64,000 bases of DNA from Deltaproteobacteria bacterium CSP1-8 (GTDB lineage: Bacteria > Desulfobacterota > Deferrimicrobia > Deferrimicrobiales > Deferrimicrobiaceae): contig LDXO01000001.1 of assembly GCA_001443455.1 (NCBI GenBank), positions 128,968 through 192,967 on the forward strand, in the 5' to 3' direction. The notes beneath the pieces were generated by a model, which saw only the letters and a program-made list of their open reading frames with translations, was not told the DNA's origin and did not search any database. This document shows, one piece after another, positions 1 through 64,000 of the stretch. A program made the translations under genes and the position numbers. Every line of letters begins with the position of its first letter. The first letter of the stretch is position 1.

Positions 1-317
1 ATACTACCGACAACCTCGAGGAGTGTCCCCCGCCGCTCCTGCGTCCGCTTCACCCGGCACCGGGGACCCCAGGCGATGTGGGGGGTTCCCCGAAGCGGCC
101 TGTGGAGCGAGGAAGAAATCTCGTCGAGCGGAACCGGCAGCGAGCGGGCGAAGGTCGCGAAGCGTAGCTTCAGGGGAAGCCCCCCGCGAGCCAGGGGGCC
201 TGGTCCAAGAAAGGCCGGCCTCCGGGGTCCGCTCCCTCGCAAAGAGTGTCCCCTCTACATGGGGGGATGGAGAACAGGTAGAATAGGGTACTCCATCTCT
301 CCCAGGGGGGTTTGGCG
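1..317. other. Non-coding lead-in with a short direct repeat
   Basis: I see no convincing gene here. The stretch is very GC-rich and carries the decamer GAGTGTCCCC twice (21-30 and 244-253). Open frames on both strands lack ribosome binding sites and have Arg/Pro-rich, non-protein-like composition. It may be the end of an upstream unit cut off by the window edge. The last bases hold the ribosome binding site of the first gene. Confidence 0.5.
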
Positions 318-1094
318 ATGGTTTCCCTGTCCGAGTTGGCGGAGATCGCAAGAAGCTGTGGGGCCCCGTTGTGCGGGGCGGCGAGGGCGGGGGGCCTCTC
401 CGCCGACAGGGAGGACATCGAAAGAATCCTTCCCGGCGCTCTTTCCGTCGTGGTGCTGGCGGCGCCTCACTCCCGCAGCGCTCTCGAGTCGCGGGACGTG
501 CAGGCGGCGCAGTACGACACGATCCACGTGTACGGGGAGGCCGCACGGGCATCGCACGCCTTGGCACGGTGGCTCGAGAGAAAGGGGCACCGGGCGGTGG
601 CGGTGCCGGCCTTCATCCCGATCGACATGTCGCCGCCCAAGCACGGGATGAAGGGGGCGGTCGACTGGAGGGACGCCGGAGCCATGGCGGGCATCGGAGG
701 GTACGGCGAAAGCGGCCTGCTCGTGACGCAGAGGTTCGGACCCGCAGTGCGGCTCGGCGGGGTGCTCACGGACGCGGTGATCGCTCCCGGCGATCCCCTT
801 CCCGGGACGCCTTGCACCCGCTGCAACCGGTGCGTGGAGGCGTGTCCGACGGGCGCGCTGTCCGGCGGGGGGATGGTCGACAAGAAGAAATGCGGCGAAA
901 TGATCTTTTCCGGCGGGTACCGGGCCTGGCGGAAATTCCTCCTCGACCTGATCGAGGCCCCGCCGGAGAAACGGAGGGAGATGACCGCCAGCCAGATCTC
1001 CCTCGAGCTCTGGCAGAACTTCATGACGGGGAACTACTACTACTGCTTCGCCTGCCAGGCGGCCTGCCCGGTGGGGAGGGTTTCGCGTGCCTGA
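318..1094 (+). CDS. 4Fe-4S double-cluster protein, epoxyqueuosine-reductase-like
   Basis: A protein of about 258 residues with an N-terminal QueG-like region and two C-terminal cysteine motifs, CTRCNRCVEACP from residue 166 and CFACQAACPVG from residue 243, typical of two [4Fe-4S] clusters. QueG itself is longer and has a B12-binding fold. This looks like the shorter 'epoxyqueuosine reductase-like' branch found in anaerobes, whose substrate is unknown. ATG 318 is chosen over TTG 312 because an AGGGGGG ribosome binding site lies 7 nt upstream. The stop overlaps the GTG of the sigma-54 activator by 8 nt, so the two are translationally coupled and the protein may have a sensory or electron-transfer role in the same pathway. 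The family is fairly clear; the function is not. Confidence 0.8.
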   Translation: MVSLSELAEIARSCGAPLCGAARAGGLSADREDIERILPGALSVVVLAAPHSRSALESRDVQAAQYDTIHVYGEAARASHALARWLERKGHRAVAVPAFIPIDMSPPKHGMKGAVDWRDAGAMAGIGGYGESGLLVTQRFGPAVRLGGVLTDAVIAPGDPLPGTPCTRCNRCVEACPTGALSGGGMVDKKKCGEMIFSGGYRAWRKFLLDLIEAPPEKRREMTASQISLELWQNFMTGNYYYCFACQAACPVGRVSRA

Positions 1095-2811
1095 GCGAAG
1101 GGAGATTCCCGGGACCGTCCTCGACTCCCTGGCGAGCGGGGTCATCGCGATCGACCGGGCGGGGGACATCGTCGTCTTCAATTCCGCCGCCTCACGCCTC
1201 CTCGGGTATCCGAAGGAGGAGGCGCTGGGGAAGAACCTCCTGGCGATCGTCCCGAACGCCGGGCTGGTCAACGTGCTGCGCACGGGGAAGCCCGAGGTCG
1301 GGCGGCCCCAGACGATCGGCACCCGCACCGTATTGACCAACCGCTCCCCCATCTTCCGGGACGGCGAGCTGATCGGCGCCGCCTCGATCTTCCAGGACAT
1401 CACGGAGATGGAAAAGGTCTCCCGGGAGCTCGACTCGACGAAGACCATCGTCCGGACGCTGGAGGAGGTGCTGGCGGGAGCGGGCGAGTGGATGGTGGTG
1501 GTGGACGCCGCGGGGGTGATCACCATGATCAGCGAGGCGTACGCCGGGTTCAACGGGGTGACCGTCCCGGACGCCATCGGCAGGCACGTGACCGAGGTCA
1601 TCGAGAACACCCGGATGCACATCGTCGCCCGCACGGGCGTCGCGGAGATGGGGGAGACCCAGAAGATCAAAAGGAGGGACGTGATCGTCAACCGGATCCC
1701 GCTCAAGGAGGGGGACCGGATCGTCGGGGCGTACGGCCGGGTGGTATTCAAGGACGTGGAGCAGCTCCGGGAACTGGCGGGGAAGCTCCACCTGCTCGAG
1801 TCGAAGGTCCGATACTACGAGCAGGAGCTCACCCACCTGCGGGGCGCCAAATACACCTTTGCGAACATCGTCGGCAAAGGGGCCGCGATCACGGCGGCCA
1901 AGGAGGAGGCGCTGCGCGCCTCGCGGAAGGACTCGACCGTCCTCCTCCGGGGCGAGACCGGGACGGGGAAGGAGCTTTTCGCGCACGCGATCCACGCATC
2001 GGGCCCCCGCAACAGCGGCCCGTTCATCAAGCTCAACTGCGCGGCCGTTCCCGCGGAGCTCCTCGAGTCGGAGCTGTTCGGCTACGAGGAGGGGGCCTTT
2101 ACCGGCGCGAAGAAGGGGGGGAAGCCCGGGAAGTTCGAAATGGCGAACGGGGGGACCCTTTTTCTCGACGAGATCGGGGACATGCCGTCCGCGATGCAGG
2201 CGAAGCTGTTGAGGGCCCTGCAGGAGAAGGAGGTGGAGCGGGTCGGTGGGACCGCCACGCGGCTGGTCGACATCCGGGTCGTCGCGGCGACCAGCCGAAA
2301 CATCGAGGAACTCGTCGGGGAGGGGAAGTTCCGCGCGGACCTGTACTACCGGATCAACGTGATCCCGATCCGGATCCCCCCCCTGCGCGACCGGAGGGAG
2401 GACATCGGGGAGATCGCGGACCGGATCCTGGCGAAGCTTTCCTCGGAGGGCGGGGAGCCGAAGCGGGATCTTTCCCCGGAGCTTAAAAAGATCCTCCTTT
2501 CGTATGCCTGGCCGGGCAACGTGCGGGAACTGCACAACGTCCTCGAGCACGCCGTGGCGATGTCCCGCGACTCCCTTCTTCTCCCGGAGCACCTGCCCGC
2601 GTCCCTTCTCCGTGCCGTCGCCGCAGGCGAGAAGGAGGGGATCCCGGGGTCGCTGGCCTCGGTGAAGGCGGAAGCCGAGCGCGGCGCGATCGTGGCGGCG
2701 CTCAAAGCAGCGAACGGGAACAAGTCCCGCGCCGCCTCCCTTCTGTGCATCCACCGCGTCAAATTGTACGAGAAGATGAAGCGGCACGGCATCCTCTCCT
2801 CGCCGGGGTGA
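1087..2811 (+). CDS. PAS-PAS-AAA+-Fis sigma-54-dependent transcriptional activator
   Basis: A 574-residue enhancer-binding protein. Two PAS sensor domains (about 5-105 and 125-225) and a short coiled linker (about 230-260) precede a complete AAA+ domain: Walker A GETGTGKE from about residue 289, the sigma-54 contact loop GAFTGA near 336-341, and Walker B FLDEIGD near 358-364. A Fis-type helix-turn-helix fills about 538-568. It needs no partner kinase receiver, so the PAS domains probably sense a ligand or redox state directly. GTG 1087 overlaps the preceding iron-sulfur gene. Directly downstream lie two tandem inverted repeats and a -24/-12-like box before the hydratase gene, so its likely target is the adjacent uptake/CoA-transferase operon. 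Family assignment is certain; the effector is unknown. Confidence 0.95.
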   Translation: MPERREIPGTVLDSLASGVIAIDRAGDIVVFNSAASRLLGYPKEEALGKNLLAIVPNAGLVNVLRTGKPEVGRPQTIGTRTVLTNRSPIFRDGELIGAASIFQDITEMEKVSRELDSTKTIVRTLEEVLAGAGEWMVVVDAAGVITMISEAYAGFNGVTVPDAIGRHVTEVIENTRMHIVARTGVAEMGETQKIKRRDVIVNRIPLKEGDRIVGAYGRVVFKDVEQLRELAGKLHLLESKVRYYEQELTHLRGAKYTFANIVGKGAAITAAKEEALRASRKDSTVLLRGETGTGKELFAHAIHASGPRNSGPFIKLNCAAVPAELLESELFGYEEGAFTGAKKGGKPGKFEMANGGTLFLDEIGDMPSAMQAKLLRALQEKEVERVGGTATRLVDIRVVAATSRNIEELVGEGKFRADLYYRINVIPIRIPPLRDRREDIGEIADRILAKLSSEGGEPKRDLSPELKKILLSYAWPGNVRELHNVLEHAVAMSRDSLLLPEHLPASLLRAVAAGEKEGIPGSLASVKAEAERGAIVAALKAANGNKSRAASLLCIHRVKLYEKMKRHGILSSPG

Positions 2812-2845
2812 AGGCCCCCATCCGAATCGGTTTCCATTTTCTTCG

Positions 2846-2881
2846 TGTACCTAATTCGGTATATGCACCTTTTTTGGTACA
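2846..2881 (+). promoter_or_regulatory. Two adjacent 18-bp inverted repeats, likely activator sites
   Basis: Two head-to-tail imperfect palindromes with no gap. The first (2846-2863) reads TGTACC-N6-GGTATA; the second (2864-2881) reads TGCACC-N6-GGTACA. Each departs from TGTACC-N6-GGTACA at one base. They sit in a short AT-rich island just after the sigma-54 activator gene and about 75 bp upstream of a -24/-12-like box, the usual geometry of upstream activating sequences bound by Fis-type HTH dimers. That this activator binds here is inference from position. Confidence 0.6.
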
Positions 2882-2953
2882 TTTGCTTCAACGCTTTCTT
2901 TCACAACGGGATTTGTTGCAGGGGCCCCACGGGACAGCCATGAGCGTACCTTT

Positions 2954-2971
2954 TGGGTTACAATATGGCTT
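2954..2971 (+). promoter_or_regulatory. Candidate sigma-54 (-24/-12) promoter
   Basis: GG at 2956-2957 and GC at 2968-2969 are separated by exactly 10 nt, in the context TTGGGTTACAATATGGCTTT. The obligatory GG-N10-GC frame is present, but the rest of the match to TGGCAC-N5-TTGC is only moderate. It lies about 145 bp upstream of the chosen hydratase start and downstream of the paired palindromes. Confidence rests on the combined arrangement more than on the box itself. Confidence 0.4.
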
Positions 2972-3115
2972 TGGATCCCTCTCCCGGCGGTAATGGAAAA
3001 AGATAAGCCCGTTCTTTATTTTCTGTTGTTTTCAGCCCCTCGGGCCAACGGGCCTTGCGGGGGCATCGCCTTTGCACAACGGACAGTCACGCCAAGGAAA
3101 ATGCCGGGGACACTG

Positions 3116-3535
3116 ATGTACGAGGTGGGCCAGTCTGCGGAAATGACCAAGGTCATCACCGAGGAGGACGTCTTCCTGTTCGCGGGAATCACCGGCGACC
3201 GGAACCCGGTCCACATCTCGAAGGAGTTCGCGGCGAAGACACGGTTCGGGGAACGGATCGCCCAAGGGATCCTGACGGCGGGGCTCATCTCCGCGGTGCT
3301 CGGGATGAAGCTCCCGGGGCCCGGGTCCCTGTACGTGTCCCAGACCCTCTCTTTCCTCGGTCCTGTAAAGATCGGGGACGAGATCACGGCCCGTGCGGAG
3401 GTCATGGAGGTGATCTCCGAAAAGCGGCTAAAACTCAAGACGCAGTGCATCAACCAGCGGAAGGAAGTGGTGCTCGAAGGCGAGGCGATTATCGTTCCCC
3501 CGCGATCGGTGCGGGGAAAACAAGGGAACCCTTGA
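3116..3535 (+). CDS. MaoC-family (R)-specific enoyl-CoA hydratase
   Basis: A hot-dog-fold hydratase of 139 residues, the normal size for PhaJ-like enzymes, adding water to a trans-2-enoyl-CoA. The hydratase-2 signature GDRNPVH places the catalytic pair at Asp28 and His33, followed by the expected FGERIAQGILTAG helix. In-frame starts exist at 2993 and 3101. I prefer ATG 3116 because GGGGA lies 5 nt upstream and the upstream residues look unlike the family. It is the first gene after the putative sigma-54 promoter and 20 nt before the binding-protein gene, so it probably hydrates a CoA ester of the imported acid. The substrate is not evident. Confidence 0.88.
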   Translation: MYEVGQSAEMTKVITEEDVFLFAGITGDRNPVHISKEFAAKTRFGERIAQGILTAGLISAVLGMKLPGPGSLYVSQTLSFLGPVKIGDEITARAEVMEVISEKRLKLKTQCINQRKEVVLEGEAIIVPPRSVRGKQGNP

Positions 3536-3555
3536 CGAAAAAAGGAGGGGAAGAG

Positions 3556-4767
3556 ATGAGAAAGACGGTGCTGGTGCTTGGGATGGTTCTTCTGTTCGCG
3601 ACGACGGGGCTTGCCGCGGACACGATCAAGCTGGGGGGAATGCTCCCTCTTTCGGGAAGGGCGGCGGACCTCGGGATCACCTGCAAGCAGGGGGCGGAAC
3701 TGGCGGTGAAGGAGATCAACGCGAAGGGGGGCGTCCTCGGGAAGAAGTTCGAACTGCTCATGGCGGACTCCAAGGCCAACGTGCAGGAACTTTCTTCCCT
3801 GTCCAACCGGTACATCCAGAAGGACGGGGTGAACTTCCTCTTCGGCGTGGTCAGTTCCGCGGGGGCCCTCACCGTCGGCGAGATCGCCAAGCGGGAGAAG
3901 GTGATTTTCATGGACACGGTCGCCTCCACCGACACGTTCACCAAGGAGAAGTGGAACCGGTACTCCTTCCGTGCGGGCACCTGCAACTCCCAGGAGGCCA
4001 ACTCCCTGGCGCTCTACGCGGCCAAGAAGTACCCGAAGCTCACCAAATTCTACAACCTTGGCCCCGACTACGAATACGGCCGGACGATGTGGGAGCTGTT
4101 CAAGGCACGGACCGCCAAGGTCAACCCCAAGGCGGAGTTCATCGGGGAGCAGTGGCCCAAGCTCTTCATCCCGGACTATACGACGTACATCAACGCGATC
4201 CTCGCGGCGAAGCCCGACGCCGTGTTCTGCTCGCTGTGGGGCGGCGACCTCGTCGCGTTCATCAAGCAGGCCAAACCCTACGGGATCTTCGACAAGATGA
4301 AGTGGATCATCGCCACCGGCGGGGACATCACCGTCGCCAAGGCGCTGGGGACCGACATGCCCACGGGGCTGATCGTCGACCAGCGGTACTATTTCCACTG
4401 GCCGAACACCGAGCGGAACAAGGCATTCGTGAAGGCGTACCAGGCCGACTACAACGACTACCCGAGCGCCTGGGCGGCGGAAGGGTATGACGGTGTCACC
4501 TTCCTCGCCGAGGCGGTCAAAAAGGCCGGCTCGCTCGACACCGACAAGGTCATCGCGGCGCTCGAGGGGCTTTCGATCGACGCCCCGCGCGGTAAGGCCA
4601 CGTTGCGCAAGGAGGACCACCAGCTCTCAAGCGATTTCATGGTAGGGGAGACGGTGTTCGACAAGGCGTATCCCTTCGCCATTGTCGGAAACACCGAAGT
4701 GTTCAAGGCCGAGGAAGTCCTCTACTCGATCGAGGAGTGGAAGAAGGCCCAGGAAGCGAACAAGTAA
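3556..4767 (+). CDS. Branched-chain-type ABC transporter substrate-binding protein
   Basis: A periplasmic LivK-type binding protein of 403 residues with a signal peptide (about 1-20, cleavage near GLA-AD) and a two-lobed body beginning with IKLGGMLPLSGR. A strong AGGAGGGG site lies 6 nt before ATG 3556. It is the specificity component of the transporter encoded downstream. LivK relatives bind amino acids, but this family in anaerobic degraders often binds aromatic or other carboxylates, and the CoA-transferase context favours an organic acid. A hairpin terminator follows the gene, so it is probably expressed above the level of the membrane subunits. Confidence 0.93.
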   Translation: MRKTVLVLGMVLLFATTGLAADTIKLGGMLPLSGRAADLGITCKQGAELAVKEINAKGGVLGKKFELLMADSKANVQELSSLSNRYIQKDGVNFLFGVVSSAGALTVGEIAKREKVIFMDTVASTDTFTKEKWNRYSFRAGTCNSQEANSLALYAAKKYPKLTKFYNLGPDYEYGRTMWELFKARTAKVNPKAEFIGEQWPKLFIPDYTTYINAILAAKPDAVFCSLWGGDLVAFIKQAKPYGIFDKMKWIIATGGDITVAKALGTDMPTGLIVDQRYYFHWPNTERNKAFVKAYQADYNDYPSAWAAEGYDGVTFLAEAVKKAGSLDTDKVIAALEGLSIDAPRGKATLRKEDHQLSSDFMVGETVFDKAYPFAIVGNTEVFKAEEVLYSIEEWKKAQEANK

Positions 4768-4775
4768 TCCGGGAC

Positions 4776-4821
4776 GGGATAAAGGGCCGTCCGCACAGGG
4801 CGGCCCGCATCCCTTTTTTTT
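4776..4821 (+). terminator. Intra-operon Rho-independent terminator/attenuator
   Basis: A long hairpin made of GGGAT (4776-4780), GGGCCGTCC (4784-4792), a GCACA loop, GGGCGGCCC (4798-4806) and ATCCC (4809-4813), followed directly by eight T residues. It stands between the binding-protein gene and the permease gene. Partial termination here would give excess binding protein over permease, a common arrangement for ABC importers. Confidence 0.85.
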
Positions 4822-4834
4822 ACGCAGGAGCGGC

Positions 4835-6778
4835 ATGACCGGCTTCCTGGACATCTCCTTCCTCACGGTGCAGGTCTTATCCGCCCTGCGGCTGGCGGCA
4901 TTCCTGTTCCTCATATCGTCGGGGCTGACCCTGATCTTCGGGGTGCTCAACATCTTGAACTTCGCCCACGGTGCACTGTATATGCTCGGGGCGTATTTCA
5001 TGTTCTGGGTGACGTCGCAGGTAACGGGACCCGGCGGATTCTTCCTGGCGATGGCGATGGCGCCCCTCGGGGTCGCCCTCATCGGGATGATCTTGGAGAT
5101 GGGTCTCCTGCGGCGCATCTACATCCAGGAAGAGATCTATCAGCTCCTGCTCACCTACGCCCTGGTGCTCATCATCGACGACCTGGCCAAGATCGTCTTC
5201 GGGGCGGAGTACAAGTCGATCCCCAAGCCGGCTTTTCTGGAGGGGGCGATCACCCTCTTCGGGGGGACGGTGCCGACGTACACGATCCTCGTCGTCGTGA
5301 TCGCCCCGACCGTGGCGGCCCTCCTCTGGTACCTGCTGTACCGGACGAAGACCGGGAAGGTGATCCGGGCGACTTCCTCGGACCGGGAGATGGCCGACGC
5401 GCTCGGGATCAACATGAAGGCTCTCTTCACGCTGGTCTTCGCCTTCGGGGCGGTCCTGGCCGGGTTCGGGGGGGCGCTGGCGGGCCCCGCCCGCACGGTT
5501 TTCCCCGGGGTGGGAACCGAGGTCATCATCGAGTGCTTCGTCGTGGTCGTGATCGGGGGCCTGGGCAACCTCTGGGGGGCGCTTGTGGGGTCGCTGCTGA
5601 TCGGCGCCCTGGAGACGGTGGGGATCATCGTCTTCCCCGAGTTCGAGATGGGTCTGATCTACCTGTTGATGGTGGCGGTCCTCGTGGTCCGCCCCTGGGG
5701 CCTGTTCGGCAAGCCCTTGAAGATCAAGGCGCTCTCGGAAAAGAACTTAAGCTTCGAGTCCCAGGAGATCTCGCCGGTCCACTTCTCCTCCCGCCCCTGG
5801 CTCTGGGTGATCCCCGTGGTGCTGCTCCTGATCTTTCCGGCGTTCGCGGGGAGGTTCTACCAGTACCTGCTGACGCAAATCTTCGTCGCGGCGCTTATGG
5901 CGGTCGCCTTCAACCTGCTTCTCGGCACGACGGGGCTGCTTTCCTTCGGGCAGGCGGCGTTCTTCGGGGTGGGGGCGTACACGGTGGGGCTGCTCCTCAC
6001 GAAGACCGGCACCGGGACCATGCCCGCCCTCGGACTTTCGCTTTTCACCTCCGCAGTCGCCGCTTCCGTTATCGGGTTTTTCTGCGTCCGGCTGACGGGG
6101 GTCCACTTCGCCATGCTGACCCTTGCGTTCGGGCAGCTCATCTTCGCCATCGCGTTCAAGTGGTACGGCTTCACCGGCGGGGACAACGGCATCCAGGGGA
6201 TCCCGGTGCGGGAGATCCCGCTGGCGGGGCTAGGCCTCCTCGACATCGGTTCGACGAAATCGATGTACTATTTCGTTCTCGTCGTCGCGGGCCTGGCGGT
6301 GGCGTTCCTCCGGCGCGTCCGCTCCTCCCCCTTCGGCGCGACGCTCAAGGCGATCCGGGAGAACGGGCAGCGGGCCTCGTACCTCGGGATCAACGTCACG
6401 CTGTACCAGTGGACGGCGTTCGTGATCGCGGGGACGTTCACGGGGCTTGCCGGGGGGCTTTTCGCCCTGATGGAAAGATCGATCTCGCCGGAGATCATCC
6501 ACTGGACAAAATCCGCCGACCCGGTGCTCATGACGATCATCGGGGGGATCTATACGTTCGTCGGCCCCGCCGTCGGCGCCGTGGTCCTGATCGTGCTCAA
6601 CTCCTACATCGTGGCGTGGACCGAATACTGGGCGCTCGTGCTCGGAATGGTGCTTCTCCTGCTCGTGCTGCTCCTGCCGGGCGGTGTGATCGGGTTCGTG
6701 AACGAGAAGGCGCGGGACTACCTGACCCGGAGCGGCTGGATACGCAGATGGCTTTTCTCGAAGTCCGCGACATCGTAA
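4835..6778 (+). CDS. Fused LivH-LivM ABC permease
   Basis: A 647-residue inner-membrane protein joining both permease subunits of a branched-chain-type importer in one chain. Residues 1-295 match LivH (GLTLIFGVLNILNFAHGALY near the start, and the ATSSDREMADALGIN cytoplasmic loop). A linker of about 30 residues follows, and residues 325-647 match LivM (NLLLGTTGLLSFGQAAFFGV, and the AIRENGQRASYLGIN loop). Many membrane spans are visible in each half. ATG 4835 follows GCAGGAG at good spacing, so the open frame extending upstream is not used. The gene overlaps the ATPase gene by 31 nt. LivH-LivM fusions are known but uncommon; both coupling loops are retained, so it should bind LivG and LivF normally. 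Confidence 0.92.
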   Translation: MTGFLDISFLTVQVLSALRLAAFLFLISSGLTLIFGVLNILNFAHGALYMLGAYFMFWVTSQVTGPGGFFLAMAMAPLGVALIGMILEMGLLRRIYIQEEIYQLLLTYALVLIIDDLAKIVFGAEYKSIPKPAFLEGAITLFGGTVPTYTILVVVIAPTVAALLWYLLYRTKTGKVIRATSSDREMADALGINMKALFTLVFAFGAVLAGFGGALAGPARTVFPGVGTEVIIECFVVVVIGGLGNLWGALVGSLLIGALETVGIIVFPEFEMGLIYLLMVAVLVVRPWGLFGKPLKIKALSEKNLSFESQEISPVHFSSRPWLWVIPVVLLLIFPAFAGRFYQYLLTQIFVAALMAVAFNLLLGTTGLLSFGQAAFFGVGAYTVGLLLTKTGTGTMPALGLSLFTSAVAASVIGFFCVRLTGVHFAMLTLAFGQLIFAIAFKWYGFTGGDNGIQGIPVREIPLAGLGLLDIGSTKSMYYFVLVVAGLAVAFLRRVRSSPFGATLKAIRENGQRASYLGINVTLYQWTAFVIAGTFTGLAGGLFALMERSISPEIIHWTKSADPVLMTIIGGIYTFVGPAVGAVVLIVLNSYIVAWTEYWALVLGMVLLLLVLLLPGGVIGFVNEKARDYLTRSGWIRRWLFSKSATS

Positions 6779-7503
6779 AGTCCTTCGGAGGCCTGCGGGC
6801 CCTCCAGGACGTCTCCCTCTCCGTGGAGAAAGGGGAGATCCGCGCGATTATCGGGCCGAATGGCGCGGGGAAGTCGACCCTCTTCAATGTGATGACCGGG
6901 CTTCTTTCCCCCGACTCGGGGGAGGTGCGCTTCGACGGGGAGCGGATTTCCGGTATCCCCCCCTATCGCGTCATCCGGAAGGGGATCGGGAGGTCCTTCC
7001 AGATCACGAACATCTTCCCGAGGATGTCGGTCTTCGAAAACGTCCAGGTGGCCCTCTTTTCCCACCACAGGGAAAACCGGTCCGCCCTGACCCTCGCGCG
7101 GAATTTCCGTGAGGTGACGGACGAGGTCCTCGCGGTCCTCGGGCTGGTCGGCCTCGCCGACAAGTTCGACTCCTCGGCGTCGGTGCTCTCCCACGGGGAC
7201 CAGAAGAGGCTGGAGATCGCGATCACGCTGGCGTGCCGGCCGAGGCTCCTGATGCTCGATGAGCCGACCGCCGGGATGTCCCGGTTCGAGAGCCGGGAGA
7301 CGATCGCCCTGCTGCAGAAGATCTCCCGGGAGCAGGGCTTAACCCTCGTCTTCACCGAGCACGACATGGACATCGTCTTCGGCATCTCGGAAAAGATCAC
7401 GGTGCTCCAGCAGGGGATGGTGATCGCGGACGGGGAGCCGGCGGAGATCAAGGCGAACCCCGAGGTGCGCAAGGCGTACCTCGGGGAGGAGATCGCGGAG
7501 TAG
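6748..7503 (+). CDS. livG: LivG-type ABC transporter ATPase
   Basis: A cytoplasmic ATPase of 251 residues energising the LivHM permease. Walker A is GPNGAGKST at residues 36-44. The signature region reads SHGDQKRLEIA, the LivG variant of LSGGQ, and Walker B is LLMLDEPTAGM, followed by the EHDMDIVF switch. ATG 6748 lies inside the end of the permease gene (31-nt overlap), indicating coupled translation. The stop is 7 nt before livF. All catalytic motifs are intact. Confidence 0.94.
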   Translation: MAFLEVRDIVKSFGGLRALQDVSLSVEKGEIRAIIGPNGAGKSTLFNVMTGLLSPDSGEVRFDGERISGIPPYRVIRKGIGRSFQITNIFPRMSVFENVQVALFSHHRENRSALTLARNFREVTDEVLAVLGLVGLADKFDSSASVLSHGDQKRLEIAITLACRPRLLMLDEPTAGMSRFESRETIALLQKISREQGLTLVFTEHDMDIVFGISEKITVLQQGMVIADGEPAEIKANPEVRKAYLGEEIAE

Positions 7504-7510
7504 GTGGAAA

Positions 7511-8218
7511 ATGGCGCTGCTTGAGCTTGCATCGGTCAACACGTTCTACGGACGCAGCCACATCCTCTTCGACGTATCCCTCTCGGTCGGGAAGGGGGAG
7601 GTCGTGAGCCTTCTCGGCCGCAACGGCGCCGGAAAAAGCACCACATTCCGCTCGATCATCGGGCTCACCCCCCCGCAGACGGGAGAAGTGATCTTCAAGG
7701 GAGAGCGCATCTCCGGGATGCGGGCCTTCCGGATCTGTCGGAAAGGGGTCGGGTTCGTGCCCGAGGACCGCCGGTGCTTTCCGGACCTGACGGTCAGGGA
7801 AAACCTCGAGGTGGCCGTGCGGCGGGAGAAGCAGACGTCCTCCCCCTGGACGGTGGAGAAGGTCTATTCCCTCTTCCCCCGTCTCCAGGAGCGGGAGAAG
7901 AACCTCGGGAGCCAGCTGTCGGGCGGGGAGCAGCAGATGCTCACCATCGCACGCACCCTCATGACGAACCCCGACCTGCTCCTCCTCGACGAGCCGTCGG
8001 AGGGACTCGCGCCGATGATCGTGGCGCTTTTGGCCGACATGATCATCAGGATCCGCGCGGAGGGGGTGACGGTCCTGCTCGCCGAGCAGAACCTGCATTT
8101 CTGCGCGAAGGTCGCGGACCGGGGATACGTGATCGACAAGGGGTCGGTGAAGTACGAGGGGAAGATATCCGATCTGCTGGGGAACGAGGAGATCAAGGAG
8201 AAGTACCTCGCCGTGTAG
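7511..8218 (+). CDS. livF: LivF-type ABC transporter ATPase
   Basis: The second ATPase of the importer, 235 residues. It has Walker A GRNGAGKST (36-44), the canonical LSGGEQQML signature, Walker B LLLLDEPSEGL and the LAEQN switch region, all diagnostic of LivF. It follows livG by 7 nt and ends the transporter cluster. About 300 nt without a gene follow before the dehydrogenase, so the metabolic genes may have their own promoter. Confidence 0.94.
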   Translation: MALLELASVNTFYGRSHILFDVSLSVGKGEVVSLLGRNGAGKSTTFRSIIGLTPPQTGEVIFKGERISGMRAFRICRKGVGFVPEDRRCFPDLTVRENLEVAVRREKQTSSPWTVEKVYSLFPRLQEREKNLGSQLSGGEQQMLTIARTLMTNPDLLLLDEPSEGLAPMIVALLADMIIRIRAEGVTVLLAEQNLHFCAKVADRGYVIDKGSVKYEGKISDLLGNEEIKEKYLAV

Positions 8219-8515
8219 ACTGCCGGGGACTCGATTTCTTCTCCCTCTTCTCCCATGACAGGGTGGCAGGAAAGCCTAGGGAAACGGGCGTCCCGGGGAA
8301 GAGATCCTCGCTGCAGGCGAGGGGGAAAATACGAACAGGGTGGCCGACGTCATGATGGGGAGCACGGCGGACCGGGTGTTGCGGCGGTCCAGGAAGCCCG
8401 TTCGGTTCGTACGGCGTCCGGAGGGAACGGGGTAACTTCCGTGCAGGACAAAACGGGAATGTGGCTCTCGGGGGCCGTCCCCTGAGCATGGCCCACAGAA
8501 AGGAGGGGAATCAAG
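8219..8515. other. Intergenic region before the dehydrogenase gene
   Basis: No gene is supported here. The open frames have no ribosome binding site and no family resemblance. No second copy of the paired 18-bp palindromes and no clear terminator or -24/-12 box were found. The final 25 nt hold the AAAGGAGGGG ribosome binding site of the dehydrogenase. The gap may carry a weak promoter dividing transporter from metabolic genes. Confidence 0.4.
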
Positions 8516-9427
8516 ATGCTGACGGTGGAACCCGGAAAAACCCGGATCGGGTGGATCGGCACCGGTGTCATGGGAGGCCCGATGTGCGGTCACCTCATGG
8601 ACAAAGGGTATTCCATGACGGTCTACACGCGGGCAAAAGACAAGGCGAAGCCGCTGCTCAAGAAGGGAGCCGTGTGGGCCGATTCTCCCAGGGCGGTTGC
8701 CGAAGCGTCGGATGTCGTGTTTACCATGGTCGGTTTTCCATCGGATGTTCGGGACGTGTATCTCGGGGAGCGTGGGGTCCTCTCCGGCGCGAAGAAAGGG
8801 AGCATCCTCGTGGACATGACCACGACCGAGCCCAATCTGGCCCAGACGATTTACGCTGCCGCAAAAAGGAAGAGTGTCCACACCGTCGACGCGCCGGTTT
8901 CGGGCGGGGACATCGGTGCGCGCGAGGCGCGGCTGTCCATCATGGTGGGCGGAGACCGGGAGGCGGTGGAAGCCGTCATGCCGCTCTTCCAGGCATTGGG
9001 AAAGACGATCGTGCATCAGGGGGGAGCGGGCGCCGGGCAGCACACCAAGATGTGCAATCAGATCGTCGTCGCCGGCACGATGATCGGGGTCTGCGAAAGT
9101 CTGATCTACGGGCACAAGGCGGGACTCAACCTGGAGGTGATGCTCTCGTGCATTCGCGGCGGCGCGGCAGCCTGCTGGGCGTTGGACAACATGGCTCCCC
9201 GCATCCTGAACCGGAACTTCGACCCCGGGTTCTACGTTGACCACTTTGTCAAGGACATGGGAATCGCCCTGGATGAGGCGAAACGCATGAGCCTGGCGCT
9301 CCCGGGCCTGGCGCTCGTCCACCAGATGTACGTGGCCCTGCAGGCCAACGGCGGGGGACGCAACGGCACGCAGGCGCTCATGCTGGTGCTGGAGCAATTG
9401 GGGAACACAAAGATCGCGCGCGCTTAG
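8516..9427 (+). CDS. NAD(P)-dependent beta-hydroxyacid dehydrogenase (3-hydroxyisobutyrate dehydrogenase family)
   Basis: A 303-residue oxidoreductase. The Rossmann motif GTGVMG is at residues 15-20, the substrate-binding signature DAPVSGGDIGAREARLS is mid-chain, and Lys178 in GQHTKMCNQ corresponds to the catalytic lysine. Length and motif order match 3-hydroxyisobutyrate, tartronate-semialdehyde and 2-(hydroxymethyl)glutarate dehydrogenases, which the sequence does not separate. A strong AAAGGAGGGG site precedes ATG 8516. Sitting between the transporter and two CoA-transferases, it probably oxidises a hydroxyacid intermediate of the imported compound. Confidence 0.9.
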   Translation: MLTVEPGKTRIGWIGTGVMGGPMCGHLMDKGYSMTVYTRAKDKAKPLLKKGAVWADSPRAVAEASDVVFTMVGFPSDVRDVYLGERGVLSGAKKGSILVDMTTTEPNLAQTIYAAAKRKSVHTVDAPVSGGDIGAREARLSIMVGGDREAVEAVMPLFQALGKTIVHQGGAGAGQHTKMCNQIVVAGTMIGVCESLIYGHKAGLNLEVMLSCIRGGAAACWALDNMAPRILNRNFDPGFYVDHFVKDMGIALDEAKRMSLALPGLALVHQMYVALQANGGGRNGTQALMLVLEQLGNTKIARA

Positions 9428-9498
9428 AAGGAAGGCGTTCCCCTCCCCTTACGGGTCGGACGGGGAACGAAGAAGAAAACAAAACGGGAGGGGCATGG

Positions 9499-10791
9499 TT
9501 GACCGGTTCCCAAGGCTTTTTCGAGAGAGCGTTTTCCCTTGCCTCCCTCCCTTCCAAACCGGAGGCCCTGCGCGGCATCCGGGTCCTCGAGCTCGCAACA
9601 CGGATCTTCGGGCCCGCTACGGCGGATTACCTTGGCGAATTCGGGGCCGAGGTGATCAAGGTCGAACTGCCCGGGACGGGCGACCTCATGCGGTACGTCG
9701 CCCCGGAAGGGTTCTACTGGCAGGAGATCTCCCCGGCGTTTCTTCCGCAGAACCGGAACAAGCTCCACGTAGGCGTAGACGTCCGGCTCCCCGAGGGGAG
9801 AGACCTGTTCACCCGGATCGCGGAGAAGTCGGACGTGGTGGTGGAAAATCTGCGCGCCGGGACGATGGACCGGTGGGGGATCGGCTACCGGCAGCTCACG
9901 GAGAACAACCCCGGCCTGGTATATGCCGCGAACTCGGGGTTCGGCCAATGGGGGCCGTATGCGAAGGGCCGCGCCTCCTACGACGCCACCGCGCAGGCGG
10001 TCTCCGGCATGTCGGCCATCACGGGGTTCCCCGGTCATCCGCCGGTACGGGTGGGGCTGTGGATCGGGGACTTCACCGGCTCGCTCTTTTCCGCGATCGC
10101 CATCCTGGCCGCTCTTGCAGCCCGCCGCCGGACGGGGGAGGGGCAGCTGATCGACCTTGCGCAGGCGGAGGCCCTGATCCGCGCGCTTGACTGGACGTGG
10201 CTGTACGCCGACATCACGGGACGGGACAGGGAGCGGGCGGGAAACCGGGACGTGACGTTTCCCCCGTCGGGGATCTACCGCTGCGCGGACGGATTCGTCG
10301 CCGTCTCCGCACGGGACGAAGCGGAGCGCGCCGCCCTCGCGAATACCCTGGGGGTGTCGACGGCGACCGCGGAGGCCGTGGCATCCTTTGCCGCCCCCCG
10401 CACGCGCGCCGAGATCGTCCGCGCCGGCGAGGAGGCGGGGTTCTCCGCCGCCCCCGTTCAGGGCGGCCGGGATCAGTACCACAACCCCCACCTGCGCGCG
10501 CGGGGGACCGTATGGGAGCTTGACGATCCCCTGTACGGACGGATCGACGAGTTCGGGCCCGTCCCGAAGCTTTCCGAAAGCCCCGGACGGATCAAGTGGA
10601 CCGCGAAGCCGGTGGGGTACCACAACGAAGAGGTGTTCGGGGGCCTCCTGGGGCTGTCGGGGGAGGAAAGGGAGGAGCTGGAGAGGAAGAAGGTCATCGG
10701 GCAATGGGCCGATGTCCCGGGTTCCAGGCCTCCCCGCGGGGCAGCTGCCGGACCGGCCGACCGGGGGAAGAAGGAAGGGACTTCGCGTTGA
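9499..10791 (+). CDS. CaiB/BaiF class III CoA-transferase, subunit with catalytic Asp
   Basis: A 430-residue class III CoA-transferase that would move CoA from an acyl-CoA donor to an organic acid. The N-terminal RVLELATRIFGPATADYLGE and GAEVIKVELPGTGD segments are typical. Asp191 in WIGDFTGSLFSA aligns with the nucleophile that forms the acyl-aspartyl anhydride in formyl-CoA transferase. TTG 9499 is chosen because GGGAGGGG lies 5 nt upstream; the nearby ATG 9495 opens a different, non-homologous frame. The final codons overlap the start of a second CaiB gene (TTGA), a pairing seen in heteromeric enzymes such as succinyl-CoA:(R)-benzylsuccinate CoA-transferase (BbsEF). Family certain; substrate unknown. 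Confidence 0.92.
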   Translation: MTGSQGFFERAFSLASLPSKPEALRGIRVLELATRIFGPATADYLGEFGAEVIKVELPGTGDLMRYVAPEGFYWQEISPAFLPQNRNKLHVGVDVRLPEGRDLFTRIAEKSDVVVENLRAGTMDRWGIGYRQLTENNPGLVYAANSGFGQWGPYAKGRASYDATAQAVSGMSAITGFPGHPPVRVGLWIGDFTGSLFSAIAILAALAARRRTGEGQLIDLAQAEALIRALDWTWLYADITGRDRERAGNRDVTFPPSGIYRCADGFVAVSARDEAERAALANTLGVSTATAEAVASFAAPRTRAEIVRAGEEAGFSAAPVQGGRDQYHNPHLRARGTVWELDDPLYGRIDEFGPVPKLSESPGRIKWTAKPVGYHNEEVFGGLLGLSGEEREELERKKVIGQWADVPGSRPPRGAAAGPADRGKKEGTSR

Positions 10792-12104
10792 GCGGCTTCG
10801 AGGAGTGGGCGAAAGAGGCGACTTATCCGAAAAACGCCGAAGAAAAACCGGAGGCGCTTCCGGGGGTGCGCCTCCTGGAGCTTTCCCCCGGTCATTTCGG
10901 GGGGATGGTGGCCGCATCGGTCCTGGGCGAGTTCGGCGCCGAGGTGATCAAGGTCGAACCGCCGGGCGGGGACCCCGCCCGAAGCTTCGCGCCGGAGGGG
11001 ATCACGATCGCCGGGACGGGCCTTCCCTTCCTTTCCGAGGCGCGTAACCGGAAGTTCGTGACGCTCTCTCTCGAGACGGAAGAGGGGCGCGGGATCTTCC
11101 GGCGACTTGCCGCGACGTCGGACGTGGTGGTGGAGACGGTAGGCTGCACACGGATGGACTCCCTGGGGCTGGGGTACGAAGCCCTCTCCCGGGAGAACAA
11201 GGCGCTCGTCTATCTGACCCTGTCGACCTACGGGGCCTTCGGGCCCGACGCCGGCAGACGGGTCACGGATTCCGACATCCTGTGCCAGGCGCTCTCCGGC
11301 GTCCCGTACGTGACGGGCGACCCGGAGGAGAACGGGCCGGGGCGGGACTACCAGGTCCCGACCAGGACCGGGAACTGGCACGGCTGGTTCGCCCAGGGGC
11401 TGTGGGGGGCCTTCGGCGTGCTCGTGGCGCTTGCGCACCGGGCCGCCACGGGAAAGGGACAGGTGGTCGACGTGGCGGGCGCGGAGGCGATGATGAAGTT
11501 CGTCGACTACAACATCACCTGGATGCATACCGCCGGACGGGAGCGCCAGCGGACCGGCAGGTTCGACCCGGCCGTCTTCCCCTACACCTACATCCGGTGC
11601 AAGGACGGATACACCTTTATCGCGGCCTACAACAACGAGGCGTTCGAGTCGCTTATGCACATCATCGGGCGGCCGGAGCTGGCGAACGACCCGAGGTTTT
11701 GCACCGGGCCGGACCGTACGAGAATCGAAAACGAAAAGGACCTCCACGCGATCTTGGAGGAGTGGTCGGGATCGCGGACGGCCGAAGAGATCCTCCGGGA
11801 GATCGAGGAGTACACGTCGAAAAAAAGCGGGCACGGGGCGGCCGTGGTGACGGGCCGGGTCAATCGGCCTCTCGAGACGCTCTCCGAGGAAAACTGGTGG
11901 GAGCGCGGCTGTTTCTCCCGGGTCGCCGGGACGGTGTACGGGGGCCTCCTGCTCGCCGCTCCCCCGTGGAAAATGAGCGGGACTCCGCCCAGGATCCGGT
12001 CGGTCTGCCGCAAGCCGGGAGCCGACAACGACGAGGTCTATTCCACTCGGCTCGGCATGACGGGGGAGGAGATCATCTCCCTTCACGCCCGCGGGGTCCT
12101 GTAG
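10788..12104 (+). CDS. CaiB/BaiF class III CoA-transferase, Asp replaced by Asn
   Basis: A second class III CoA-transferase subunit of 438 residues, with TTG 10788 overlapping the previous stop. It keeps the family start VRLLELSPGHFGGMVAASVL and GAEVIKVEPPGGDPAR. At the nucleophile position the sequence is RTGNWHGW, putting Asn196 where its neighbour has Asp191. That suggests it is a non-catalytic or structural partner, so the two genes probably make one heteromeric enzyme. Alternatively the alignment is off by a few residues and another acid serves. A perfect 12-bp inverted repeat 22 nt beyond the stop probably ends the operon. Confidence 0.9.
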   Translation: MSGFEEWAKEATYPKNAEEKPEALPGVRLLELSPGHFGGMVAASVLGEFGAEVIKVEPPGGDPARSFAPEGITIAGTGLPFLSEARNRKFVTLSLETEEGRGIFRRLAATSDVVVETVGCTRMDSLGLGYEALSRENKALVYLTLSTYGAFGPDAGRRVTDSDILCQALSGVPYVTGDPEENGPGRDYQVPTRTGNWHGWFAQGLWGAFGVLVALAHRAATGKGQVVDVAGAEAMMKFVDYNITWMHTAGRERQRTGRFDPAVFPYTYIRCKDGYTFIAAYNNEAFESLMHIIGRPELANDPRFCTGPDRTRIENEKDLHAILEEWSGSRTAEEILREIEEYTSKKSGHGAAVVTGRVNRPLETLSEENWWERGCFSRVAGTVYGGLLLAAPPWKMSGTPPRIRSVCRKPGADNDEVYSTRLGMTGEEIISLHARGVL

Positions 12105-12126
12105 GGATCGGTCCGGCCAAACGAAA

Positions 12127-12160
12127 ACCCCCTGGGGCAAAGGAGGGAGCCCCAGGGGGT
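12127..12160. terminator. Perfect 12-bp hairpin ending the catabolic operon
   Basis: ACCCCCTGGGGC (12127-12138), a 10-nt loop and GCCCCAGGGGGT (12149-12160) form a perfect stem. There is no T-run on the plus side; the minus side is followed by TTTTCG. It lies 22 nt after the last CoA-transferase and probably limits read-through toward the antiporter gene. Confidence 0.6.
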
Positions 12161-12381
12161 CGCAAGGTCGCCCGCGGTATCCTTGGCGGGGGTAGCGGGC
12201 GAGCAAGCCTCTTCGGGGAGAAGAGGCAGCCGGTGCGCATCTTGGTTTCCTACCGGTTCTATCGGCAGGCCGCCCGCCGGACTTTAGCGGAAAAGGATTT
12301 TCGGGAAGCCGGCCGGTTGGCGAATTCCTCCCGCCGTTGATAGACTCATTCCCTGCTCAATTTGGAAGGTCCGGGGGTCCC

Positions 12382-14385
12382 TTGGAACTCACTGCCGTTC
12401 TCCGCGACCTGGCCGTGGTGCTCGCCATCGCCACCGTCGTCGCCCTCGTCTTCAGTCGGCTTCGCCTTCCCGTGGTGGCGGCCTTTCTCGTGGCCGGGGC
12501 GATCCTGGGGCCCACAGGGGCGGGGTTGGTTTCGGAGATCGGGATGGTCGAGTCCCTGGCGGAGATCGGCGTGGTGCTCCTCCTGTTCACCGTGGGGCTC
12601 GAGATCTCCCTGGCGGACCTGGGGAGGATGCGGCGGGAGGTGCTGTGGGCGGGCGGGGCGCAGGTCTCCGCCACGATCCTGTTCACCCTGCTGGTCCTCG
12701 TGCTCTGGGGCCTTCCCGTTCCGGAAGGTTTGTTCATCGGGTTCGTCGTCTCCCTTTCGAGTACGGCCATTGTCCTGAAGGTGCTCACCGACCGGATGGA
12801 GATCGACACCAGCCATGGGAGGATCGCCGTCGGGATCCTGATCTTCCAGGATATGGCGGTCATCGCGATGATGCTTCTCATCCCCTCGTTGCGGCAGTGG
12901 GAGACGGCGAAGTCGACCGAGGTGCTCCTCACGCTGGCGAAGGCGGGAATGGGCGTCGGGGCATTGCTCGTCCTGGCCCGGGTCCTGATCCCTCGGCTCC
13001 TGAAGGAGGTCATCCGGCTCAACAGCCGGGACATCCTGGGCCTCACGGTGCTGATGGTGGTCATGGGGACGGCCTTCCTCGCAAACCGGTGGGGGCTCTC
13101 CCTGGGGCTGGGGGCCTTCCTGGCGGGGTTGGTCATCTCCGAGTCGGACTACGTCCACGAGATCGCGGCGCAGATCATGCCGTTCCGGGACGTCTTCACC
13201 GGCGTCTTTTTCATTTCCGTGGGGATGCTGCTCGACCTGCCATTTCTCGCCCGCAACCTGCTCCTCATCCTGCCGATGGTGGCGGCGGTGGCCCTCCTCA
13301 AGACATTCTCCGCCGGCGCTGCGATCCGGGCACTGGTGCACCCCTGGCGCCTGGTGGTGATCGTCTCCGTCTCCCTCATGCAGATCGGCGAGTTCTCCTT
13401 CCTCCTCATGTCCGAGGGGTACCGCATCGGGCTGATCGGGCCGATCCAGTACCAGTCCCTTCTCGCCATCGCCATCCTGACCATGGTGGCGACCCCGTTC
13501 GTGATGAACGCAGGCCCGGGAATCGCAACCCGGTGGGAGCAGTGGGTGACGGGGGCTTCCTCCTTTCCGGAAACCGGGGAGGAGCAGGGGCTGCGGCGAA
13601 ACGGGAGGGAGAACCACGTGATCATCGCCGGTTTCGGGATGAACGGGAAGAACCTCGCCCGGGTTCTGAAAGCCACGCGTGTCCCGTACGTCGTCGTGGA
13701 CATCAACGACGCTCAGGTCCGGGAAGGGCGGGCGTCGGGGGAGCCGATGTTTTACGGGGACGTGAACCGGCCGGAGATCCTCGACCGGGCGGGCGTCGGG
13801 CAGGCCCGGATCCTGGTGCTCGCCATCTCGGACCCGATGGCCACCCGGCGGGCCGTCGCGATCGCAAGGAGGAGCAACCCGGCCCTGTTCATCCTCGTGC
13901 GGACGCGGTACGCGGCGGACGTGGACGACCTGGTTGCGCTCGGGGCGAACGCGGTGATCCCGGAGGAGTTCGAAACGTCCGTGGAGATCTTCTCGCGTGT
14001 TCTGGCCGAGTACCACGTTCCCGATCATGTGATTCGCCAGCAGGAACAGATCATCCGGAGCGGAACGTACCGGATCCTCCGCGACCGGGGCCCTGTGCGC
14101 AGCGAAGAGGTCCTGGCCGGCTTCGAGGAGTTCCTTCGCCGTAACGTGATCGAGGTCTTCTACGTGGCGCCCTCCTCGGGCTGGGGGGGGCGATCGGTGG
14201 GGGACCTCCCGGTGGGCAACGACACGGGGATCGTCCTCCTGGCGATCCTGCGGAAGGACCGGGCGATCATCCAGCCGGGATTGGGCGAGCCTCTCGCGGC
14301 CGGGGACAAGCTCGTTCTGTTCGGCGGCCACGCCCCTCTGGCGGACGCGCTATCCGTCCTGTCCCGCCCCGCCGGGCAGGGGTAG
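12382..14385 (+). CDS. KefB-type monovalent cation:proton antiporter with TrkA domains
   Basis: An inner-membrane CPA2 antiporter of 667 residues. About 12 hydrophobic spans occupy residues 1-385. A cytoplasmic TrkA-N (RCK) domain starts near 414 with IIAGFGMNGKNLARVL, and a TrkA-C domain lies near 560-665. The protein should exchange K+ (or Na+) for H+ under nucleotide control. The frame is open from TTG 12337, but TTG 12382 gives the usual family start (LELTAVLRDLAVVLA) with a GGGGG site 4 nt upstream, so I use it; the choice is not certain. It stands alone between the CoA-transferase terminator and a convergent ferritin-like gene. Confidence 0.92.
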   Translation: MELTAVLRDLAVVLAIATVVALVFSRLRLPVVAAFLVAGAILGPTGAGLVSEIGMVESLAEIGVVLLLFTVGLEISLADLGRMRREVLWAGGAQVSATILFTLLVLVLWGLPVPEGLFIGFVVSLSSTAIVLKVLTDRMEIDTSHGRIAVGILIFQDMAVIAMMLLIPSLRQWETAKSTEVLLTLAKAGMGVGALLVLARVLIPRLLKEVIRLNSRDILGLTVLMVVMGTAFLANRWGLSLGLGAFLAGLVISESDYVHEIAAQIMPFRDVFTGVFFISVGMLLDLPFLARNLLLILPMVAAVALLKTFSAGAAIRALVHPWRLVVIVSVSLMQIGEFSFLLMSEGYRIGLIGPIQYQSLLAIAILTMVATPFVMNAGPGIATRWEQWVTGASSFPETGEEQGLRRNGRENHVIIAGFGMNGKNLARVLKATRVPYVVVDINDAQVREGRASGEPMFYGDVNRPEILDRAGVGQARILVLAISDPMATRRAVAIARRSNPALFILVRTRYAADVDDLVALGANAVIPEEFETSVEIFSRVLAEYHVPDHVIRQQEQIIRSGTYRILRDRGPVRSEEVLAGFEEFLRRNVIEVFYVAPSSGWGGRSVGDLPVGNDTGIVLLAILRKDRAIIQPGLGEPLAAGDKLVLFGGHAPLADALSVLSRPAGQG

Positions 14386-14400
14386 GGGCGGCACCCCGAT

Positions 14401-14889
14401 TCAGCGTTTCTCCCGGAACGACATTTGGATCCGCTTCAATTGCTCCTCGTGCGCGGATTCCTCGCGGGACAGCGTCCGGAAGATCTCTGCCGCCAGGGGA
14501 TCCCCGGCTTCCGCGGAAAGGTGCTCGTAGCGGGAGCGGGCATGCGCCTCGGAAACGATCGCGAAGGTGAGGTAGTCGGCAAGGGGCGACGTTTCGGTGA
14601 GGCCGGCCCCCGCCAGTCGGGCCTTGTGCATCCTCCATGCTTCCGACCGGAAGGCCTTGACGATATCCACATGGGAGAGGGCCTTCCCCGCGTTCCGCCT
14701 CGCCCCCGAGAAGATCTCCACGAGGCGCCCCACGTGCGACTCCTCCATCTCGGCGAGGTACCGCAGCACCCTCGCCGTCTCCTCGTCCTCCACGCGGTTG
14801 GCGAGCGTCGTGTACAGACTCATCGCCTGGATCTCCATCAGGATGCACTGTTCCACGATCCTGTCGAAGCTGTCGGGTGCTTCCGGCAT
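14401..14889 (-). CDS. Rubrerythrin-like ferritin-fold diiron protein
   Basis: A four-helix ferritin-like protein of 162 residues. Probable diiron ligands appear in order: Glu in EIQAMSLY, the ExxH pair in EMEESHVGRL, Glu in SEAHARSRYEHL, and ExxH in SREESAHEEQL. The C-terminal rubredoxin domain of classical rubrerythrin is absent. Such proteins reduce peroxide or store iron in anaerobes. Start 14889 is set by an AGGAGGT site 3-9 nt upstream; the open frame continues to 14964 without a site. It converges with the antiporter gene and is divergent from the gene at 15048. Confidence 0.88.
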   Translation of the reverse strand: MPEAPDSFDRIVEQCILMEIQAMSLYTTLANRVEDEETARVLRYLAEMEESHVGRLVEIFSGARRNAGKALSHVDIVKAFRSEAWRMHKARLAGAGLTETSPLADYLTFAIVSEAHARSRYEHLSAEAGDPLAAEIFRTLSREESAHEEQLKRIQMSFREKR

Positions 14890-15047
14890 GGCACCTCCTA
14901 TAATGGATCCCGTCAGTCCCGGGACGGACGGGGAGATTTGCAACGGGCCGGGGAAAGGGAACATGGAATTTCCCGGCAGCGTGATACTATGAGCATGTCT
15001 TCCCGCATATTCTACCGTTACTCCACGCTTGACGGGAGGGGCTTCCG

Positions 15048-16115
15048 ATGCGTTCCGCCGCCCAGGCCGATCTTGCGAAGTACGAACGGGCCCTTCACCG
15101 GTATTTCCAGATTCCCGCCTCCTCGAGGAAGACCAAGGACAGGGAGAAGATCCTCAAGGTGGTCGGGGTGGACAATACGCTCGAGTTCCTCACCATGCAT
15201 ATCCCGCTTTGGGAAGTGAAGATCGACGAGCTCCTCGACCCCACGTGCACGGACATGCTCCCGATCAGCATCTCCCATTCCTACGTCAACTGGGTCCGGG
15301 GCGCGATCCGGCTCATGCCGGACGGCGCCCGGGTCAAGATCTTCTCCTCCAAGCTGAAGTCCACGGGACTCAAGAAGGCGATCCTGCAGCTTCTTTCCCG
15401 GATGACCGAGGACGCCCCGCGGGACTTCGAAGTGACCGACGTCCAGCTCGTGGAGAAGGTGCACAAGGACACGCTCTTCCGGGTGCGCGACGAAAAAGGA
15501 AAGGAATTGTCACTCTACCTCTCGCGTTTCGGCTGTCTGGGGGAATACATCTACAGCGGTCTGCCGGGGCTGGTCGGCCTGCCCGTTCTCCCCGTCGTCC
15601 ATCACGTGACTCCCCAGGGCGAGGAGATTCTCCTGAAGCCGAAGGAAGAAGGGGTGAACATCTATCTGGACGAGGGGGTCACGGCCTCCCGGATCCTGCG
15701 GGAGTGGACCTGGTGGGTGGAGGGGGCGGCGAGGCAGGACGCTTTGGGGGACTGCATCGGGACGGCACTGCGGTACGGCCACTACGTGGCGTCTCCGGGG
15801 AAGAAGGTGTTCATGATCGACAACATCGAGCTGTTCCACCTGAACGACACCGATGTCCGGATTTTTGAGCCGATCCACGATTTCCTCCCCCGGAAGGCGT
15901 ATCCCGACGACCAGGGGAAGCGGGATGCCCTCCAGGCGAGGATGCAGCCCGACTACGACAAGGTGTACCGGGACCAGATGCGGATCATCGTCCGGGAATG
16001 GGCGGAGATCGAGCGGTACCTCATCCAGATGCGCCGGCACATCCGGACCTACACGGGCGAGGTCTTCGAGAAGGTACTGGCGAACGTAAAGGCCCGGGTA
16101 TTCGAGAAGCGATGA
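15048..16115 (+). CDS. Conserved hypothetical protein, possible atypical kinase fold
   Basis: A soluble protein of 355 residues that I do not recognise. It has no signal peptide or membrane span. One segment, GHYVASPGKKVFMIDNIELF (about 243-262), resembles the catalytic-loop-to-metal-site stretch of divergent kinases (His/Asn followed by a hydrophobic-hydrophobic-Ile-Asp motif), but no glycine-rich loop is obvious, so this is only a suggestion. The C-terminus is rich in charged helices. Its ATGA stop/start overlap with the penicillin-acylase gene argues that the two work together. An upstream AT-rich stretch (TGATACTATGAG) could be its promoter. Confidence 0.75.
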   Translation: MRSAAQADLAKYERALHRYFQIPASSRKTKDREKILKVVGVDNTLEFLTMHIPLWEVKIDELLDPTCTDMLPISISHSYVNWVRGAIRLMPDGARVKIFSSKLKSTGLKKAILQLLSRMTEDAPRDFEVTDVQLVEKVHKDTLFRVRDEKGKELSLYLSRFGCLGEYIYSGLPGLVGLPVLPVVHHVTPQGEEILLKPKEEGVNIYLDEGVTASRILREWTWWVEGAARQDALGDCIGTALRYGHYVASPGKKVFMIDNIELFHLNDTDVRIFEPIHDFLPRKAYPDDQGKRDALQARMQPDYDKVYRDQMRIIVREWAEIERYLIQMRRHIRTYTGEVFEKVLANVKARVFEKR

Positions 16116-18523
16116 ACGGGGGGATCCTTTCCCCCGCGCCGTTCCGCAGAGGGGTCGGCCGCCTCCTCGCCGCCGCCTCCCTTCTGCTGGCCTCCTGTTC
16201 GTCCTTCTTCCAGACGAGCGTGCCGCAGAGGGAAGGCTCCCTTGCCGTCCCCGGACTGTCGGCTCCCGTCGAAATCGTGCGGGACACGTACGGCATCCCC
16301 CACATCACCGCGTCGAGCGACCACGATCTCTACTTCGCGCAGGGATTCGTCCACGCCCAGGACCGTCTTTTTCCGATGGATCTGGAGAGGAGGCTGGCCC
16401 GGGGGGAGCTGGCGGAGATCTTCGGCGAGAACGCGCTTCCTGCCGATCGTCTCTTCCGGCACCTGGGGTTCGCGGCCCGGGCCCCCGGCCTGTTCGCCTC
16501 CCTGCCGGAGAAGACGAAGGGGATCGCCCGGGCCTACTGCGAGGGGGTGAACGCGGCGATGGAGTCGCTGCGCGCCTGGCCGGTGGAGCTGCGCCTCCTC
16601 GATGCAGCGCCGCGGAAGTTCACCCCCGAGGACATCGTCGCCATCGGCCTGCTGAAGTCATTCGGCCTCTCCCAGTGGGTGGAGGAGGCGGCGCTCTACA
16701 GGGCCTGGCGGATGCTTCCCCGGGAGATGGCGGAGGACCTGATGCCCCGGGTGTCCCCCGATTCCCCCGTCGTTGCTCCGGCGTTCGTCGCCCACGCCCC
16801 TCCGGGGATTTCCCCTTCGGTCCTCTCCGACGGGCTTGCCTCGCTTCGCCGGTCGGTGGGGGATCTTCCCCGTGCGGGAGGCTCGAACGCCTGGGCCGTC
16901 TCGGGGGAGAAGAGCACTACGGGGCGGCCTCTCCTGGCGAACGATCCCCACATCCTGCTCCCTTGCCCCTCCCTCTGGTACGAGAACCACCTGGTCGCCC
17001 CCGGCGTGGACGTGTACGGGGTCTCCTTCCCCGGGGCTCCCTGCGTGGTCATCGGGCACAATCCCGAGATCGCCTGGGGATTCACCAACGTGATGCTGGA
17101 CGACGCGGACTTTTTCATCGAACGGGTGGACGGGGAGCGGGTGATGTTCCGCAGGAAATGGATCCCCATGACGAAGCGCGTCGAGAAGATCCGGGTGAAG
17201 GGCCGGAAGGAGGAGACCATCACCGTGTGGGAGACGCCGCACGGCCCCCTCCTTTCCCCGGTCCTTGCCGGGTCTTCCGCTGCGCTGTCGCTGCGCTGGG
17301 TAGGGTTTGACGGGGGCGACCCGCTGGGCGCGCTCCACGCCCTGAACCGTTCCCGCGACCGGAAGGAGTTTCTTGCGGCCGTTTCGGGGTTTTCCCACCC
17401 GGCGCAGAACATCGTCTATGCGGACCGGGAGGGGAACATCGGTGTGGTGACGGCCGGAAGGATTCCGGTGCGCAAAGGGGGAAACGGCCTTCTCCCGGTT
17501 CCCGGCGACTCGGGCGAATGGGAGTGGACCGGGACGGTCCCGTTCTCCGGGAATCCGAGGGTGTGGAACCCGCCGGAGGGCTTCGTCGCCGCCGCCAACT
17601 TTCCCCCCGCGGGAAATTCCTACGGCCACTACATCTCCCGGCTCTACGAGCCGCCGGATCGGGGGAAGAGGATCATCGGGATGCTCTCGGAGGGAGAAAA
17701 GTTCTCCGTGGAGAAGTTCGAGCGGATGCAGCAGGACGTATTCCGGCCGGATGCGGCCCGGGCGGTTTCCCTCGCGGTCCGGGTGGCGAGGCAGCGGGAG
17801 AGGGAGTCGCAGGGCTTCGGGGATGCGGCACGGATCCTCTCCGGCTGGGACCTGCGCGTATCCGGGGACAGGACCGGAGCGACTCTGTACGAAGTGTTTT
17901 ACGAAAAGATGATCGAGAACGCGTTCCGGGACGACCTGGGGGAGGAACTGTTCGAGGAGATGACCCGAACCTCGCGCCTCCTCTGGAACGCGATGGACCG
18001 GGCGATCGACCGGGGGGACTCCCCCTTTCTCGCGAACAAGGAGACCGGCTACAGGGAGACGCTCGACGACCTCGCTGCCCGCTCCCTCCTGGACGCGATG
18101 GCGTTTCTTACGCACCGGCTCGGGAATGTCTCCTCCACCTGGAGGTGGGATCGGCTCCACCAGGTGACCTTCGAGCACCCCTTCGGGAAGAAGCGGTACC
18201 TCAGGCGGTGGTTCAACATCGGGCCTCACCCCGTGCCCGGCGACGGGAGGACCGTCTTCAAGGAAGAGTTCCGGCACGGCACCGACTTTACGGTCCTGGT
18301 AGGGCCCTCCCTGCGACAGGTCGTCCCGCTCGGGTTCCGGTCGATGGCCCGGTCCGTCATCACCACGGGGCAGTCGGGGCACTTCTTCGAACGGCACTAC
18401 CGCGACCAGGCTCCCCTGTGGCTCTCCGGCGAGACCCATCCGGCCTGGACCGACCCCGGGGAGATCCGGGAAAACACCGAGTCCGTCCTGCGCCTAACCC
18501 CAAAAGAAAAGGGACGTTCTTAA
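16112..18523 (+). CDS. Penicillin acylase family (Ntn-hydrolase) lipoprotein
   Basis: An 803-residue member of the penicillin G/AHL acylase family. The N-terminal lipobox LLLASC predicts a lipid-anchored envelope protein. The propeptide region contains PVEIVRDTYGIPHI and the HAQDR motif. The beta-chain nucleophile is Ser258 in GGSNAWAVSG, exposed by autocatalytic cleavage. Substrates in the family include beta-lactam side chains and acyl-homoserine lactones, and cannot be told from sequence. ATG 16112 overlaps the preceding stop (ATGA). An AT-rich gap follows before a convergent small membrane gene. All expected catalytic-site signatures are present. Confidence 0.93.
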   Translation: MNGGILSPAPFRRGVGRLLAAASLLLASCSSFFQTSVPQREGSLAVPGLSAPVEIVRDTYGIPHITASSDHDLYFAQGFVHAQDRLFPMDLERRLARGELAEIFGENALPADRLFRHLGFAARAPGLFASLPEKTKGIARAYCEGVNAAMESLRAWPVELRLLDAAPRKFTPEDIVAIGLLKSFGLSQWVEEAALYRAWRMLPREMAEDLMPRVSPDSPVVAPAFVAHAPPGISPSVLSDGLASLRRSVGDLPRAGGSNAWAVSGEKSTTGRPLLANDPHILLPCPSLWYENHLVAPGVDVYGVSFPGAPCVVIGHNPEIAWGFTNVMLDDADFFIERVDGERVMFRRKWIPMTKRVEKIRVKGRKEETITVWETPHGPLLSPVLAGSSAALSLRWVGFDGGDPLGALHALNRSRDRKEFLAAVSGFSHPAQNIVYADREGNIGVVTAGRIPVRKGGNGLLPVPGDSGEWEWTGTVPFSGNPRVWNPPEGFVAAANFPPAGNSYGHYISRLYEPPDRGKRIIGMLSEGEKFSVEKFERMQQDVFRPDAARAVSLAVRVARQRERESQGFGDAARILSGWDLRVSGDRTGATLYEVFYEKMIENAFRDDLGEELFEEMTRTSRLLWNAMDRAIDRGDSPFLANKETGYRETLDDLAARSLLDAMAFLTHRLGNVSSTWRWDRLHQVTFEHPFGKKRYLRRWFNIGPHPVPGDGRTVFKEEFRHGTDFTVLVGPSLRQVVPLGFRSMARSVITTGQSGHFFERHYRDQAPLWLSGETHPAWTDPGEIRENTESVLRLTPKEKGRS

Positions 18524-18662
18524 AACTTTTCATCAAGCGGGAAGACGTTCATGAAACGGTCTGCGTATCAGGCGGAGAACGTCTTTGGAACCTTGGGGCC
18601 GAAAAAACAAGAACATCCCGAAACGTTTCCCATCCCGGAACATGTTCGTGGATATCGCATCT

Positions 18663-18962
18663 TCAGGCGTTCGGAGGATGCCCGGAACTCCGGTTGGCGC
18701 GTGCCAGGAAAAACCACTCGACCAGATAGAACCCTGCGGGAAGAGCAACCACGATGCTCGCCACTTTCACGCCTAGCCGTACGGTCGTCGAGGTTATGCC
18801 CGTGATGTCGCAGAGGAAGTCCGAGATGCGGGCGCCGGCGAGGAACGCGGCGATGACCCCGCCAGCCAATGCTGCGGCAAGCAGGAGCCGGGAACCGGGC
18901 CTCCGTTTCCTTTCACGATTGCCGGGGGAATGCCCCGGGTCTTCCAGCGGATATCGGGGCAC
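18663..18962 (-). CDS. Small two-span membrane protein, hypothetical
   Basis: A 99-residue protein with a basic N-terminus (RERKRRP) and two hydrophobic segments, about 26-46 and 68-88, so probably an inner-membrane hairpin with both ends in the cytoplasm. GTG 18962 is preceded by AGGATAG at acceptable spacing. I do not recognise a family. It faces the penicillin-acylase gene convergently and follows the GYD gene on the same strand. An opposing 84-codon frame over the same bases lacks protein-like features. Confidence 0.6.
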   Translation of the reverse strand: MPRYPLEDPGHSPGNRERKRRPGSRLLLAAALAGGVIAAFLAGARISDFLCDITGITSTTVRLGVKVASIVVALPAGFYLVEWFFLARANRSSGHPPNA

Positions 18963-18997
18963 TTCGCTATCCTAAGGAGGTCACCGCGTCACGGGGG

Positions 18998-19040
18998 AAG
19001 AAAAAGGATGCGGCCGGCGGATCAGATCCCGCCGGCCGTC
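18998..19040 (-). terminator. Rho-independent terminator of the GYD-domain gene
   Basis: CGGCCGGCGG (19011-19020) and CCGCCGGCCG (19029-19038) form a perfect 10-bp stem with an 8-nt loop. Read on the minus strand it is followed by CATCCTTTTTC. It lies 33 nt past the stop of the GYD gene. Confidence 0.75.
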
Positions 19041-19072
19041 GGATCCGGGATTCCGGACTGGGTGCTGGGGGA

Positions 19073-19357
19073 TCACTTCAGCGTCTTGATGAATTGGTCG
19101 ATCGTCATCGCGGGGAGGGTCATGATCTGGATCGTCCCCCGCGACCCCAGCGCCACCGAGATCTTGACCATCGTCTCGTTGCTCGGGGCCTCGACGATGT
19201 TGATGAAATCGTGGGGGCCCAGGACCGCATACTGCCCGAGCACCTTCGCCCCCATCCCCTCGATCTCCTTGTTCACCTCCTTGATGCGCTCCGGCTTGGA
19301 TTTCACGGTTTTCCTTCCCTCGTCGGTGAGCGAACTGAGCAGGATGTAGAGCGGCAT
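19073..19357 (-). CDS. GYD domain protein
   Basis: A 94-residue small alpha/beta protein of the GYD family (dimeric ferredoxin-like fold). The start PLYILLSSLTDEGRKTV and the central VLGPHDFINIVEAPSNETM are characteristic. Function in the family is unknown; related folds bind small ligands or act as stress-associated chaperone-like proteins. Start 19357 carries GGAGATC upstream. It is a single-gene unit with its own terminator. Confidence 0.88.
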   Translation of the reverse strand: MPLYILLSSLTDEGRKTVKSKPERIKEVNKEIEGMGAKVLGQYAVLGPHDFINIVEAPSNETMVKISVALGSRGTIQIMTLPAMTIDQFIKTLK

Positions 19358-19507
19358 GGGATCTCCTTTCTCCTGGCCGGGTTGGATGGGGGGGTTGCCG
19401 GATTCCGCGAAGAGCCGATGGGGAAATTATACTACCGGGATCCGCCCGTGACGCAAGGGGGGATGCCGCCGACTTCGCTCCCCTTCGGCTGCGGGGTTTT
19501 CTATAAT

Positions 19508-19693
19508 ATGGAATCGATCCGGGACAATTTCCGGTCGATGAGCGGAAGCGAGCTGCACCGGCTTGCCTCGCTGACCGACCGGGTGGCCGCGGGGGCGGAT
19601 GGTGCGGTGGGCTGGTTAATCGGGGTGGCGGTCCTGGTTATTCTGATCATCGTCATCCTGATGCACACGGACAGACGAGTCGTTGTCCGTTGA
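19508..19693 (+). CDS. Small single-span membrane protein, hypothetical
   Basis: A 61-residue protein with a polar helix (MSGSELHRLASLTDRVAAG) and one strongly hydrophobic span (about 35-52) ending in a basic tail (HTDRRVVVR). ATG 19508 is immediately preceded by TATAAT, which may be the promoter -10, so translation could instead begin at ATG 19538. No strong ribosome binding site is seen at either. Two hairpins directly after the stop support a real transcription unit. Family unknown. Confidence 0.55.
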   Translation: MESIRDNFRSMSGSELHRLASLTDRVAAGADGAVGWLIGVAVLVILIIVILMHTDRRVVVR

Positions 19694-19746
19694 AAAAAGG
19701 GTTACCCTTTTTCGGCGCCGCCTTGTTGACGGGCGGCGCCTTTTCG
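19694..19746 (+). terminator. Double terminator after the small membrane gene
   Basis: First an AAAAAGGGTTACCCTTTTT palindrome (19694-19713), then GGCGCCGCC (19714-19722) pairing with GGCGGCGCC (19732-19740), followed by TTTTCG. The first could work in both directions; the second is a classical plus-strand Rho-independent terminator. Confidence 0.8.
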
Positions 19747-19879
19747 AAACATGAAGATTTAAGGAGAGAACGGCTGAATGGAGCCTCGGATGTCCCTGGT
19801 GAAGAGAAAAACGTCGTGAGCGTTTTCCTGACCTGCATATCATGGGGAAAAGTGGAAGAGATTCATGACGTAGAAAACC

Positions 19880-20551
19880 TTAGACCATTCTCCCGTCTTG
19901 CAGGTACCGGCTGAGCCGCTCTCTCAGATAGAGCCTCGCCCGGTGGAGGCGGGACTTCACTGCCGCGATCGTCAGGTCCGGGACCTGCGCTGTTTCCTCG
20001 TTTGACAGCCCCTCGATGTCGCTCAGCACGAAGACCACCCGGTATTTCTCGGAGAGCTCGTCCGTGAACCGCTTGATCACCTGCCCGAGCTCCTTGTCGA
20101 GCATTCTCCGCTCGACTTCCTTGCTCCAGTCCTCCACCGGCCTCGCATGCGCGCCCTCCTTGGTGAAGACGGGCAGAAATTCCTCGATCGGGACGGTTTC
20201 CGTCCGCCGGCCCTTGCGCTGACGCATCAGGCACGCGTTGACGCAGATCCGGTAGATCCAGGAGTAGAGCGCCGAGTTCCCCCGGAACCGGTCTGCCTTC
20301 CGCACCACCGTGAGGAAGACGTCCTGCGACGCTTCCTCTGCGTCGCTTTTGTTCTTCAGGATCGACATGGCGAGGCCATACACCTTGCCATGGTCTCGGT
20401 CGAAGAGGGCTTCGACCGCGGCCGGCGCACCCAGCCGGAGCTGGGAAAGAAGCGCTGCGTCTTCCGGGCGCAGGCCGGTGTGTACTGCCCGCCTGGTCGC
20501 CGATCCGGAGCCGTTCCGAAGGGGGGCGGTTCCGGCCGATGCACGTTTCAT
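19880..20551 (-). CDS. ECF-type RNA polymerase sigma factor
   Basis: A sigma-70-family extracytoplasmic-function factor of 223 residues. Region 2 (about 35-105) includes HGKVYGLAMSILKNKSDAEE and the conserved DVFLTVVRK segment; region 4 (about 155-215) includes DIEGLSNEETAQ and the AAVKSRLHRARLYLRE recognition helix. Starts at 20635 and 20608 are also possible. I favour ATG 20551 because AGGTGGAG lies upstream and because its distance from the conserved upstream element (93 nt) matches that of the two small membrane genes sharing it (99 nt). No anti-sigma gene lies next to it, unusual for the class. Confidence 0.92.
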   Translation of the reverse strand: MKRASAGTAPLRNGSGSATRRAVHTGLRPEDAALLSQLRLGAPAAVEALFDRDHGKVYGLAMSILKNKSDAEEASQDVFLTVVRKADRFRGNSALYSWIYRICVNACLMRQRKGRRTETVPIEEFLPVFTKEGAHARPVEDWSKEVERRMLDKELGQVIKRFTDELSEKYRVVFVLSDIEGLSNEETAQVPDLTIAAVKSRLHRARLYLRERLSRYLQDGRMV

Positions 20552-20641
20552 CCCCGCTCCACCTTCCGGGACAGGACCGTAACGTAGTCGGGGTGCTGGC
20601 ATTTCCATGCGATCCCCCTTCCCTGCTGATTCCACGCGTCA

Positions 20642-20738
20642 TGACACAGTAATTTTGTTCGCCGGCCTTGGGTATCGGCATCTGTCGGAAACGCGAGCCG
20701 CTGTTTGTCTGATTCTCGGACCGGTGTTTGTCCTATGG
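20642..20738 (-). promoter_or_regulatory. Conserved upstream element, copy a (before the ECF sigma gene)
   Basis: Read on the minus strand this matches the elements at 32197, 44112 and 46276. It starts CCATAGGACAAACACCGG, then CGAGAATCAGACAAACAG and CTCGCGTTTC, and ends ATTACTGTG. The octamer GACAAACA occurs twice, 23 bp apart, resembling tandem protein-binding sites. Presence before a sigma gene and before two envelope-stress-type genes suggests co-regulation. Confidence 0.65.
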
Positions 20739-20787
20739 TTTCGGGCATCGGCGGGAATCTGCCTTCGGAACGGGGTGAGGCTTACGA

Positions 20788-20853
20788 TTAATACCTCTTC
20801 TGTAACGTAATCGCGATCCCTTTCGGGACGGCCACGAAACTGACTCTTGCCAT
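20788..20853 (-). CDS. Possible 21-residue peptide
   Basis: A 21-codon frame (begins MARVSFVAVPKG, ends LQKRY) with a near-ideal AAGGAGG site 7 nt before its ATG. It may be a leader peptide or the N-terminal remnant of a longer gene upstream of the ECF sigma promoter element. The good ribosome binding site is the main support; the sequence is too short for family assignment. Confidence 0.3.
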   Translation of the reverse strand: MARVSFVAVPKGIAITLQKRY

Positions 20854-20925
20854 GTCGGGTCCTCCTTCTTACCGGGTATTGGTGGGCTGACCAATCCCGG
20901 TCTAGGGGAGACCGACATGGTATTT

Positions 20926-20976
20926 CCGGGGTGAAAAAGGGGTATTGCCGAGACGCTGTTGACGCGAGATTTCCTT
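20926..20976 (+). repeat. Dispersed repeat, copy 1 (partial)
   Basis: About 50 bp matching the middle of the 208-bp repeat family: GGGGTGAAAAAGGGG, then GAGACGCTGTTGACGCG. Both ends are missing. It lies in the otherwise empty 20.85-21.3 kb region, the only copy outside the 26-46 kb zone. Confidence 0.75.
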
Positions 20977-21053
20977 TACAGTATGACGACTTTCCTCTCG
21001 GACGCACCCATAGCTAATACCGGATAGAGCACTTGACTACGAACGACAAACCA

Positions 21054-21084
21054 AAGGGGTCACCGTAATATGCGGCGACCCCTT
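21054..21084. terminator. Hairpin in the 20.9-21.3 kb gap
   Basis: AAGGGGTC (21054-21061) and GACCCCTT (21077-21084) pair perfectly, with an inner CCG/CGG extension around a TAATATG loop. No clear T-run follows on the plus strand. The rest of 20977-21338 shows no gene; 21140-21230 is AT-rich and may hold the promoter of the large repeat protein. Confidence 0.5.
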
Positions 21085-21338
21085 CGTGTTCCGTCTTGTT
21101 TGGGAAATCCGGGTTTTCGTGCCCGGAGTTTTTCTTCCTGGTACGTCTAATTTAGAAGTCTCTACTATACAATAATACACAGTCCAGCCCTTTGTTTTCC
21201 TGTAGTAATTAGGAGGGCTCCTCCACTAAGATACGGATGGACCGATCACGGGGGGCTGGTCTTAGGGTCTTTTGGAACCCCCGGGGGTCCTCGAGCTGCA
21301 GGCGGGCACCATCGAGAGAACGGGGACCGAGGTCGGGA

Positions 21339-24300
21339 ATGAAATCGAATTCCAAACGTAACGCAACCCTCTTTCCCATAGCCAGCGGACGACCGATCCT
21401 CTCCATGCTTGCCGGCGTGATCCTCCTTTCGATCGCGGTGGCGCCTGTGCCGGCGCGGGCCTTTGTGTCCCTCACGGAGATGGCCCGCATCGAAGCGTCC
21501 GATGCGGCAACGCACGACAATACCCTCACCCTTTTCCAGGGGTACCTTTCCCTGGGGCTCCTTTCCGAGGCGGCGTCGCTTCTCGAACGGAGGGTCCGGA
21601 TGATGATTTTTCCGATCCCGGCGGCGGCTCCGCTGTTCGACGTTCTCGCCGACGCCCAGGGCTGCTTCGACTCCCCGGAGCGTCTCATTGCCGTCTGCGA
21701 GACTGCCATCCGCAACGGCGGCCAGACCCCGCAGGTCCTGTATTTCTACGGCACGGGATTGCAGAGCCTCCGGGGCCGCCTTGGAGAAGCTTCCGCGGTC
21801 CTGGCCCGGGTGGGGACGGGCAGCCCGTACCACCACCTCGCGTTGTACTCCCTCGGCCAGATCGCCGCGGAGCGCCGGGATGTCGCCGCCGCAGAGGAGC
21901 TTTTCCGCCGGGTGGAGCAGGAGTCCGGAGGACCGGGCGGGAACAGCAACCTCGCCCGGAGGGCCGCCAGGTCGAGGGCGGAGATCCTGATCGCGACCGG
22001 GCGCGGCGTGGAGGCGGCACCGGTGTTCGAGGCCCTGCTGCGCGAGGAGAACGATCCGCTGGACCGGATCGGCCTCGCCTCCGCCGGGACCGATTCCGTG
22101 TCCGCCCTGGAGCGGCTGCCCGCGGAGGTGACGGCGGGGCTTTCCCTGAAGGAGCGGGTCCAGTACCTCCTCCTTCTCGGGGGGCTGGCGCGGGAAAGCG
22201 GACGGTATGCGCTTGCAGTCGAACGCCTGACCCGGGCGGGGAGGGAACTTGAGGAGGCCATTTCCCCGGCGTCGCCTCCTCCCCCGGAACCCCGGGCCCG
22301 CTCCGAGACCCTGGAGTCTCTCCGGCTCCAGATCGAAAGGCTGCGGTCGCTCCGGCAGAGGATGGAATTTACGGAGTCGCGTACGGAGGAAGCGGTCCGG
22401 ACCGACGCGCTGGAGCTCCAGGTCGGTCTGCTTTTCGCGGATTGGACCGTCTCCCGGGCCGCGGCGGAGACGCCGTCCGTGGGGGTACGGTTCCTCACCT
22501 CCGCAGGGATCGTGGAGGTCGTCCGGAGGATCGAGGAGGTGGCCCTGGACGGGGTCGATGTCGACCGCTTTGTGGAGCAGCTGTCCGCCACCCTCCGCAC
22601 CATCCAAAACGTCAGTCGATCTTCCGTGCTTTCCCCGCACCTCGATCGCCGCGAGAAGGGCAAGCTTGAAGGGGGCGATGAGATCCTAATGCTGTGGGAG
22701 GAATTCCGGCAGCGCCGATCCGTGGCCGTCGACGGCATCGTGTCCGCCAGGGGCAAAGACGCCTCCCTCCTGCTGAGGAACCTGTGGCTCTATATAAGAG
22801 AACTGGGTATGATCCGGTCCTCCTCCCCGGAAACGTATGAGATCACGCTGGAACACTTAGGAATCCCCCGGAAGAGGAAGGAGCGGCCGGGAGAGGCGTG
22901 GGAGCCGTTCCGGCGGACGATCCGGACGATAGTCGCCTTTACGGACGGACGGATGGTGGAACTCCTGACGGCGTTGAAGACTCTGGAAAAGGAGGAGCGA
23001 ACAGCGGCCTGGGAACGACGGAAGCCGGAGCTGATCGCCCTGCGAGCGGTCGTCTTCCGGCAGTTGGCGGACGCCCTCATCGCGAAGGCCCGCGGATTGC
23101 GGCAGGATCCGCGCGAGGAGGCCCGAAAGGAATCCTTCGCGGCTCTCGAACAGTCGGTTTTTCTCCTGTCCGGCGACCGCCTCACGCCAACGGACGCCGC
23201 CGACGTCGCCTTGCAGGCCGGGTCCCTGCTGGCGGAGGGGAGAGGACGTTGGGAGCTGTTCCCCGGTCGGAGCGCGGGAGAGAAGGAGAGGGAGATGATC
23301 GCCCGCATCCTCCCGCTGCTCCCGAGGGAGGCCCCTTCCGGATCGAGGCGCGAAGAGTCCGCGTATCTGCAGGCGGCGTTGCGACTGGCGGTCAAGGACC
23401 CTGGTGCCGGGTCCGTTACAAGGGATTTCCTGAAGAAGTACCCTGCTTCCCCGCTCGCGGCCGAGATCGGCGTACGCCTGGGGCACGAGGCTCTCCTCGC
23501 CGGCGACACGGGGGACGCCGTCGCCCGGTACCGCGCGGCGGCGGAAGCGGGGGACCCGGAGACGTCCGCCGTCGCAAGGTACATGCTGGCGTGGATCCGG
23601 TTCCAGTCCGGGGACGTCGACGCTACGGCCCAGGAACTGTCGCACCCGCTGTCCGCACCGTCGTTCCCTTGCGGGGACCCGTCGCCCTTCGGGCAGGCGG
23701 TCCTCGCACTGTCGGTCCGCGCGTGGAATGAGTCGCCCCTGGAACGGCTGGACTCCTATCCGCCCGTGAAAGCGGGGACGTGCGGCGGGAAGGTCCTCCT
23801 CACGGCTCTCTGGGAGGCCGAGGAAAAGCGTGGCGAGGTGGGGCGGGCGGTGCAAGTGCGCGACATCGCGGCTCTTCGCTTTCCCTCGGACGAAGGCGCG
23901 GCGGTCCTCGCGATGAAGACGGTGGAGGCTCTTCTCCGCGCCGGCCAGGACCGGGAAGCCCTCGCTCGCGCCCTCACGCTTCGCGAGAAATACGGCCCGG
24001 GGTCCGCATGGGCGCAGTCGCAGCCGTCTCCCTTGCGGGAGGAGGCCGCCGCGGAGTTGGCCGGAATGCTGAGGAACCTCTCCGAGAAGAAATTCGACGA
24101 GGGGATCCGCTTGGGAGAACGGTCGGCCATGTCCTCGACGGCTGCGTTGATGGGGGAATATTTCGGGGTGAAGGGCGGCGAGCCGTCGGACGAGGACGGC
24201 GAGCTGCGCCTGAAGTGGGCTATCGCCCTCCTCGGGTCGGGGGACCGCGAAGATGGGGTGTTGCTCCTCGAGGAACTGGTGGGGGAGCAGCGGGGGGACG

Positions 24301-25730
24301 TTACCGGGGAGCGGGCGGCCGTTCTCTACGCCGAGACGATGATTGCCGGCTATGAGAGGAAGGAGTCGACCGCGGAGGACGCGGAGGGCACCGCCCTCCT
24401 CCTCCTGGGGGAGCATCCTTCAGAGAAAGCGGTCTCCCTCGCGCTTCGCGCATCCACCGCGTTGTTGGCGGGGCGGGAGTACGGTCGCGCGAGGGGGCTG
24501 GCGGAGGAGGTCGAGGGGAGCCGTTTCGCCCCTCGCGCGATGCTTGCGCAGGCGCGCCTGATCCAGGCGGAAGCCGCCCTCTTCGAGGGGGACCTCGCGG
24601 CGGTCCGGGGCAAGGCGGCGCTCGTGCCGGCCGACCCCGCTGCGGGGGGAGACATCGGCTCCGCGACACGGGCGAAGGATCTCTACCTTCTCTCCTCCCT
24701 GAAGGAGGTGTACGAAAAGGTCTCTTCCGAAGACCCGATGGGCGCCGCCGCGATGCTCGAGGAACTGTCCCTCCGTTTCCCGGAGTCACCGGAGACCCCG
24801 CTGTACCTCCTCCGTGCGATGCGGTTGCACGCGCTGGGCGGCGGCGGGGAAGGGGCCGTCCGTTCCGGTCTCCGGTTCCTGAAGGAATTTCCCCGGAGGG
24901 AGGAGACCGTGGAGGTCGCGGCCGTGGTCGGGCCCCTCCTCGAGGAGAGGAAGGAGCTCGCGCGGGCCGGAGACCTTTACGAGGGCGTTGCGTCACGCTT
25001 CCCGAACAACGAGGTCTCCCCGCGGTTCCTGTTCCACGCCGCCCGGCTCGCGGAAGTCCACGGACCGCCGGAAACGGCCGAAAGACGGTTCTCCGACTAC
25101 GGCGCGAAGTATCCGGCCCCGGCCTGGATGTGGACGTACGCGACCCTCTCCGTCGGGCTGGCCGCCTGGCAACGGGGAGACACGAAGGAATCGATCCGTC
25201 TGATGGAGGAAGGTCTGCAGAAGGTGGACTCCGGTATGGAAGGCGGATCCCCCGAGGAACTGGCGGAGCTAACGGGAAAGGCCCGGATCGCCGTAGGGGA
25301 GAACTGGGCCGAGCAGTTCCGGAAGACCCGGCTCGTCGTTCCCCTCGACAAGAGTCTCGCCGCTAAGGACCGCCTCTTCCGGAGGGCGCTCGACGCTTTC
25401 TCCAAAGTGGGGAACGAGGCCCCCCTCGATCTGTCGCTGCAAGCCTCCCAGCTCTCGGGCGACCTGCTTGTGGAGTACGGGAAGGCGATTCTCGCCTCCC
25501 AGCGGCCGAAAGGGATGAGGGGGAGCGACCGAGAGGCGTACGAGGAGGGATTGAAAACACGGGCGAGATCCTTCTTCGAGCGGTCGGTGGACTGGTATGC
25601 CGGCGCGCTGGAGCGGCTCGAGAAGGAGGGGGGAGCTTCGGACCTCGCGGTACCGATCCGGAAGCAGATGGAGACCGCACAGGCGCTCCTCGAAAGCAAG
25701 GTGTCCGGGAAGGGGGGGAGAGCGGAATGA
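21339..25730 (+). CDS. Giant periplasmic tetratricopeptide-like repeat protein
   Basis: A 1463-residue exported protein. A signal peptide lies at about 1-40 (hydrophobic LAGVILLSIAVAPVPARA). The remainder is alpha-helical, with repeated degenerate 34-residue TPR-like units through most of its length, for example LFQGYLSLGLLSEAASLL near the start and further units near 700-1000 and 1200-1400. Such solenoids scaffold envelope complexes. The frame is open from 21237, but ATG 21339 gives the signal peptide and has GAGGTCGGGA upstream. It overlaps a small secreted-protein gene (ATGA). Large TPR genes of this kind accompany TolQR/TonB-like or motility systems in deltaproteobacteria, but none is visible here. 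Repeat type is inferred by eye. Confidence 0.82.
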   Translation: MKSNSKRNATLFPIASGRPILSMLAGVILLSIAVAPVPARAFVSLTEMARIEASDAATHDNTLTLFQGYLSLGLLSEAASLLERRVRMMIFPIPAAAPLFDVLADAQGCFDSPERLIAVCETAIRNGGQTPQVLYFYGTGLQSLRGRLGEASAVLARVGTGSPYHHLALYSLGQIAAERRDVAAAEELFRRVEQESGGPGGNSNLARRAARSRAEILIATGRGVEAAPVFEALLREENDPLDRIGLASAGTDSVSALERLPAEVTAGLSLKERVQYLLLLGGLARESGRYALAVERLTRAGRELEEAISPASPPPPEPRARSETLESLRLQIERLRSLRQRMEFTESRTEEAVRTDALELQVGLLFADWTVSRAAAETPSVGVRFLTSAGIVEVVRRIEEVALDGVDVDRFVEQLSATLRTIQNVSRSSVLSPHLDRREKGKLEGGDEILMLWEEFRQRRSVAVDGIVSARGKDASLLLRNLWLYIRELGMIRSSSPETYEITLEHLGIPRKRKERPGEAWEPFRRTIRTIVAFTDGRMVELLTALKTLEKEERTAAWERRKPELIALRAVVFRQLADALIAKARGLRQDPREEARKESFAALEQSVFLLSGDRLTPTDAADVALQAGSLLAEGRGRWELFPGRSAGEKEREMIARILPLLPREAPSGSRREESAYLQAALRLAVKDPGAGSVTRDFLKKYPASPLAAEIGVRLGHEALLAGDTGDAVARYRAAAEAGDPETSAVARYMLAWIRFQSGDVDATAQELSHPLSAPSFPCGDPSPFGQAVLALSVRAWNESPLERLDSYPPVKAGTCGGKVLLTALWEAEEKRGEVGRAVQVRDIAALRFPSDEGAAVLAMKTVEALLRAGQDREALARALTLREKYGPGSAWAQSQPSPLREEAAAELAGMLRNLSEKKFDEGIRLGERSAMSSTAALMGEYFGVKGGEPSDEDGELRLKWAIALLGSGDREDGVLLLEELVGEQRGDVTGERAAVLYAETMIAGYERKESTAEDAEGTALLLLGEHPSEKAVSLALRASTALLAGREYGRARGLAEEVEGSRFAPRAMLAQARLIQAEAALFEGDLAAVRGKAALVPADPAAGGDIGSATRAKDLYLLSSLKEVYEKVSSEDPMGAAAMLEELSLRFPESPETPLYLLRAMRLHALGGGGEGAVRSGLRFLKEFPRREETVEVAAVVGPLLEERKELARAGDLYEGVASRFPNNEVSPRFLFHAARLAEVHGPPETAERRFSDYGAKYPAPAWMWTYATLSVGLAAWQRGDTKESIRLMEEGLQKVDSGMEGGSPEELAELTGKARIAVGENWAEQFRKTRLVVPLDKSLAAKDRLFRRALDAFSKVGNEAPLDLSLQASQLSGDLLVEYGKAILASQRPKGMRGSDREAYEEGLKTRARSFFERSVDWYAGALERLEKEGGASDLAVPIRKQMETAQALLESKVSGKGGRAE

Positions 25731-26002
25731 AACCGGCCGTCGCGCTCGCCGTCCTACTGCTGGTCGCCGCCGCGAGGGGCTTCGCGGGGGAGCCGTCCGG
25801 TGGGGTGGGCAGCGGAAACGAACCTCTCCGGATGGAAGAGCTGGAGGTCCGCGGTCTCCGGGAGAAGGCGGAGGTCCTCTACCTGCCCTCCCACCGGGGG
25901 ATCGCCCTTCCTTCGCCCGTGCGTTACGACCTGTTTCTGGAGGACATGAAACGGCCCGTCTTTCACCGGGGACTTCTCCCCGGGACAACTCAGACCGACT
26001 GA
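25727..26002 (+). CDS. Small secreted protein coupled to the giant repeat protein
   Basis: A 91-residue protein with a signal peptide (MKPAVALAVLLLVAAARGFA) and a mature segment containing LEVRGLREKAEVLYLPSHRG. The pattern V-x-G-x3-K-x2-V-x-Y-x-P recalls a short motif in small partner proteins of deltaproteobacterial TonB/TPR envelope systems; this is only a resemblance. ATG overlaps the previous stop by 4 nt, so the two are co-translated and probably interact in the periplasm. The first dispersed repeat of the accessory zone begins 6 nt after its stop. Confidence 0.75.
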   Translation: MKPAVALAVLLLVAAARGFAGEPSGGVGSGNEPLRMEELEVRGLREKAEVLYLPSHRGIALPSPVRYDLFLEDMKRPVFHRGLLPGTTQTD

Positions 26003-26007
26003 TTTTA

Positions 26008-26213
26008 TGACCTGCCCCCCTTGGTTCGGTCCGAGGTATGTCCATACCTTTCAGGCCGATTCGAGGTGGGGGGATGGTTTGATGGTGAGAGTCCGCACAG
26101 ACTGCAAACTCCGTGGAAACAACTGGCTCTTTCGGGGGGAAAAGGGGTTTCGCGCAGACGTTGTTGACGCAGGAAACCCCTTGTGCAGTTGGAGAGGGTT
26201 CAGGGGCAGGACA
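26008..26213 (+). repeat. Dispersed repeat, copy 2 (full length)
   Basis: A 206-bp near-complete copy. It begins TGACCTGCCCCCC and ends GGGGCAGGACA, so the ends are inverted repeats with TG...CA termini. The left third folds by CCCCCC/GGGGGG. The right half has GGGGTTTC (26144 region) pairing with GAAACCCC (26172 region) around a GTTGAC-containing loop. It is inserted just after the stop of the small secreted gene. Confidence 0.88.
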
Positions 26214-26241
26214 GGGGGGCCGCAGCCCCCCCGGGATCGCA

Positions 26242-26823
26242 TCACTTATCGAGCTTCGTGAACTTCGCCCCCTTCAAGGAGATGTCCGCCATCAGGCCCT
26301 TCGTGTCGAAGACGAATCCGACGACCGGATCCCGGACCGTGGTGGTGCTGAAGTCGCCCCCGGTGCCCACCTCGATCACCGCGACGTTCGCGTTGACCCC
26401 GGCCTCCCACCCCTGGCTCTCCCGGAACTGCTTCAGCGCCTCCTCGGTCATGAATGCGATGATGATGTCCTGGGACTGGCCGCCGAACGTGAGCCCGTAG
26501 GAACCGGCCACGAGGTTGTAGTACCCCTTCGTCTTTCCCTCGACCCGCAGCGCCCCTTCCCCGTATTGCCCGCCGACGAAGAATCCCGCCTTCACGACGT
26601 TCGGCATCACGAGAAGCCCCTTCGCCGTCCTGGCGAACTCCTTCGCCCCCTTCACCTGCTTGTAGAACCGTTCCAGGCAGACGTCGACGCTCGTATCGAT
26701 CTCCAGGGCCGACTTGGCGAACGACACCCCCGCGGGGAATGTGGCAAGCAGGATCGCCCCCAGGATTGCGCACAGGGCGAACCGCATCCTCCCGTTCCGA
26801 AACGTACCGATCGGTTTTCTCAT
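26242..26823 (-). CDS. SYLF (YSC84-like) lipid-binding domain protein, exported
   Basis: A 193-residue protein with a signal peptide (about 1-36) followed by a SYLF/Ysc84 domain: FARTAKGLLVMPNVVKAGFF, GGQYGEGALRV, and SYGLTFGGQSQDIII. Domain relatives bind phosphoinositides in eukaryotes. Bacterial members are periplasmic or lipid-anchored and of unclear role, often stress-induced. An AGGAGGT site lies 8 nt before ATG 26823. It is a monocistronic gene between a dispersed repeat and a non-coding stretch. Confidence 0.9.
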   Translation of the reverse strand: MRKPIGTFRNGRMRFALCAILGAILLATFPAGVSFAKSALEIDTSVDVCLERFYKQVKGAKEFARTAKGLLVMPNVVKAGFFVGGQYGEGALRVEGKTKGYYNLVAGSYGLTFGGQSQDIIIAFMTEEALKQFRESQGWEAGVNANVAVIEVGTGGDFSTTTVRDPVVGFVFDTKGLMADISLKGAKFTKLDK

Positions 26824-27397
26824 TCGCCGTACCTCCTCTCCGTATGTTTTCCCCGGCGGGCAGGGCCAGCGGCCCCCCCTATCCAGGTTCCCGCGTACAG
26901 GGGCTTTCCTTCGCTTCGACCCGCTTCCGGGTCTTTTCCCGTTCCCGGCGGACCTGTGACGTTCCCTGCCCCGATGATCCCGATCCGCATCCCGTCTCTT
27001 CCGTGTCCCCGGACTTTTTTCCGGGATCGCAACACACCTTCCAAAGGATGCAGGAAACGGCCCCGGAGAATCAGGGGGGCTTTCCTCGCGATCGACTCAT
27101 CCCGTATTTCAAATGGAAGAGATGCTTCAACCCCTGCAGGATTCATCGTCGGACGTCGGGTCGGAGTCCCTCCCGTTGTCTACATGACACATGGAACGGT
27201 CTGCCCGAAAGGGTCTTGTCCGTTCCGGAAAACCGGCCGGAAAGGTATGATAGGCAGAATCGTGCCGGGACATGCGCGGATCGCCTGATCGCGGGATCGC
27301 TCCTGCTTGGAGCGGAGGCCTGGAGCGTCAAGAACGGATCCAAGATTTACGGTCGTGATGGTTTGACCAAAGGGAAGGCCCCGTTCCTCGGGATATT
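26824..27397. other. Non-coding stretch with a possible dehydrogenase N-terminal remnant
   Basis: No intact gene. On the minus strand at 26957-26990 a ribosome-binding-site-like GGAAGAGACGGG precedes ATG and the residues MRIGIIGAGNV, the typical opening of an NADP-binding (F420-reductase-like) protein. Similarity then ends abruptly, so this may be a decayed gene start. The remainder shows nothing recognisable. 26824-26860 holds the SYLF ribosome binding site and probably its promoter. Confidence 0.35.
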
Positions 27398-27865
27398 TCA
27401 CTTTTTCTTTTCCCGGCTTTCCCCCCCTTTCGGGACGTGGCACATGCCTGTGCACCCCTTCGGTTTCCCTGCCACTTCCTCCTTGTGGCATTTGAAGCAG
27501 GCCTGATGGTAGGCGGTCTTGAGTTCCAGCCGCCCCCTGTCGCCGGGACGGTTGGACACCGGGTGACACGTTCCGCAGGGCTTGAGCGTTCCGGCGTTCA
27601 CGTTCTTTTTAAAGAAGGAGGGGTCGATCCGATGGCATTCCGAACAGGATTGAACCTGCATCGAGCGATGTTGATGGTGGCACTCCTCGCAACCGCCCAC
27701 CGCGGAAATGTGCTCCGCATGGTCGAGCCGCACCGGTTCGTAGACCTTGGACAGGCTTCCCAGAAGGAGAACCTTCGGAACGTTTCCCTCCGCGGTCGTT
27801 TCGCCTGCGGCGGAGATCCCGGTCAAGAAGGCAATGGCAACCACGGTGATCGTGGCTTTCTTCAC
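27398..27865 (-). CDS. Periplasmic multiheme c-type cytochrome (class III-like)
   Basis: A 155-residue exported cytochrome. The signal peptide is about 1-22 (VKKATITVVAIAFLTGISAAG). Four CxxCH motifs (CEECH, CSECH, CGTCH, CFKCH) and one CxxxCH-like motif (CTGMCH) can be counted; if the last binds heme there are five. The His-rich CEECHHQH supplies axial ligands. It probably shuttles electrons in the periplasm. GTG 27865 has AAGGAGG 8 nt upstream, so the long in-frame extension is not used. It is a single gene, with a DinB gene divergent from it. Confidence 0.9.
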   Translation of the reverse strand: MKKATITVVAIAFLTGISAAGETTAEGNVPKVLLLGSLSKVYEPVRLDHAEHISAVGGCEECHHQHRSMQVQSCSECHRIDPSFFKKNVNAGTLKPCGTCHPVSNRPGDRGRLELKTAYHQACFKCHKEEVAGKPKGCTGMCHVPKGGESREKKK

Positions 27866-28146
27866 ATATCGGTCCTCCTTCGAACCGGGATTTTTTCGGG
27901 CGCTCCGCAATGCTTCCGTCTCGCGCGGGCCTCGGGATCGGCTTTCTCTGTCGATAGTACACATCATCGGGCATCGCGTTGCCAAGCGCCTTTTGATGGC
28001 GGCATCGGTTGCAGAAGACGGTGAGCCGACCGATTTCAGGGGTTCCGGTGAGTTGGCGGCCGCTTGCAGCGGGGAAGCAACGACAGGAAACCGGCCTGCC
28101 GCTCGAATCATCGGAAATGTCACCACCCGAAGGAAAGGAGGAGGAC

Positions 28147-28704
28147 ATGGCGCAGGATGGAAGCCGGATAACCGCGTGGCTCCGGGGGCAGGTCCAGTCG
28201 GCCCACGGGTTTCTCGAGGCGACGATGGAAGACGTGAACGCGGAGATGGCGCATTGGGGGCCGCCGGGGATCGCCCTCCCCATCGGGGCCGCCTATGCCC
28301 ACTTCGTCACGTCGGAGGACTGGGTTGTGAACGTCCTGTTCCGGGGAGGGGTTCCGCTCTTCGCGGGGCCGCACGCCGGGAGAACAGGGCTCTCCGAACT
28401 TCCTCCCGACCCCTCCTCGGTGAAGGACTGGGCCGGTGAGTTCGCGGGCTGGAGCCGGAGGGTGCGGATCGACCTTGCGGTGTTCCGCGCCTACGCGCAG
28501 TCGGTCTACGCTGCCACGGACGCGTACCTTTCGAACGCACCGGACACGGAACTCGACCGCCCCATGGACCTCTCCGCCGTCGGGATGGGGACGCAGTCGG
28601 TCGGCTTCGTCGTAAACAACGCGGTGATCGGGCACGCTTTCAGTCACTGCGGGGAGATCTCCGCCCTCAAGGGCGTGCAGGGGAAGAAGGGGTACCCGTT
28701 CTGA
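28147..28704 (+). CDS. DinB-like metal-binding four-helix protein
   Basis: A 185-residue protein of the DinB/YfiT superfamily. The putative metal-binding histidines are in AHFVTSEDW near residue 56 and in the C-terminal IGHAFSHCGEI (HxxxH spacing followed by GE), the usual DinB triad. The family includes thiol transferases and hydrolases; no specific activity can be read. Start 28147 follows AAAGGAGGAGG. The open frame upstream has no site. It is divergent from the cytochrome gene. Confidence 0.85.
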   Translation: MAQDGSRITAWLRGQVQSAHGFLEATMEDVNAEMAHWGPPGIALPIGAAYAHFVTSEDWVVNVLFRGGVPLFAGPHAGRTGLSELPPDPSSVKDWAGEFAGWSRRVRIDLAVFRAYAQSVYAATDAYLSNAPDTELDRPMDLSAVGMGTQSVGFVVNNAVIGHAFSHCGEISALKGVQGKKGYPF

Positions 28705-28740
28705 CGGGGCCCCAAGGAACCCCCCGCCGCCTTCCTTGCG

Positions 28741-28886
28741 TCAACGGATCCTGACGATGATCTCGTTGCGCCGGAACGGAGAAATCGTCCACGGCGGGTT
28801 GTATTGGGCGGAAAGGAACGGCGGGACCGGGATCGTTTCCAACGTGTAGGAGGCCGGGGCAATGAAGGAGACGACCTGCATGTCGC
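28741..28886 (-). pseudogene. SOUL heme-binding protein remnant cut by a dispersed repeat
   Basis: The minus strand encodes about 48 residues up to a stop at 28741: VSFIAPASYTLETIPVP, then QYNPPWTISPFRRNEIIV. These are two motifs of SOUL-family proteins that normally lie tens of residues apart, so the gene has an internal deletion. Its 5' part is gone; the reading frame runs directly into the TGACCTG end of repeat copy 3 at 28887. It is non-functional as it stands. Confidence 0.65.
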
Positions 28887-29062
28887 TGACCTGTCCCCCT
28901 CAAATCGGTTCGAGGTGCGAATACTCTTCAGGCCGATTTAAGATGAGGGGAGGGTTTGATGGGGAGAGTCCGAACGGTCTGCAAACCCCGTGCAAACAAC
29001 CGGCTTTTCCGGGGTGAAAAAGGGGTATCGCAGAGACGCTGTTGACAGGGGATACCTCTTGC
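28887..29062 (+). repeat. Dispersed repeat, copy 3 (3'-truncated)
   Basis: It begins TGACCTGTCCCCC inside the SOUL remnant and carries GCAAACCCCGTGCAAACAAC and GGGGTGAAAAAGGGG. The second stem here is GGTATC/GATACC instead of GGTTTC/GAAACC, a compensatory double change. The right terminus is lost after CTCTTGC. Confidence 0.85.
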
Positions 29063-29095
29063 CATCCGACCTTTGTGTAACTCATCAAATGAAAT

Positions 29096-29123
29096 GGGAG
29101 ACGGGGTTGGACCCCCGCCTCCC
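29096..29123 (-). terminator. Hairpin downstream of the cupin gene
   Basis: GGGAG and CGGGG (29096-29106) pair with CCCCG and CTCCC (29112-29123) around a short loop. On the minus strand it is followed by ATTTCATTTG. It lies about 40 nt past the cupin stop and is a plausible terminator. It superficially resembles a tRNA T-arm but lacks TTC in the loop. Confidence 0.45.
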
Positions 29124-29161
29124 GCGGACCCGCAGCAATTCCAGTGGTTCACGAACCCCGA

Positions 29162-29527
29162 TTATCCGGCCTTTTTTGCGTAATCCACCATCCCCTGGAA
29201 GTCGACGATCACGACGTTCTCTTTCCCGACCACCCAGGCATCATGTCCGGACGGCAGGAGCGACACATCACCCGGCTTGCACACGAGTTCCGTTCCATCA
29301 TCCATCACGACTTTCAGGGTCCCTGCTACGTGATACTGGAAATGGGGGGCCTCGCAACTCTTTGTCTTTGCGATCGGCTGGACGGACTTGGACCAACGCC
29401 ATCCCGGCTCCAAGGTGGCACGCCCGATGGTCGCTCCGCCGATCGTTACCAACTCCACTTTGCCCTTGGGAAAAACCCGTACTTCATCAGGCTTGCCGAA
29501 GCTTTTCTCTTCCGCCTTCCCTGGCAT
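29162..29527 (-). CDS. Cupin-domain protein
   Basis: A 121-residue cytoplasmic single-cupin protein. Motif 1 is weak (CEAPHFQYHVAGTLKVVMDDG); motif 2 is CKPGDVSLLPSGHDAWVVG. Two or three His plus a Glu are available for metal. It resembles small stand-alone cupins of unknown substrate. The gene has its own hairpin downstream and is flanked by mobile-element-derived sequence, one of several single-gene inserts in this zone. Confidence 0.85.
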   Translation of the reverse strand: MPGKAEEKSFGKPDEVRVFPKGKVELVTIGGATIGRATLEPGWRWSKSVQPIAKTKSCEAPHFQYHVAGTLKVVMDDGTELVCKPGDVSLLPSGHDAWVVGKENVVIVDFQGMVDYAKKAG

Positions 29528-29605
29528 ATCCTCATCCTCCCTACGGCCGTCGGTTGGGTTTCCTGTTTAAAAATTGGATTGTTCGTACCAGTTTGATGGG
29601 GTGTG

Positions 29606-29630
29606 GCTTCTGAAGTTTCCCTTCAGAAGC
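29606..29630 (-). terminator. Perfect 10-bp inverted repeat
   Basis: GCTTCTGAAG (29606-29615), TTTCC loop, CTTCAGAAGC (29621-29630). It lies between two minus-strand genes, past the stop of the small membrane gene at 29693, so it may end that transcript. No T-run follows. The rest of 29528-29692 shows no gene. Confidence 0.45.
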
Positions 29631-29692
29631 AAATAGCGTTTAACGGGGCGCGGTACTACGCACCGTGGGTGGGGAGGCGGAAGCTGGTTTTC

Positions 29693-29899
29693 TCATGTTG
29701 TCGTCTTCCCTTGCGATGCCAGTACGAACCCCCAAGCCGACAGAATACCCGGAATGATGAGACCGGGAACCGAGACCCAGTGGGGAGCGACCCAACCGGC
29801 GATAGCGATTTCCCATCCCATGATTAAGCGCATCAGATGTGCCGTAGCGAACACGAAGAAGATCGCGCCACAGACCAGAAAGTACATCTTGTGACTCAT
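29693..29899 (-). CDS. Small two-span membrane protein
   Basis: A 68-residue hydrophobic protein: MSHKMYFLVCGAIFFVFATA, then a span containing GWEIAIAGW and a second around PGLIIPGILSAWGFVLAS. It is probably an inner-membrane hairpin; no family is named here. GGAGGCG lies just upstream of ATG 29899. The longer frame from 29950 has no site. It is one of the isolated small genes between dispersed repeats. Confidence 0.7.
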   Translation of the reverse strand: MSHKMYFLVCGAIFFVFATAHLMRLIMGWEIAIAGWVAPHWVSVPGLIIPGILSAWGFVLASQGKTTT

Positions 29900-30008
29900 A
29901 TAGCGCCTCCAGTCCAAGGGATTCTGCCCCGCCTCCAACGATCGGGCCATCCTGATCTTAGTGTAATAACCTTTTGGGCATTTCTATCGGAATTTGGAAG
30001 GGAAAGCG

Positions 30009-30129
30009 GAATGGACTGCAAACCCCGTGCAAACAACTGGCATTTTCAGGTGGTAAAAGGGTTTTCGCGGAAGGGTGTTCCGGGGGAAACCCCTTGTGCG
30101 GTTGAAGAGGTTTGCGGGAGGCAGGTACA
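30009..30129 (+). repeat. Dispersed repeat, copy 4 (5'-truncated)
   Basis: It starts within GGACTGCAAACCCCGTG and keeps the second hairpin (GGGTTTTC with GGAAACCC) and the right terminus GGCAGGTACA. The left hairpin third is missing. It lies upstream of the ABM-like gene. Confidence 0.82.
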
Positions 30130-30222
30130 CATACATCCTTGCTATTTATACATCTGACGGACTCCGAAGGAATCGGAGTGCATCATATAAGAAACCACTC
30201 AGATAAAAGGGAGGAACCACCA

Positions 30223-30510
30223 ATGGTATCCGTCATGGCATTCCACAAAGTTGAGGATTCCAAACGTTGGTTGAAAGCATGGAAGCCCGGACCGGGAAGC
30301 CGGCACGAGGATTTCCGGCGACACGGAGCACCCCGTGTCCGAGTATTCCAGTCTCCTGATGATCCGAAGTTAACTGGATTGCTCATTGAAGTGGAGGATC
30401 TCAAGGCCTTCAAGAGCTTCCTGGACTCGCCCGAAGGGAGCAAAGCAAAAGCGGCAGACGGAGTGAAGTCAGAGACGATGAAGGTCTTGAACGAGGTGAG
30501 CCAGTCTTAA
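30223..30510 (+). CDS. Small ferredoxin-fold protein, antibiotic-biosynthesis-monooxygenase-like
   Basis: A 95-residue cytoplasmic protein beginning MVSVMAFHKVEDSKRWL, with a central beta strand TGLLIEVEDLKAFKSFL. The alternating pattern fits a dimeric alpha/beta-barrel (ABM/Dabb-like) fold. No catalytic residue can be assigned. GGGAGGAACC lies 8 nt before ATG 30223. Function unknown; it sits alone between repeat copies 4 and 5. Confidence 0.75.
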   Translation: MVSVMAFHKVEDSKRWLKAWKPGPGSRHEDFRRHGAPRVRVFQSPDDPKLTGLLIEVEDLKAFKSFLDSPEGSKAKAADGVKSETMKVLNEVSQS

Positions 30511-30559
30511 CGGAAAGACACTCGTTGAAGCGAAGCCCGGCTGTCTAAGGGATGCACCG

Positions 30560-30767
30560 GGACCTTCCCCCCCCAGGTCGGTCCGAGGTGTTTTTATGCT
30601 TTTCAGACCGATTCGAAATGGGGGGAAGGTTTGGTGGGGAGAGTACGAACGGACTGCAAACCCCGGGCAAACAACTCTCATTTTCGGAGTGAAAAAGGGG
30701 TTTCGCGGGTACGGTGTTGACGCGGGAAACCACTTGCGCAGCAAGAGAGGTTTCAGGGGGCGGGTCA
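30560..30767 (+). repeat. Dispersed repeat, copy 5 (full length)
   Basis: A 208-bp complete copy and the best reference for the family. The left arm CCTTCCCCCC pairs with GGGGGGAAGG, and inside it GGTCGGTC pairs with GACCGAT. The core GGACTGCAAACCCCGGGC follows, then the second hairpin with GGTGTTGACGC in its loop. The right end is GGGGGCGGGTCA. The last bases overlap the stop of an IS91-type transposase fragment on the other strand. Confidence 0.88.
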
Positions 30768-30990
30768 ACCGGCGGGAGATTCCGCCGCTGTTGGATTGAC
30801 CTCGAACACCTCTCTTCGGGCGGCGATCCCCCGATGTGCGTTCGAATAAGCGCGGTAGTAGTGAACGAGTTGGGCGTCCCGCTCCGGGATGTGCGACGTC
30901 AGGCGGGCGATCCACTCCAGATCGTCGAACTCGCGGTGCCCTTCGGAGACCGATTCATCTCCTCGCCGGCGAAGGCGTGGAAGCTGGAGT
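30765..30990 (-). pseudogene. IS91-family transposase C-terminal fragment
   Basis: The minus strand reads ...GHREFDDLEWIARLTSHIPE then RDAQLVHYYRAYSNAHRG before a stop at 30765. This is the conserved tail of IS91/ISCR-type rolling-circle transposases (pattern F-x-x-L-E-x-I-A-R-L-x-x-H-I-P and Q-L-V-x-Y-Y-x-x-Y-S-N). The N-terminal catalytic part is absent, so it is a dead fragment abutting repeat copy 5. Confidence 0.65.
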
Positions 30991-31002
30991 GATCGAGGGA
31001 TT

Positions 31003-31034
31003 CCCTATGGAACCCCTCACGTGGTTCCATAGGG
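31003..31034 (+). promoter_or_regulatory. Perfect hairpin enclosing a start codon
   Basis: CCCTATGGAACC (31003-31014), 8-nt loop, GGTTCCATAGGG (31023-31034): a perfect 12-bp stem. The ATG of the following small membrane gene (31007-31009) lies inside the 5' arm, so the fold would hide the start codon. No T-run follows, so control of translation is more likely than termination. Confidence 0.5.
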
Positions 31035-31174
31035 TAGGATACACGGGAATCGCCGCATGCCTGCTTTGGCCCCGCATGGGCGTGCACGCCGTCGGCGTGG
31101 CCGGCCTCATCCTGTTCGTGCTTCTGGAAAAAGCCCTCCATAAAAGGCGGACAGTCCGGGCAAGACGCGAATGA
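31007..31174 (+). CDS. Small membrane protein, hypothetical
   Basis: A 55-residue protein with one or two hydrophobic stretches (GYTGIAACLLWPRMGV and AVGVAGLILFVLLEKAL) and a basic C-terminus KRRTVRARRE. GAGGGA lies 6 nt before ATG 31007. The start codon is inside a perfect hairpin, described separately. I recognise no family. It stands between the IS91 remnant and the dodecin gene. Confidence 0.6.
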   Translation: MEPLTWFHRVGYTGIAACLLWPRMGVHAVGVAGLILFVLLEKALHKRRTVRARRE

Positions 31175-31295
31175 GTCCGGAAGATTCCTGGCGGGAAAGG
31201 AAAATCCGGGTTCCTCCCTTGACAGGCAGGCGAAATTGACATGGAATTTATATGGGAATTTTCTTCGGTAAACCCTCCTGGAGAAAGGAGCCGTT

Positions 31296-31529
31296 ATGTC
31301 GGCCACATTGGGGAAAGGCGCGGCAGTGTCGGTCGCGAAGGTAGTGGAAATCACGGCATCGTCGCCCAAGAGCTTCGAGGATGCGATCCATTCGGGGATC
31401 GCCCGCGCCTCGAAGACGCTCGAGGGGATCCAGGGAGCCTGGATCAAGGAACAGAAAATCATTGTAACAGGTGGGAAAGTCACCGAATTCCGTGTGAACA
31501 TGAGTGTGACATTTCTCCTGAAGGATTGA
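31296..31529 (+). CDS. Dodecin
   Basis: A 77-residue flavin-binding dodecin. Family hallmarks are VAKVVEITASSPKSFEDAI, ASKTLEGIQGAWIKEQ (with the flavin-stacking Trp) and FRVNMSVTFLLKD. Dodecins form 12-mers that store FMN/FAD or related flavins and buffer free flavin. An AAAGGAG site precedes ATG 31296 and a good terminator follows. Short, complete and typical in length. Confidence 0.93.
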   Translation: MSATLGKGAAVSVAKVVEITASSPKSFEDAIHSGIARASKTLEGIQGAWIKEQKIIVTGGKVTEFRVNMSVTFLLKD

Positions 31530-31617
31530 TCCCGGTCGGGGGACACGATCACCCGCAGGAATCGTTCCTTGAAGTGACACGGTAAGAAATCCGCAGGTGA
31601 CAACCGGCGGACTTGGA

Positions 31618-31648
31618 GGATGGGGCGAGAACGGGCCCCGTCCTTTTT
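31618..31648 (+). terminator. Rho-independent terminator, dodecin gene
   Basis: GGATGGGGC (31618-31626) pairs with GCCCCGTCC (31635-31643) around an 8-nt loop, followed by TTTTTCC. It lies about 90 nt past the dodecin stop. Confidence 0.75.
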
Positions 31649-31695
31649 CCTCTGCTTCCCTTCCGATCCGGCAGGCATGGAAAGGAGCCGAAGCT

Positions 31696-31865
31696 TCACC
31701 CGGGGATGCGGATCAGATATTTCGTTCCTTCCCCCATCCGGCTTTCCACCCGGAACGTCCCGCCGTGGGATTCGACGATGTGCCTGGCGATGGAAAGCCC
31801 AGGCCGGTTCCCCCGAGTTCGCGGGACCTCGCCTTGTCGACCCGGTAGAACCGTTGGATAGGAAA
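31696..31865 (-). pseudogene. Histidine kinase C-terminal fragment with frameshift
   Basis: The minus strand encodes RFYRVDKARSRELGGTGLG in one frame and, after loss of one base near 31800, SIARHIVESHGGTFRVES and GEGTKYLIRIPG in another, ending at 31696. These are the G1/G2 boxes and tail of a HATPase_c domain. The rest of the kinase is missing upstream, where dispersed repeat copy 6 begins at about 31905. A dead fragment. Confidence 0.75.
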
Positions 31866-31904
31866 CTCCTTTTTCTCTCGTCGCGGCCGGGAGGGGAAAC
31901 AGCC

Positions 31905-32041
31905 CCTTCCGGAGAGTCCGTACGGACAGCAAACCCCGTGCAAACAACCGCCTGTTTCGGGGTGAAAAAGGGGTTTTGCCGGAACGCTGTTGACGGGGGA
32001 AATCCCGTGTGGGGTTGGAGAGTTTTACAGGGAGCACGTCA
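31905..32041 (+). repeat. Dispersed repeat, copy 6 (5'-truncated)
   Basis: It begins at GAGAGTCCGTACGGAC and contains GCAAACCCCGTGCAAACAAC, the second hairpin (GGGGTTTT with GGAAATCCC, using G-U pairs) and the right end GGGAGCACGTCA. It runs directly into a NarL-type HTH coding fragment, exactly as copy 10 does. Confidence 0.83.
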
Positions 32042-32170
32042 ATCGCCAAGGAGTTGTGTCTGAGGGTGAAGACAATCAGCAGCTATCGGTCAAGTATCCT
32101 GCTGAAGACGAGGATGAAGAACAACGCGGAAATAACCCATTACGCCATCCGGAACAAACTGGTGGATTGA
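32039..32170 (+). pseudogene. NarL/LuxR-type HTH C-terminal fragment (first copy)
   Basis: 44 codons ending at TGA 32168: SIAKELCLRVKTISSYR, then ILLKTRMKNNAEITHYAIRN and KLVD. This is the second half of a LuxR-type helix-turn-helix with the usual AIRNKLVD-like tail of NarL response regulators. There is no start or receiver domain; the fragment begins at the right end of repeat copy 6. Confidence 0.75.
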
Positions 32171-32196
32171 CCCGAACCCTCCAGCGCCCCTTCCTG

Positions 32197-32292
32197 CCAT
32201 AGGACAAACACCGGGCCGAGAATCAGACAAACGGCGACTCGCGTTTCGGACGGAAGCCGATTCCGAAGGCTGGCGGGCAGGATTATCATGTG
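32197..32292 (+). promoter_or_regulatory. Conserved upstream element, copy b (orphan)
   Basis: It begins CCATAGGACAAACACCGGG and continues AATCAGACAAACGGCGACTCG, then GCCGATTCCGAAGGCTGG. It matches copies a, c and d, but similarity fades by about 32292 and no small membrane gene follows, so the downstream gene has been lost here. The two GACAAAC boxes are 23 bp apart, as elsewhere. Confidence 0.6.
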
Positions 32293-32349
32293 AGTATCAG
32301 GAAATGGGTGCGCCTACTGGTTGAAGGACTAGGGAAACAGGAGGCCACG

Positions 32350-32397
32350 ATGCGAGCGGTCACGGTCTATCGATTGGATGACGGCAACAACAATTGA
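32350..32397 (+). pseudogene. 15-codon gene-start remnant
   Basis: AGGAGG lies 7-10 nt before ATG 32350. The frame reads MRAVTVYRLDDGNNN and stops. Similar openings (MRxVTVYRxD) begin small conserved proteins in deltaproteobacteria, so this is probably the front end of a truncated gene. The remaining bases of 32171-32487 hold the conserved element copy b and no gene. Confidence 0.35.
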
Positions 32398-32487
32398 TTT
32401 TCCTGTCGCTTCAATGACGCCTCGGAATTTGACAAGCAGCATGGCCGGCAATTTGCTCGAAGCGGTTGCCGTCGAGGAGATGCAGTC

Positions 32488-33753
32488 ATGAACGGATTCT
32501 TGCAGGGAACGCTGTTGGCGGCCTTGTCGGGGATCGCACTCACACTCGCCGGATGTGGCGGCGGCGGCAGCAGCAATCCGCCGGGCGCCTCGGCGCCGAC
32601 CGCCGTCGTGCAGCCTTTGCCGTTGCCGGGTCCCTATGCGGTTGCGTGCAGCAACGTCGTCCAGAACTTCAACCTCGTCGACGTGGGCGCCGGCGAGGAC
32701 GTGGAGAGCTATTGGGAAGGCATGCCGTCGGACAACGGCATGCCGCGTTATGCGACCGATCTGCTGGCGGACCCGGATAATACGCTGATCGCCACGGTGA
32801 CCGCGCCGCAGGACTCGAATCTCTACGGTTCGTTTGCCGGACAGAATGTCGCGTTCGTGGTGCTCGCATGCTATCCCACTACGGCCGACAACCCCCGTCC
32901 CGACTATCCGCTGCCGACCGGCAAGATGGTGCCACATATGCAGACCGGATCGGATGCGCCGTTATTTGCGGACCCCTCGGCTCGTCATCCGGTGGTTGCG
33001 TTTTCGCATGGCTACAGCGGCAGCCCGCTCTCCAGCGACTACATTTCGGCGCTGTCCATTTTCGCAAGTTACGGTTACGTTGTAATCGCCCCGTTTCACG
33101 GCGACCTGCGCTTTTCCGTCCTCAAGATCGAAGACCTCAGAGCCGCCATTGACTTGGGGTTGCACTTGAGCGACTTCACGGCGCTGCAGGCACTGCGACC
33201 GCTTTCGATATCCGCGGCGCTCGACCTCGTGCTCGCGCATCCGCAATGGCAAGGTCACATCGATGTGACACAGATCGGCGGCTTCGGGGCGAGCATGGGC
33301 GGCGAGACAATGATGCTGTTGGGCGGCGCCGGCCTGACGACCTCATACTTCGACTTCGGGTTGTCGTGGAATCAGGTCACTCGCGATCCGCGGATCAAGG
33401 CGGCGGTCGGCTACGTGCCGTATTTCGGGCAGCCGTTCCTGCCTGCATTCGGACGCGACCAGCACGGGCTCGACGGCATCAATCTGCCGTTCCTCGGCAT
33501 CAGCGGAACGGCGGACACGACCGCTCCGATCATCGAAACGAAGATCGGCATGTCGCGCCTCACCGGGACCCGCAGGCTGGTTGCACTCTCGGGCGTTGAA
33601 CACGGGTTCGACCTTGCCTCGACCAACGACATCTTAACGTGGACGCTTACGTTCCTCGACGCGGAGGTCCGCGGCAACCCGGCGACACAAAAGCAGCTCT
33701 CGACGATGGGGAGCGTGGCGGGCGGAGGCGACGACAGCGTCGTGATCTTCTAA
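32488..33753 (+). CDS. Alpha/beta-hydrolase lipoprotein
   Basis: A 421-residue envelope hydrolase. The lipobox LAGC (Cys23) is followed by a Gly-rich linker (GGGGSSNPP). The fold elements are HPVVAFSHGYSGS (oxyanion strand) and GFGASMGG with nucleophile Ser269; the likely acid is in SGTADTTAP and His in GVEHGFD. It resembles platelet-activating-factor-acetylhydrolase/dienelactone-hydrolase-like enzymes; the substrate is unknown. Base usage differs from the GC-rich core (fewer GGG/CCC runs, more GCATCG-type codons), suggesting acquisition. GAGGAG lies about 9 nt before ATG 32488. A lipoprotein gene start follows and is cut off. Confidence 0.87.
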   Translation: MNGFLQGTLLAALSGIALTLAGCGGGGSSNPPGASAPTAVVQPLPLPGPYAVACSNVVQNFNLVDVGAGEDVESYWEGMPSDNGMPRYATDLLADPDNTLIATVTAPQDSNLYGSFAGQNVAFVVLACYPTTADNPRPDYPLPTGKMVPHMQTGSDAPLFADPSARHPVVAFSHGYSGSPLSSDYISALSIFASYGYVVIAPFHGDLRFSVLKIEDLRAAIDLGLHLSDFTALQALRPLSISAALDLVLAHPQWQGHIDVTQIGGFGASMGGETMMLLGGAGLTTSYFDFGLSWNQVTRDPRIKAAVGYVPYFGQPFLPAFGRDQHGLDGINLPFLGISGTADTTAPIIETKIGMSRLTGTRRLVALSGVEHGFDLASTNDILTWTLTFLDAEVRGNPATQKQLSTMGSVAGGGDDSVVIF

Positions 33754-33830
33754 AACGGCCCGCCATGATATGACGAGGGCGCGGCGGTGAATGGATGCCA
33801 CGTGGTCGAGCTTGGGACAGGAATCGCAGC

Positions 33831-33983
33831 ATGTCTGCAGCCGCTCAATCAATTCGCCTCGCCAGTGCCGGCCTTGTCATCCTGGTTGCATCCGGGTGCG
33901 CATCGCTGCCCCATGTTTTTAGGTCGAAAATAGGACCTCTGTGGTACCTTCTTATGGAAATGCCTGTAAGTTTTCACCAATAG
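33831..33983 (+). pseudogene. Truncated lipoprotein gene start
   Basis: MSAAAQSIRLASAGLVILVASGCASLP-type opening: a lipoprotein signal peptide with lipobox VASGC, in the same base style as the preceding hydrolase. Around 33908-33930 composition switches to the lower-GC Mla block, and the frame ends after about 50 residues without a domain. It marks the junction where the Mla segment joined. Confidence 0.5.
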
Positions 33984-33997
33984 CAGGATCACCACTC

Positions 33998-34846
33998 GTG
34001 GCGCTAAATACAGACAGTCAGGGCCTCTCAAAGGGCGAAGCAAGATGGCCGCTTGTCACGTTATTGACGAGGCCATTCGCCGCTATCGGCAGGGCGGCGA
34101 TCCGCTGGATCAGCAATTTGGGCGCTTCGGCAGTTTTCCTCTTTTTGGCGATCCTGAATATAGTACGACCCAAGCAGGGACCTAAGATCATTCAGCAGAT
34201 CTATTTCATCGGGGCAAAATCCTCGATGATCATCATGCTCGTCGGCCTGTCCACGGGCATGGTCATGGGCCTCCAATTTTACCGTGCCTTGGTTAAGGTC
34301 GGCGCGGAAGGGGCGATGGGCACCCTGGTGGCTCTCTCGCTGGTCAGGGAAATGGGGCCCATGCTCACCGCCATCATGATTGCGGCCAGGGCAGGCTCAG
34401 CGATCACCGCGGAGATCGGTATCCAACGTATCTCCGAGCAGATTGACGCCCTTGAAACCATGCGCATTGATCCGCTCAGGTACCTCATCAGTCCCAGAAT
34501 CGCTGCTTCCATCATCAGCTTTCCCCTGCTCACCGCTTTGTTTGACCTCATCGGCATGATCGGCGGCTACATCTCCGGGGTATTGCTCCTGGGTGCGAAT
34601 TCCGGCACCTATCTCCATCGCGTTCAGGTCAGCATGGAGATGGAAGATGTCACGGAAGGTTTCATCAAGGCTATTGTTTTTGCGGTGATCGTCTCCACGG
34701 TATGCTGTTACCAGGGTTATTTCGTTCACATGCGCACAGATAGCCATGGCGCTAAAGCCGTCGGTCTCTCCACCACCTCGGCCGTCGTGCTCTCCTGTGT
34801 GCTCATCATGGTCGCAGACTATGTTTTGACTTCCCTGCTGATATAG
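33998..34846 (+). CDS. mlaE: MlaE phospholipid-transport permease
   Basis: The inner-membrane permease of the Mla (maintenance of lipid asymmetry) ABC system, about 282 residues. Family signatures are FIGAKSSMIIMLVGLSTGMVMGLQ, the ALSLVREMGPMLTAIMIAAR segment with the EIGIQRISEQIDAL coupling helix, and the C-terminal YQGYF loop. GTG 33998 with AGGA upstream is preferred; the frame is open from 33941. First gene of a compact mlaE-F-D-C-A operon whose base composition is clearly lower in GC than the flanks. Confidence 0.93.
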   Translation: MALNTDSQGLSKGEARWPLVTLLTRPFAAIGRAAIRWISNLGASAVFLFLAILNIVRPKQGPKIIQQIYFIGAKSSMIIMLVGLSTGMVMGLQFYRALVKVGAEGAMGTLVALSLVREMGPMLTAIMIAARAGSAITAEIGIQRISEQIDALETMRIDPLRYLISPRIAASIISFPLLTALFDLIGMIGGYISGVLLLGANSGTYLHRVQVSMEMEDVTEGFIKAIVFAVIVSTVCCYQGYFVHMRTDSHGAKAVGLSTTSAVVLSCVLIMVADYVLTSLLI

Positions 34847-34854
34847 AGAGACCC

Positions 34855-36099
34855 ATGGAACCTCCGTTGATTGAATTCAAGGACGTCACCAAGCGTTTCG
34901 GACTCCGAACAGTCCTTGAGCGCGTTAACCTGCAGATCTATGAGGGACAGGTCACGACGATTATCGGCCTCAGTGGTTCAGGCAAAAGCGTGCTCCTCAA
35001 ACATATCATCGGGCTACTCAAACCCGATGAGGGGACCATTCTTTTCAAGGGCAAACCCCTCACCACGATGAAAAAGAACGAGAAGGCTGCCTCCCTCGCA
35101 CAGTTCAGTTACATGTTTCAAGACAACGCTCTCTTCGACTCCATGACCGTCTATGAAAATATCGCGCTGCCCCTCCGGGAAACGACAAACCTGAAAAAAG
35201 CGGAAATAGACCTCAGGGTTACGGCCAGAATGGAACAGTTGGAACTCAGCGATGCCGCCAACAAGTACCCTTCAGAACTTTCCGGGGGGATGCAAAAACG
35301 GGCGGCCCTGGCGCGGGCCCTGGTAACCGATCCTAAAATTGTCCTCTTTGACGAACCCACTTCCGGCCAGGATCCTGTTCGGAAAAACGCAATCCTGAGT
35401 ATGATTGCCAAATATCAGAGAAAATTTGGTTTTACTGCGATCCTGGTCAGCCATGAGATTCCGGACGTCTATTTTATCTCCAACCGCATTCTTGCCCTTT
35501 ATGATCAAGCGATTGTTTTCCAAGGCACTCCGGAGGAGCTTGAAAATTTCGACCACCCGTTCAAAGATGAAGTCATCCTCAGCCTCGAAGGGCTGCGGGA
35601 AGAATTAACGGGCCTCTACTCCAAACGACAGTTCAAAGTTCTGCATCATGTTCAGTTGAAGCAGAAAACGCTTGGGGAGACTTACTCGGTTGTGGTTTTT
35701 ACTCTGGAGGAGATGGATGCCATCATTACAAGCTTAGGCCACGAAGCGGCACAGGAGGCATTACGGAGCATGGGCGTATATATCGATAAACACTTTGGTG
35801 CCATAGGGGGCTTTTCCACCCGCCGCCATACCAATGAATTTGTAACGGTGCTCCCCTATTCGGATCTGACTGAGGTTGAAAGCATGCTGAAGGATTTTAT
35901 CGATGATTTCCAAGAGCAGGGAATTCGAGGCATTTGGGCTGGAGGTCGCAAACAGCCGGCTTCGGAGGGGGGCGTCGAATTTGTCATCCTGGCCGGAATT
36001 GCCCAGGGGCAACCTGTTGGGAATATCGATTCCGTCATCAATTCTGCAAAACATCAACAAAAAGAAATTGCCCGCCTTCGGTGCGACGTGAGGAGGTAA
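34855..36099 (+). CDS. mlaF: MlaF ATPase with a C-terminal degenerate GGDEF-like domain
   Basis: A 414-residue protein, about 150 longer than E. coli MlaF. Residues 1-245 are a complete ABC ATPase: Walker A GLSGSGKSV (38-46), signature LSGGMQKRAALARAL, Walker B IVLFDEPTSGQDP, and switch VSHEI. Residues 250-370 follow the order of a diguanylate cyclase domain: LTGLYSKRQFK (like LTGLYNRR), a central VVVFTLEEMDAII strand, the GHEAAQEALR helix, then RHTNEF (324-329) where GGDEF or GGEEF should be. The active site is degenerate, so it may bind a nucleotide or serve as a structural cap. It lies 8 nt after mlaE and 4 nt before mlaD. The MlaF call is firm; the GGDEF relation is by eye. Confidence 0.9.
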   Translation: MEPPLIEFKDVTKRFGLRTVLERVNLQIYEGQVTTIIGLSGSGKSVLLKHIIGLLKPDEGTILFKGKPLTTMKKNEKAASLAQFSYMFQDNALFDSMTVYENIALPLRETTNLKKAEIDLRVTARMEQLELSDAANKYPSELSGGMQKRAALARALVTDPKIVLFDEPTSGQDPVRKNAILSMIAKYQRKFGFTAILVSHEIPDVYFISNRILALYDQAIVFQGTPEELENFDHPFKDEVILSLEGLREELTGLYSKRQFKVLHHVQLKQKTLGETYSVVVFTLEEMDAIITSLGHEAAQEALRSMGVYIDKHFGAIGGFSTRRHTNEFVTVLPYSDLTEVESMLKDFIDDFQEQGIRGIWAGGRKQPASEGGVEFVILAGIAQGQPVGNIDSVINSAKHQQKEIARLRCDVRR

Positions 36100-36103
36100 G
36101 CAA

Positions 36104-36559
36104 ATGAATAAGTACGCCGTGGAAACAACGGTCGGCATCTTTCTCGTTTTCGGGCTGCTCTGTATCGGGTATATGGCGGTGAAACTCGGCCATGTTTCCT
36201 TGCTTGGCGACAACGCCTATTCTCTCTTCGCCCGATTTACCACGGTGAGCGGCCTGAGAGTCGGCAGTTCTGTGAATATGTTGGGTATTGAGGTCGGGCG
36301 GGTGGAACGACTTACCATGGACCAGAAGGACCAGGAGGCGGTGGTGGAAATAAGAATCCAAAAAGACATCAAGGTCTATGACGATGCCATTGCCTCCATC
36401 AAGACGGAAGGGCTGATTGGTGACATGTTTCTCAACATAGATCCCGGGGGCTCCGGAAAACTCCTTGAACACGGTGGAACCATTACCGAAACGCAGCCGG
36501 CTGTGGACATGGTAGACCTCATCGGCAAGTATGCCTTCGGAGAGGTAAAGAAGCAGTAA
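36104..36559 (+). CDS. mlaD: MlaD MCE-domain substrate-binding protein
   Basis: A 151-residue periplasmic protein anchored by one N-terminal span (ETTVGIFLVFGLLCIGYMAV), followed by an MCE domain (FARFTTVSGLRVGSSVNMLG, IEVGRVERL, IKTEGLIGDMFLNI). MCE subunits form a hexameric ring carrying phospholipids to and from MlaFE. Length is typical for MlaD. A GAGGAGGTAAGC site overlaps the end of mlaF. Confidence 0.94.
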   Translation: MNKYAVETTVGIFLVFGLLCIGYMAVKLGHVSLLGDNAYSLFARFTTVSGLRVGSSVNMLGIEVGRVERLTMDQKDQEAVVEIRIQKDIKVYDDAIASIKTEGLIGDMFLNIDPGGSGKLLEHGGTITETQPAVDMVDLIGKYAFGEVKKQ

Positions 36560-36590
36560 GGGTGTAAAAAAGTTCAAAGAGGTAGAGAAA

Positions 36591-37184
36591 GTGGAAAGAC
36601 ATTTCATCGGGTTGAGTATTTTGATGTTCTTTCTGTCTACTCTGCCGGGATATGCTGGCGCACCGCTCGACACGGTTCAGACAAATGTCAACAAGGTGCT
36701 TGATGTGGCGCGAGATCCGAAGCTCAAAGGCGAGTCAGCGAAAAGGATCAAAAAAGAGAAACTCGAGGCTATCTATGAGCAGATGTTCGATGGAGTCGAA
36801 CTTTCCATGCGAACCCTGGGGAAGAATTGGATCAAAATCAATCCCGCTCAGCAGCAGGAGTTCATCCAGCTCTATCGCCAGATACTGGAAAAGGCTTACA
36901 TCGATAAGATCCTTTCTTATACCAACGAGAAAATCGTTTTCTCTAAAGAAAACATGCTTTCGAACAACCAGGCCGAAATTCAAACGAATGTCATCACTTC
37001 CTCAAAAGAAATCCCTATTTTCTACAAAGTGATCCTGAAGGACGGCATCTGGAAAGTATATGACGTTGTCGTAGAGAATGTGAGCCTTGTCCAGAATTAT
37101 CGCAGCCAGTTCAACTCAATCCTGGCGAAAAATACCCCCGACCAGTTGCTTGAGATTTTGCGGAAAAAGGTGAAGGGGCAATAG
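36591..37184 (+). CDS. mlaC: MlaC periplasmic phospholipid carrier
   Basis: A 197-residue soluble periplasmic shuttle with a signal peptide (about 1-23, LSILMFFLSTLPGYAGA). The MlaC/Ttg2D fold shows in MRTLGKNWIKINPAQQQEF and the C-terminal VYDVVVENVSLVQNYRSQF. It ferries phospholipids between MlaA at the outer membrane and MlaD. GTG 36591 is used with AGAGGTAGAG upstream. Its stop abuts the mlaA start. Confidence 0.94.
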   Translation: MERHFIGLSILMFFLSTLPGYAGAPLDTVQTNVNKVLDVARDPKLKGESAKRIKKEKLEAIYEQMFDGVELSMRTLGKNWIKINPAQQQEFIQLYRQILEKAYIDKILSYTNEKIVFSKENMLSNNQAEIQTNVITSSKEIPIFYKVILKDGIWKVYDVVVENVSLVQNYRSQFNSILAKNTPDQLLEILRKKVKGQ

Positions 37185-38135
37185 GTGCTCAGGAGTCCAA
37201 GGACAACGGGTTCGTGTTCCCCTTATTCGTCAGAAAGAACGAAAGAGCGAGGTATCCACATCCTGAAGCGTCTCTCGTTTCTGGTTTTCCTTTTGACGTT
37301 TCTCGCCGCGGGCTGTGCTCACCGCTCTTCCCCCGTTTCTCCCCTCCCTCAGTTGGTCAAGGTTGTTTCCAATTCAGAGCAAATCCCTCTGAAATCTCCT
37401 GAGGTGTCGGTGACCTCCGGAAACGAGAGCGCCGATCGTAAGGAAAATCCGGGAAATGGGGAGGAGGGGGAGGAGGAAGAGATAGCAACGATTACAGACC
37501 CGTTGGAGTCCTTCAACCGGGCCATGTTCCGCTTCAACGACAAGCTGTATTTCTGGGTTCTCAAACCCGTGGCGCAGGGATACAAAAAAGTCGTCCCCGA
37601 AGCCCCACGGGTAGGTGTGAAAAATTTCTTCTCCAATCTCAAATTCCCGATCCGTTTTGTAAGTTGCCTGCTCCAGGCAGACTTCAGCGGTGCGGCCACG
37701 GAATTTGGCCGTTTCGCGGTAAACACCATCTGGGGAGTGGGGGGACTATCGGATCCGGCATCGAGCAAACAACTGAATATCCCGAAAAATGAAGCGGACC
37801 TGGGTCAAACCCTGGGAGTATATGGATTGGGACAGGGCTTCTACATTGTCTGGCCGATCCTCGGACCATACAGCGCAAGGGATTCTATAGGAATCGCAGG
37901 TGATTATTATCTGTATCCGGTCAGCTATATTACCCCCTGGTACGACCGGTTAGCAGTGAGCGCATATGAGGGGGTGAACGATACCTCCCTGAGGATCGGT
38001 GACTATGAATTTATCAAAGAGGCGGCCATCGACCCCTATGTGGCGCTGCGCGACGCCTATAGTCAATATCGGCAGAAGAAGGTTGAAGAGAGGAGAGGCC
38101 AACCAGTACCGCCCAAGCCAGGAGGAGTGAGGTAG
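37185..38135 (+). CDS. mlaA: MlaA (VacJ) outer-membrane lipoprotein
   Basis: A 316-residue lipoprotein removing surface phospholipids. The lipobox LAAGC lies after an extended N-terminus, so GTG 37185 adds about 25 residues before the usual signal; no better start codon is present. An acidic Glu-rich linker (GEEGEEEE) leads to the VacJ core: DPLESFNRAMFRFND, PRVGVKNFFSNL and EADLGQTLGVYGLGQGFYI. Last gene of the Mla operon, so all five components are present together, whereas E. coli encodes mlaA separately. Confidence 0.93.
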   Translation: MLRSPRTTGSCSPYSSERTKERGIHILKRLSFLVFLLTFLAAGCAHRSSPVSPLPQLVKVVSNSEQIPLKSPEVSVTSGNESADRKENPGNGEEGEEEEIATITDPLESFNRAMFRFNDKLYFWVLKPVAQGYKKVVPEAPRVGVKNFFSNLKFPIRFVSCLLQADFSGAATEFGRFAVNTIWGVGGLSDPASSKQLNIPKNEADLGQTLGVYGLGQGFYIVWPILGPYSARDSIGIAGDYYLYPVSYITPWYDRLAVSAYEGVNDTSLRIGDYEFIKEAAIDPYVALRDAYSQYRQKKVEERRGQPVPPKPGGVR

Positions 38136-38201
38136 GGGGATGCAACCGGGTATTCGCAGGTTTCCGGTGAGCTGCTCATCGTATTTCGTGTCGGGGGAGA
38201 A

Positions 38202-39008
38202 ATGAATTTAAAAAAAGGGATAATTCATACCAAAGGCCTTAAAGGAATCTTGATTTCGGCCTTCATAATATTTGCCGTGAATGGAACCGCTGCCGCTGGC
38301 GGGCTATTCGGCCCTCCTCAACCGGTTTCCAAGGAGGCCGGAGGATTCCATACCGGTATCGGTTATGGATACCATGAGGATCAATACCGGAAGGACACGG
38401 ATCACACCATCAGGCAAAATCAAGTTTATTCAGAGCTTGGCTATGGGGCTAAAATTTGGGGATTCTATGGGCGAATCGGTGTATCCGATTTGAAAATCCT
38501 TGACGCCTTCCGTTCTACCCAAGCTTCGGCTACGACTTCCAAAAATGATTTCAAGGACGATGGGAAGCTCTTCGGCACGTTGGGGGGACAGGGGTTTTAT
38601 CCTTTCAATAGGACCTTCGGAATCGGGGCTTTCCTGCAGGGCTCTTATTATTTCCAAGATTTCACGGATGATATTTCGGGGACACATAATGGCGCCCTGT
38701 TCACGACAGAGCTGAAGGTAAAGAATCTATGGGATGTGAATATCGGCATTGGCTTTCAGGCCACGGTTTCGAACGATATAAAGCTGTATGTGGGACCGTA
38801 TCTATATTACTTCCAAGCGAAAATATCCCCGGCCGTGAACATACCGGGCCTGCCGTTTTTCGCGGGGGAGATTACCATCCACAACAAAACGAATATAGGG
38901 GGATTTTCCGGGATCGACGTTCTCCTTGCCAGGGGATTCCATCTGGTGGTGGAAGGACAATATTCCGAAAGGTTCTCTGTTGGGACCGCGGTTACCTACT
39001 CATACTAA
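38202..39008 (+). CDS. Outer-membrane beta-barrel protein
   Basis: A 268-residue protein with a signal peptide (about 1-30, ISAFIIFAVNGTAAAGG). Repeated amphipathic strands rich in Gly and aromatic residues follow (FHTGIGYGYHEDQYRK, WGFYGRIGVSD, FLQGSYYFQDF), ending in the terminal Tyr (TAVTYSY), the C-terminal aromatic signature used by the Bam complex. It is probably a small barrel of 8-12 strands. It follows mlaA on the same strand and shares its lower GC, so may have been acquired with it. GGGGGAGA precedes ATG 38202. Function unknown. Confidence 0.85.
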   Translation: MNLKKGIIHTKGLKGILISAFIIFAVNGTAAAGGLFGPPQPVSKEAGGFHTGIGYGYHEDQYRKDTDHTIRQNQVYSELGYGAKIWGFYGRIGVSDLKILDAFRSTQASATTSKNDFKDDGKLFGTLGGQGFYPFNRTFGIGAFLQGSYYFQDFTDDISGTHNGALFTTELKVKNLWDVNIGIGFQATVSNDIKLYVGPYLYYFQAKISPAVNIPGLPFFAGEITIHNKTNIGGFSGIDVLLARGFHLVVEGQYSERFSVGTAVTYSY

Positions 39009-39406
39009 AATTCTTCGATTCCCCCCGATTTCCAATCTCGCCCCTGTCCCCTTTTTGTACGTCGTCATAACGAATGGCAATTATCGGGGTCAGTGTAAGG
39101 TACGGTTGGGCCCCGTCCGGTCCCTGCGGTTGAGTGTTCGTTGCCCAAGGGCACTCTCTGCATCCCTGCGCATCGGGAGACCGTTGACGACATGCGGCAC
39201 GGGGCCTCACTCCCATGAATCGGATAGCCCGCCACCACTGCGCCTTGCGAGGAAAAGAATGGGCGGAGTCCGCACGGACTGCAAACCCCGTGCAAACAAC
39301 CGGCACTTGGTGAAACAGGTAGACTCCTGATCTAAGATACAGATAGAACGGTCAATGGTGGCGGGTCAGAACGGAATGCTCCGCTGACGAAAGGAGGAAG
39401 CTTCCG
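39009..39406. other. Non-coding gap, composition returns to GC-rich
   Basis: No gene supported. The bases 39080-39250 are GC-rich again and contain no repeat I recognise apart from the partial dispersed repeat at 39265-39308. AAAGGAGGAAG at 39390-39400 is the ribosome binding site of the next gene. The right boundary of the lower-GC Mla segment falls near 39060-39100. Confidence 0.4.
39265..39308 (+). repeat. Dispersed repeat, copy 7 (core only)
   Basis: GTCCGCACGGACTGC and GCAAACCCCGTGCAAACAAC followed by CGGCA, then unrelated sequence. Only about 44 bp of the family core survives, adjacent to the right boundary of the Mla segment. Confidence 0.75.
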
Positions 39407-39655
39407 ATGTCAGAGCCAACCAAAGAAGAGTTGCTGGCGCGGATTGATGAGCTTGAAAAGCAGTCCGGAGCAAAGAAAAGCGGAAAGCTGGAGTTCAAGA
39501 TCGGCGAGAAGGGAGGCGTGAGCGTCTACGGATTGGGGCGGTTTCCAGTGACTCTGTATTTCGAGCAGTGGACAAGGTTGCTCGATGCCGCAGGGGATCT
39601 GCGGGCTTTCCTGGAAGGGAACAAGAACCGGTTGAAGCTCAAGAAGGAAACGTGA
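39407..39655 (+). CDS. Conserved small hypothetical protein
   Basis: An 82-residue cytoplasmic protein: a charged N-terminal helix (EELLARIDELEKQSGAKK), then FKIGEKGGVSVYGLGRFPVT and LYFEQWTRLLDAAGDLRAFL. The second half looks like a compact conserved domain seen in small bacterial proteins of unknown function. A strong AAAGGAGG site lies 6 nt upstream. It is followed after 87 nt by the flavin reductase gene on the same strand, possibly one operon. Confidence 0.75.
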   Translation: MSEPTKEELLARIDELEKQSGAKKSGKLEFKIGEKGGVSVYGLGRFPVTLYFEQWTRLLDAAGDLRAFLEGNKNRLKLKKET

Positions 39656-39742
39656 AGGTGTTCGCCGGCCGTTTTCAGGATGCGACAGTCGGGGCGACTT
39701 GCAGAGGATGACACCGATCATTTGTGTGAAAAGGAGTCCCGG

Positions 39743-40279
39743 ATGAGGAAAAGAACATTTCCATTGTCTCAGGTCTATCGGCTGCTCGAACCCGGGCCGG
39801 TAGTGCTGGTCACGACGGCCCACAAAGGGCGGGCGAACATTATGGCCATGTCGTGGCATACGATGATGGAGTTCGAGCCGCCGACCGTGGGCTGCGTGAT
39901 CAGTAACCGGAACCATACTTTCGGCATCCTGAAAGCGACCAAGGTATGCGTCATCAACATCCCAACGGTGGAGCTGGCGGCGAAGGCGGTGGGCTGCGGC
40001 AATACCTCCGGGCGGCGAGTCGACAAATTCACGGATTTCCGCCTTACCCCCGCGCCCGCCTCCCTGGTCGCAGCGCCGCTCATCGTGGAGTGCTATGCAA
40101 ATCTCGAATGCAAGGTCGTGGATACGCGCATGGTGACGAAGTACAACTTCTTCATCCTCGAGGTATTCAAGGCATGGATCGACCCTTTGAGGAAGGCGCC
40201 ACGGACGATCCATCATCTCGGCAGAGCCGCGTTCATGGTCGCGGGCAGGACAATCACGTTGCCCTCGAAGATGAAATAG
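39743..40279 (+). CDS. Flavin reductase-like (FMN-binding split-barrel) protein
   Basis: A 178-residue member of the flavin reductase-like domain family. The motif set is PGPVVLVTTAHKGRANIMAM, GCVISNRNHTFGIL (FMN contacts) and a conserved core ending near VAAPLIVECYANLEC. Such proteins reduce FMN with NAD(P)H or bind it as flavoproteins. ATG 39743 follows AAGGAGTCCC; the longer frame is not needed. Length is typical. Confidence 0.9.
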   Translation: MRKRTFPLSQVYRLLEPGPVVLVTTAHKGRANIMAMSWHTMMEFEPPTVGCVISNRNHTFGILKATKVCVINIPTVELAAKAVGCGNTSGRRVDKFTDFRLTPAPASLVAAPLIVECYANLECKVVDTRMVTKYNFFILEVFKAWIDPLRKAPRTIHHLGRAAFMVAGRTITLPSKMK

Positions 40280-40319
40280 CGCGCCCCACCAGACGATGAT
40301 GTGCGCTACTGGGGGTGGA

Positions 40320-40382
40320 CCGAACGGACTGCAAACCCCGTGCAAACAACCGGCTTTTTGGGGCTGAAAAAGGGGCATCGGG
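40320..40382 (+). repeat. Dispersed repeat, copy 8 (partial)
   Basis: CGAACGGACTGC, then GCAAACCCCGTGCAAACAAC and GGGGCTGAAAAAGGGG, ending at CATCGGGG. Both hairpin ends are lost. It lies 40 nt after the flavin reductase stop. Confidence 0.78.
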
Positions 40383-40668
40383 GATCAAGCCGGCGCACCC
40401 TTGCCCCCTCCCGATCGAAATCCCGGCGCGGTTGATCAGGTTGGACTCTAAGGACAAGGACTGAATCGCGGCCCTCCGCCGCCTTGGCCCGGGCGGCTTG
40501 GGGAAATTGGAGTGAAGAGATGTGACGACCCTCCGGCCTCTCGTCCTCCGGTTCTTGTGGAACTGGTCAACCTCACCGGAATACGCATCTTCCCCCTCCG
40601 CGCATGCATCGCTAAAGATAATCCTGATGCGTCGCAGCGTTTTCGCCGCAACGCCGGGACGTAACGGA

Positions 40669-40719
40669 AATGACTTTTGAGGTTTCCGAAATACGGAAGA
40701 GTGACTTCGAGGTTTCGTG
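40669..40719. repeat. Direct repeats around a small palindrome, possible IS end
   Basis: TGACTTTTGAGGTTTCCG (40671-40688) is repeated imperfectly as TGACTTCGAGGTTTCGTG (40702-40719), with the palindrome TTCCG-AAATA-CGGAA (40684-40698) between. Multiple short terminal repeats of this kind occur at ends of IS21-type elements, but no transposase is nearby. The rest of 40383-40818 shows no gene. Confidence 0.35.
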
Positions 40720-40818
40720 GCATTCCGCCGTTAGCCGGCGCGTTGGCGGGCGTGACGGGGCCGATTCCCGCGTAATTCTCTTTCCGGGGCCCCAAAATGT
40801 GGTTCGGAGGAGGTGCCC

Positions 40819-41298
40819 ATGGTCCAGCAATCGGCACTGGTTCGATGGCTCTTTGTACTCTGTTGCGGTGTCTTTTTCGGTGTCTCCGGGACCCCAGCGT
40901 GGGCAGAATCACCATCCGAGAAACCGCTCACCCTTGCCCTTGACGATCCGCAGCTCAAATGGAACGCATGTCCACCTCTATTTCCCAAGGGGTGCGAGAT
41001 CGCCGTTCTTCACGGAGACCCTGCCAAATCTAACGCGGACGTGTTCTTCAAGGTACCTGCGAACTACACAATCCCGCTTCATTGGCACACTTCAGCGGAG
41101 CGCATGGTCCTTGTGTCGGGAGAACTGCACGTTGAGTATAGTCGCTACAGCCCGTCTGTGCTCAAGCCGGGAACCTATGCGTATGGCCCCTCCAAGGCTC
41201 CGCACAAAGCTTTTTGCACCGATTCCTCGCCGTGCGTTCTTTTCATTGCGTTCGAATCTCCTGTTGACGCCCATCCGATCCAGGGCTCGCAGGAGTGA
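40819..41298 (+). CDS. Periplasmic cupin-domain protein
   Basis: A 159-residue exported cupin with a signal peptide about 1-30 (ALVRWLFVLCCGVFFGVSG). The cupin core includes IPLHWHTSAERMVLVSGELHVEY (metal-binding His-x-His and Glu positions) and a C-terminal GPSKAPHKAFC. Four mature cysteines (in ACPPLFPKGCEIAV and FCTDSSPCVLF) could form two disulfides. GGAGGAGG lies 6 nt before ATG 40819; GTG 40813 overlaps the site. Substrate unknown. Flanked downstream by a group II intron remnant. Confidence 0.88.
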   Translation: MVQQSALVRWLFVLCCGVFFGVSGTPAWAESPSEKPLTLALDDPQLKWNACPPLFPKGCEIAVLHGDPAKSNADVFFKVPANYTIPLHWHTSAERMVLVSGELHVEYSRYSPSVLKPGTYAYGPSKAPHKAFCTDSSPCVLFIAFESPVDAHPIQGSQE

Positions 41299-41355
41299 AG
41301 GGTGCCACATCACCAGACGTTGGAGTCCACGCCGAGAAGCCGTCCTGGCTCAACG

Positions 41356-41535
41356 CCGGGTTGCTATGTCTATAGTGCTCCACCGGTTAAAGAAGATGAT
41401 CCGCCTTGGGATCGAGAGGGCCAGAGCCCAAGCCTCGGCCTCCAATGGCCGAGGTCCTTGGTGGAACGCCGTATGCCGAACGGCACGTACGGTGGTGTGA
41501 GAGGTGGGGGATGTAAGACCCCCCGCCTACACGAT
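41356..41535 (+). mobile_element. Group II intron 3' remnant (maturase tail plus domains V-VI)
   Basis: The plus strand encodes LKKMIRLGIERARAQASAS then NGRGPWWNA, resembling the C-terminus of intron-encoded reverse transcriptases. It then jumps into CGCCGTATGC-CGAA-CGGCACGTACGG (41467-41491), the shape of a domain V, then GGTGGGGG-ATGTAAG-ACCCCCCGCC (41502-41526), a domain VI-like hairpin with a bulged A. The catalytic RT and domains I-IV are missing, so it cannot move unaided. Confidence 0.65.
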
Positions 41536-41544
41536 GCCCCTTCC

Positions 41545-43197
41545 TCAGTGGCCCTTCAGAAAAGCCTTGGCTGCGGCGAGTTCCTGACGCTCGGTATCGC
41601 GATCGGCGGACAAGGTCTGCAACTTGGCGTAGTAATCACGGGCCGCGGGGAGGTTGCCGGAGGCTTCCGCCGCGCGGGCGGCACCGGAAATTCCCCGGAA
41701 GCGGTTGGGGTCGCGCTTCAAGGATCGCTCGAACTCGGCTAACGCCTGCTCCGGCTGGTTGAGGGCTATGAGCATCTCGCCCAGCAACTCCCGCGACGGC
41801 ACGACGTTCCCCGGGGTAACCGGATGCTTGTCGCTGGCTTCTTCCGCTTCTGCCGCCGCGCGCATCGACTGCACGGCTTCGTCGTGCCGCTTCTCCGCGA
41901 ATGCGATCCAGGCGTCGATCGTCTTGATCTGAAAGTCGGCCTGACCGGCCCAATACCCGATCTTGGCCGCCGTCATCGCCTCCTTCAACGCCCGGAGTCG
42001 CTCCGCGTCCTTGCGCGCGGCAGCCACGTCTCCGCTGCGAGCCGCGCCTAAGGCCCGCGCGAAGACCAGGATCGCCTCAGCCTGCGGAAACTTGCTCCAG
42101 GACAGGCCGGCAGGCGACAGTTCAAGCGCCGCCGCCTGCTTCCAATCGCCGCGCTCCAACGCAAAGCGGGCGGGGATCGCCGCGAAGGCATAGGCCGCGA
42201 CGAAGTTCTCGACGTTCACCTTGCGGATCGCGGCCACCTCATCCAGCAGTCGCTTCGCCGCCTTGTCCTGTGCCAGCTGCAGATGACCGAAGAGCATGTA
42301 ATCCATGGCATGCAGGGCATCGTAGGTGCCGATGTCGAGGGTCTTCTCCGTCAGCTCGTTCTTCGCAGCCGCATACGAGGCGCGGTTCCCCTCCACCATC
42401 TCCCGCCACAGGCCCACCCTGCTGAACAGGTGCGAGGGCATGTGCAGCGCGTGCGGGACCGACGGCGCGATCCCGGCGTAGGCCCGGGCGGCGGGAAGCC
42501 CCTTCTCGGCCAGCGGGGCATAGTCGTAAGTATGAATCAGGTAGTGGGCGACCCCCGGGTGGTCGGGGTACTGCTTGAACAACGGCTCGAGGATGCCAGC
42601 CGCCTTGAGTTGATTGGCGAACGTCTTGTCAGTGGGCAGCGCCGTGACGTTCAGCACGAGTGCATAGAAAATCCGCGCTTCCACGTCCTGCGGATACTGC
42701 GCCGCCACGCCTTCCATGGCCTTCTCGAAGGCCACCGCCCGCGGCCGGTGCTCGGTGGTCTCCCAATCCTCGAAGAACGAGGCAAGGGCACGGATGTACG
42801 CGCGTTCGCGCTCGCTCTTGGCGCTAACCCGCTTCGCCTCCGCCATCGCCGACGCACCCGCCTTGAGCGCGGCCGGGTTGGGCGGCCACGCGAAGGGATT
42901 CCCCATCGACATGATTGCGATTCCCCAGTGCGCCATCCCGCACTCCGGATCGTGTTGGAGGACTTTCGAGAAAGATTTCTTCGCCGGGTCGAACCAGAAG
43001 GAATGAAACAGCGCCATGGCCCGGTTGAACTCCTCTTGCGCGGCGGCGTTGCACGAGACGGGAAAGTCCACTTTTCCGAGCTTTTCAGGCGGAGTCCCTC
43101 GCGGCGTATCATTCTCACCGTGTCCCCATGCTCCGGAGGCGCCGGCGCCGAGCATGATTGCCAATGTCAATGCCCCGACAGTCCTTCCCCTTGTCAT
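41545..43197 (-). CDS. Exported tetratricopeptide-repeat protein
   Basis: A 550-residue periplasmic protein. The signal peptide is about 1-27 (TVGALTLAIMLGAGASGAWG). The body is helical with TPR-like units, for example EEFNRAMALFHSFWFDPAKK near residue 55 and the C-terminal EQALAEFERSLKRDPNRFRG. The motifs CGMAHWGIAIMSMGNPFA and HALHMPSHLFSRVGLW are typical of a conserved exported family of unknown role. Start 43197 has GGGAGGCG upstream; the longer frame runs through a mobile element (43249-43414) and is not genic. The stop abuts the intron remnant. Confidence 0.87.
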   Translation of the reverse strand: MTRGRTVGALTLAIMLGAGASGAWGHGENDTPRGTPPEKLGKVDFPVSCNAAAQEEFNRAMALFHSFWFDPAKKSFSKVLQHDPECGMAHWGIAIMSMGNPFAWPPNPAALKAGASAMAEAKRVSAKSERERAYIRALASFFEDWETTEHRPRAVAFEKAMEGVAAQYPQDVEARIFYALVLNVTALPTDKTFANQLKAAGILEPLFKQYPDHPGVAHYLIHTYDYAPLAEKGLPAARAYAGIAPSVPHALHMPSHLFSRVGLWREMVEGNRASYAAAKNELTEKTLDIGTYDALHAMDYMLFGHLQLAQDKAAKRLLDEVAAIRKVNVENFVAAYAFAAIPARFALERGDWKQAAALELSPAGLSWSKFPQAEAILVFARALGAARSGDVAAARKDAERLRALKEAMTAAKIGYWAGQADFQIKTIDAWIAFAEKRHDEAVQSMRAAAEAEEASDKHPVTPGNVVPSRELLGEMLIALNQPEQALAEFERSLKRDPNRFRGISGAARAAEASGNLPAARDYYAKLQTLSADRDTERQELAAAKAFLKGH

Positions 43198-43248
43198 GAT
43201 CGCCTCCCTGAGTCGGTTGTCCGCGGCACGAAATGCGATGGCATCCTT

Positions 43249-43414
43249 AGTACTCCGTTTCACAAATACGGTTGCATTCGAGCGCCGCTGCATCCGCTCC
43301 AGCTTCGTTGCGCTCCTTGCGCCGTACTGCTGCGAGTACGTCTCAGTCGCGCTCCTCGCCGGCGCGGCGCATCGACGCTCTCGGTGCGACACCGTATTTA
43401 TGAAGCGGAGTACT
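43249..43414. mobile_element. MITE with 24-bp terminal inverted repeats (second family)
   Basis: The left end AGTACTCCGTTTCACAAATA and the right end TATTTATGAAGCGGAGTACT are inverted repeats with two mismatches, extending inward by about four bases (CGGT/ACCG). Total length is 166 bp, with no coding capacity. Flanking bases are TT and TA. It sits 52 bp upstream of the exported TPR gene start, so it may influence its promoter. Unrelated to the 208-bp family. Confidence 0.8.
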
Positions 43415-43451
43415 TAGCCTGATCCCGCTTTCTGCCCGCGTCTGTTTTTCA

Positions 43452-43670
43452 TTAGGTGTCCGGCATCCGTTGCCGGATTCGCATCGGATCACTTTTCGCC
43501 AGGCCGCCGATGTTGATGTTTTCGAACGCCCCCTTGGGCCCCAGGACGTTCACGACCGTTTGTTCGCGGTAGGCCGCCACAGGGGTGACGTTGTGGTCTT
43601 CCCGGGCGATATGGTCGATCCGGAAGTAGACCTACAGCTCGATCCGTCCGGGGCGGGATCTAATACGGTT
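43452..43670 (-). pseudogene. C-terminal fragment of an unidentified protein
   Basis: The minus strand reads VYFRIDHIAREDHNVTPVAA, YREQTVVNVLGPKGAFENIN and IGGLAKSDPMRIRQRMPDT before TAA at 43452. The residue pattern is protein-like, but an in-frame TAG lies just upstream and no start is present. I do not recognise the family. It is probably a gene tail left after rearrangement. Confidence 0.4.
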
Positions 43671-43802
43671 ACATTTGGGAACCCATATTGGACTCGACCT
43701 GTTCGAATCTTACTCCTCTCAATTCGTGTTCTGGAATGTTTGGCATGGTTGTAACTATACGATAATGAAAAGGACTGAAGTGCTTTATAAGGCCGGGGCT
43801 TC

Positions 43803-43852
43803 TTGAGGGGATGGTGGGGAGACCCGTGGGGGTTCGAGTCCCCCCTTCGTAA
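43803..43852 (+). other. tRNA-like 3' fragment, possible attachment-site remnant
   Basis: GGGGG-TTCGAGT-CCCCC (43828-43844) is a perfect T-arm with a standard loop. It is preceded by TGGGGAGACCC, like a long class II variable arm, and TTGAGGGGATGG, and followed by CTTCGTAA as an acceptor strand. No matching 5' half is found upstream, so it is not a working tRNA. Such 3' halves are left by integrases using tRNA genes. Confidence 0.5.
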
Positions 43853-43949
43853 CATCGCCAAGTTGCTGCAAGCCGATGACCATCAGGAAGGGGGGCATGA
43901 GCAGACGACCTCGCGGACATATCTTGGCCTATTCTCGATAGGAAGTGGA

Positions 43950-44026
43950 TGAACGGACTGCAAACCCCGTGCAAACAACTGTCTTTTTCGGTGTGAAATA
44001 GGGGTTGCCCGTGGATGGTGTTGAGA
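43950..44026 (+). repeat. Dispersed repeat, copy 9 (internally deleted)
   Basis: GAACGGACTGC, then GCAAACCCCGTGCAAACAAC and GGTGTGAAATAGGGG, running to GGATGGTGTTGAG. The 3' half of the second hairpin and the right end are missing. The sequence passes straight into the NarL HTH fragment, as if by deletion between the hairpin loop and the coding fragment. Confidence 0.78.
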
Positions 44027-44085
44027 GGATGAAGAACAACGCCGAAATAACCCATTACGCCATCCAGACCAAACTTGTGGATTGA
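44026..44085 (+). pseudogene. NarL/LuxR-type HTH C-terminal fragment (second, shortest copy)
   Basis: 20 codons: RMKNNAEITHYAIQTKLVD then TGA at 44083. Same tail as the fragments at 32039 and 46118, shortened by the deletion that also removed the right half of repeat copy 9. Confidence 0.65.
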
Positions 44086-44111
44086 TCCGAACCCTCCGGT
44101 GCCCCTTCCTG

Positions 44112-44208
44112 CCATAGGACAAACACCGATCCGAGAATCAGACAAACAGCGGCTCGCGTTTCGGACAGAAGCCGATTCCGAAGGCTGGTGGACGGTATTA
44201 CTGTGGCA
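44112..44208 (+). promoter_or_regulatory. Conserved upstream element, copy c
   Basis: It begins CCATAGGACAAACACCG and continues CGAGAATCAGACAAACAG, GGCTCGCGTTTCGGACAG and GCCGATTCCGAAGGCTGG, to GGTATTACTGTGGC. The two GACAAACA boxes are 23 bp apart. It ends 97 nt before the ATG of the first small membrane gene. In this copy only, GG-N10-GC (44194-44207 region) also fits a -24/-12 frame. Confidence 0.65.
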
Positions 44209-44304
44209 GGTGTCCGCGAGGGACGACAACAGGCCCTGGGGGGGGGCGCCGCGATGTCCCTGGTCTCGATATACCGGGGCCCATAGGAAGAAAGGAGGAG
44301 AATT

Positions 44305-44496
44305 ATGCCGTTGATTCATGTGGTAATCGTTCTGGTTGTCGCCGGTGTAATCCTGTGGCTGATTAACACCTATCTTCCGATGGATGCCAAGATAAAGAGC
44401 ATTCTGAACATCGTGATTGTGATCGCGGTGGTCCTCTGGCTATTGAGTGCCTTCGGGGTCTTGGGTTCTCTCTCCAATATTCGCATCGGGAGGTGA
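44305..44496 (+). CDS. Thivi_2564-type small membrane protein, paralogue 1
   Basis: A 63-residue protein with two membrane spans: LIHVVIVLVVAGVILWLINTY and ILNIVIVIAVVLWLLSAFGV (boundaries approximate), joined by LPMDAKIKS. This matches the Thivi_2564 family of small membrane proteins, often found beside stress genes. AAAGGAGGAG lies 5 nt before ATG 44305. It is followed by csbD-like and Cys-rich genes on the same strand, probably one stress operon under the conserved element at 44112. A near-identical paralogue lies at 46469. Confidence 0.85.
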   Translation: MPLIHVVIVLVVAGVILWLINTYLPMDAKIKSILNIVIVIAVVLWLLSAFGVLGSLSNIRIGR

Positions 44497-44546
44497 ATTT
44501 TCGCGGGACCTCCCTTTTTTACGAACAAGAGGAAAGGAGGGCGAAC

Positions 44547-44753
44547 ATGAATGAAGATGTTCTGAAAGGAAAGTGGAATGAGATCAAAGGGAGGGTCAAA
44601 GAGAATTGGGGCAAACTCACCGATGACGACCTCACCGCGGTGGAAGGAAAAAAAGAGAAACTCTTGGGGCTTTTGCAGCAGAAATATGGATATGCCAAGG
44701 ACAAAGCCGAGCAGGAATACAAGGATTTCATCGGCCGCTACAAGGGGAAGTAG
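44547..44753 (+). CDS. CsbD-family stress protein
   Basis: A 68-residue CsbD-like protein: MNEDVLKGKWNEIKGRVKEN, WGKLTDDDLTAVEGKKEKL and YGYAKDKAEQEYKDF, covering the whole domain. The family is highly charged, small, and induced by general or osmotic stress; molecular function is unknown. AAAGGAGGGCGAAC precedes ATG 44547. It lies 50 nt after the small membrane gene. Confidence 0.93.
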   Translation: MNEDVLKGKWNEIKGRVKENWGKLTDDDLTAVEGKKEKLLGLLQQKYGYAKDKAEQEYKDFIGRYKGK

Positions 44754-44794
44754 CGTGCTTCAGCTTACTATTACCTGGAATTAAGGAGGTTTCT

Positions 44795-44908
44795 ATGTGC
44801 CAGACCTGTGGATGTAGTCCATGTAAGACCTGCGGTAAGGAGATCAAGAACGGGGTATGTGTCGGCTGCAGCAAGCCATCCGAAAAATGCACTTGCAAGA
44901 GGAAATAG
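44795..44908 (+). CDS. 37-residue cysteine-rich protein
   Basis: A tiny protein that short-gene cut-offs would miss: MCQTCGCSPCKTCGKEIKNG, then VCVGCSKPSEKCTCKRK, 37 residues with ten cysteines in CxxC, CxC and CxxC pairs. It could bind Zn, Cd or Cu like a metallothionein or a zinc ribbon. An ideal AAGGAGG site lies 5 nt before ATG 44795. It follows csbD by 41 nt on the same strand, so belongs with that stress operon. Confidence 0.8.
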   Translation: MCQTCGCSPCKTCGKEIKNGVCVGCSKPSEKCTCKRK

Positions 44909-44914
44909 GGGAGT

Positions 44915-45285
44915 TCCAAAAGGCATTAACATCAGAGAATAAAATCGGCACCGTGCTTCCCGTGATTGAGGTGGGAAACTCGATTCCTGGGAGGCGGGTC
45001 GTGGCGGTTCTGGAGCGGCTGGCCAAGACGCGTGGCTTGCACAGGATCATCACGACGGACAACCGGACGGAGTTCACCTCGCGGGCGGTGGACGAGTGGG
45101 CTTATCGGAATGGGGTGAAGTTCATCGTTCTCGGCATGGAAGATGCCCCGGAAGTCATCGATTCCTGCATGGCCGCAGGCGCCTCGGGATATCTGCTGAA
45201 GTGGACCGCGGGGAAGGATTTGATCAAGGCGGTAGAGACCGTACGACGCGGTCTTACATACGTGCCGGACCGGCGCGCGGGATAG
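44915..45285 (+). pseudogene. Chimeric remnant: IS3 transposase fragment joined to a NarL receiver fragment
   Basis: One open frame carries two unrelated pieces. About 44950-45120 encodes IEVGNSIPGRRVVAVLERLA, KTRGLHRIITTDNRTEFTSR and AVDEWAYRNGVK, part of the DDE core of IS3-family transposases. From about 45121 it becomes FIVLGMEDAPEVIDSCMAAG, ASGYLLKWTAGKDLIKAV and RGLTYVPD, the C-terminal half of a response-regulator receiver of the NarL type. The join falls between VK and FIV. There is no start with a ribosome binding site for the whole and no HTH, so it is probably dead. Confidence 0.7.
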
Positions 45286-45365
45286 GCCGGTTGCCGGCGA
45301 ACGGGGTGTGAACCACGAAAGCATCGGGCAAGGAGGAGAACATGAACGTTGAAAGGAGATTCAAG

Positions 45366-45809
45366 ATGAAACGGTTATCGGCGATGGTGTTGGTCCTGGG
45401 GATGGTCGTGGCCCTGGCAGGGCTGGCGCTCGCGGCGGAAAAGGAGAAGGAGCCCGACGCGACGCTCAAGCTTTCGGAGGGGCAGGTTGCCGTAGGCATC
45501 GGATGGAGTTGGGGAAAGGGTGTTCTGGCATTGAAGGGGAAAGACTACCCATTCAAAGTCGGTGGGCTTTCCGTAGGCGACGTGGGAATCACGAAGGCCG
45601 AGGCGGAGGGCAAGGTCTATAACCTGAAGAAGCTCGAGGACTTCAATGGGACGTACGTGTCGGCCGCCGCGGCAGCCACTGTGGGCGTCGGAGCCGGCGC
45701 CACGGCGATGAAGAACGATAAGGGGGTGGTGATCCATCTCTTCCCCAAAACCAAAGGGGTGAGCCTGAAGCTGGCAGGGGAAGGCGTGAAGTTCACCCTC
45801 GAGAAGTAA
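45366..45809 (+). CDS. Exported DUF1134/EipA-like protein
   Basis: A 147-residue envelope protein with a signal peptide (MKRLSAMVLVLGMVVALAGLALA). The mature part contains LKLSEGQVAVGIGWSWGKGV, DYPFKVGGLSVGDVGITKAE and GVVIHLFPKTKGVSLKLAGE, resembling the DUF1134/EipA family of periplasmic envelope-integrity proteins; this is by eye. ATG 45342 also has an AAGGAGGAG site and would add eight residues. I prefer 45366 (AAAGGAGATTCAAG) as it gives a clean signal peptide. A strong terminator follows. Confidence 0.75.
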   Translation: MKRLSAMVLVLGMVVALAGLALAAEKEKEPDATLKLSEGQVAVGIGWSWGKGVLALKGKDYPFKVGGLSVGDVGITKAEAEGKVYNLKKLEDFNGTYVSAAAAATVGVGAGATAMKNDKGVVIHLFPKTKGVSLKLAGEGVKFTLEK

Positions 45810-45882
45810 TAGCGGCTGGCTCAACGGGGTCGGGACGTGACCCGACCCCGACCGCCTCGGGCGACGAAAATAACCGATCAGC

Positions 45883-45928
45883 GGCCCCGGGGACAATCCC
45901 CCGGGGCCCGTCCTTTCTCCCGTTTTTT
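45883..45928 (+). terminator. Strong terminator after the DUF1134-like gene
   Basis: GGCCCCGGGG (45883-45892) pairs with CCCCGGGGCC (around 45899-45908), followed within 20 nt by CTTTCTCCCGTTTTTTC. A smaller hairpin GGTCGGG/CCCGACC precedes it near 45829-45848. Confidence 0.75.
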
Positions 45929-45945
45929 CTCTCGACACTCTAACC

Positions 45946-46120
45946 GGGCCTGCCCCCCCCAGTTCGGTCCCGGATGTGTTAATGCTTTCCAGGAATCCGT
46001 ACGGACTGCAAACCCCGTGCAAACAACTCTCTTTTTCGGAGCAAAAAAGGGGTTTTCCGGAGACGGTGTTGACGCGGGAAACCCCGTGTGCAGTTGGAGA
46101 GTTTTACGGGGAGCAGGTCA
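45946..46120 (+). repeat. Dispersed repeat, copy 10 (internal deletion)
   Basis: It begins GGGCCTGCCCCCCCC and GTTCGGTCC, lacks the GGGGGG arm of the left hairpin, and resumes at GTACGGACTGC. The second hairpin is intact (GGGGTTTTCC with GGGAAACCCC), and the right end is GGGGAGCAGGTCA at 46120. It passes directly into the NarL HTH fragment. Confidence 0.85.
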
Positions 46121-46249
46121 ATCGCCAAGGAGTTGCGCCTGAGCGTGAAGACGATCAGCAGCTATCGGGCAATTATCCTGCTGAAGACGAGGATGAAGAA
46201 CAACGCGGAAATAACCCATTACGCCATCCGGAACAAACTGGTGGATTGA
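46118..46249 (+). pseudogene. NarL/LuxR-type HTH C-terminal fragment (third copy)
   Basis: 44 codons to TGA at 46247: SIAKELRLSVKTISSYRAI, ILLKTRMKNNAEITHYAIRN and KLVD. It is the least decayed of three copies and shows the recognition helix (LSVKTISSYR) well. Together with the receiver fragment at 45121-45280 it could be the split remains of one response regulator. Confidence 0.75.
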
Positions 46250-46275
46250 TCCGAGCCCTCCGGCGCCCCTTCCTG

Positions 46276-46372
46276 CCATAGGACAAACACCGGTCCGAGA
46301 ATCAGACAAACAGCGATTCGCGTTTCGGACATGTGCCGATGCCTATGGCAGGCGGACGGTATTACTGTGATA
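46276..46372 (+). promoter_or_regulatory. Conserved upstream element, copy d
   Basis: It begins CCATAGGACAAACACCGG and continues CGAGAATCAGACAAACAG, CGATTCGCGTTTCGGACA and TGCCTATGGCAGGCGG, to GGTATTACTGTGAT. It ends 97 nt before the ATG of the second small membrane gene, the same distance as copy c. Here the GC of the -24/-12 frame seen in copy c is AT, arguing against a sigma-54 promoter as the shared feature. Confidence 0.65.
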
Positions 46373-46468
46373 GGTGTCCGAGAGGGAGACAACAGGCCCT
46401 GGGGGCGGCGCCGCGATGTCCCTGGTCCCGATATCCCGGGGGGCCCATAGGAAAAAAGGAGAAGGATT

Positions 46469-46660
46469 ATGCCGTTGATTCATGTGGTAATCGTTCTGGT
46501 TGTTGTCGGTGTGCTCCTGTGGCTGGTCAATACCTACCTTCCGATGGATGCCAAGACAAAGAAAATTCTAAACATCGTCGTTGTGATCGCGGTGGTCCTC
46601 TGGCTATTGCGTGCCTTCGGGATCCTGGGATCCCTCTCAGAGATTCGCGTCGGGAGGTGA
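46469..46660 (+). CDS. Thivi_2564-type small membrane protein, paralogue 2
   Basis: A 63-residue, two-span protein nearly identical to that at 44305: LIHVVIVLVVVGVLLWLVNTY, PMDAKTKK, ILNIVVVIAVVLWLLRAFGI (boundaries approximate). AAAGGAGAAG lies 5 nt before the ATG. The upstream 500 bp (repeat, HTH fragment, conserved element) duplicates that of paralogue 1, but no csbD or Cys-rich gene follows; an IS630 remnant does. It is probably functional and stress-regulated. Confidence 0.85.
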   Translation: MPLIHVVIVLVVVGVLLWLVNTYLPMDAKTKKILNIVVVIAVVLWLLRAFGILGSLSEIRVGR

Positions 46661-46684
46661 ATTTTAACGGGAACGTCCGAAAGA

Positions 46685-46799
46685 CGGCATGCTGCTTCCC
46701 TGGCAGGTGGCCCAGATCGTCCGTGCGATCACGGATCGGACCCCGGACCCGTTGAAACTTCCGTTCTATCTGTGGACGAGGGAAGCCTGGGGCACCTGA
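46685..46799 (+). pseudogene. IS630-family transposase N-terminal fragment
   Basis: The plus strand encodes LLPWQVAQIVRAITDRTPDP then LKLPFYLWTREAWG followed by stops at 46797 and 46800. This is the region after the first HTH of IS630-type transposases (pattern I-x-D-x-x-P-D-x-L-K-L-P-F-x-L-W-T-R-x-A). No catalytic domain is present. The remaining bases to 46954 show no gene. Confidence 0.65.
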
Positions 46800-46954
46800 T
46801 AGAGGGTCGGTTCAGTGGTCCCTGAAACCATTCGAACAAATCGGGGTTATTATCCGTAAGTAGGGGTGAATATTTCAAAGAACCGGGAACGACGGTATAA
46901 ACTGGGGAAAAATCGCAGAGGATCGCCGGACCGTACCGGGGATCGGAGGGTCGG

Positions 46955-48817
46955 ATGAATGCATTCGCGAAGGTTTTCGGTTGGGCATCGATCGTGGGAG
47001 CGTTCCTGCTGTTCCCGGCGGCTTCCGGCGCGGAGCTTCTCGGGGCGATGCGAGTGCGACTCGTCGAAGGCGACGTGCAGGTGAAAATCGCCGAAACGGG
47101 AGAGTGGGCGCCCGCCTCGGTCAACATGCCCCTTGTCGAGGGGGATGAACTGTGGGTCCCCGAAGAGAGCCTCTCGGCGATCCAGACGAACAACGGGGCC
47201 TACGTCCGGCTCGACGGGAACACGGCCCTCCAGGTCCTGCGGGTGGATCGCAATTCCTTCCAGTTCTCTCTCCCCCAGGGGCGCGCGTACGTGCTGAACA
47301 ATGCCCTGAGGCCCAGCGTCCTTCAGTTCGACACTCCAGACACCTCCATCCGCACGTTCGGGAAATCGACGTTCCGCATCGACATCCCCGACGGGGAGAC
47401 GGACGTCCTGGTGTTCAGGGGATCGGTCACGGCGGAGAACGCGGGCGGGACGACGAAGGTCCGTGCGGGCAGCATGCTGGTCCTGGGTTCGGACGGCTAC
47501 GCGGAACTTTCCCCGCTCCCCCCTCCCGACGGCTGGCAGGAGTGGAACGAGAGGCGGGACCGGGTCGCTCTTGCGCGCGGGGAAGGCTATCGGCACCTGC
47601 CGGATGAACTCCGGGTATACTCCAGCGACCTCGATGAGAACGGCCGTTGGGTAAACGTTCCGGAATACGGATACGTCTGGACCCCCACGGTCGTCGTGAC
47701 CGGCGACTGGGCTCCGTACCGGCACGGAAGGTGGGTGTGGAGGGGCGGAGACTACGTTTGGGTCGGCTATGAGCCCTGGGGATGGGCTCCCTACCATTAC
47801 GGCCGCTGGGCCTTCGCCGTCAATATCGGCTGGCTCTGGGTGCCGCCGGCCCGGGGGGATGTTTTCTGGGCCCCGGGATACGTGGGCTGGGTGCGGACGG
47901 GGGACCACGTGGCGTGGGTGCCCCTTGCTCCGAGGGAAGTCTACTACGGGCGCGGCAACTACGGCCGGTACAGCACGAATATCACGAACGTGAACATCAC
48001 CCAGGTCCGGGTGACCAACGTGTACCGGAACGTCAACGTCACCAACAGCATCACCGTGGTCAACCAGACGACTTTCGTCACGGGCCGGCCGTCCTCCGTC
48101 GACCGGAACGTGGTGGGGAATGTGAGGGAGGATTTCGCCAAGCGGCGGAACATCGTGGTGGGAAGCCCCCCGATCAAGCCCGTCGAGACAAGCTACGTGC
48201 CGGTGGTACGGCAGATCCCCGAGGCGAAGCGTCCGCCGACGGCGGTCCGGAAGATCGACGTGAAGGAACTGAGGCAAACCCGTCCGCTGGTCAAGGAACC
48301 CGGCCGTTCCGCCATACGGCCGCAAGCGCAGCCCCGCCCGCTGGAGGTAAAAAAAGTCGAGAAACCGAGGTCCTTGAGCGAGAGGACAAGGGAGCGCCAG
48401 CAGGCGGCGCCGCCCGAGAGGGGCAGGACGCAGGAGGCCCCGGCCGAGAGGGCCAGACCGCAGGAGACGGCACCGCCTGAAAAGGCCAGACCGCAGGTAA
48501 CGCCTGCCGAGAAGGGAAGGCCACAGGAGGTCCCGGCGGAGAAAGGCAAGCTGAAGGAGGCGCCGCCCGAGAGGGGCAGGACGCAGGAGGCGCCGGCCGA
48601 GAGGGGCAGACCGCAGCAGACGGCACCGCCTCGAAAGGCCAGACCGCAGGTAGCGCCTGCCGAGAGGGGAAGGCCGCAGGAGGCCCCGGCGGAGAAAGGC
48701 AAGCTGAAGGAGGCCCCGGCCGAGAAGGGGAAGTCGAAGGAAGCCCCGCCCGATAACGTATTGCGTGAAAACCCCCGGGGCGGGACGGAGCGGGAGGGCG
48801 AGAAGGGCCGCCGCTAA
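46955..48817 (+). CDS. FecR-domain secreted protein with W-rich region and Pro/Glu tandem repeats
   Basis: A 620-residue exported protein. The signal peptide is about 1-26. A FecR-like domain (about 30-190: MRVRLVEGDVQVKI, FRIDIPDGETDVLVFRG) is followed by a Trp/Tyr-rich DUF6600-like region (about 215-330: GYVWTPTVVVTGDWAPYRHG, YEPWGWAPYHYGRW). Next come an Asn/Thr/Val-rich strand region (about 345-375) and a low-complexity tail (about 480-605) of repeated units such as PPERGRTQEAPAE and PAEKGKLKEAP. The tail should be extended and may bind the cell wall or polysaccharide. It is a single gene with a downstream hairpin shared with the convergent neighbour. Confidence 0.9.
   Translation: MNAFAKVFGWASIVGAFLLFPAASGAELLGAMRVRLVEGDVQVKIAETGEWAPASVNMPLVEGDELWVPEESLSAIQTNNGAYVRLDGNTALQVLRVDRNSFQFSLPQGRAYVLNNALRPSVLQFDTPDTSIRTFGKSTFRIDIPDGETDVLVFRGSVTAENAGGTTKVRAGSMLVLGSDGYAELSPLPPPDGWQEWNERRDRVALARGEGYRHLPDELRVYSSDLDENGRWVNVPEYGYVWTPTVVVTGDWAPYRHGRWVWRGGDYVWVGYEPWGWAPYHYGRWAFAVNIGWLWVPPARGDVFWAPGYVGWVRTGDHVAWVPLAPREVYYGRGNYGRYSTNITNVNITQVRVTNVYRNVNVTNSITVVNQTTFVTGRPSSVDRNVVGNVREDFAKRRNIVVGSPPIKPVETSYVPVVRQIPEAKRPPTAVRKIDVKELRQTRPLVKEPGRSAIRPQAQPRPLEVKKVEKPRSLSERTRERQQAAPPERGRTQEAPAERARPQETAPPEKARPQVTPAEKGRPQEVPAEKGKLKEAPPERGRTQEAPAERGRPQQTAPPRKARPQVAPAERGRPQEAPAEKGKLKEAPAEKGKSKEAPPDNVLRENPRGGTEREGEKGRR
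48410..48760 (+). repeat. In-frame tandem repeats encoding Pro/Glu-rich units
   Basis: Within the FecR gene, units of 30-39 bp (GAGAGGGGCAGG or GAGAAGGGCAAG, followed by CAGGAGGCC-type triplets) repeat about ten times. They nest in a larger unit of about 195 bp present nearly twice (starting near 48414 and 48567). Copy number is likely to vary by replication slippage. Confidence 0.75.
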
Positions 48818-48848
48818 GCGTGACGGCGGCGGACGGAACTCCGGCAGG

Positions 48849-48879
48849 ATGAAGCCTGGGCGCGTGGCCCGGGCTTCAT
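48849..48879. terminator. Shared hairpin between convergent genes
   Basis: ATGAAGCCTGGGC (48849-48861) pairs with GCCCGGGCTTCAT (48867-48879) with a single G-U wobble. It lies between the FecR gene and the convergent gene ending at 48905, so can terminate both, though T-runs are absent. Confidence 0.6.
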
Positions 48880-48904
48880 GCCTCGCCCGCGATGCAGGCG
48901 CCGC

Positions 48905-49270
48905 TTACCTCCCCAGCCGCGCGTAAAACTTCCGGGAAGTCCCCAGCAATTTCCGGTATTGCCGGACGGGGAGCATCCTGCGAAGCCGCTCGCGCAGGAT
49001 GGCGGCGTTTTTCACGACGGCGACCGAACCGTCCTCGATTTTCAGGACCCCCTGGGAGGCAAGATCCCGGATGACGTTTTCGATATCCCGGGAGTAACAG
49101 ATGCTGCCGGTGATGGAAAACCACAGCCCGGCGAGCATCCTGTTGTGGGGTTTCATCTGGCAGAGAACGGAATGGATCTTGGGCAGGAAGAGTTGCTCGC
49201 CCCCGTTCGCTCCAAGCGTGAGGATGCCCGAAATGACGCTGTAAAGGTTGGCGGCGGGGACGATCGCCAT
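48905..49270 (-). CDS. Conserved hypothetical protein, possible winged-helix
   Basis: A 121-residue soluble protein: MAIVPAANLYSVISGILTLG, then SICYSRDIENVIRDLASQGV and LKIEDGSVAVVKNAAILRER. The middle could form a small winged-helix-like unit with a beta hairpin (VLKIEDGSVAVV), but no family is certain. AAGGAGGTGTGCG before ATG 49270 is an excellent site; the frame continues to 49300. Monocistronic. Confidence 0.7.
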   Translation of the reverse strand: MAIVPAANLYSVISGILTLGANGGEQLFLPKIHSVLCQMKPHNRMLAGLWFSITGSICYSRDIENVIRDLASQGVLKIEDGSVAVVKNAAILRERLRRMLPVRQYRKLLGTSRKFYARLGR

Positions 49271-49666
49271 CGCACACCTCCTTGCGGAAGGGCCCGGCAC
49301 GGCGACGCACGCGGGTCTTTCAGTATTTTAGCATGCTGGTTTCGTAAAGATTTGCAATTCGAAAAATAGACACCGTAGAGGTCCGAAGATCCGCTCGAAG
49401 CGCTGTCCGTATTCCCGGGTGAAGCGGTCGAAGAACTGGTGAAGGACAGCTCTCCGGTGTCATGATTCCACCGGGATCGGAACCGCAATGCATCTTGGGC
49501 CGCACCCCGTTCGCGGGTTGCCCCGGCCCCGTTCTCCGGTGGTATACTTGGTTTCCCCGGGGCCGCAACGGAAGCCCCCGTCTACCGCCCTGATATCCCC
49601 TCGGGCGGCCGGAAATGCGGGCATGCGGGTCAACGCAACGGATCATTCCAGCCAAGGAGGGAACGG
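49271..49666. other. Intergenic region upstream of the nitrite reductase
   Basis: No gene supported. 49320-49370 is AT-rich and may hold the promoters of the flanking divergent genes. A short frame ending at about 49463 (EDPLEALSVFPGEAVEELVK) looks protein-like but has no start and may be a gene tail. CCAAGGAGGGAACGG at 49653-49666 is the ribosome binding site of the reductase. Confidence 0.4.
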
Positions 49667-51340
49667 ATGAAGAGGACACGCGCGCTGAGGTCCATCGTCC
49701 TGCTGGCGGCGTTCACGTCGTGGCTTGCGGCCGTCAGCACCGTCGCAGTGAAGGAGGCGCGGGGGGCGCCCCCGGAGTCGAAGAAGGAGGCTCCGGTACC
49801 GGTACAGGAAGCGAAGTGCTTCGACTGCCACGACGGGATCGAGGCGCTCAAGAAGGGGAGCAAGCACGGGAAGGTCAACTGCGTCTCCTGCCACACCGGG
49901 ACCGCCGCCCATCTTGCGGACAGCGGCAAGAAGCCGGGCACGAGGTTCGACCACGAGGCTTGCGGGGCCTGCCACAAGGACCAGTACGAAACCTTCACCC
50001 GGCTCAACATGAAGCGGTTCGCCCGCGTGGAGAAGTCGCTACTCACCGAGCGGTCGCCCAACCCCCTCTGGGACAAGCTGATGATGGGGCACGGCTTCAC
50101 GAAGGAGCATGCGGCCCCCCGCAGCCACAAGTTCATGCTCGTCGACCATCTCATCGTCGACCGGGCGTACGGAGGGAGGTTCCAGTCGAAGACCGGATGG
50201 TCCTACGTCGCCGCCCCCGGGAACCCGATGGCCTGGGATGTCCTGGAGGACCGGTACCCGGACTCGAAGGAGCACAAGGCGTTCCTCCCCGAGTCGGCCC
50301 CGGCGGCGAACCCGACCTGCCTGCAGTGCAAGACGCAGGACCAGATCCTGAAATGGAAATTCCTGGGCGACAAGGACGAGCGGGCCAAATGGGACCGCAC
50401 CTCGAACGTGGTGGAGTTCGTGAAGGACCTCCAGAACGGGTTGAACTGCTTTTTCTGCCACGACCCCCACGCGGCGAAGCCGAGGATCGTCCGGGACGCC
50501 CTGATCCAGGCGCTCGAGCGGCCGGAGAAGGACACGCTCTGGCACAAGGACCCCAGGGCGACGAAGATGAAGGTCGTCGAGTTCCGGGAGGGATTCCGGA
50601 AGATCGCCCTCCTGGAGAAGTACGACGCGAAACTCCAGTGCGGGCAGTGCCACGTGGAGTACAACTGCAACCCGGGGTTCGACCCGAAGACGGGGGAGTA
50701 CTCGATCAAGTCCTCCGATCTGCGGTCGAACCACTTCCCCTTCAAGGACGTCTTCCAGATCTACGACCATTACAACGCCCTGGGCTTCCGCGACTTCAAG
50801 CACGGGCTCACCGGGGGACTTCTCTGGAAGGCCCAGCACCCCGAGGCGGAGACCTTCTGGAACTCCGTCCACGACCGGGCGGGGGCCTCCTGCAACGACT
50901 GCCACATGCCCAAGGTGAAGAACAGGCAGGGGAAGGTCTTCACGAGCCACTGGCAGACGACCCCCCGGCACTACCTCCAGGAGACCTGCCTCACCGCGAA
51001 GTGCCACCCCAAGCTCACCCCCGAGCAGGCGATCTACGAGATCGAGTCGGTGAAGAGCTTCGTCAGGGGGAAGATGCGGAAGGCGGAGTTCTGGCTGGGG
51101 AGCCTGATCGACAAGATCGTGGAGGCGAGGAAGGCGGGGGTCGACGAAGCGATGATCCGGGAGGCGCAGGAGCAGCACCAGAAGGCCCACGTCCTGTGGG
51201 AGTGGTGGACCGCGGAGAACTCCGACGGGTTCCACAATCCCGCGGCGGCCCGGGAGTCGCTCACCCGCTCCGTCGTGGAGTCGAGGAAGGGGATCCAGAT
51301 CCTTTCGGAAGGGATGGCGAAAAAGACGGCGGCGAAATAA
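49667..51340 (+). CDS. Octaheme cytochrome c nitrite reductase (TvNiR-like)
   Basis: A 557-residue periplasmic enzyme reducing nitrite (and possibly sulfite) to ammonium (sulfide) with six electrons. After a signal peptide (about 1-33) come eight heme motifs: CFDCH (from residue 51), CVSCH, CGACH, then the catalytic CLQCK (from 218) with Lys as proximal ligand, CFFCH, CGQCH, CNDCH and a last CLTAKCH, a CX4CH variant. Eight hemes with CxxCK in fourth place and this length fit the octaheme nitrite reductases of Thioalkalivibrio type more than pentaheme NrfA. No NrfH or NrfBCD partner is adjacent; the electron donor is not evident. Confidence 0.9.
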   Translation: MKRTRALRSIVLLAAFTSWLAAVSTVAVKEARGAPPESKKEAPVPVQEAKCFDCHDGIEALKKGSKHGKVNCVSCHTGTAAHLADSGKKPGTRFDHEACGACHKDQYETFTRLNMKRFARVEKSLLTERSPNPLWDKLMMGHGFTKEHAAPRSHKFMLVDHLIVDRAYGGRFQSKTGWSYVAAPGNPMAWDVLEDRYPDSKEHKAFLPESAPAANPTCLQCKTQDQILKWKFLGDKDERAKWDRTSNVVEFVKDLQNGLNCFFCHDPHAAKPRIVRDALIQALERPEKDTLWHKDPRATKMKVVEFREGFRKIALLEKYDAKLQCGQCHVEYNCNPGFDPKTGEYSIKSSDLRSNHFPFKDVFQIYDHYNALGFRDFKHGLTGGLLWKAQHPEAETFWNSVHDRAGASCNDCHMPKVKNRQGKVFTSHWQTTPRHYLQETCLTAKCHPKLTPEQAIYEIESVKSFVRGKMRKAEFWLGSLIDKIVEARKAGVDEAMIREAQEQHQKAHVLWEWWTAENSDGFHNPAAARESLTRSVVESRKGIQILSEGMAKKTAAK

Positions 51341-51384
51341 GATCCGCCGGACGATGGGGGCGGGGCCTGAAACCCCTTTGTTCT

Positions 51385-52239
51385 TTACCGGAACAGCTCC
51401 GTGTCGACGAAACCGGCCTCCACGAGCGACCAGAAGTCCACCGCCAGCCCGTTCTCGACGTAGGCGTAGGGCAGCCAGCCGTACCCCGCATCCCCCCATG
51501 CCGTCCCCCAGGAGTTGCGGATGCGCAGGGCTCCCTTCTCCTTTCCGATCGTTTTCCCGTCGTCGTAGCCGATGGCCACGACGGCATGCCCGCCCTCGAG
51601 GCGGTCGCCGGGGCGGGGGTAGGGGATCTCCCCCTTCCCTTCGCCGATCGCCGGCATGGAACTGTATACCGAGAATCCGAACATGGACGGCAGCCTCGCC
51701 GCCAGCTTCCGTCTCACGTCGGCGAGGATCCCGCCCGGGGGCGTGCCCGGCGGGTCGAGCCGGTAGTATCGGATCGCCTTGTAGCTCTGCCCGAAGGCGT
51801 AGCAGAACGCGGGGGGCTCCTCGTCGAACTTCCCGGCGTCATACCGCCAGTATGGCTCGGGGGGCACGCCGAACAGGACCATCCCCTTCATCGTCGTCCG
51901 GAGGTAGGCTCCCTGGTCCCCCGTCCACCCGAGGAGGGCCCTCGTCACCTTGTAGAGGAAGAGCCGCGAGCCGTCGAGGTGCCTGCCGAACGCCCGGCGC
52001 TGGAAATATTCGAGCAGGCCGATCCCCGCGTTCGCCGTGCACGACCCGAGACTCCCCTGGTCCTCGACGGGAGAACACCATTCCCGCAGGTCGACCGTGC
52101 GGGGAAGACGTCTGGCGGCCGCCTTGAGCGGTTTCGATCGGTCCAGGACCCGCGCCACGTCCGTCGCATCGGACGTGTAGTCCCTGACGTCCGGCAGGTC
52201 CCGCTTCCAGCCCATCCCTCCCATCCCGTTCGTGCTCAT
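51385..52239 (-). CDS. Papain-like (C1 family) cysteine protease
   Basis: A 284-residue C1A peptidase without a signal peptide or inhibitory prodomain. The catalytic Cys is in EDQGSLGSCTANAG, His in EGGHAVVAIGYDD, and Asn in RIRNSWGTAWGDAGYGWLPY; the oxyanion Gln is in VEDQG. Bacterial members of this type are cytoplasmic and of unknown substrate. AAAGGAGGGAGCGCA precedes ATG 52239; the frame extends to 52320 without a site. It is divergent from the riboswitch-dynamin unit. Confidence 0.92.
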   Translation of the reverse strand: MSTNGMGGMGWKRDLPDVRDYTSDATDVARVLDRSKPLKAAARRLPRTVDLREWCSPVEDQGSLGSCTANAGIGLLEYFQRRAFGRHLDGSRLFLYKVTRALLGWTGDQGAYLRTTMKGMVLFGVPPEPYWRYDAGKFDEEPPAFCYAFGQSYKAIRYYRLDPPGTPPGGILADVRRKLAARLPSMFGFSVYSSMPAIGEGKGEIPYPRPGDRLEGGHAVVAIGYDDGKTIGKEKGALRIRNSWGTAWGDAGYGWLPYAYVENGLAVDFWSLVEAGFVDTELFR

Positions 52240-52436
52240 TGCGCTCCCTCCTTTGCCGGCCCCCGTACCGGATGCGGAAGACGGGGTCGCGGTTGCGGTG
52301 ACCGCGTGCGGCTCGCCCATTATGACAAGGGAGGACGGATATTTCCATTTCCGATCGATCCGTCCCCCGTCCGCCCGGGAAAGTGTGCCCGGGAAAGTGT
52401 TGAGCGCCCCTTTCGGGGATGCTATCCTGCAGGAAA

Positions 52437-52523
52437 ATAGGCGATGGAGTTCGCCGAAAAAACCGCCTGTCCTTCCGACGGCTGATGACTCCTGCGACGG
52501 ATCCCTTCGCGGGAGTTTTTTTT
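52437..52523 (+). promoter_or_regulatory. Fluoride (crcB-motif) riboswitch
   Basis: The aptamer consensus is complete: ATAGGCGATGGAGTTCGCC (52437-52455), AAAACCGCC, a short variable hairpin (CTGTCCTTCCGACG), then GGCTGATGACTCCTGC (52480-52495). It matches the B. cereus crcB element nearly base for base in conserved positions. The 3' strand of P1 (GACTCC) is shared with the 5' arm of a terminator, so fluoride should stabilise the aptamer and allow transcription. The next gene, 17 nt on, is the dynamin-like GTPase; no crcB/fluc gene is in this window. Confidence 0.93.
52487..52523 (+). terminator. Riboswitch-controlled terminator
   Basis: ACTCCTGCG (52488-52496) pairs with CGCGGGAGT (52508-52516), closed by ACGGATCCCTT and followed by eight or nine T residues. 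The 5' arm overlaps the end of the fluoride aptamer, the standard expression-platform design in which the off state is this terminator. Confidence 0.9.
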
Positions 52524-52539
52524 ACGGGGAAATGACCGG

Positions 52540-54192
52540 ATGAGAGACGATGTTTCTCAAAAAACCCGCCTGGATGCGATCGGTGACATCTGCGAGGAAT
52601 TTCACATCGACTCCCTTGCCCCGCAGGTTGCGGCCGCGTCCGAGACCCTTCGAAGCGGCGGCGTGGTCGACATCGCCGTCCTCGGACAGTTCAAGGCGGG
52701 CAAGAGCTCGTTTCTGAACTGCCTGATCGGGAGGGAGGCCATGCCGGTGGACGTCCTTCCGGCGACCGCCGTCGTCACGAGGATCGGCTTCGGGCCGGCC
52801 GACCGGGCCGTCGTTCACCGCATGGGGGGCGGGGACGAGGAGATTCCGGTGGACCGGTTGGCCGAGTTCGTGACCGAGAAGCGCAATCCGGGGAACGAAA
52901 AAAAGGTCTCGATCGTCGAGGTGTCGCTCTCCTCCCTCGCGGAGTTTCCCGGCGTCCGCTTCGTCGATACGCCGGGCCTGGGAAGCATCTTCGCGCACAA
53001 CACGCTTACCTCCCTGGAATGGCTTCCCCGGGTGGGCGGGGCCCTCCTCGCGGTGAGCGTCAACCATCCCTTCTCCGGGCAGGACCGGAAGCTTCTCGAG
53101 GAGATTTTCCGGAACACTCCGGAGGCGGCGATCCTCCTGACGAAGGCGGACCTGGTGAGCGAGAGCCAGCTCGACGCGGTCGTCGAGTTCACCCGGCGGC
53201 AGGCTGCGTACCATACCGGGAGAGAGATCCCCATCCTTCCGTATTCCGTCATGCCGGGCTACGAAACCTTCCGGGACCTGGCGCGGGAGTACCTGCTCCG
53301 CCGGGTCGTCGAGCGGCGGGAGGAGAAGTTCGACGAGATCGTGAACCACAAGATCCGGTCGCTGGCTGCGGGCTGCCGCGCCTATCTCCGCCTTTCGCTT
53401 GCCGCCGCGGCCGCCGACGAACAGGCTCGTTCGGACCTGAAGGAGGTCCTGATGCGGGAGCATCACGATCTCGGGGCGGTCCGAAGCGAGATGTCGCTCT
53501 TTTCCCGGGACATGAAATCCCGGGTGCGCACGGCTGCCGGGGAACGGTTCCATTCCTATCAATCGAACGTGTCCGGCCGGTTGAGCAGCGCGCTTCCGGA
53601 GAGGATGGAAGGCTGGAAGGGGAATCTCGCGAAGACGACGCGGGAGTTCCAGGGGTGGCTGGCCGCTACCCTGGAGGAGGAACTGACGGGGATCTCGGCC
53701 GCCGAAGGGGAACAGCTGTCGGGATTTCTTTTCAAGGCCCGATCGAGCATTGCCCGCACCGTGCGCGCCTTCCAGGACAGGCTTGCGAAGGAGATCGAGC
53801 GCGCCCTTGGTCTCTCCTTCGAGGGGGCCAACTTCCACGCCGAGGTCGAAGAGCCCTCTCGGCCCGACATCCGGACGGGCAGGACGTTCGACACCGGCGT
53901 CGAGCTGCTCTGGTTCCTCATCCCGATGGGGATCTTCCGGCCGCTGGTCCGGCGCCATTTCCTCCGGCGGATCCCCTGGGAGGTGGAGAAGAACCTCTCG
54001 CGCCTGGCCGCGCAATGGGCCGACGCCGTCAACGCCTCGATCGACGGCCTTGCCCGCCAGTCGATGGCGTTCCTGGCCAATGAGCTGGCCACCCTCGAGG
54101 GGCTGGTGGGCAACGCCTCCGACCGGAGGCCGGAAATACAAAAAGCCCTCGATCTTTTGGACTCCCTGGAGGCCGGTGCGGCCTTCCACTGA
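52540..54192 (+). CDS. Bacterial dynamin-like GTPase behind a fluoride riboswitch
   Basis: A 550-residue dynamin-family GTPase. G1 is GQFKAGKSS (49-57), G2 is probably in LPATAVVTR, G3 is DTPGLGS (143-149), and G4 is TKAD near 201-204. Long charged helices (about 260-450) follow, then a hydrophobic paddle-like segment GVELLWFLIPMGIFRPLV near 453-471, suggesting membrane insertion, and further helices. Bacterial dynamins remodel or repair membranes. Its only visible regulator is the fluoride riboswitch 17 nt upstream, implying a role when fluoride enters the cell. GGGGA is a weak ribosome binding site. The gene stands alone; mobA and partners converge on it. Confidence 0.92.
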   Translation: MRDDVSQKTRLDAIGDICEEFHIDSLAPQVAAASETLRSGGVVDIAVLGQFKAGKSSFLNCLIGREAMPVDVLPATAVVTRIGFGPADRAVVHRMGGGDEEIPVDRLAEFVTEKRNPGNEKKVSIVEVSLSSLAEFPGVRFVDTPGLGSIFAHNTLTSLEWLPRVGGALLAVSVNHPFSGQDRKLLEEIFRNTPEAAILLTKADLVSESQLDAVVEFTRRQAAYHTGREIPILPYSVMPGYETFRDLAREYLLRRVVERREEKFDEIVNHKIRSLAAGCRAYLRLSLAAAAADEQARSDLKEVLMREHHDLGAVRSEMSLFSRDMKSRVRTAAGERFHSYQSNVSGRLSSALPERMEGWKGNLAKTTREFQGWLAATLEEELTGISAAEGEQLSGFLFKARSSIARTVRAFQDRLAKEIERALGLSFEGANFHAEVEEPSRPDIRTGRTFDTGVELLWFLIPMGIFRPLVRRHFLRRIPWEVEKNLSRLAAQWADAVNASIDGLARQSMAFLANELATLEGLVGNASDRRPEIQKALDLLDSLEAGAAFH

Positions 54193-54218
54193 TCGATTCC
54201 GCGGGGCCGCAACGTCCC

Positions 54219-54827
54219 CTATTGGTCGTGGTCGGAAAGCATCCGGAAATCCCCGGGCGTGTTGATGTTCATGAAGGAGCGAAAGCCCGGATCGACCCCG
54301 GCGACTTCTTCCGCAGGAATTTCCCGCGTCCGCAAACGGCCGATGAGCGCCATAAGCGAAAAGTCGCCTTTCCGTAGCGATTCCTCGATGAGCGGCAGGC
54401 ACTCCTTTCCGTAAACGGCGCAGAGGGGCTCCGGGCCGTGGGGACCGCAGGGGATCACCAGGTCGGGCTCCTCCGTTTTTCCCGCCAGCAGTTCCAATAG
54501 GGAGGGGGAAAGAAACGGTGCATCGCAACCGACGACGAGAACGTACGGATTTCGGCTGTGTCGCAGGGCGGCGTCCACCCCGGAGATCGGCCCCTTTCCC
54601 GGGACCCGGTCGGGTATTTTCGGGCAGGGGACGAAGTCGAAAGGGCCGGGGTCGTTGGTGACCAGGAAAATATCCTCGAACAGGGGTTGCAGGGTTTCGT
54701 ATACCAGGGCGACCAGCGGTCCGCCCCGGAACGGAAGGAGCGCCTTGTTCCTGCCCATCCGGCGGGATTTTCCGCCGGCCAGGATGGCGGCCGATATGTT
54801 CCGGATGCGGTGGGCCGGTTCCCTCAT
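54219..54827 (-). CDS. mobA: Molybdenum cofactor guanylyltransferase
   Basis: A 202-residue MobA adding GMP to molybdopterin to give the bis-MGD form used by the oxidoreductase at 58802. The nucleotide-binding signature AAILAGGKSRRMGRNKALLPF lies at the N-terminus (counting from ISA), with VVGCDAPFLSP supplying the Mg/GTP Asp and NINTPGD near the C-terminus. ATG 54827 overlaps the transporter stop by 4 nt. Last gene of the leftward moeA-transporter-mobA operon. Confidence 0.93.
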   Translation of the reverse strand: MREPAHRIRNISAAILAGGKSRRMGRNKALLPFRGGPLVALVYETLQPLFEDIFLVTNDPGPFDFVPCPKIPDRVPGKGPISGVDAALRHSRNPYVLVVGCDAPFLSPSLLELLAGKTEEPDLVIPCGPHGPEPLCAVYGKECLPLIEESLRKGDFSLMALIGRLRTREIPAEEVAGVDPGFRSFMNINTPGDFRMLSDHDQ

Positions 54828-55975
54828 CGGGGGAGATCGCCTTTGTTCTTTCCGTGGAAGATCGCCCAGAAGAGGATTCCCGCCAGAAACCCGGCCGTGA
54901 CGTTCACGGACAGGATCAGTCCCGCGGTGAGCAGCGCCACCAGGAAATCCTCCCTTCCGGGAAGGTCGCGTGCGGGAAGGGACAGTTCCAGCCCGGCAAA
55001 GACGAGAAGCGCGCCGAGGATGCTCTGCGGGAAGTTCTGGAGGGGGATCAGCAACGCCGTCGCCGCGGCGACCCCCACGGCCATTTTCATTCCTCCCAGG
55101 AACACGACGGAGCCGCCCGTCCTCGCCCCGAAATGATACTGGCCCGCAAGGCCCCCGGCGCCATGGCACACGGGCATCCCGCCGAACCAGCACGAGATCA
55201 GGTTCATGGCCCCGACGCTCCGCGCCATCTTCGCCTCGGGGATCTTTCTCCCGGGGAACAGGTCCCCGGAGAGGGCGCATACGGCCACGACGGAGTTGAG
55301 AAGCGTGAGCGGGATCTGGGCGATCGCCCCTCTCGTGAACCCACGCCACCAGTCCCCCGCGGAGGGGATGATGACCTCGGGGGCCCATGTCGTAAACGTC
55401 AAGTTTCCGAGCAGGCCGGGCCGGGAGACCCCGAGCAAGAGGAACCCGAGCAGGAACAGGATGAGTGCCGCGGGCACCTTTCGCCGGAAATAGGACAGGA
55501 CGATCAGGGTCACGGCTACCCCGCCGACCAGGAGGCTGTCCCATCCGATCATCGGGAGGGGAAGCATGGTCTGCACCCCTGTCAGAAGAAGCTTGAGCCC
55601 GATGCCGAGCTGGATTCCCCGGACGACGGGCCTGGGGGTAAGGGAAAGGAGCCGGCCGGCGCCGGGAAAGATCCCGATGAGGAAGACCATCCCGCCCATG
55701 AGGATGCCCGCCGCCGCGATTTCCCCCGGCGTCATCCCCTCCGCGATCGCCACCGCAGCAATGGCCTTCATCGGCTGCACCGGGATCGGCAGCCGGAAGA
55801 GGAAACCGGTCACGACGTTCCACAGTCCCGCGAAGAAGAAGACGGGGGCGGGGGACAGGCCGCATTGGGCGATGTACCCGAGGGTGAGCGGAAGGAACGT
55901 CCCCAGGTCTCCCAGGGAGCCGGAAATCTCCTCGCGGGTGAACCGGAATCCCGGGGAAGCGGCCTCACCCCTCAT
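54824..55975 (-). CDS. MOT1-type molybdate transporter
   Basis: An inner-membrane protein of 383 residues with about 10 spans, of the SulP-related MOT1 family. Its signatures are EISGSLGDLGTFLPLTLGY, LPIPVQPMKAIAAVAIAEG, and GGMPVCHGAGGLAGQYHFGA followed by RTGGS. MOT1 proteins import molybdate with high affinity in plants and occur in bacteria beside Mo-cofactor genes. Here it lies between moeA and mobA with overlaps on both sides, which strongly supports molybdate as substrate in place of an ABC ModABC system. Confidence 0.92.
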   Translation of the reverse strand: MRGEAASPGFRFTREEISGSLGDLGTFLPLTLGYIAQCGLSPAPVFFFAGLWNVVTGFLFRLPIPVQPMKAIAAVAIAEGMTPGEIAAAGILMGGMVFLIGIFPGAGRLLSLTPRPVVRGIQLGIGLKLLLTGVQTMLPLPMIGWDSLLVGGVAVTLIVLSYFRRKVPAALILFLLGFLLLGVSRPGLLGNLTFTTWAPEVIIPSAGDWWRGFTRGAIAQIPLTLLNSVVAVCALSGDLFPGRKIPEAKMARSVGAMNLISCWFGGMPVCHGAGGLAGQYHFGARTGGSVVFLGGMKMAVGVAAATALLIPLQNFPQSILGALLVFAGLELSLPARDLPGREDFLVALLTAGLILSVNVTAGFLAGILFWAIFHGKNKGDLPR

Positions 55976-57200
55976 GCGAGAGGAAATTCCCCCAGATGGG
56001 ATAGAATCGGACGATCTCTCCCGCGGGGAGGTGCGAAGTCCCCAGGGGGATCTCGAACACTCCCTCCGCGAGGCAGGCGGAGACGAAATCGCCCGATCCG
56101 TGGGAGGGGATCTCCACCACCCGGGTTTCCCCGCCTATTTTCTCGAGTCGGCCGATGGAGAACTTTTTTCCCCCGCTCTTGTTGACCGCTCCTTCCGCGA
56201 GGGGGAGGAGGATCGGTTTCGGGAAGCAATCCGTCGCACCGGATGCTTTGAGCAGCAGCGGCCGGATGAACAGGGAGAAATGGACCATCACCGCCACGGG
56301 ATTTCCGGGCAGGCCGACCACGATCCCCCCGCCGGGAGACTCGCCCGCGAAGATCGGCTTCCCCGGCTTGACGGCGATCTTGTGCAGGATCTTCCGGACC
56401 CCGCAGGCGGCAAGGCAATCGGGCACGATGTCCACGTCCCCCACGGATACGCCGCCCGAGAGGAGGAGAAAGTCGCAGGCGAGTCCCTCGCGGATCTTCG
56501 CCGTGATGGTTTCCCTGTCGTCCTTTACGATCCCCAGGTACCGGACCTTCCGGAAGCCGAGACTGTTGAGCGCGGCGAGGAGAAAATGGGCGTTGCTGTT
56601 GCGGATCATGGGGCCTTCGGCCCCCTCCCACGGTTCGACCAGCTCGTCGCCGGTCGAAAGGACCGCGACGGTCGGGCGCCTGTAGACCGGGACCTCCCAC
56701 CCGCCGACGGAGGAAAGCGTAGCGACATGATGGGCGGAAAGAAACGTTCCCGAGGGAATGAGGACCGCACCCCGGAGGACGTCTTCCCCCTCCCGTGCGA
56801 TGTTTTGCCCGCGGCTGGCCGGGGTTTGGAAGCGAACGGATCCCCCTCGGTCGACTTGTGCGTGCTCGACCTGGATCACCGTGTCGAACGGCGCCGGGAC
56901 CATCGCCCCGGTCATGATCCTGACGCAGCCCGCCTCGGTGGCGTCGCCGCTCCACACGGTGCCCGGGTTGACCGATCCCACCACCCGGTACGTTCGTTCA
57001 GTTTCTTTCCCCGTCCAGACGACGGCGAACCCGTCCATCGCCGCGCGGGGAAATGGCGGAATGTTCCGGTCCGCGATCACCTCCCGGGCGAGGATCTCGC
57101 CGGCGACGTCCGGGAGGGGAACCTCGCGGACATCCCGGGTGCGGACGAAGGGCAGTACCGAGGCAAGCGCCTCCTCGTAAGTGATCGCCACGATCCTCAC
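55965..57200 (-). CDS. moeA: Molybdopterin molybdenumtransferase
   Basis: A MoeA of about 411 residues inserting Mo into adenylylated molybdopterin. The motifs are PPFPRAAMDGFAV, AGCVRIMTGAMVP, TVIQVEHAQ, STGDELVEP, LLLSGGVSVGDVDIVPD, and the C-terminal VVGLPGNPVAVMVHF. ATG 57203 sits directly against AAGGAGA with no spacing, so GTG 57200 (4-5 nt spacing) is more likely used. It overlaps the transporter gene by 11 nt. First gene of the leftward operon. Confidence 0.94.
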   Translation of the reverse strand: MRIVAITYEEALASVLPFVRTRDVREVPLPDVAGEILAREVIADRNIPPFPRAAMDGFAVVWTGKETERTYRVVGSVNPGTVWSGDATEAGCVRIMTGAMVPAPFDTVIQVEHAQVDRGGSVRFQTPASRGQNIAREGEDVLRGAVLIPSGTFLSAHHVATLSSVGGWEVPVYRRPTVAVLSTGDELVEPWEGAEGPMIRNSNAHFLLAALNSLGFRKVRYLGIVKDDRETITAKIREGLACDFLLLSGGVSVGDVDIVPDCLAACGVRKILHKIAVKPGKPIFAGESPGGGIVVGLPGNPVAVMVHFSLFIRPLLLKASGATDCFPKPILLPLAEGAVNKSGGKKFSIGRLEKIGGETRVVEIPSHGSGDFVSACLAEGVFEIPLGTSHLPAGEIVRFYPIWGNFLSHEG

Positions 57201-57203
57201 CAT

Positions 57204-57627
57204 TCTCCTTGTCGAGGTGCGGGAAATAGGGGAAACATTGTATCAACAACGGGGTGGATCATGGGAACCGAACATTTGCCCCCCGGCAGGAAAGACGCTC
57301 CCCGCTTCGAGACCGACCACCCCGGGAAGGACGGCTGGCGGTTCCCGGCGGCAGGGAAAAAATCTGGGAAAAAAATCTTGCATTCTCCGGATATCGAAGG
57401 TAGGTTGATGTTCAAAATATCAAAAGATCGGTTTATTTTCCTACATTTGCTACACGATTTTTGTTTATGTAAGTTCCTGATTGGCAACATTTTTTAGGGA
57501 ATGGGAGAGGTCGACATGCATCCGGACTTCCCTTGTCGTATTCCAAGAGAAAAAGCGCCCCTCGAGCATTTCTTCTCTACCCCAATACGAAATGAGGTAA
57601 GGCGAGATCAAGGGAGGAGGATGGGTC
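57204..57627. other. Divergent promoter region with a mobB-like remnant
   Basis: No intact gene. On the plus strand at about 57302-57360 the frame reads RFETDHPGKDGWRFPAAGK, nearly the same as RFEIDHPGKDSYRFSAAG inside mobB at 62238-62290, so this is a fragment of a second mobB. From 57360 to 57500 the DNA is strikingly AT-rich (runs of A and T, TTGGCAACATTTTTTAGG) and should hold the promoter of the cytochrome-oxidoreductase operon. GGGAGGAGG at 57611-57620 is the cytochrome's ribosome binding site. Confidence 0.55.
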
Positions 57628-57945
57628 ATGAATAGGGCAATGATCGTGCTTGCGCTCCTCGTCGCCGTGACATCGGCCGGATACGCACGGGTCGGCGGAG
57701 GCGACATCGTCTATGAGGTCAAGAAAATCGGCAACGTCACCTTCCGCCACGACGCGCACGTCGGGAAGTCGGGCCTTCCCTGCACGGCATGCCACGCCTC
57801 CTTGTACGTGACGAAGGAGAAGCGCAAGACCGCTACCATGTCCCAGATGGGAAAGGGGGCTTCCTGCGGTTCCTGCCACAACGGGAAGACGGCGTTCTCC
57901 GTGAAGGGGAGCTGCAATCAGTGCCACACGAAGGAGGTGAAGTAA
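57628..57945 (+). CDS. Triheme c7-type cytochrome
   Basis: A 105-residue periplasmic cytochrome with a signal peptide (about 1-20) and three CxxCH motifs: CTACH, CGSCH and CNQCH. His residues in FRHDAHVGK are likely sixth ligands. It resembles the c7-type triheme domain of deltaproteobacteria, which passes electrons between periplasmic enzymes and quinone-linked complexes. It lies immediately before the iron-sulfur subunit (adjacent stop/start) and probably serves the oxidoreductase in place of a membrane NrfD-type subunit, which is missing from this operon. Confidence 0.92.
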   Translation: MNRAMIVLALLVAVTSAGYARVGGGDIVYEVKKIGNVTFRHDAHVGKSGLPCTACHASLYVTKEKRKTATMSQMGKGASCGSCHNGKTAFSVKGSCNQCHTKEVK

Positions 57946-58788
57946 ATGTTCGAGGGAAGGGACGAACTGACCGTCATCCAGGAAGATATCCAAAGAGCTC
58001 TGGCATCCCCCGACGGCAAATGGGCGATGCTCATCGATCTTCGGCGCTGCACGGCGTGCAAGTCGTGCACGGCGGGCTGCGTGGCCGAACAGAAAAGCCC
58101 GCCGGGCGTCGTCTACCGGCCGGTCTACGAGGAGGAATCGGGCTCGTTTCCCGACGTCAAGAGACGGTTCACGCCAAGACCCTGTCAGCAGTGCGACAAC
58201 CCTCCCTGCGTGGACGCGTGCCCCAACAAGGGGGAGGGGAAGGCGACCTGGAAGAGCACGAAGGGGAAAAGCGCCGGCATCGTCATGATCAATTACGGGC
58301 AGTGCGTCGGCTGCGGGCGCTGCGTGATCGCCTGCCCGTACAAGGCACGGACCCTGGACGCGGGCAGCCTCCACACCGAGGGGACTCCCAGAGTGGAGGA
58401 GTACGAGAAGTCCCCCACCTGGGAGTACGGCCGGAAATGGCCCCGCGAGAAGTTTCATACCCCCTGCGGGAATGCCCGAAAGTGCCATTTCTGCTATCAC
58501 CGGCTGAAGAACGGCATGGTCCCGATGTGCGTGAGCACCTGCATCTGCCGGGCGAACTACTTCGGGGATCCCGAAGATACAAAGAGCCTGATCCACAAGA
58601 TGATCAAGGAGAACAAGGTCACGGTGCTGGCCGAGGTGTCGTCGAAGGGGCAGGCGAAGCTCAAGGACGCGGACCTGAAGGACCGGAGCCCGTCGGACAT
58701 CGCCGGGAAGATCGGCTACCCGGGGACCACCCCGTCGTTTGCCGGGGAATCGAAGACCAAACCCAGGGTCTACTACATCCTGCCGTAG
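57946..58788 (+). CDS. NrfC/PhsB-type 4Fe-4S electron-transfer subunit
   Basis: A 280-residue ferredoxin subunit with four [4Fe-4S] motif groups: CTACKSCTAGC, CQQCDNPPCVDACP, CVGCGRCVIACP and CHFCYHRL...CVSTC. This is the beta subunit of CISM-type molybdoenzymes (DMSO, polysulfide, tetrathionate and arsenate reductases). No signal peptide is seen, so it is probably exported with the Tat-dependent catalytic subunit encoded 13 nt downstream. ATG 57946 directly follows the cytochrome stop, with AAGGAGGTGAAGTAA as ribosome binding site. Confidence 0.94.
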   Translation: MFEGRDELTVIQEDIQRALASPDGKWAMLIDLRRCTACKSCTAGCVAEQKSPPGVVYRPVYEEESGSFPDVKRRFTPRPCQQCDNPPCVDACPNKGEGKATWKSTKGKSAGIVMINYGQCVGCGRCVIACPYKARTLDAGSLHTEGTPRVEEYEKSPTWEYGRKWPREKFHTPCGNARKCHFCYHRLKNGMVPMCVSTCICRANYFGDPEDTKSLIHKMIKENKVTVLAEVSSKGQAKLKDADLKDRSPSDIAGKIGYPGTTPSFAGESKTKPRVYYILP

Positions 58789-58801
58789 TCGAGGTGAAGA
58801 G

Positions 58802-61800
58802 ATGGAAGAGAAAAAGAATCGCCGGGACGGCATAAACCGGAGGGATTTCCTGAAGTGCACCGCGGTTCTCGGGGGCACGGTCCTCGCCTCGCAGCTCGAA
58901 TGGGCCACGGACCTGATGCGCCGGGCCGAGGCGGGGCAACTCACCCCCGAGGAGGAGTACGAGCTGGTCAGGGCGGAAAACACGCTCCATACCGTCTGCC
59001 TCCAATGCAATACCGGCTGCGGCATCAAGGTCAAGTTCTTCCGGAAGAACGGCAGCGCCGTGGCCCTGAAGATCGACGGGAACCCGTACAATCCCTTCGT
59101 TTCGGTCCCCCATGCCCCGTACGGGACTTCTCCGTCCGAATTGAACAAGGTCGACATGGCGATCTGTCCCAAGGGGCAGGCGGGACTCCAGAGCGTCTAC
59201 GACCCGTACCGGATCACGAAGGTCATCAAGAGGGCCGGGAAGCGGGGCGAGGGGAAATGGATGACGGTCCCCTTCGACCGGGCGGTCGACGAGATCGTCG
59301 GTGGCGGGAAGCTCTTCCGCCACGTGCCGGGGGAGGAGAGCCGTGAGGTGACCGGGCTCAAGGAGATCTATGCGCTCCGCGACCCGAAGATCGCCAAGGA
59401 GATGGGCGAGGACGCGAAAGCGATCGGCAAGGCGAAGGATAAAAAGAAGGCCGTCGAGGAATTCAAGGCAAAGCATGCGCCGAACCTTTCGCACCTCATC
59501 GACCCGGACCACCCGGATCTGGGGCCCAAGAACAACCAGATGGTCTACATGTGGGGCCGGAAGAAGGGCGGCCGGGGGGACTTCTCCGCGCGGTTCTTCG
59601 GGGACTACTTCGGGACGGTCAACACCCACGGCCACACGACGGTGTGCCAGGGGTCGCTCTACTTCACCTGCAAGGCGATGAGCGAGCAGTACGAATACAG
59701 CAAGTTCGGAGGCGGCAAGAAGTTCTACTGGCAGGGGGACTTCGAGAACAGCGAATACATTCTGTGCGTGGGGTCGAACCTTCTCGACGCCAACTACGGC
59801 CCCTCGAACCGGAACGTGCGGCTCATTCCCAACCTGGTCAGCGGGAAGACGAAGATGACCGTCGTCGATCCCCGCTTCAACAAGGCGGCGGCGAAGGCGA
59901 ACCGGTACCTGCCGATCCAACCCGGGGAGGACGGCGCTTTCTTCGCAGGGATCATCCAATGGATCATCAACAACAAGAAGGTTGACGCCAAGTACCTGGC
60001 ATGCGCGAACAAGGCGGCCGCCAAGGCGGCCGGAGAACCGACCTGGTCCAACGCCGTCCTCCTCGTCAAGATGGACAAGGACGGCAAGCCGGGCAAGTTC
60101 CTGCGGGCCCACGAGATCGGCCTGGCCCAGCCCGAGAAGAGAAAGGACAAGGACGACAAGGAGCACGACTTCGAATACCTCGTGGCGATGAAGGACGGGA
60201 AGCCGGTCGCCGTCGATCCCAACGACGACAAGAACCCGGTCACGGGGGACCTGCTGGTCGACGCGGCGATCGGCGACGTCAAGGTGAAATCCGGGCTTAC
60301 GCTCGTCGCCGAAGCGGCAAACGCGAAGCCGATGGACGAGTGGTCGAGGATCTGCGGGATTCCCGCGAAGGAGATCGAAGCGGTCGCGAAGGAGCTGACG
60401 AGCCACGGGAAAAAGGCGGTCGTGGACGTCCACCGGGGGATCGCCCAGCACACGAACGGCTTCTACAACGTGCTCTACGCGATGACGATCAACCTCCTCC
60501 TCGGGAACTTCGACTGGAAGGGGGGGATGATCGAGGCGTCGACTTACAACACGACGGGAGGGAAGGAGGGTCAGCCGTTCGCCCTGGCGAAAATGGCCCC
60601 GGGGAAGAACGGGAAGTTCGGGATCAGCGTGATCCGGCACGACGTCAAGTACGAGGAGACGTCCCTCTTTTCCGGCTACCCGGCGAAGCGGAACTGGTGG
60701 CCCCTCGCCTCGGACATCTACGAGGAGATCGTCCCCTCGATCGGCGACGCCTACCCGTACCCGATCAAGGCCCTCTTCTCCTACATGTGCACGCCGGTCT
60801 ACGCCCTTCCCGCGGGGCAAACCAACATCCCGATTCTCATGGACGTGGGGAAGGTCCCCCTTTACTTCTGCAGCGACATCCTGATCGGGACCACGTCCAT
60901 GTACGCCGACTACATCTTCCCCGACCTGTCGTTCCTGGAACGGTGGGAGATGCAGGGGTCCCACCCCAACATGCCGGTCAAGGTCCAGCCGATCCGGCAG
61001 CCGGTCATCGCCCCGATCCCGGAGACGGTGAAAGTCTTCGGGGAGGAGATGCCCTGCTCCTACGAGGCGCTCCAGCTCGCCCTTGCGGAGCGGCTCGGGA
61101 TGAAGGGGTACGGCAAGGACGGGTTCGGGCCGGGGCAGGACTTCACCCGTCCGGACGATTTCTATATCCGGATGGTCGCCAACGTCGCCACCGACGGGAA
61201 GCCCGTTCCCGATGCCGACGATGCGGAGCTCAAACTCTTCCTCGAATCGCGCAAGCACCTTCCGAAGACCGTGTTCGACCCGGGGCGGTGGGAGAAGATC
61301 GCCGGGGCGAACTGGCGGAAGGTGGTCTACGTCCTGAACCGCGGCGGGCGTTTCCAGGAGTACAAGGACATCTACAAGGGCGACCACGTGGCCAACCAGT
61401 ACAAGTCGCTCATCAACCTGTACCAGGAGAAGACCGCCGGGACGAAAAACGCGTTCACCGGGAAATCGAATCCCGGATACGCGACCTATATCCCGATCGC
61501 GTCGGCCCTCGGGAAATCCCCGAAGGACGAGGGGCTGACCGAGGGGTATCCCCTGCACCTGATCACGCAGAGGGACATCCTGATGACCAAGTCGCGGACC
61601 GTCGTGGACTATTGGCTGCTTGCCATCAAGCCGGAGAACGAGCTCCTCATCCATCCGGCGACCGCCGGGAAACTCGGGCTCAAGACCGGGGACCGGGCCA
61701 AGGTCGTTTCGGCGACGAACAAGGAGGGGGTCTGGGATCTCGGGAACGGGATGAAGAAGCCCATGATCGGGATGGTCAAGTCGACCGAAACGATCATGCC

Positions 61801-62023
61801 CGGGGTGGTCACGTTCACCCTGGGGCACGGGCACTGGGCGACCGGGGCGGCGGACGTCGTGATCGACGGGAAACTCGTCAAGGGCGACCCGAGGAGGGGG
61901 ACCGGCGTCCACGCCAACGCCGCCATGTGGGTGGATCCCTACCTCAAGAACACCTGCATGCTCGACCCGGTGGGCGGGAGCGTGTCGTTCTACGATACGA
62001 AGGTGAATCTTGTGAAGGGATAG
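58802..62023 (+). CDS. Tat-exported molybdopterin oxidoreductase (TtrA/ArrA-like)
   Basis: A 1073-residue DMSO-reductase-family catalytic subunit. A Tat-type start NRRDFLKC near residues 12-19 is followed by the [4Fe-4S] ligands CLQCNTGC (from 66) with the last Cys in AICPKG (122). Cys282 in HTTVCQGSLYF is the probable Mo ligand. The bis-MGD dinucleotide-binding domain closes the C-terminus (GDRAKVVSATNKEG). Length and the CQGSLYF motif place it near tetrathionate, arsenate and selenate-type reductases, which cannot be separated by eye. A stretch of about 85 residues rich in Lys/Asp (DKDDKEHDFEYLVAM near 450) looks like a family insertion. The operon has the beta subunit and a triheme cytochrome but no NrfD anchor. 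Confidence 0.92.
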   Translation: MEEKKNRRDGINRRDFLKCTAVLGGTVLASQLEWATDLMRRAEAGQLTPEEEYELVRAENTLHTVCLQCNTGCGIKVKFFRKNGSAVALKIDGNPYNPFVSVPHAPYGTSPSELNKVDMAICPKGQAGLQSVYDPYRITKVIKRAGKRGEGKWMTVPFDRAVDEIVGGGKLFRHVPGEESREVTGLKEIYALRDPKIAKEMGEDAKAIGKAKDKKKAVEEFKAKHAPNLSHLIDPDHPDLGPKNNQMVYMWGRKKGGRGDFSARFFGDYFGTVNTHGHTTVCQGSLYFTCKAMSEQYEYSKFGGGKKFYWQGDFENSEYILCVGSNLLDANYGPSNRNVRLIPNLVSGKTKMTVVDPRFNKAAAKANRYLPIQPGEDGAFFAGIIQWIINNKKVDAKYLACANKAAAKAAGEPTWSNAVLLVKMDKDGKPGKFLRAHEIGLAQPEKRKDKDDKEHDFEYLVAMKDGKPVAVDPNDDKNPVTGDLLVDAAIGDVKVKSGLTLVAEAANAKPMDEWSRICGIPAKEIEAVAKELTSHGKKAVVDVHRGIAQHTNGFYNVLYAMTINLLLGNFDWKGGMIEASTYNTTGGKEGQPFALAKMAPGKNGKFGISVIRHDVKYEETSLFSGYPAKRNWWPLASDIYEEIVPSIGDAYPYPIKALFSYMCTPVYALPAGQTNIPILMDVGKVPLYFCSDILIGTTSMYADYIFPDLSFLERWEMQGSHPNMPVKVQPIRQPVIAPIPETVKVFGEEMPCSYEALQLALAERLGMKGYGKDGFGPGQDFTRPDDFYIRMVANVATDGKPVPDADDAELKLFLESRKHLPKTVFDPGRWEKIAGANWRKVVYVLNRGGRFQEYKDIYKGDHVANQYKSLINLYQEKTAGTKNAFTGKSNPGYATYIPIASALGKSPKDEGLTEGYPLHLITQRDILMTKSRTVVDYWLLAIKPENELLIHPATAGKLGLKTGDRAKVVSATNKEGVWDLGNGMKKPMIGMVKSTETIMPGVVTFTLGHGHWATGAADVVIDGKLVKGDPRRGTGVHANAAMWVDPYLKNTCMLDPVGGSVSFYDTKVNLVKG

Positions 62024-62092
62024 TCCCGCAGGAAACCGGCTGGAGAGCGATAGGAGAACAGAGGGATAACCGTATCGATCCGGGGGGGCGAA

Positions 62093-62608
62093 ATGGGTGG
62101 TGAAGTCTTGCGCCCCCCCGTCCTGTGCTTCGTCGGGCGGAAAAACTCGGGGAAGACGACCCTCATGGAGAAGGTCATCGCGGGCCTTACGGCGGACGGG
62201 CACCGGGTGGCGGCCGTCAAGCACGATGCGCATCGCTTCGAGATCGATCACCCCGGGAAGGACAGTTACCGGTTCTCCGCCGCGGGGGCGGACACGACCG
62301 TGATCTCTTCCCCGGAAAAGACCGCGGTCGTCCTGCTTCACCGGGAAGAGATCCCCCTCGAGTCGATCCTTGCGCGGTTCGTCGAGGGGGTGGACATCAT
62401 CCTTGCGGAGGGGTACAAGGCCTCCCGGTTCCCCAAGATCGAGGTCCACCGGAAAGCCACCGGGGAACCCCTGATCGATCCGCCACCGCCTGGGTTGATC
62501 GCCGTGGCCACGGACGAGCGGGTGGAAAGTTCGGTGCCTCAGTTTGACATCCGCGATCCCGATGCCGTCGTCCGGTTCATAAAAACCGTTTTTCTCGGGA
62601 AAGCATGA
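62093..62608 (+). CDS. mobB: Molybdopterin-guanine dinucleotide biosynthesis adapter
   Basis: A MobB of 171 residues. The P-loop FVGRKNSGKTTLMEKVI is near the start, VKHDAHRFEIDHPGKDSYRF carries the conserved HDxH and DxPGKDS segment, and ILAEGYKASRFPKIEV is the third signature. MobB binds GTP and assists MobA. ATG 62093 is preceded by GGGGGG. It follows the oxidoreductase by 69 nt, so cofactor finishing is co-expressed with its user. A partial second copy lies at 57302. Confidence 0.94.
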   Translation: MGGEVLRPPVLCFVGRKNSGKTTLMEKVIAGLTADGHRVAAVKHDAHRFEIDHPGKDSYRFSAAGADTTVISSPEKTAVVLLHREEIPLESILARFVEGVDIILAEGYKASRFPKIEVHRKATGEPLIDPPPPGLIAVATDERVESSVPQFDIRDPDAVVRFIKTVFLGKA

Positions 62609-62684
62609 TATATTTCCTGGTCCGGATCCCGGAAACCGGTCGGGATGAACGTATCCGCGCGCTGATCGACGCGAAAGGACGGTC

Positions 62685-63665
62685 ATGAGTCTTTTCGACC
62701 CCCTCGGAAGAAAGATCAACTATCTCCGGCTCTCGGTCACCGGCAGGTGCAACCTGCGGTGCAGCTATTGCAGGCCGCAAGGGATGGATCCGGGACCGGG
62801 GACCGAAGAGATTCTTTCCGACGAAGACCTGCTTTTCCTGGCCTGCACGGCGGTCGGCGTCGGGATCGAGAAGATCCGCGTCACGGGCGGAGAGCCGCTG
62901 CTGCGCAAAGGGATCGTCAGCCTCCTCTCCCGCCTCGGGGAAATCCCCGGCCTGAAGAAGCTGGTCCTGACCACCAACGGCCTTCTCCTGGCGGAGATGG
63001 CGGGGGATTTGCGCAGGGCCGGAGTGGAGAGCCTGAACATAAGCCTCGACTCTCTCGTGCCGGATCGATTCGAACGGATCACGGGCGGGGCCCGCCTGGA
63101 GTTCGTGCTCGAAGGCGTGGAGAAAGCACTGGGTCACGGATTTCCTCGCGTCAAAATCAACGCGGTGGTGATGCAGGGGATCAACGACGACGAGGTGGTC
63201 CGGTTCGCCTCTCTTACCCTCGACCGGCCCCTGACGGTCCGGTTCATCGAGCAGATGCCGTTGCACGGCAAGGATTGCGGTCCGGGCCTGACCGTCCCGG
63301 GAGAGGAGATCCTGCAAACGATCCAGGGAAGGTACCGCCTAGCCCCTCTGGAAAGGGAGGACCTGGGCGGGCCCGCCCGGTATTACCGGATGGAGGGCGC
63401 CATCGGGACGATCGGGATCATCACCCCGGTCTCCTGCCATTTCTGCGGGGACTGCAACCGCATCCGTGTGACCTCCGACGGATTCGCCAAGGGGTGCCTC
63501 TTTTCCACGCGGGACGTCGATCTGAAACCTTTCCTTGCGAAAGGCGACGAAGGAGGGTTACGGAACACCCTTCGGTCCGTCGTCGGGGGCAAACCCTCCG
63601 GACACCTCTTCCTGCGGGAAGGGTGCCGCGGAGAACCGGTCGACATGGCGAGAGTCGGGGGGTAG
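62685..63665 (+). CDS. moaA: GTP 3',8-cyclase
   Basis: A radical-SAM MoaA of 326 residues starting cofactor synthesis from GTP. The SAM-cluster motif CNLRCSYC follows SVTGRCN. The glycine-rich VTGGEPLLRKG binds SAM, the C-terminal cluster is CHFCGDCNRIRVTSDG with a later Cys in KGCLF, and the chain ends in the expected GG (ARVGG). GAAAGGAC precedes ATG 62685. It lies 76 nt after mobB and 12 nt before the MOSC gene. Confidence 0.95.
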   Translation: MSLFDPLGRKINYLRLSVTGRCNLRCSYCRPQGMDPGPGTEEILSDEDLLFLACTAVGVGIEKIRVTGGEPLLRKGIVSLLSRLGEIPGLKKLVLTTNGLLLAEMAGDLRRAGVESLNISLDSLVPDRFERITGGARLEFVLEGVEKALGHGFPRVKINAVVMQGINDDEVVRFASLTLDRPLTVRFIEQMPLHGKDCGPGLTVPGEEILQTIQGRYRLAPLEREDLGGPARYYRMEGAIGTIGIITPVSCHFCGDCNRIRVTSDGFAKGCLFSTRDVDLKPFLAKGDEGGLRNTLRSVVGGKPSGHLFLREGCRGEPVDMARVGG

Positions 63666-63677
63666 GGAGGCCGATCG

Positions 63678-64000
63678 ATGACCGGCACGGTCGTGGCCGT
63701 ATGCATCAGCGGAAAGAAGGGGGAGCGGAAGATTCCTTCGGAGTCGGCACGGCTTCGGGAGAACCATGGCATCGTCGGCGACGCCCACGCGGGGGAGGGT
63801 GACCGCCAGGTGAGCCTCCTGGCCGAGGAAAGCATCCGGAAGATGCGGGCGCTGGGGCTCGATGTGGGGGCCGGAGACTTCGCCGAAAACATCACCACGC
63901 GGGGGGTGGAACTTGCGGCCCTGCCGATCGGGACGAGGTTGGCGGTGGGGGAGGCGGTCCTCCGGGTGACGAAGATCGGGAAGGAGTGCCACGATCGCTG
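63678..64000 (+). CDS. MOSC-domain protein (cut by window end)
   Basis: The first 107 residues of a MOSC-family protein: GTVVAVCISGKKGERKI, a GIVGDAHAGEGDRQVSLL core, GDFAENITTRGVELAALPIG, and the conserved Cys in KIGKECHD at the window edge. In deltaproteobacteria such proteins are often MOSC-MogA fusions in Mo-cofactor operons; whether a MogA part follows cannot be seen. GGGAGG lies 7 nt before ATG 63678. No stop codon is reached inside the window. Confidence 0.9.
   Translation, partial: MTGTVVAVCISGKKGERKIPSESARLRENHGIVGDAHAGEGDRQVSLLAEESIRKMRALGLDVGAGDFAENITTRGVELAALPIGTRLAVGEAVLRVTKIGKECHDR

Follow-up and report, generated by a model that had tools for sequence, protein, structure and literature searches.

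The window analysed here, a stretch of 64 kb, holds a single match to any Rfam family (cmscan), the fluoride riboswitch RF01734, which is followed on the same strand by the gene of a dynamin-like GTPase. The features of the locus are as follows.

52400-52428, plus strand: possible promoter, TTGAGC and TATCCT separated by 17 nt, read by eye from the sequence
52431-52501, plus strand: fluoride riboswitch aptamer (RF01734), 53.6 bits against a gathering score of 34, E 4.7e-12, full model 1-64; P1 GGCG...CGCC, pseudoknot GGAGT with ACTCC
52487-52523, plus strand: intrinsic terminator, 11-bp stem followed by T8, fold z-score -3.0
52540-54192, plus strand: dynamin-like GTPase of 550 amino acids, Pfam Dynamin_N 64 bits against a cutoff of 27
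54219-54830, minus strand: mobA-like gene

An earlier note on this DNA had described a complete crcB-motif aptamer, an overlapping terminator with a T-run and, 17 nt on, the ATG of a 550-residue dynamin as the sole downstream gene, and the covariance-model, folding and domain searches bear out each of these elements. The conserved core of the aptamer starts at 52440, and the start given in the note, 52437, lies inside the RF01734 match. In the terminator, GACTCCTGCGA (52487-52497) pairs with TCGCGGGAGTT (about 52507-52517) ahead of the T8 run, and the region 52470-52530 folds with a minimum free energy of -24.3 kcal/mol (z -3.0). The 5' arm of this stem overlaps the last 15 nt of the RF01734 match, which couples the expression platform to the aptamer, and since it includes the 3' pseudoknot strand ACTCC, the folded, ligand-bound aptamer and the terminator are mutually exclusive. 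Transcriptional ON switches are commonly arranged in this way, and the aptamer, judging from its sequence, would bind fluoride. The candidate promoter matches the consensus at 8 of 12 positions, which is under the threshold of the promoter scan, and would place the transcription start near the 5' edge of the aptamer. About 17 nt separate the T-run from the dynamin ATG at 52540, and GGGG some 10 nt 5' of this ATG could be the ribosome-binding site. An overlooked gene between terminator and dynamin is ruled out, as the gap holds only an out-of-frame ATG ACC GGA TGA. Because the mobA-like neighbour points the other way, the dynamin stands alone downstream of the switch. From this anatomy, together with the conservation described below, we consider it nearly certain that the switch controls the dynamin gene.

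On its other side the riboswitch shares an intergenic region with the gene of a divergent papain-family (C1) cysteine protease (51385-52320, minus strand). Beyond the dynamin, convergent mobA-like, MFS_MOT1 molybdate transporter and moeA genes occupy 54219-57203 (minus strand) and 57628-62023 (plus strand), and the same stretches also encode a cytochrome c7, a ferredoxin-type protein and a large molybdopterin-type oxidoreductase open reading frame. The gene at the 3' end of the dynamin is also kept in G004 (L068).

By fold, the window protein is predicted to be an ordinary dynamin-like protein of the BDLP/IniA type. It carries the GTPase motifs G1 (GQFKAGKSS), G3 (DTPG) and G4 (TKAD), and an AlphaFold2 model built on a 7-sequence alignment (pLDDT 81, pTM 0.71) shows a G domain and a trunk of long helices. 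Between two of these helices, from residue 456, lies a conserved hydrophobic segment, LLWFLIPM, partly at low pLDDT, in a position that we take to be about where BDLP bears its membrane paddle. The best Foldseek matches in the PDB are BDLP (2j69, E 2e-17), IniA (6j72, E 3e-16) and the Campylobacter DLP pair, at TM-scores no higher than 0.3-0.4, values that differing domain angles would account for, and a sequence profile search of the PDB agrees on the BDLP/IniA/DLP relatives. Pfam finds neither a CRCB nor a Voltage_CLC domain in the protein, which by sequence is not a transporter. A defence dynamin of the LeoA/LeoBC kind was considered and rejected, the match to LeoA being limited to 74 residues of the G domain (29 bits) and the genome showing no second dynamin gene. 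Relatives on plasmids were likewise considered and rejected, as a plasmid search returned distant dynamins only, whose matches cover about one third of the protein at 25-34% identity.

The pairing of switch and dynamin is conserved far beyond the window. In the clade around the window dynamin (clade A), all 40 assessable dynamins, from Desulfobacterota, Planctomycetota and Bacteroidota, have a fluoride riboswitch upstream on the same strand. In a first set of 148 relatives, RF01734 was found at 98 sites in 70 genomes (5 of these sites below the gathering score), a 15-sequence dynamin profile was searched in the same genomes, and the coordinates of the two coincide; roughly 30 of these 98 have a dynamin of clade A or B under their control. 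Within the window's family the dynamin follows the switch directly in G000-G004, G007, G009, G013 and G018, or else is part of a run of genes headed by the switch (G008, G012, G014, G017, G022), and outside the family G081 and G090 carry the pairing as well. In the planctomycetes G148 and G149 the operon consists of the switch, an antiporter, UspA, TPR, HEAT or phosphatase genes, enolase and the dynamin, and the switch sits at the operon head about 5.3 kb upstream of the dynamin; planctomycete homologues without a switch were a candidate exception that we rejected, as the 5-kb flanks were too short to reach it. Among the Bacteroidota, the dynamin lies directly behind the switch in G150 and G308, and in G204 the switch is about 2.4 kb upstream. 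The first set contributes 19 of 19 assessable cases, namely the 18 clade-A members labelled in the tree, and G204. The incomplete copies of G003 and G090 are not counted, though both lie behind a switch, and contig ends interrupt G010, G016 and G058. Clade A forms one supported group (SH-aLRT 100).

The profile of the first set was built largely from riboswitch-associated proteins and its sample is thus biased, which is why the relation was tested out of sample: a protein profile was run over 395 genomes of the phylum, and the upstream DNA was then scanned for the switch with the Rfam model and a model built from the earlier aptamers. A same-strand switch precedes all 21 new clade-A dynamins, at a distance of about 110 bp or less from the protein match in 19 of the 21, and in the subset run with the Rfam model 18 of 18 pass the gathering score. 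In most relatives the dynamin is the direct neighbour of the motif. Genes found between the two are for the most part known fluoride genes or short open reading frames on the same strand, so that no different conserved gene separates them. The dynamin profile matches in 34 of the 148 relatives and several genomes of the same family lack a match, so that the dynamin is dispensable at the species level. Incomplete copies also occur, of about 201 amino acids in G090 (L099), with an in-frame TAA in G037 (L051) and with a split frame containing an undetermined base in G003 (L039), and these may reflect gene loss in some lineages or assembly errors.

A second group, clade B, comprises dynamins of about 600 amino acids that are about 30-37% identical to the window dynamin in the G domain, and it is looser in the tree, with several open forks and long branches. 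Its link to the switch is frequent but has exceptions, among them G096, G128, G159 and G722. Out of sample, 26 of 34 new cases have a switch within about 300 bp. Over all the genomes surveyed, switch-bearing members of clade B come from Desulfobacterota, Planctomycetota and Bacteroidota. The switch is direct at 10 of 15 planctomycete loci and further upstream in G661; in Bacteroidota it is direct in G191 and G332 and about 3.2 kb upstream in G226. Several planctomycetes (L128, L130, L132, L133, L134, L136) have a clade-B dynamin between two fluoride riboswitches of the same strand. More distant dynamins, mostly of about 650-800 amino acids, were seen with a switch in none of 21 cases, of which 8 planctomycete loci and 1 Bacteroidota locus were scanned directly and 12 from Desulfobacterota were judged by position, lying away from every one of the 98 RF01734 sites. 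Surveyed by clade, the motif accompanies every assessable dynamin of clade A, part of clade B and none of these distant dynamins, and since the latter show none, the link follows particular dynamin subfamilies rather than dynamins generally.

Covariation is seen in the aptamers in front of dynamins, in P1 as well as in the pseudoknot. Across 42 of them P1 is 98.8% and the pseudoknot 100% paired, with two-sided changes in 7 of 9 pairs, among them the pseudoknot variants GGAGT/ACTCC, GAAGT/ACTTC, GGGGT/ACCCC and GGAGC/GCTCC, whereas in a control with slid partners pairing falls to 45-59%. The terminator arm overlaps the aptamer in most of the dynamin-associated loci checked. A pattern search detected no terminator in G001-G003, G150 and G308, among others, and such switches may act on translation.

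Further evidence comes from the company of the dynamins. Enolase, antiporter, UspA, HppA and CrcB genes, named by reading the sequences and in the case of CrcB in G008 confirmed by Pfam, are found with them, and all five are established fluoride-response genes (PMC11139923, PMC5533749). Enolase adjoins a clade-A dynamin in several genomes (with a gap of 30 in L212 and 35 in L219, and upstream in L220) and immediately precedes it in both planctomycetes (G148, G149); a CPA2 antiporter gene follows the dynamin by 28-35 bp in L209 and L221; a HEAT/zinc-ribbon protein is a further partner; and in an island of G008 switches lie over enolase, antiporter, UspA, CrcB and both dynamin types. HppA-like membrane pyrophosphatase genes stand beside dynamins in L111, L112, L038 and L075, following clade-B copies that lack a switch in G096 and G128, and in G001 and G002 following the riboswitch and its dynamin.

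Neither a second fluoride riboswitch nor a second Dynamin_N gene was found in the window's genome, of which the assembly is 79% complete, and CrcB was not found there, nor anywhere in the genus (five genomes, G000-G004); G002, at 96% completeness and in a single contig, gives the same picture. In G000, G001 and G002 the CLC proteins read have frames of at least about 600 amino acids with the signature GSGGS and, in part, GKEGP. This differs from the CLC-F signature; the proteins are presumably of the ordinary CLC type, and a hidden CLC-F among these copies was rejected. The genus has thus kept the fluoride riboswitch, yet a known fluoride exporter was not identified in it, with respect to CrcB in all five genomes and to CLC in the copies from these three.

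How does this system compare with those already described? As a member of RF01734 the switch is ordinary and shares with other regulons of this family the standard aptamer core, pseudoknot and overlapping terminator; the dynamin operons likewise share antiporter, UspA, enolase and CrcB genes with described ones, but the gene controlled in the window differs in encoding a dynamin-like GTPase. The novelty therefore lies in the pairing. Dynamins are not named in the regulon lists of PMC2864571, PMC7266159, PMC11139923 and PMC5533749, and the earlier note, which knew of no dynamin case, agrees with the literature searched, in which we found no pairing of a fluoride riboswitch with a dynamin, although Baker 2012 with its supplement could still contain one. 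The Fluc/CrcB and CLC-F exporters are governed by the same switch as the window gene, whose product has neither of their domains. With Nostoc BDLP (2j69), mycobacterial IniA (6j72) and Campylobacter DLP1/DLP2 (5owv) the window dynamin shares the Dynamin_N domain and, judging from the model, probably a long helical trunk and a hydrophobic tip, but it is only 13-18% identical to them and lies behind a fluoride switch; moreover, DLP1 and DLP2 form a pair whereas the window dynamin is a single gene. DynA of Bacillus subtilis, a fused tandem dynamin, is not linked to fluoride and is matched by the window protein only weakly and locally (NF052648, 32 bits against a cutoff of 1600). As a stress-protective dynamin it is nevertheless a possible functional analogue (PMC8844932).

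Taken together, the pairing in every assessable clade-A dynamin and the operons with known fluoride genes strongly support the proposal of the earlier note that the dynamin takes part in the fluoride response. Its further suggestion, membrane repair or an aid to export, is plausible. It is highly likely that this is a dedicated fluoride-response protein, and with the pairing recurring in dozens of genomes of three phyla the dynamin very probably represents an overlooked part of bacterial fluoride survival. But what would a dynamin do there? In the absence of fluoride the nascent RNA would fold the terminator and the gene would be silent; fluoride, with Mg2+, would lock the pseudoknot of the aptamer and thereby remove the 5' arm of the terminator, so that the dynamin is made. 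HF would enter as a weak acid, loading the cell with protons and fluoride. We suggest that the GTPase, being of the BDLP/IniA type, may then bind the inner membrane via its conserved hydrophobic tip and assemble, keeping the membrane sealed or remodelling damaged patches during HF stress, and that it may work beside proton antiporters and the replacement enolase. Such maintenance or remodelling of the membrane under HF stress is our first choice of mechanism, and we would give it about an even chance of being right. The fold alone does not imply a specific membrane function, and the model gives the hydrophobic tip low confidence; the suggestion draws in addition on the company of proton antiporters and on the stress roles of DynA and IniA, of which the former clusters after nisin treatment and has been proposed to act at damaged membranes (PMC8844932), while the latter is drug-induced and mediates fission (PMC6715688). 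By extension, we tentatively put forward an arm of fluoride resistance that is independent of export, in which dedicated dynamins of clades A and B would guard against HF stress by their membrane activity and, in genomes like that of the window where neither CrcB nor CLC-F was found, form the main riboswitch-controlled defence against fluoride; we give this somewhat less than an even chance.

Fluoride might instead inhibit the GTPase through GDP-AlFx or GDP-MgFx mimics, the switch merely raising the amount of dynamin to compensate. Dynamin-superfamily GTPases have been captured with transition-state mimics, and Mfn1 entries in a 'transition-like state' are among the structural matches to the window dynamin. 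The riboswitch-controlled enolase and pyrophosphatase have been interpreted in this way (PMC11139923, PMC5533749). Compensation of this kind, however, suits housekeeping enzymes, whereas the dynamin is an accessory gene, and the constant presence of the switch in clade A suggests that these proteins have no job independent of fluoride. We therefore regard compensation as unlikely, and less likely than membrane maintenance.

An equally improbable role would be that of an export helper, which organises, delivers or stabilises ion transporters such as the antiporter, CrcB or a pumping pyrophosphatase rather than acting on lipid. A CPA2 antiporter is indeed encoded in the operon or adjoining it in G081, G012, G014, G022 and others, CrcB in G008 and an HppA-like pyrophosphatase in G001, G002, G096 and G128, but these partners vary, the dynamin is alone behind the switch in the window and in many relatives, and the genus of the window shows neither CrcB nor, among the CLC proteins read, a CLC-F.

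Alternatively, fluoride could act twice, inducing the gene and then, as a GDP-metal-fluoride complex, locking the dynamin in the assembled state, which would make the protein a fluoride-gated scaffold or sink. The chemistry of GTPase transition-state mimics is in favour of this, as is the conservation of the catalytic motifs in clade A, where G4 is the only one altered (SKxD, in two planctomycetes). Yet such complexes usually require Al or Be, the copy number of a protein makes it a poor sink for a millimolar ion and no sequence feature singles out a fluoride-locked assembly, all of which makes this reading very unlikely. Finally, riboswitches can remain after gene loss, and the switch might be the remnant of a lost neighbour, with the dynamin behind it by accident. 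This has next to no probability. Estimated from the density of 98 sites over 148 genomes of about 3 Mb each, chance would place a riboswitch on the same strand and no more than 600 bp upstream of a given gene with a probability of the order of 1e-4 or less; moreover, the two are direct neighbours in tens of genomes of three phyla, and chance is ruled out by the out-of-sample conservation in 21 of 21 new clade-A dynamins.

A group of poorly understood bacterial dynamins thereby gains a concrete physiological cue, and if membrane maintenance is indeed the role, the fluoride response would be extended by protein subfamilies whose activity, the remodelling of membranes, was not expected there. With one switch and one gene the system is small, and it makes two questions testable, namely how cells are protected from fluoride besides export and what bacterial dynamins are for.

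Other proteins accompany these riboswitches as well. At L040:11189-11755 and L050:2627-3094 a small Cys-rich protein with no Pfam match is encoded between the fluoride riboswitch and the dynamin; the motifs common to the two include ECPIPFE/CGPCDIPPE, LVPVR, FSCRWFY and CxGCPHW, a similar fragment precedes the dynamin of G012, and this is possibly a second new family of the fluoride regulon. Uncharacterised proteins also lie directly behind fluoride riboswitches of Desulfobacterota (L015, L174, L187, L177, L183, L188, L052), namely DUF6062 proteins, a zinc-ribbon/HEAT protein marked by FCPNCW and, found behind dynamins in L215 and L217 too, a repeat protein (QCxSGGFCFYRLEEPNGxDTY).
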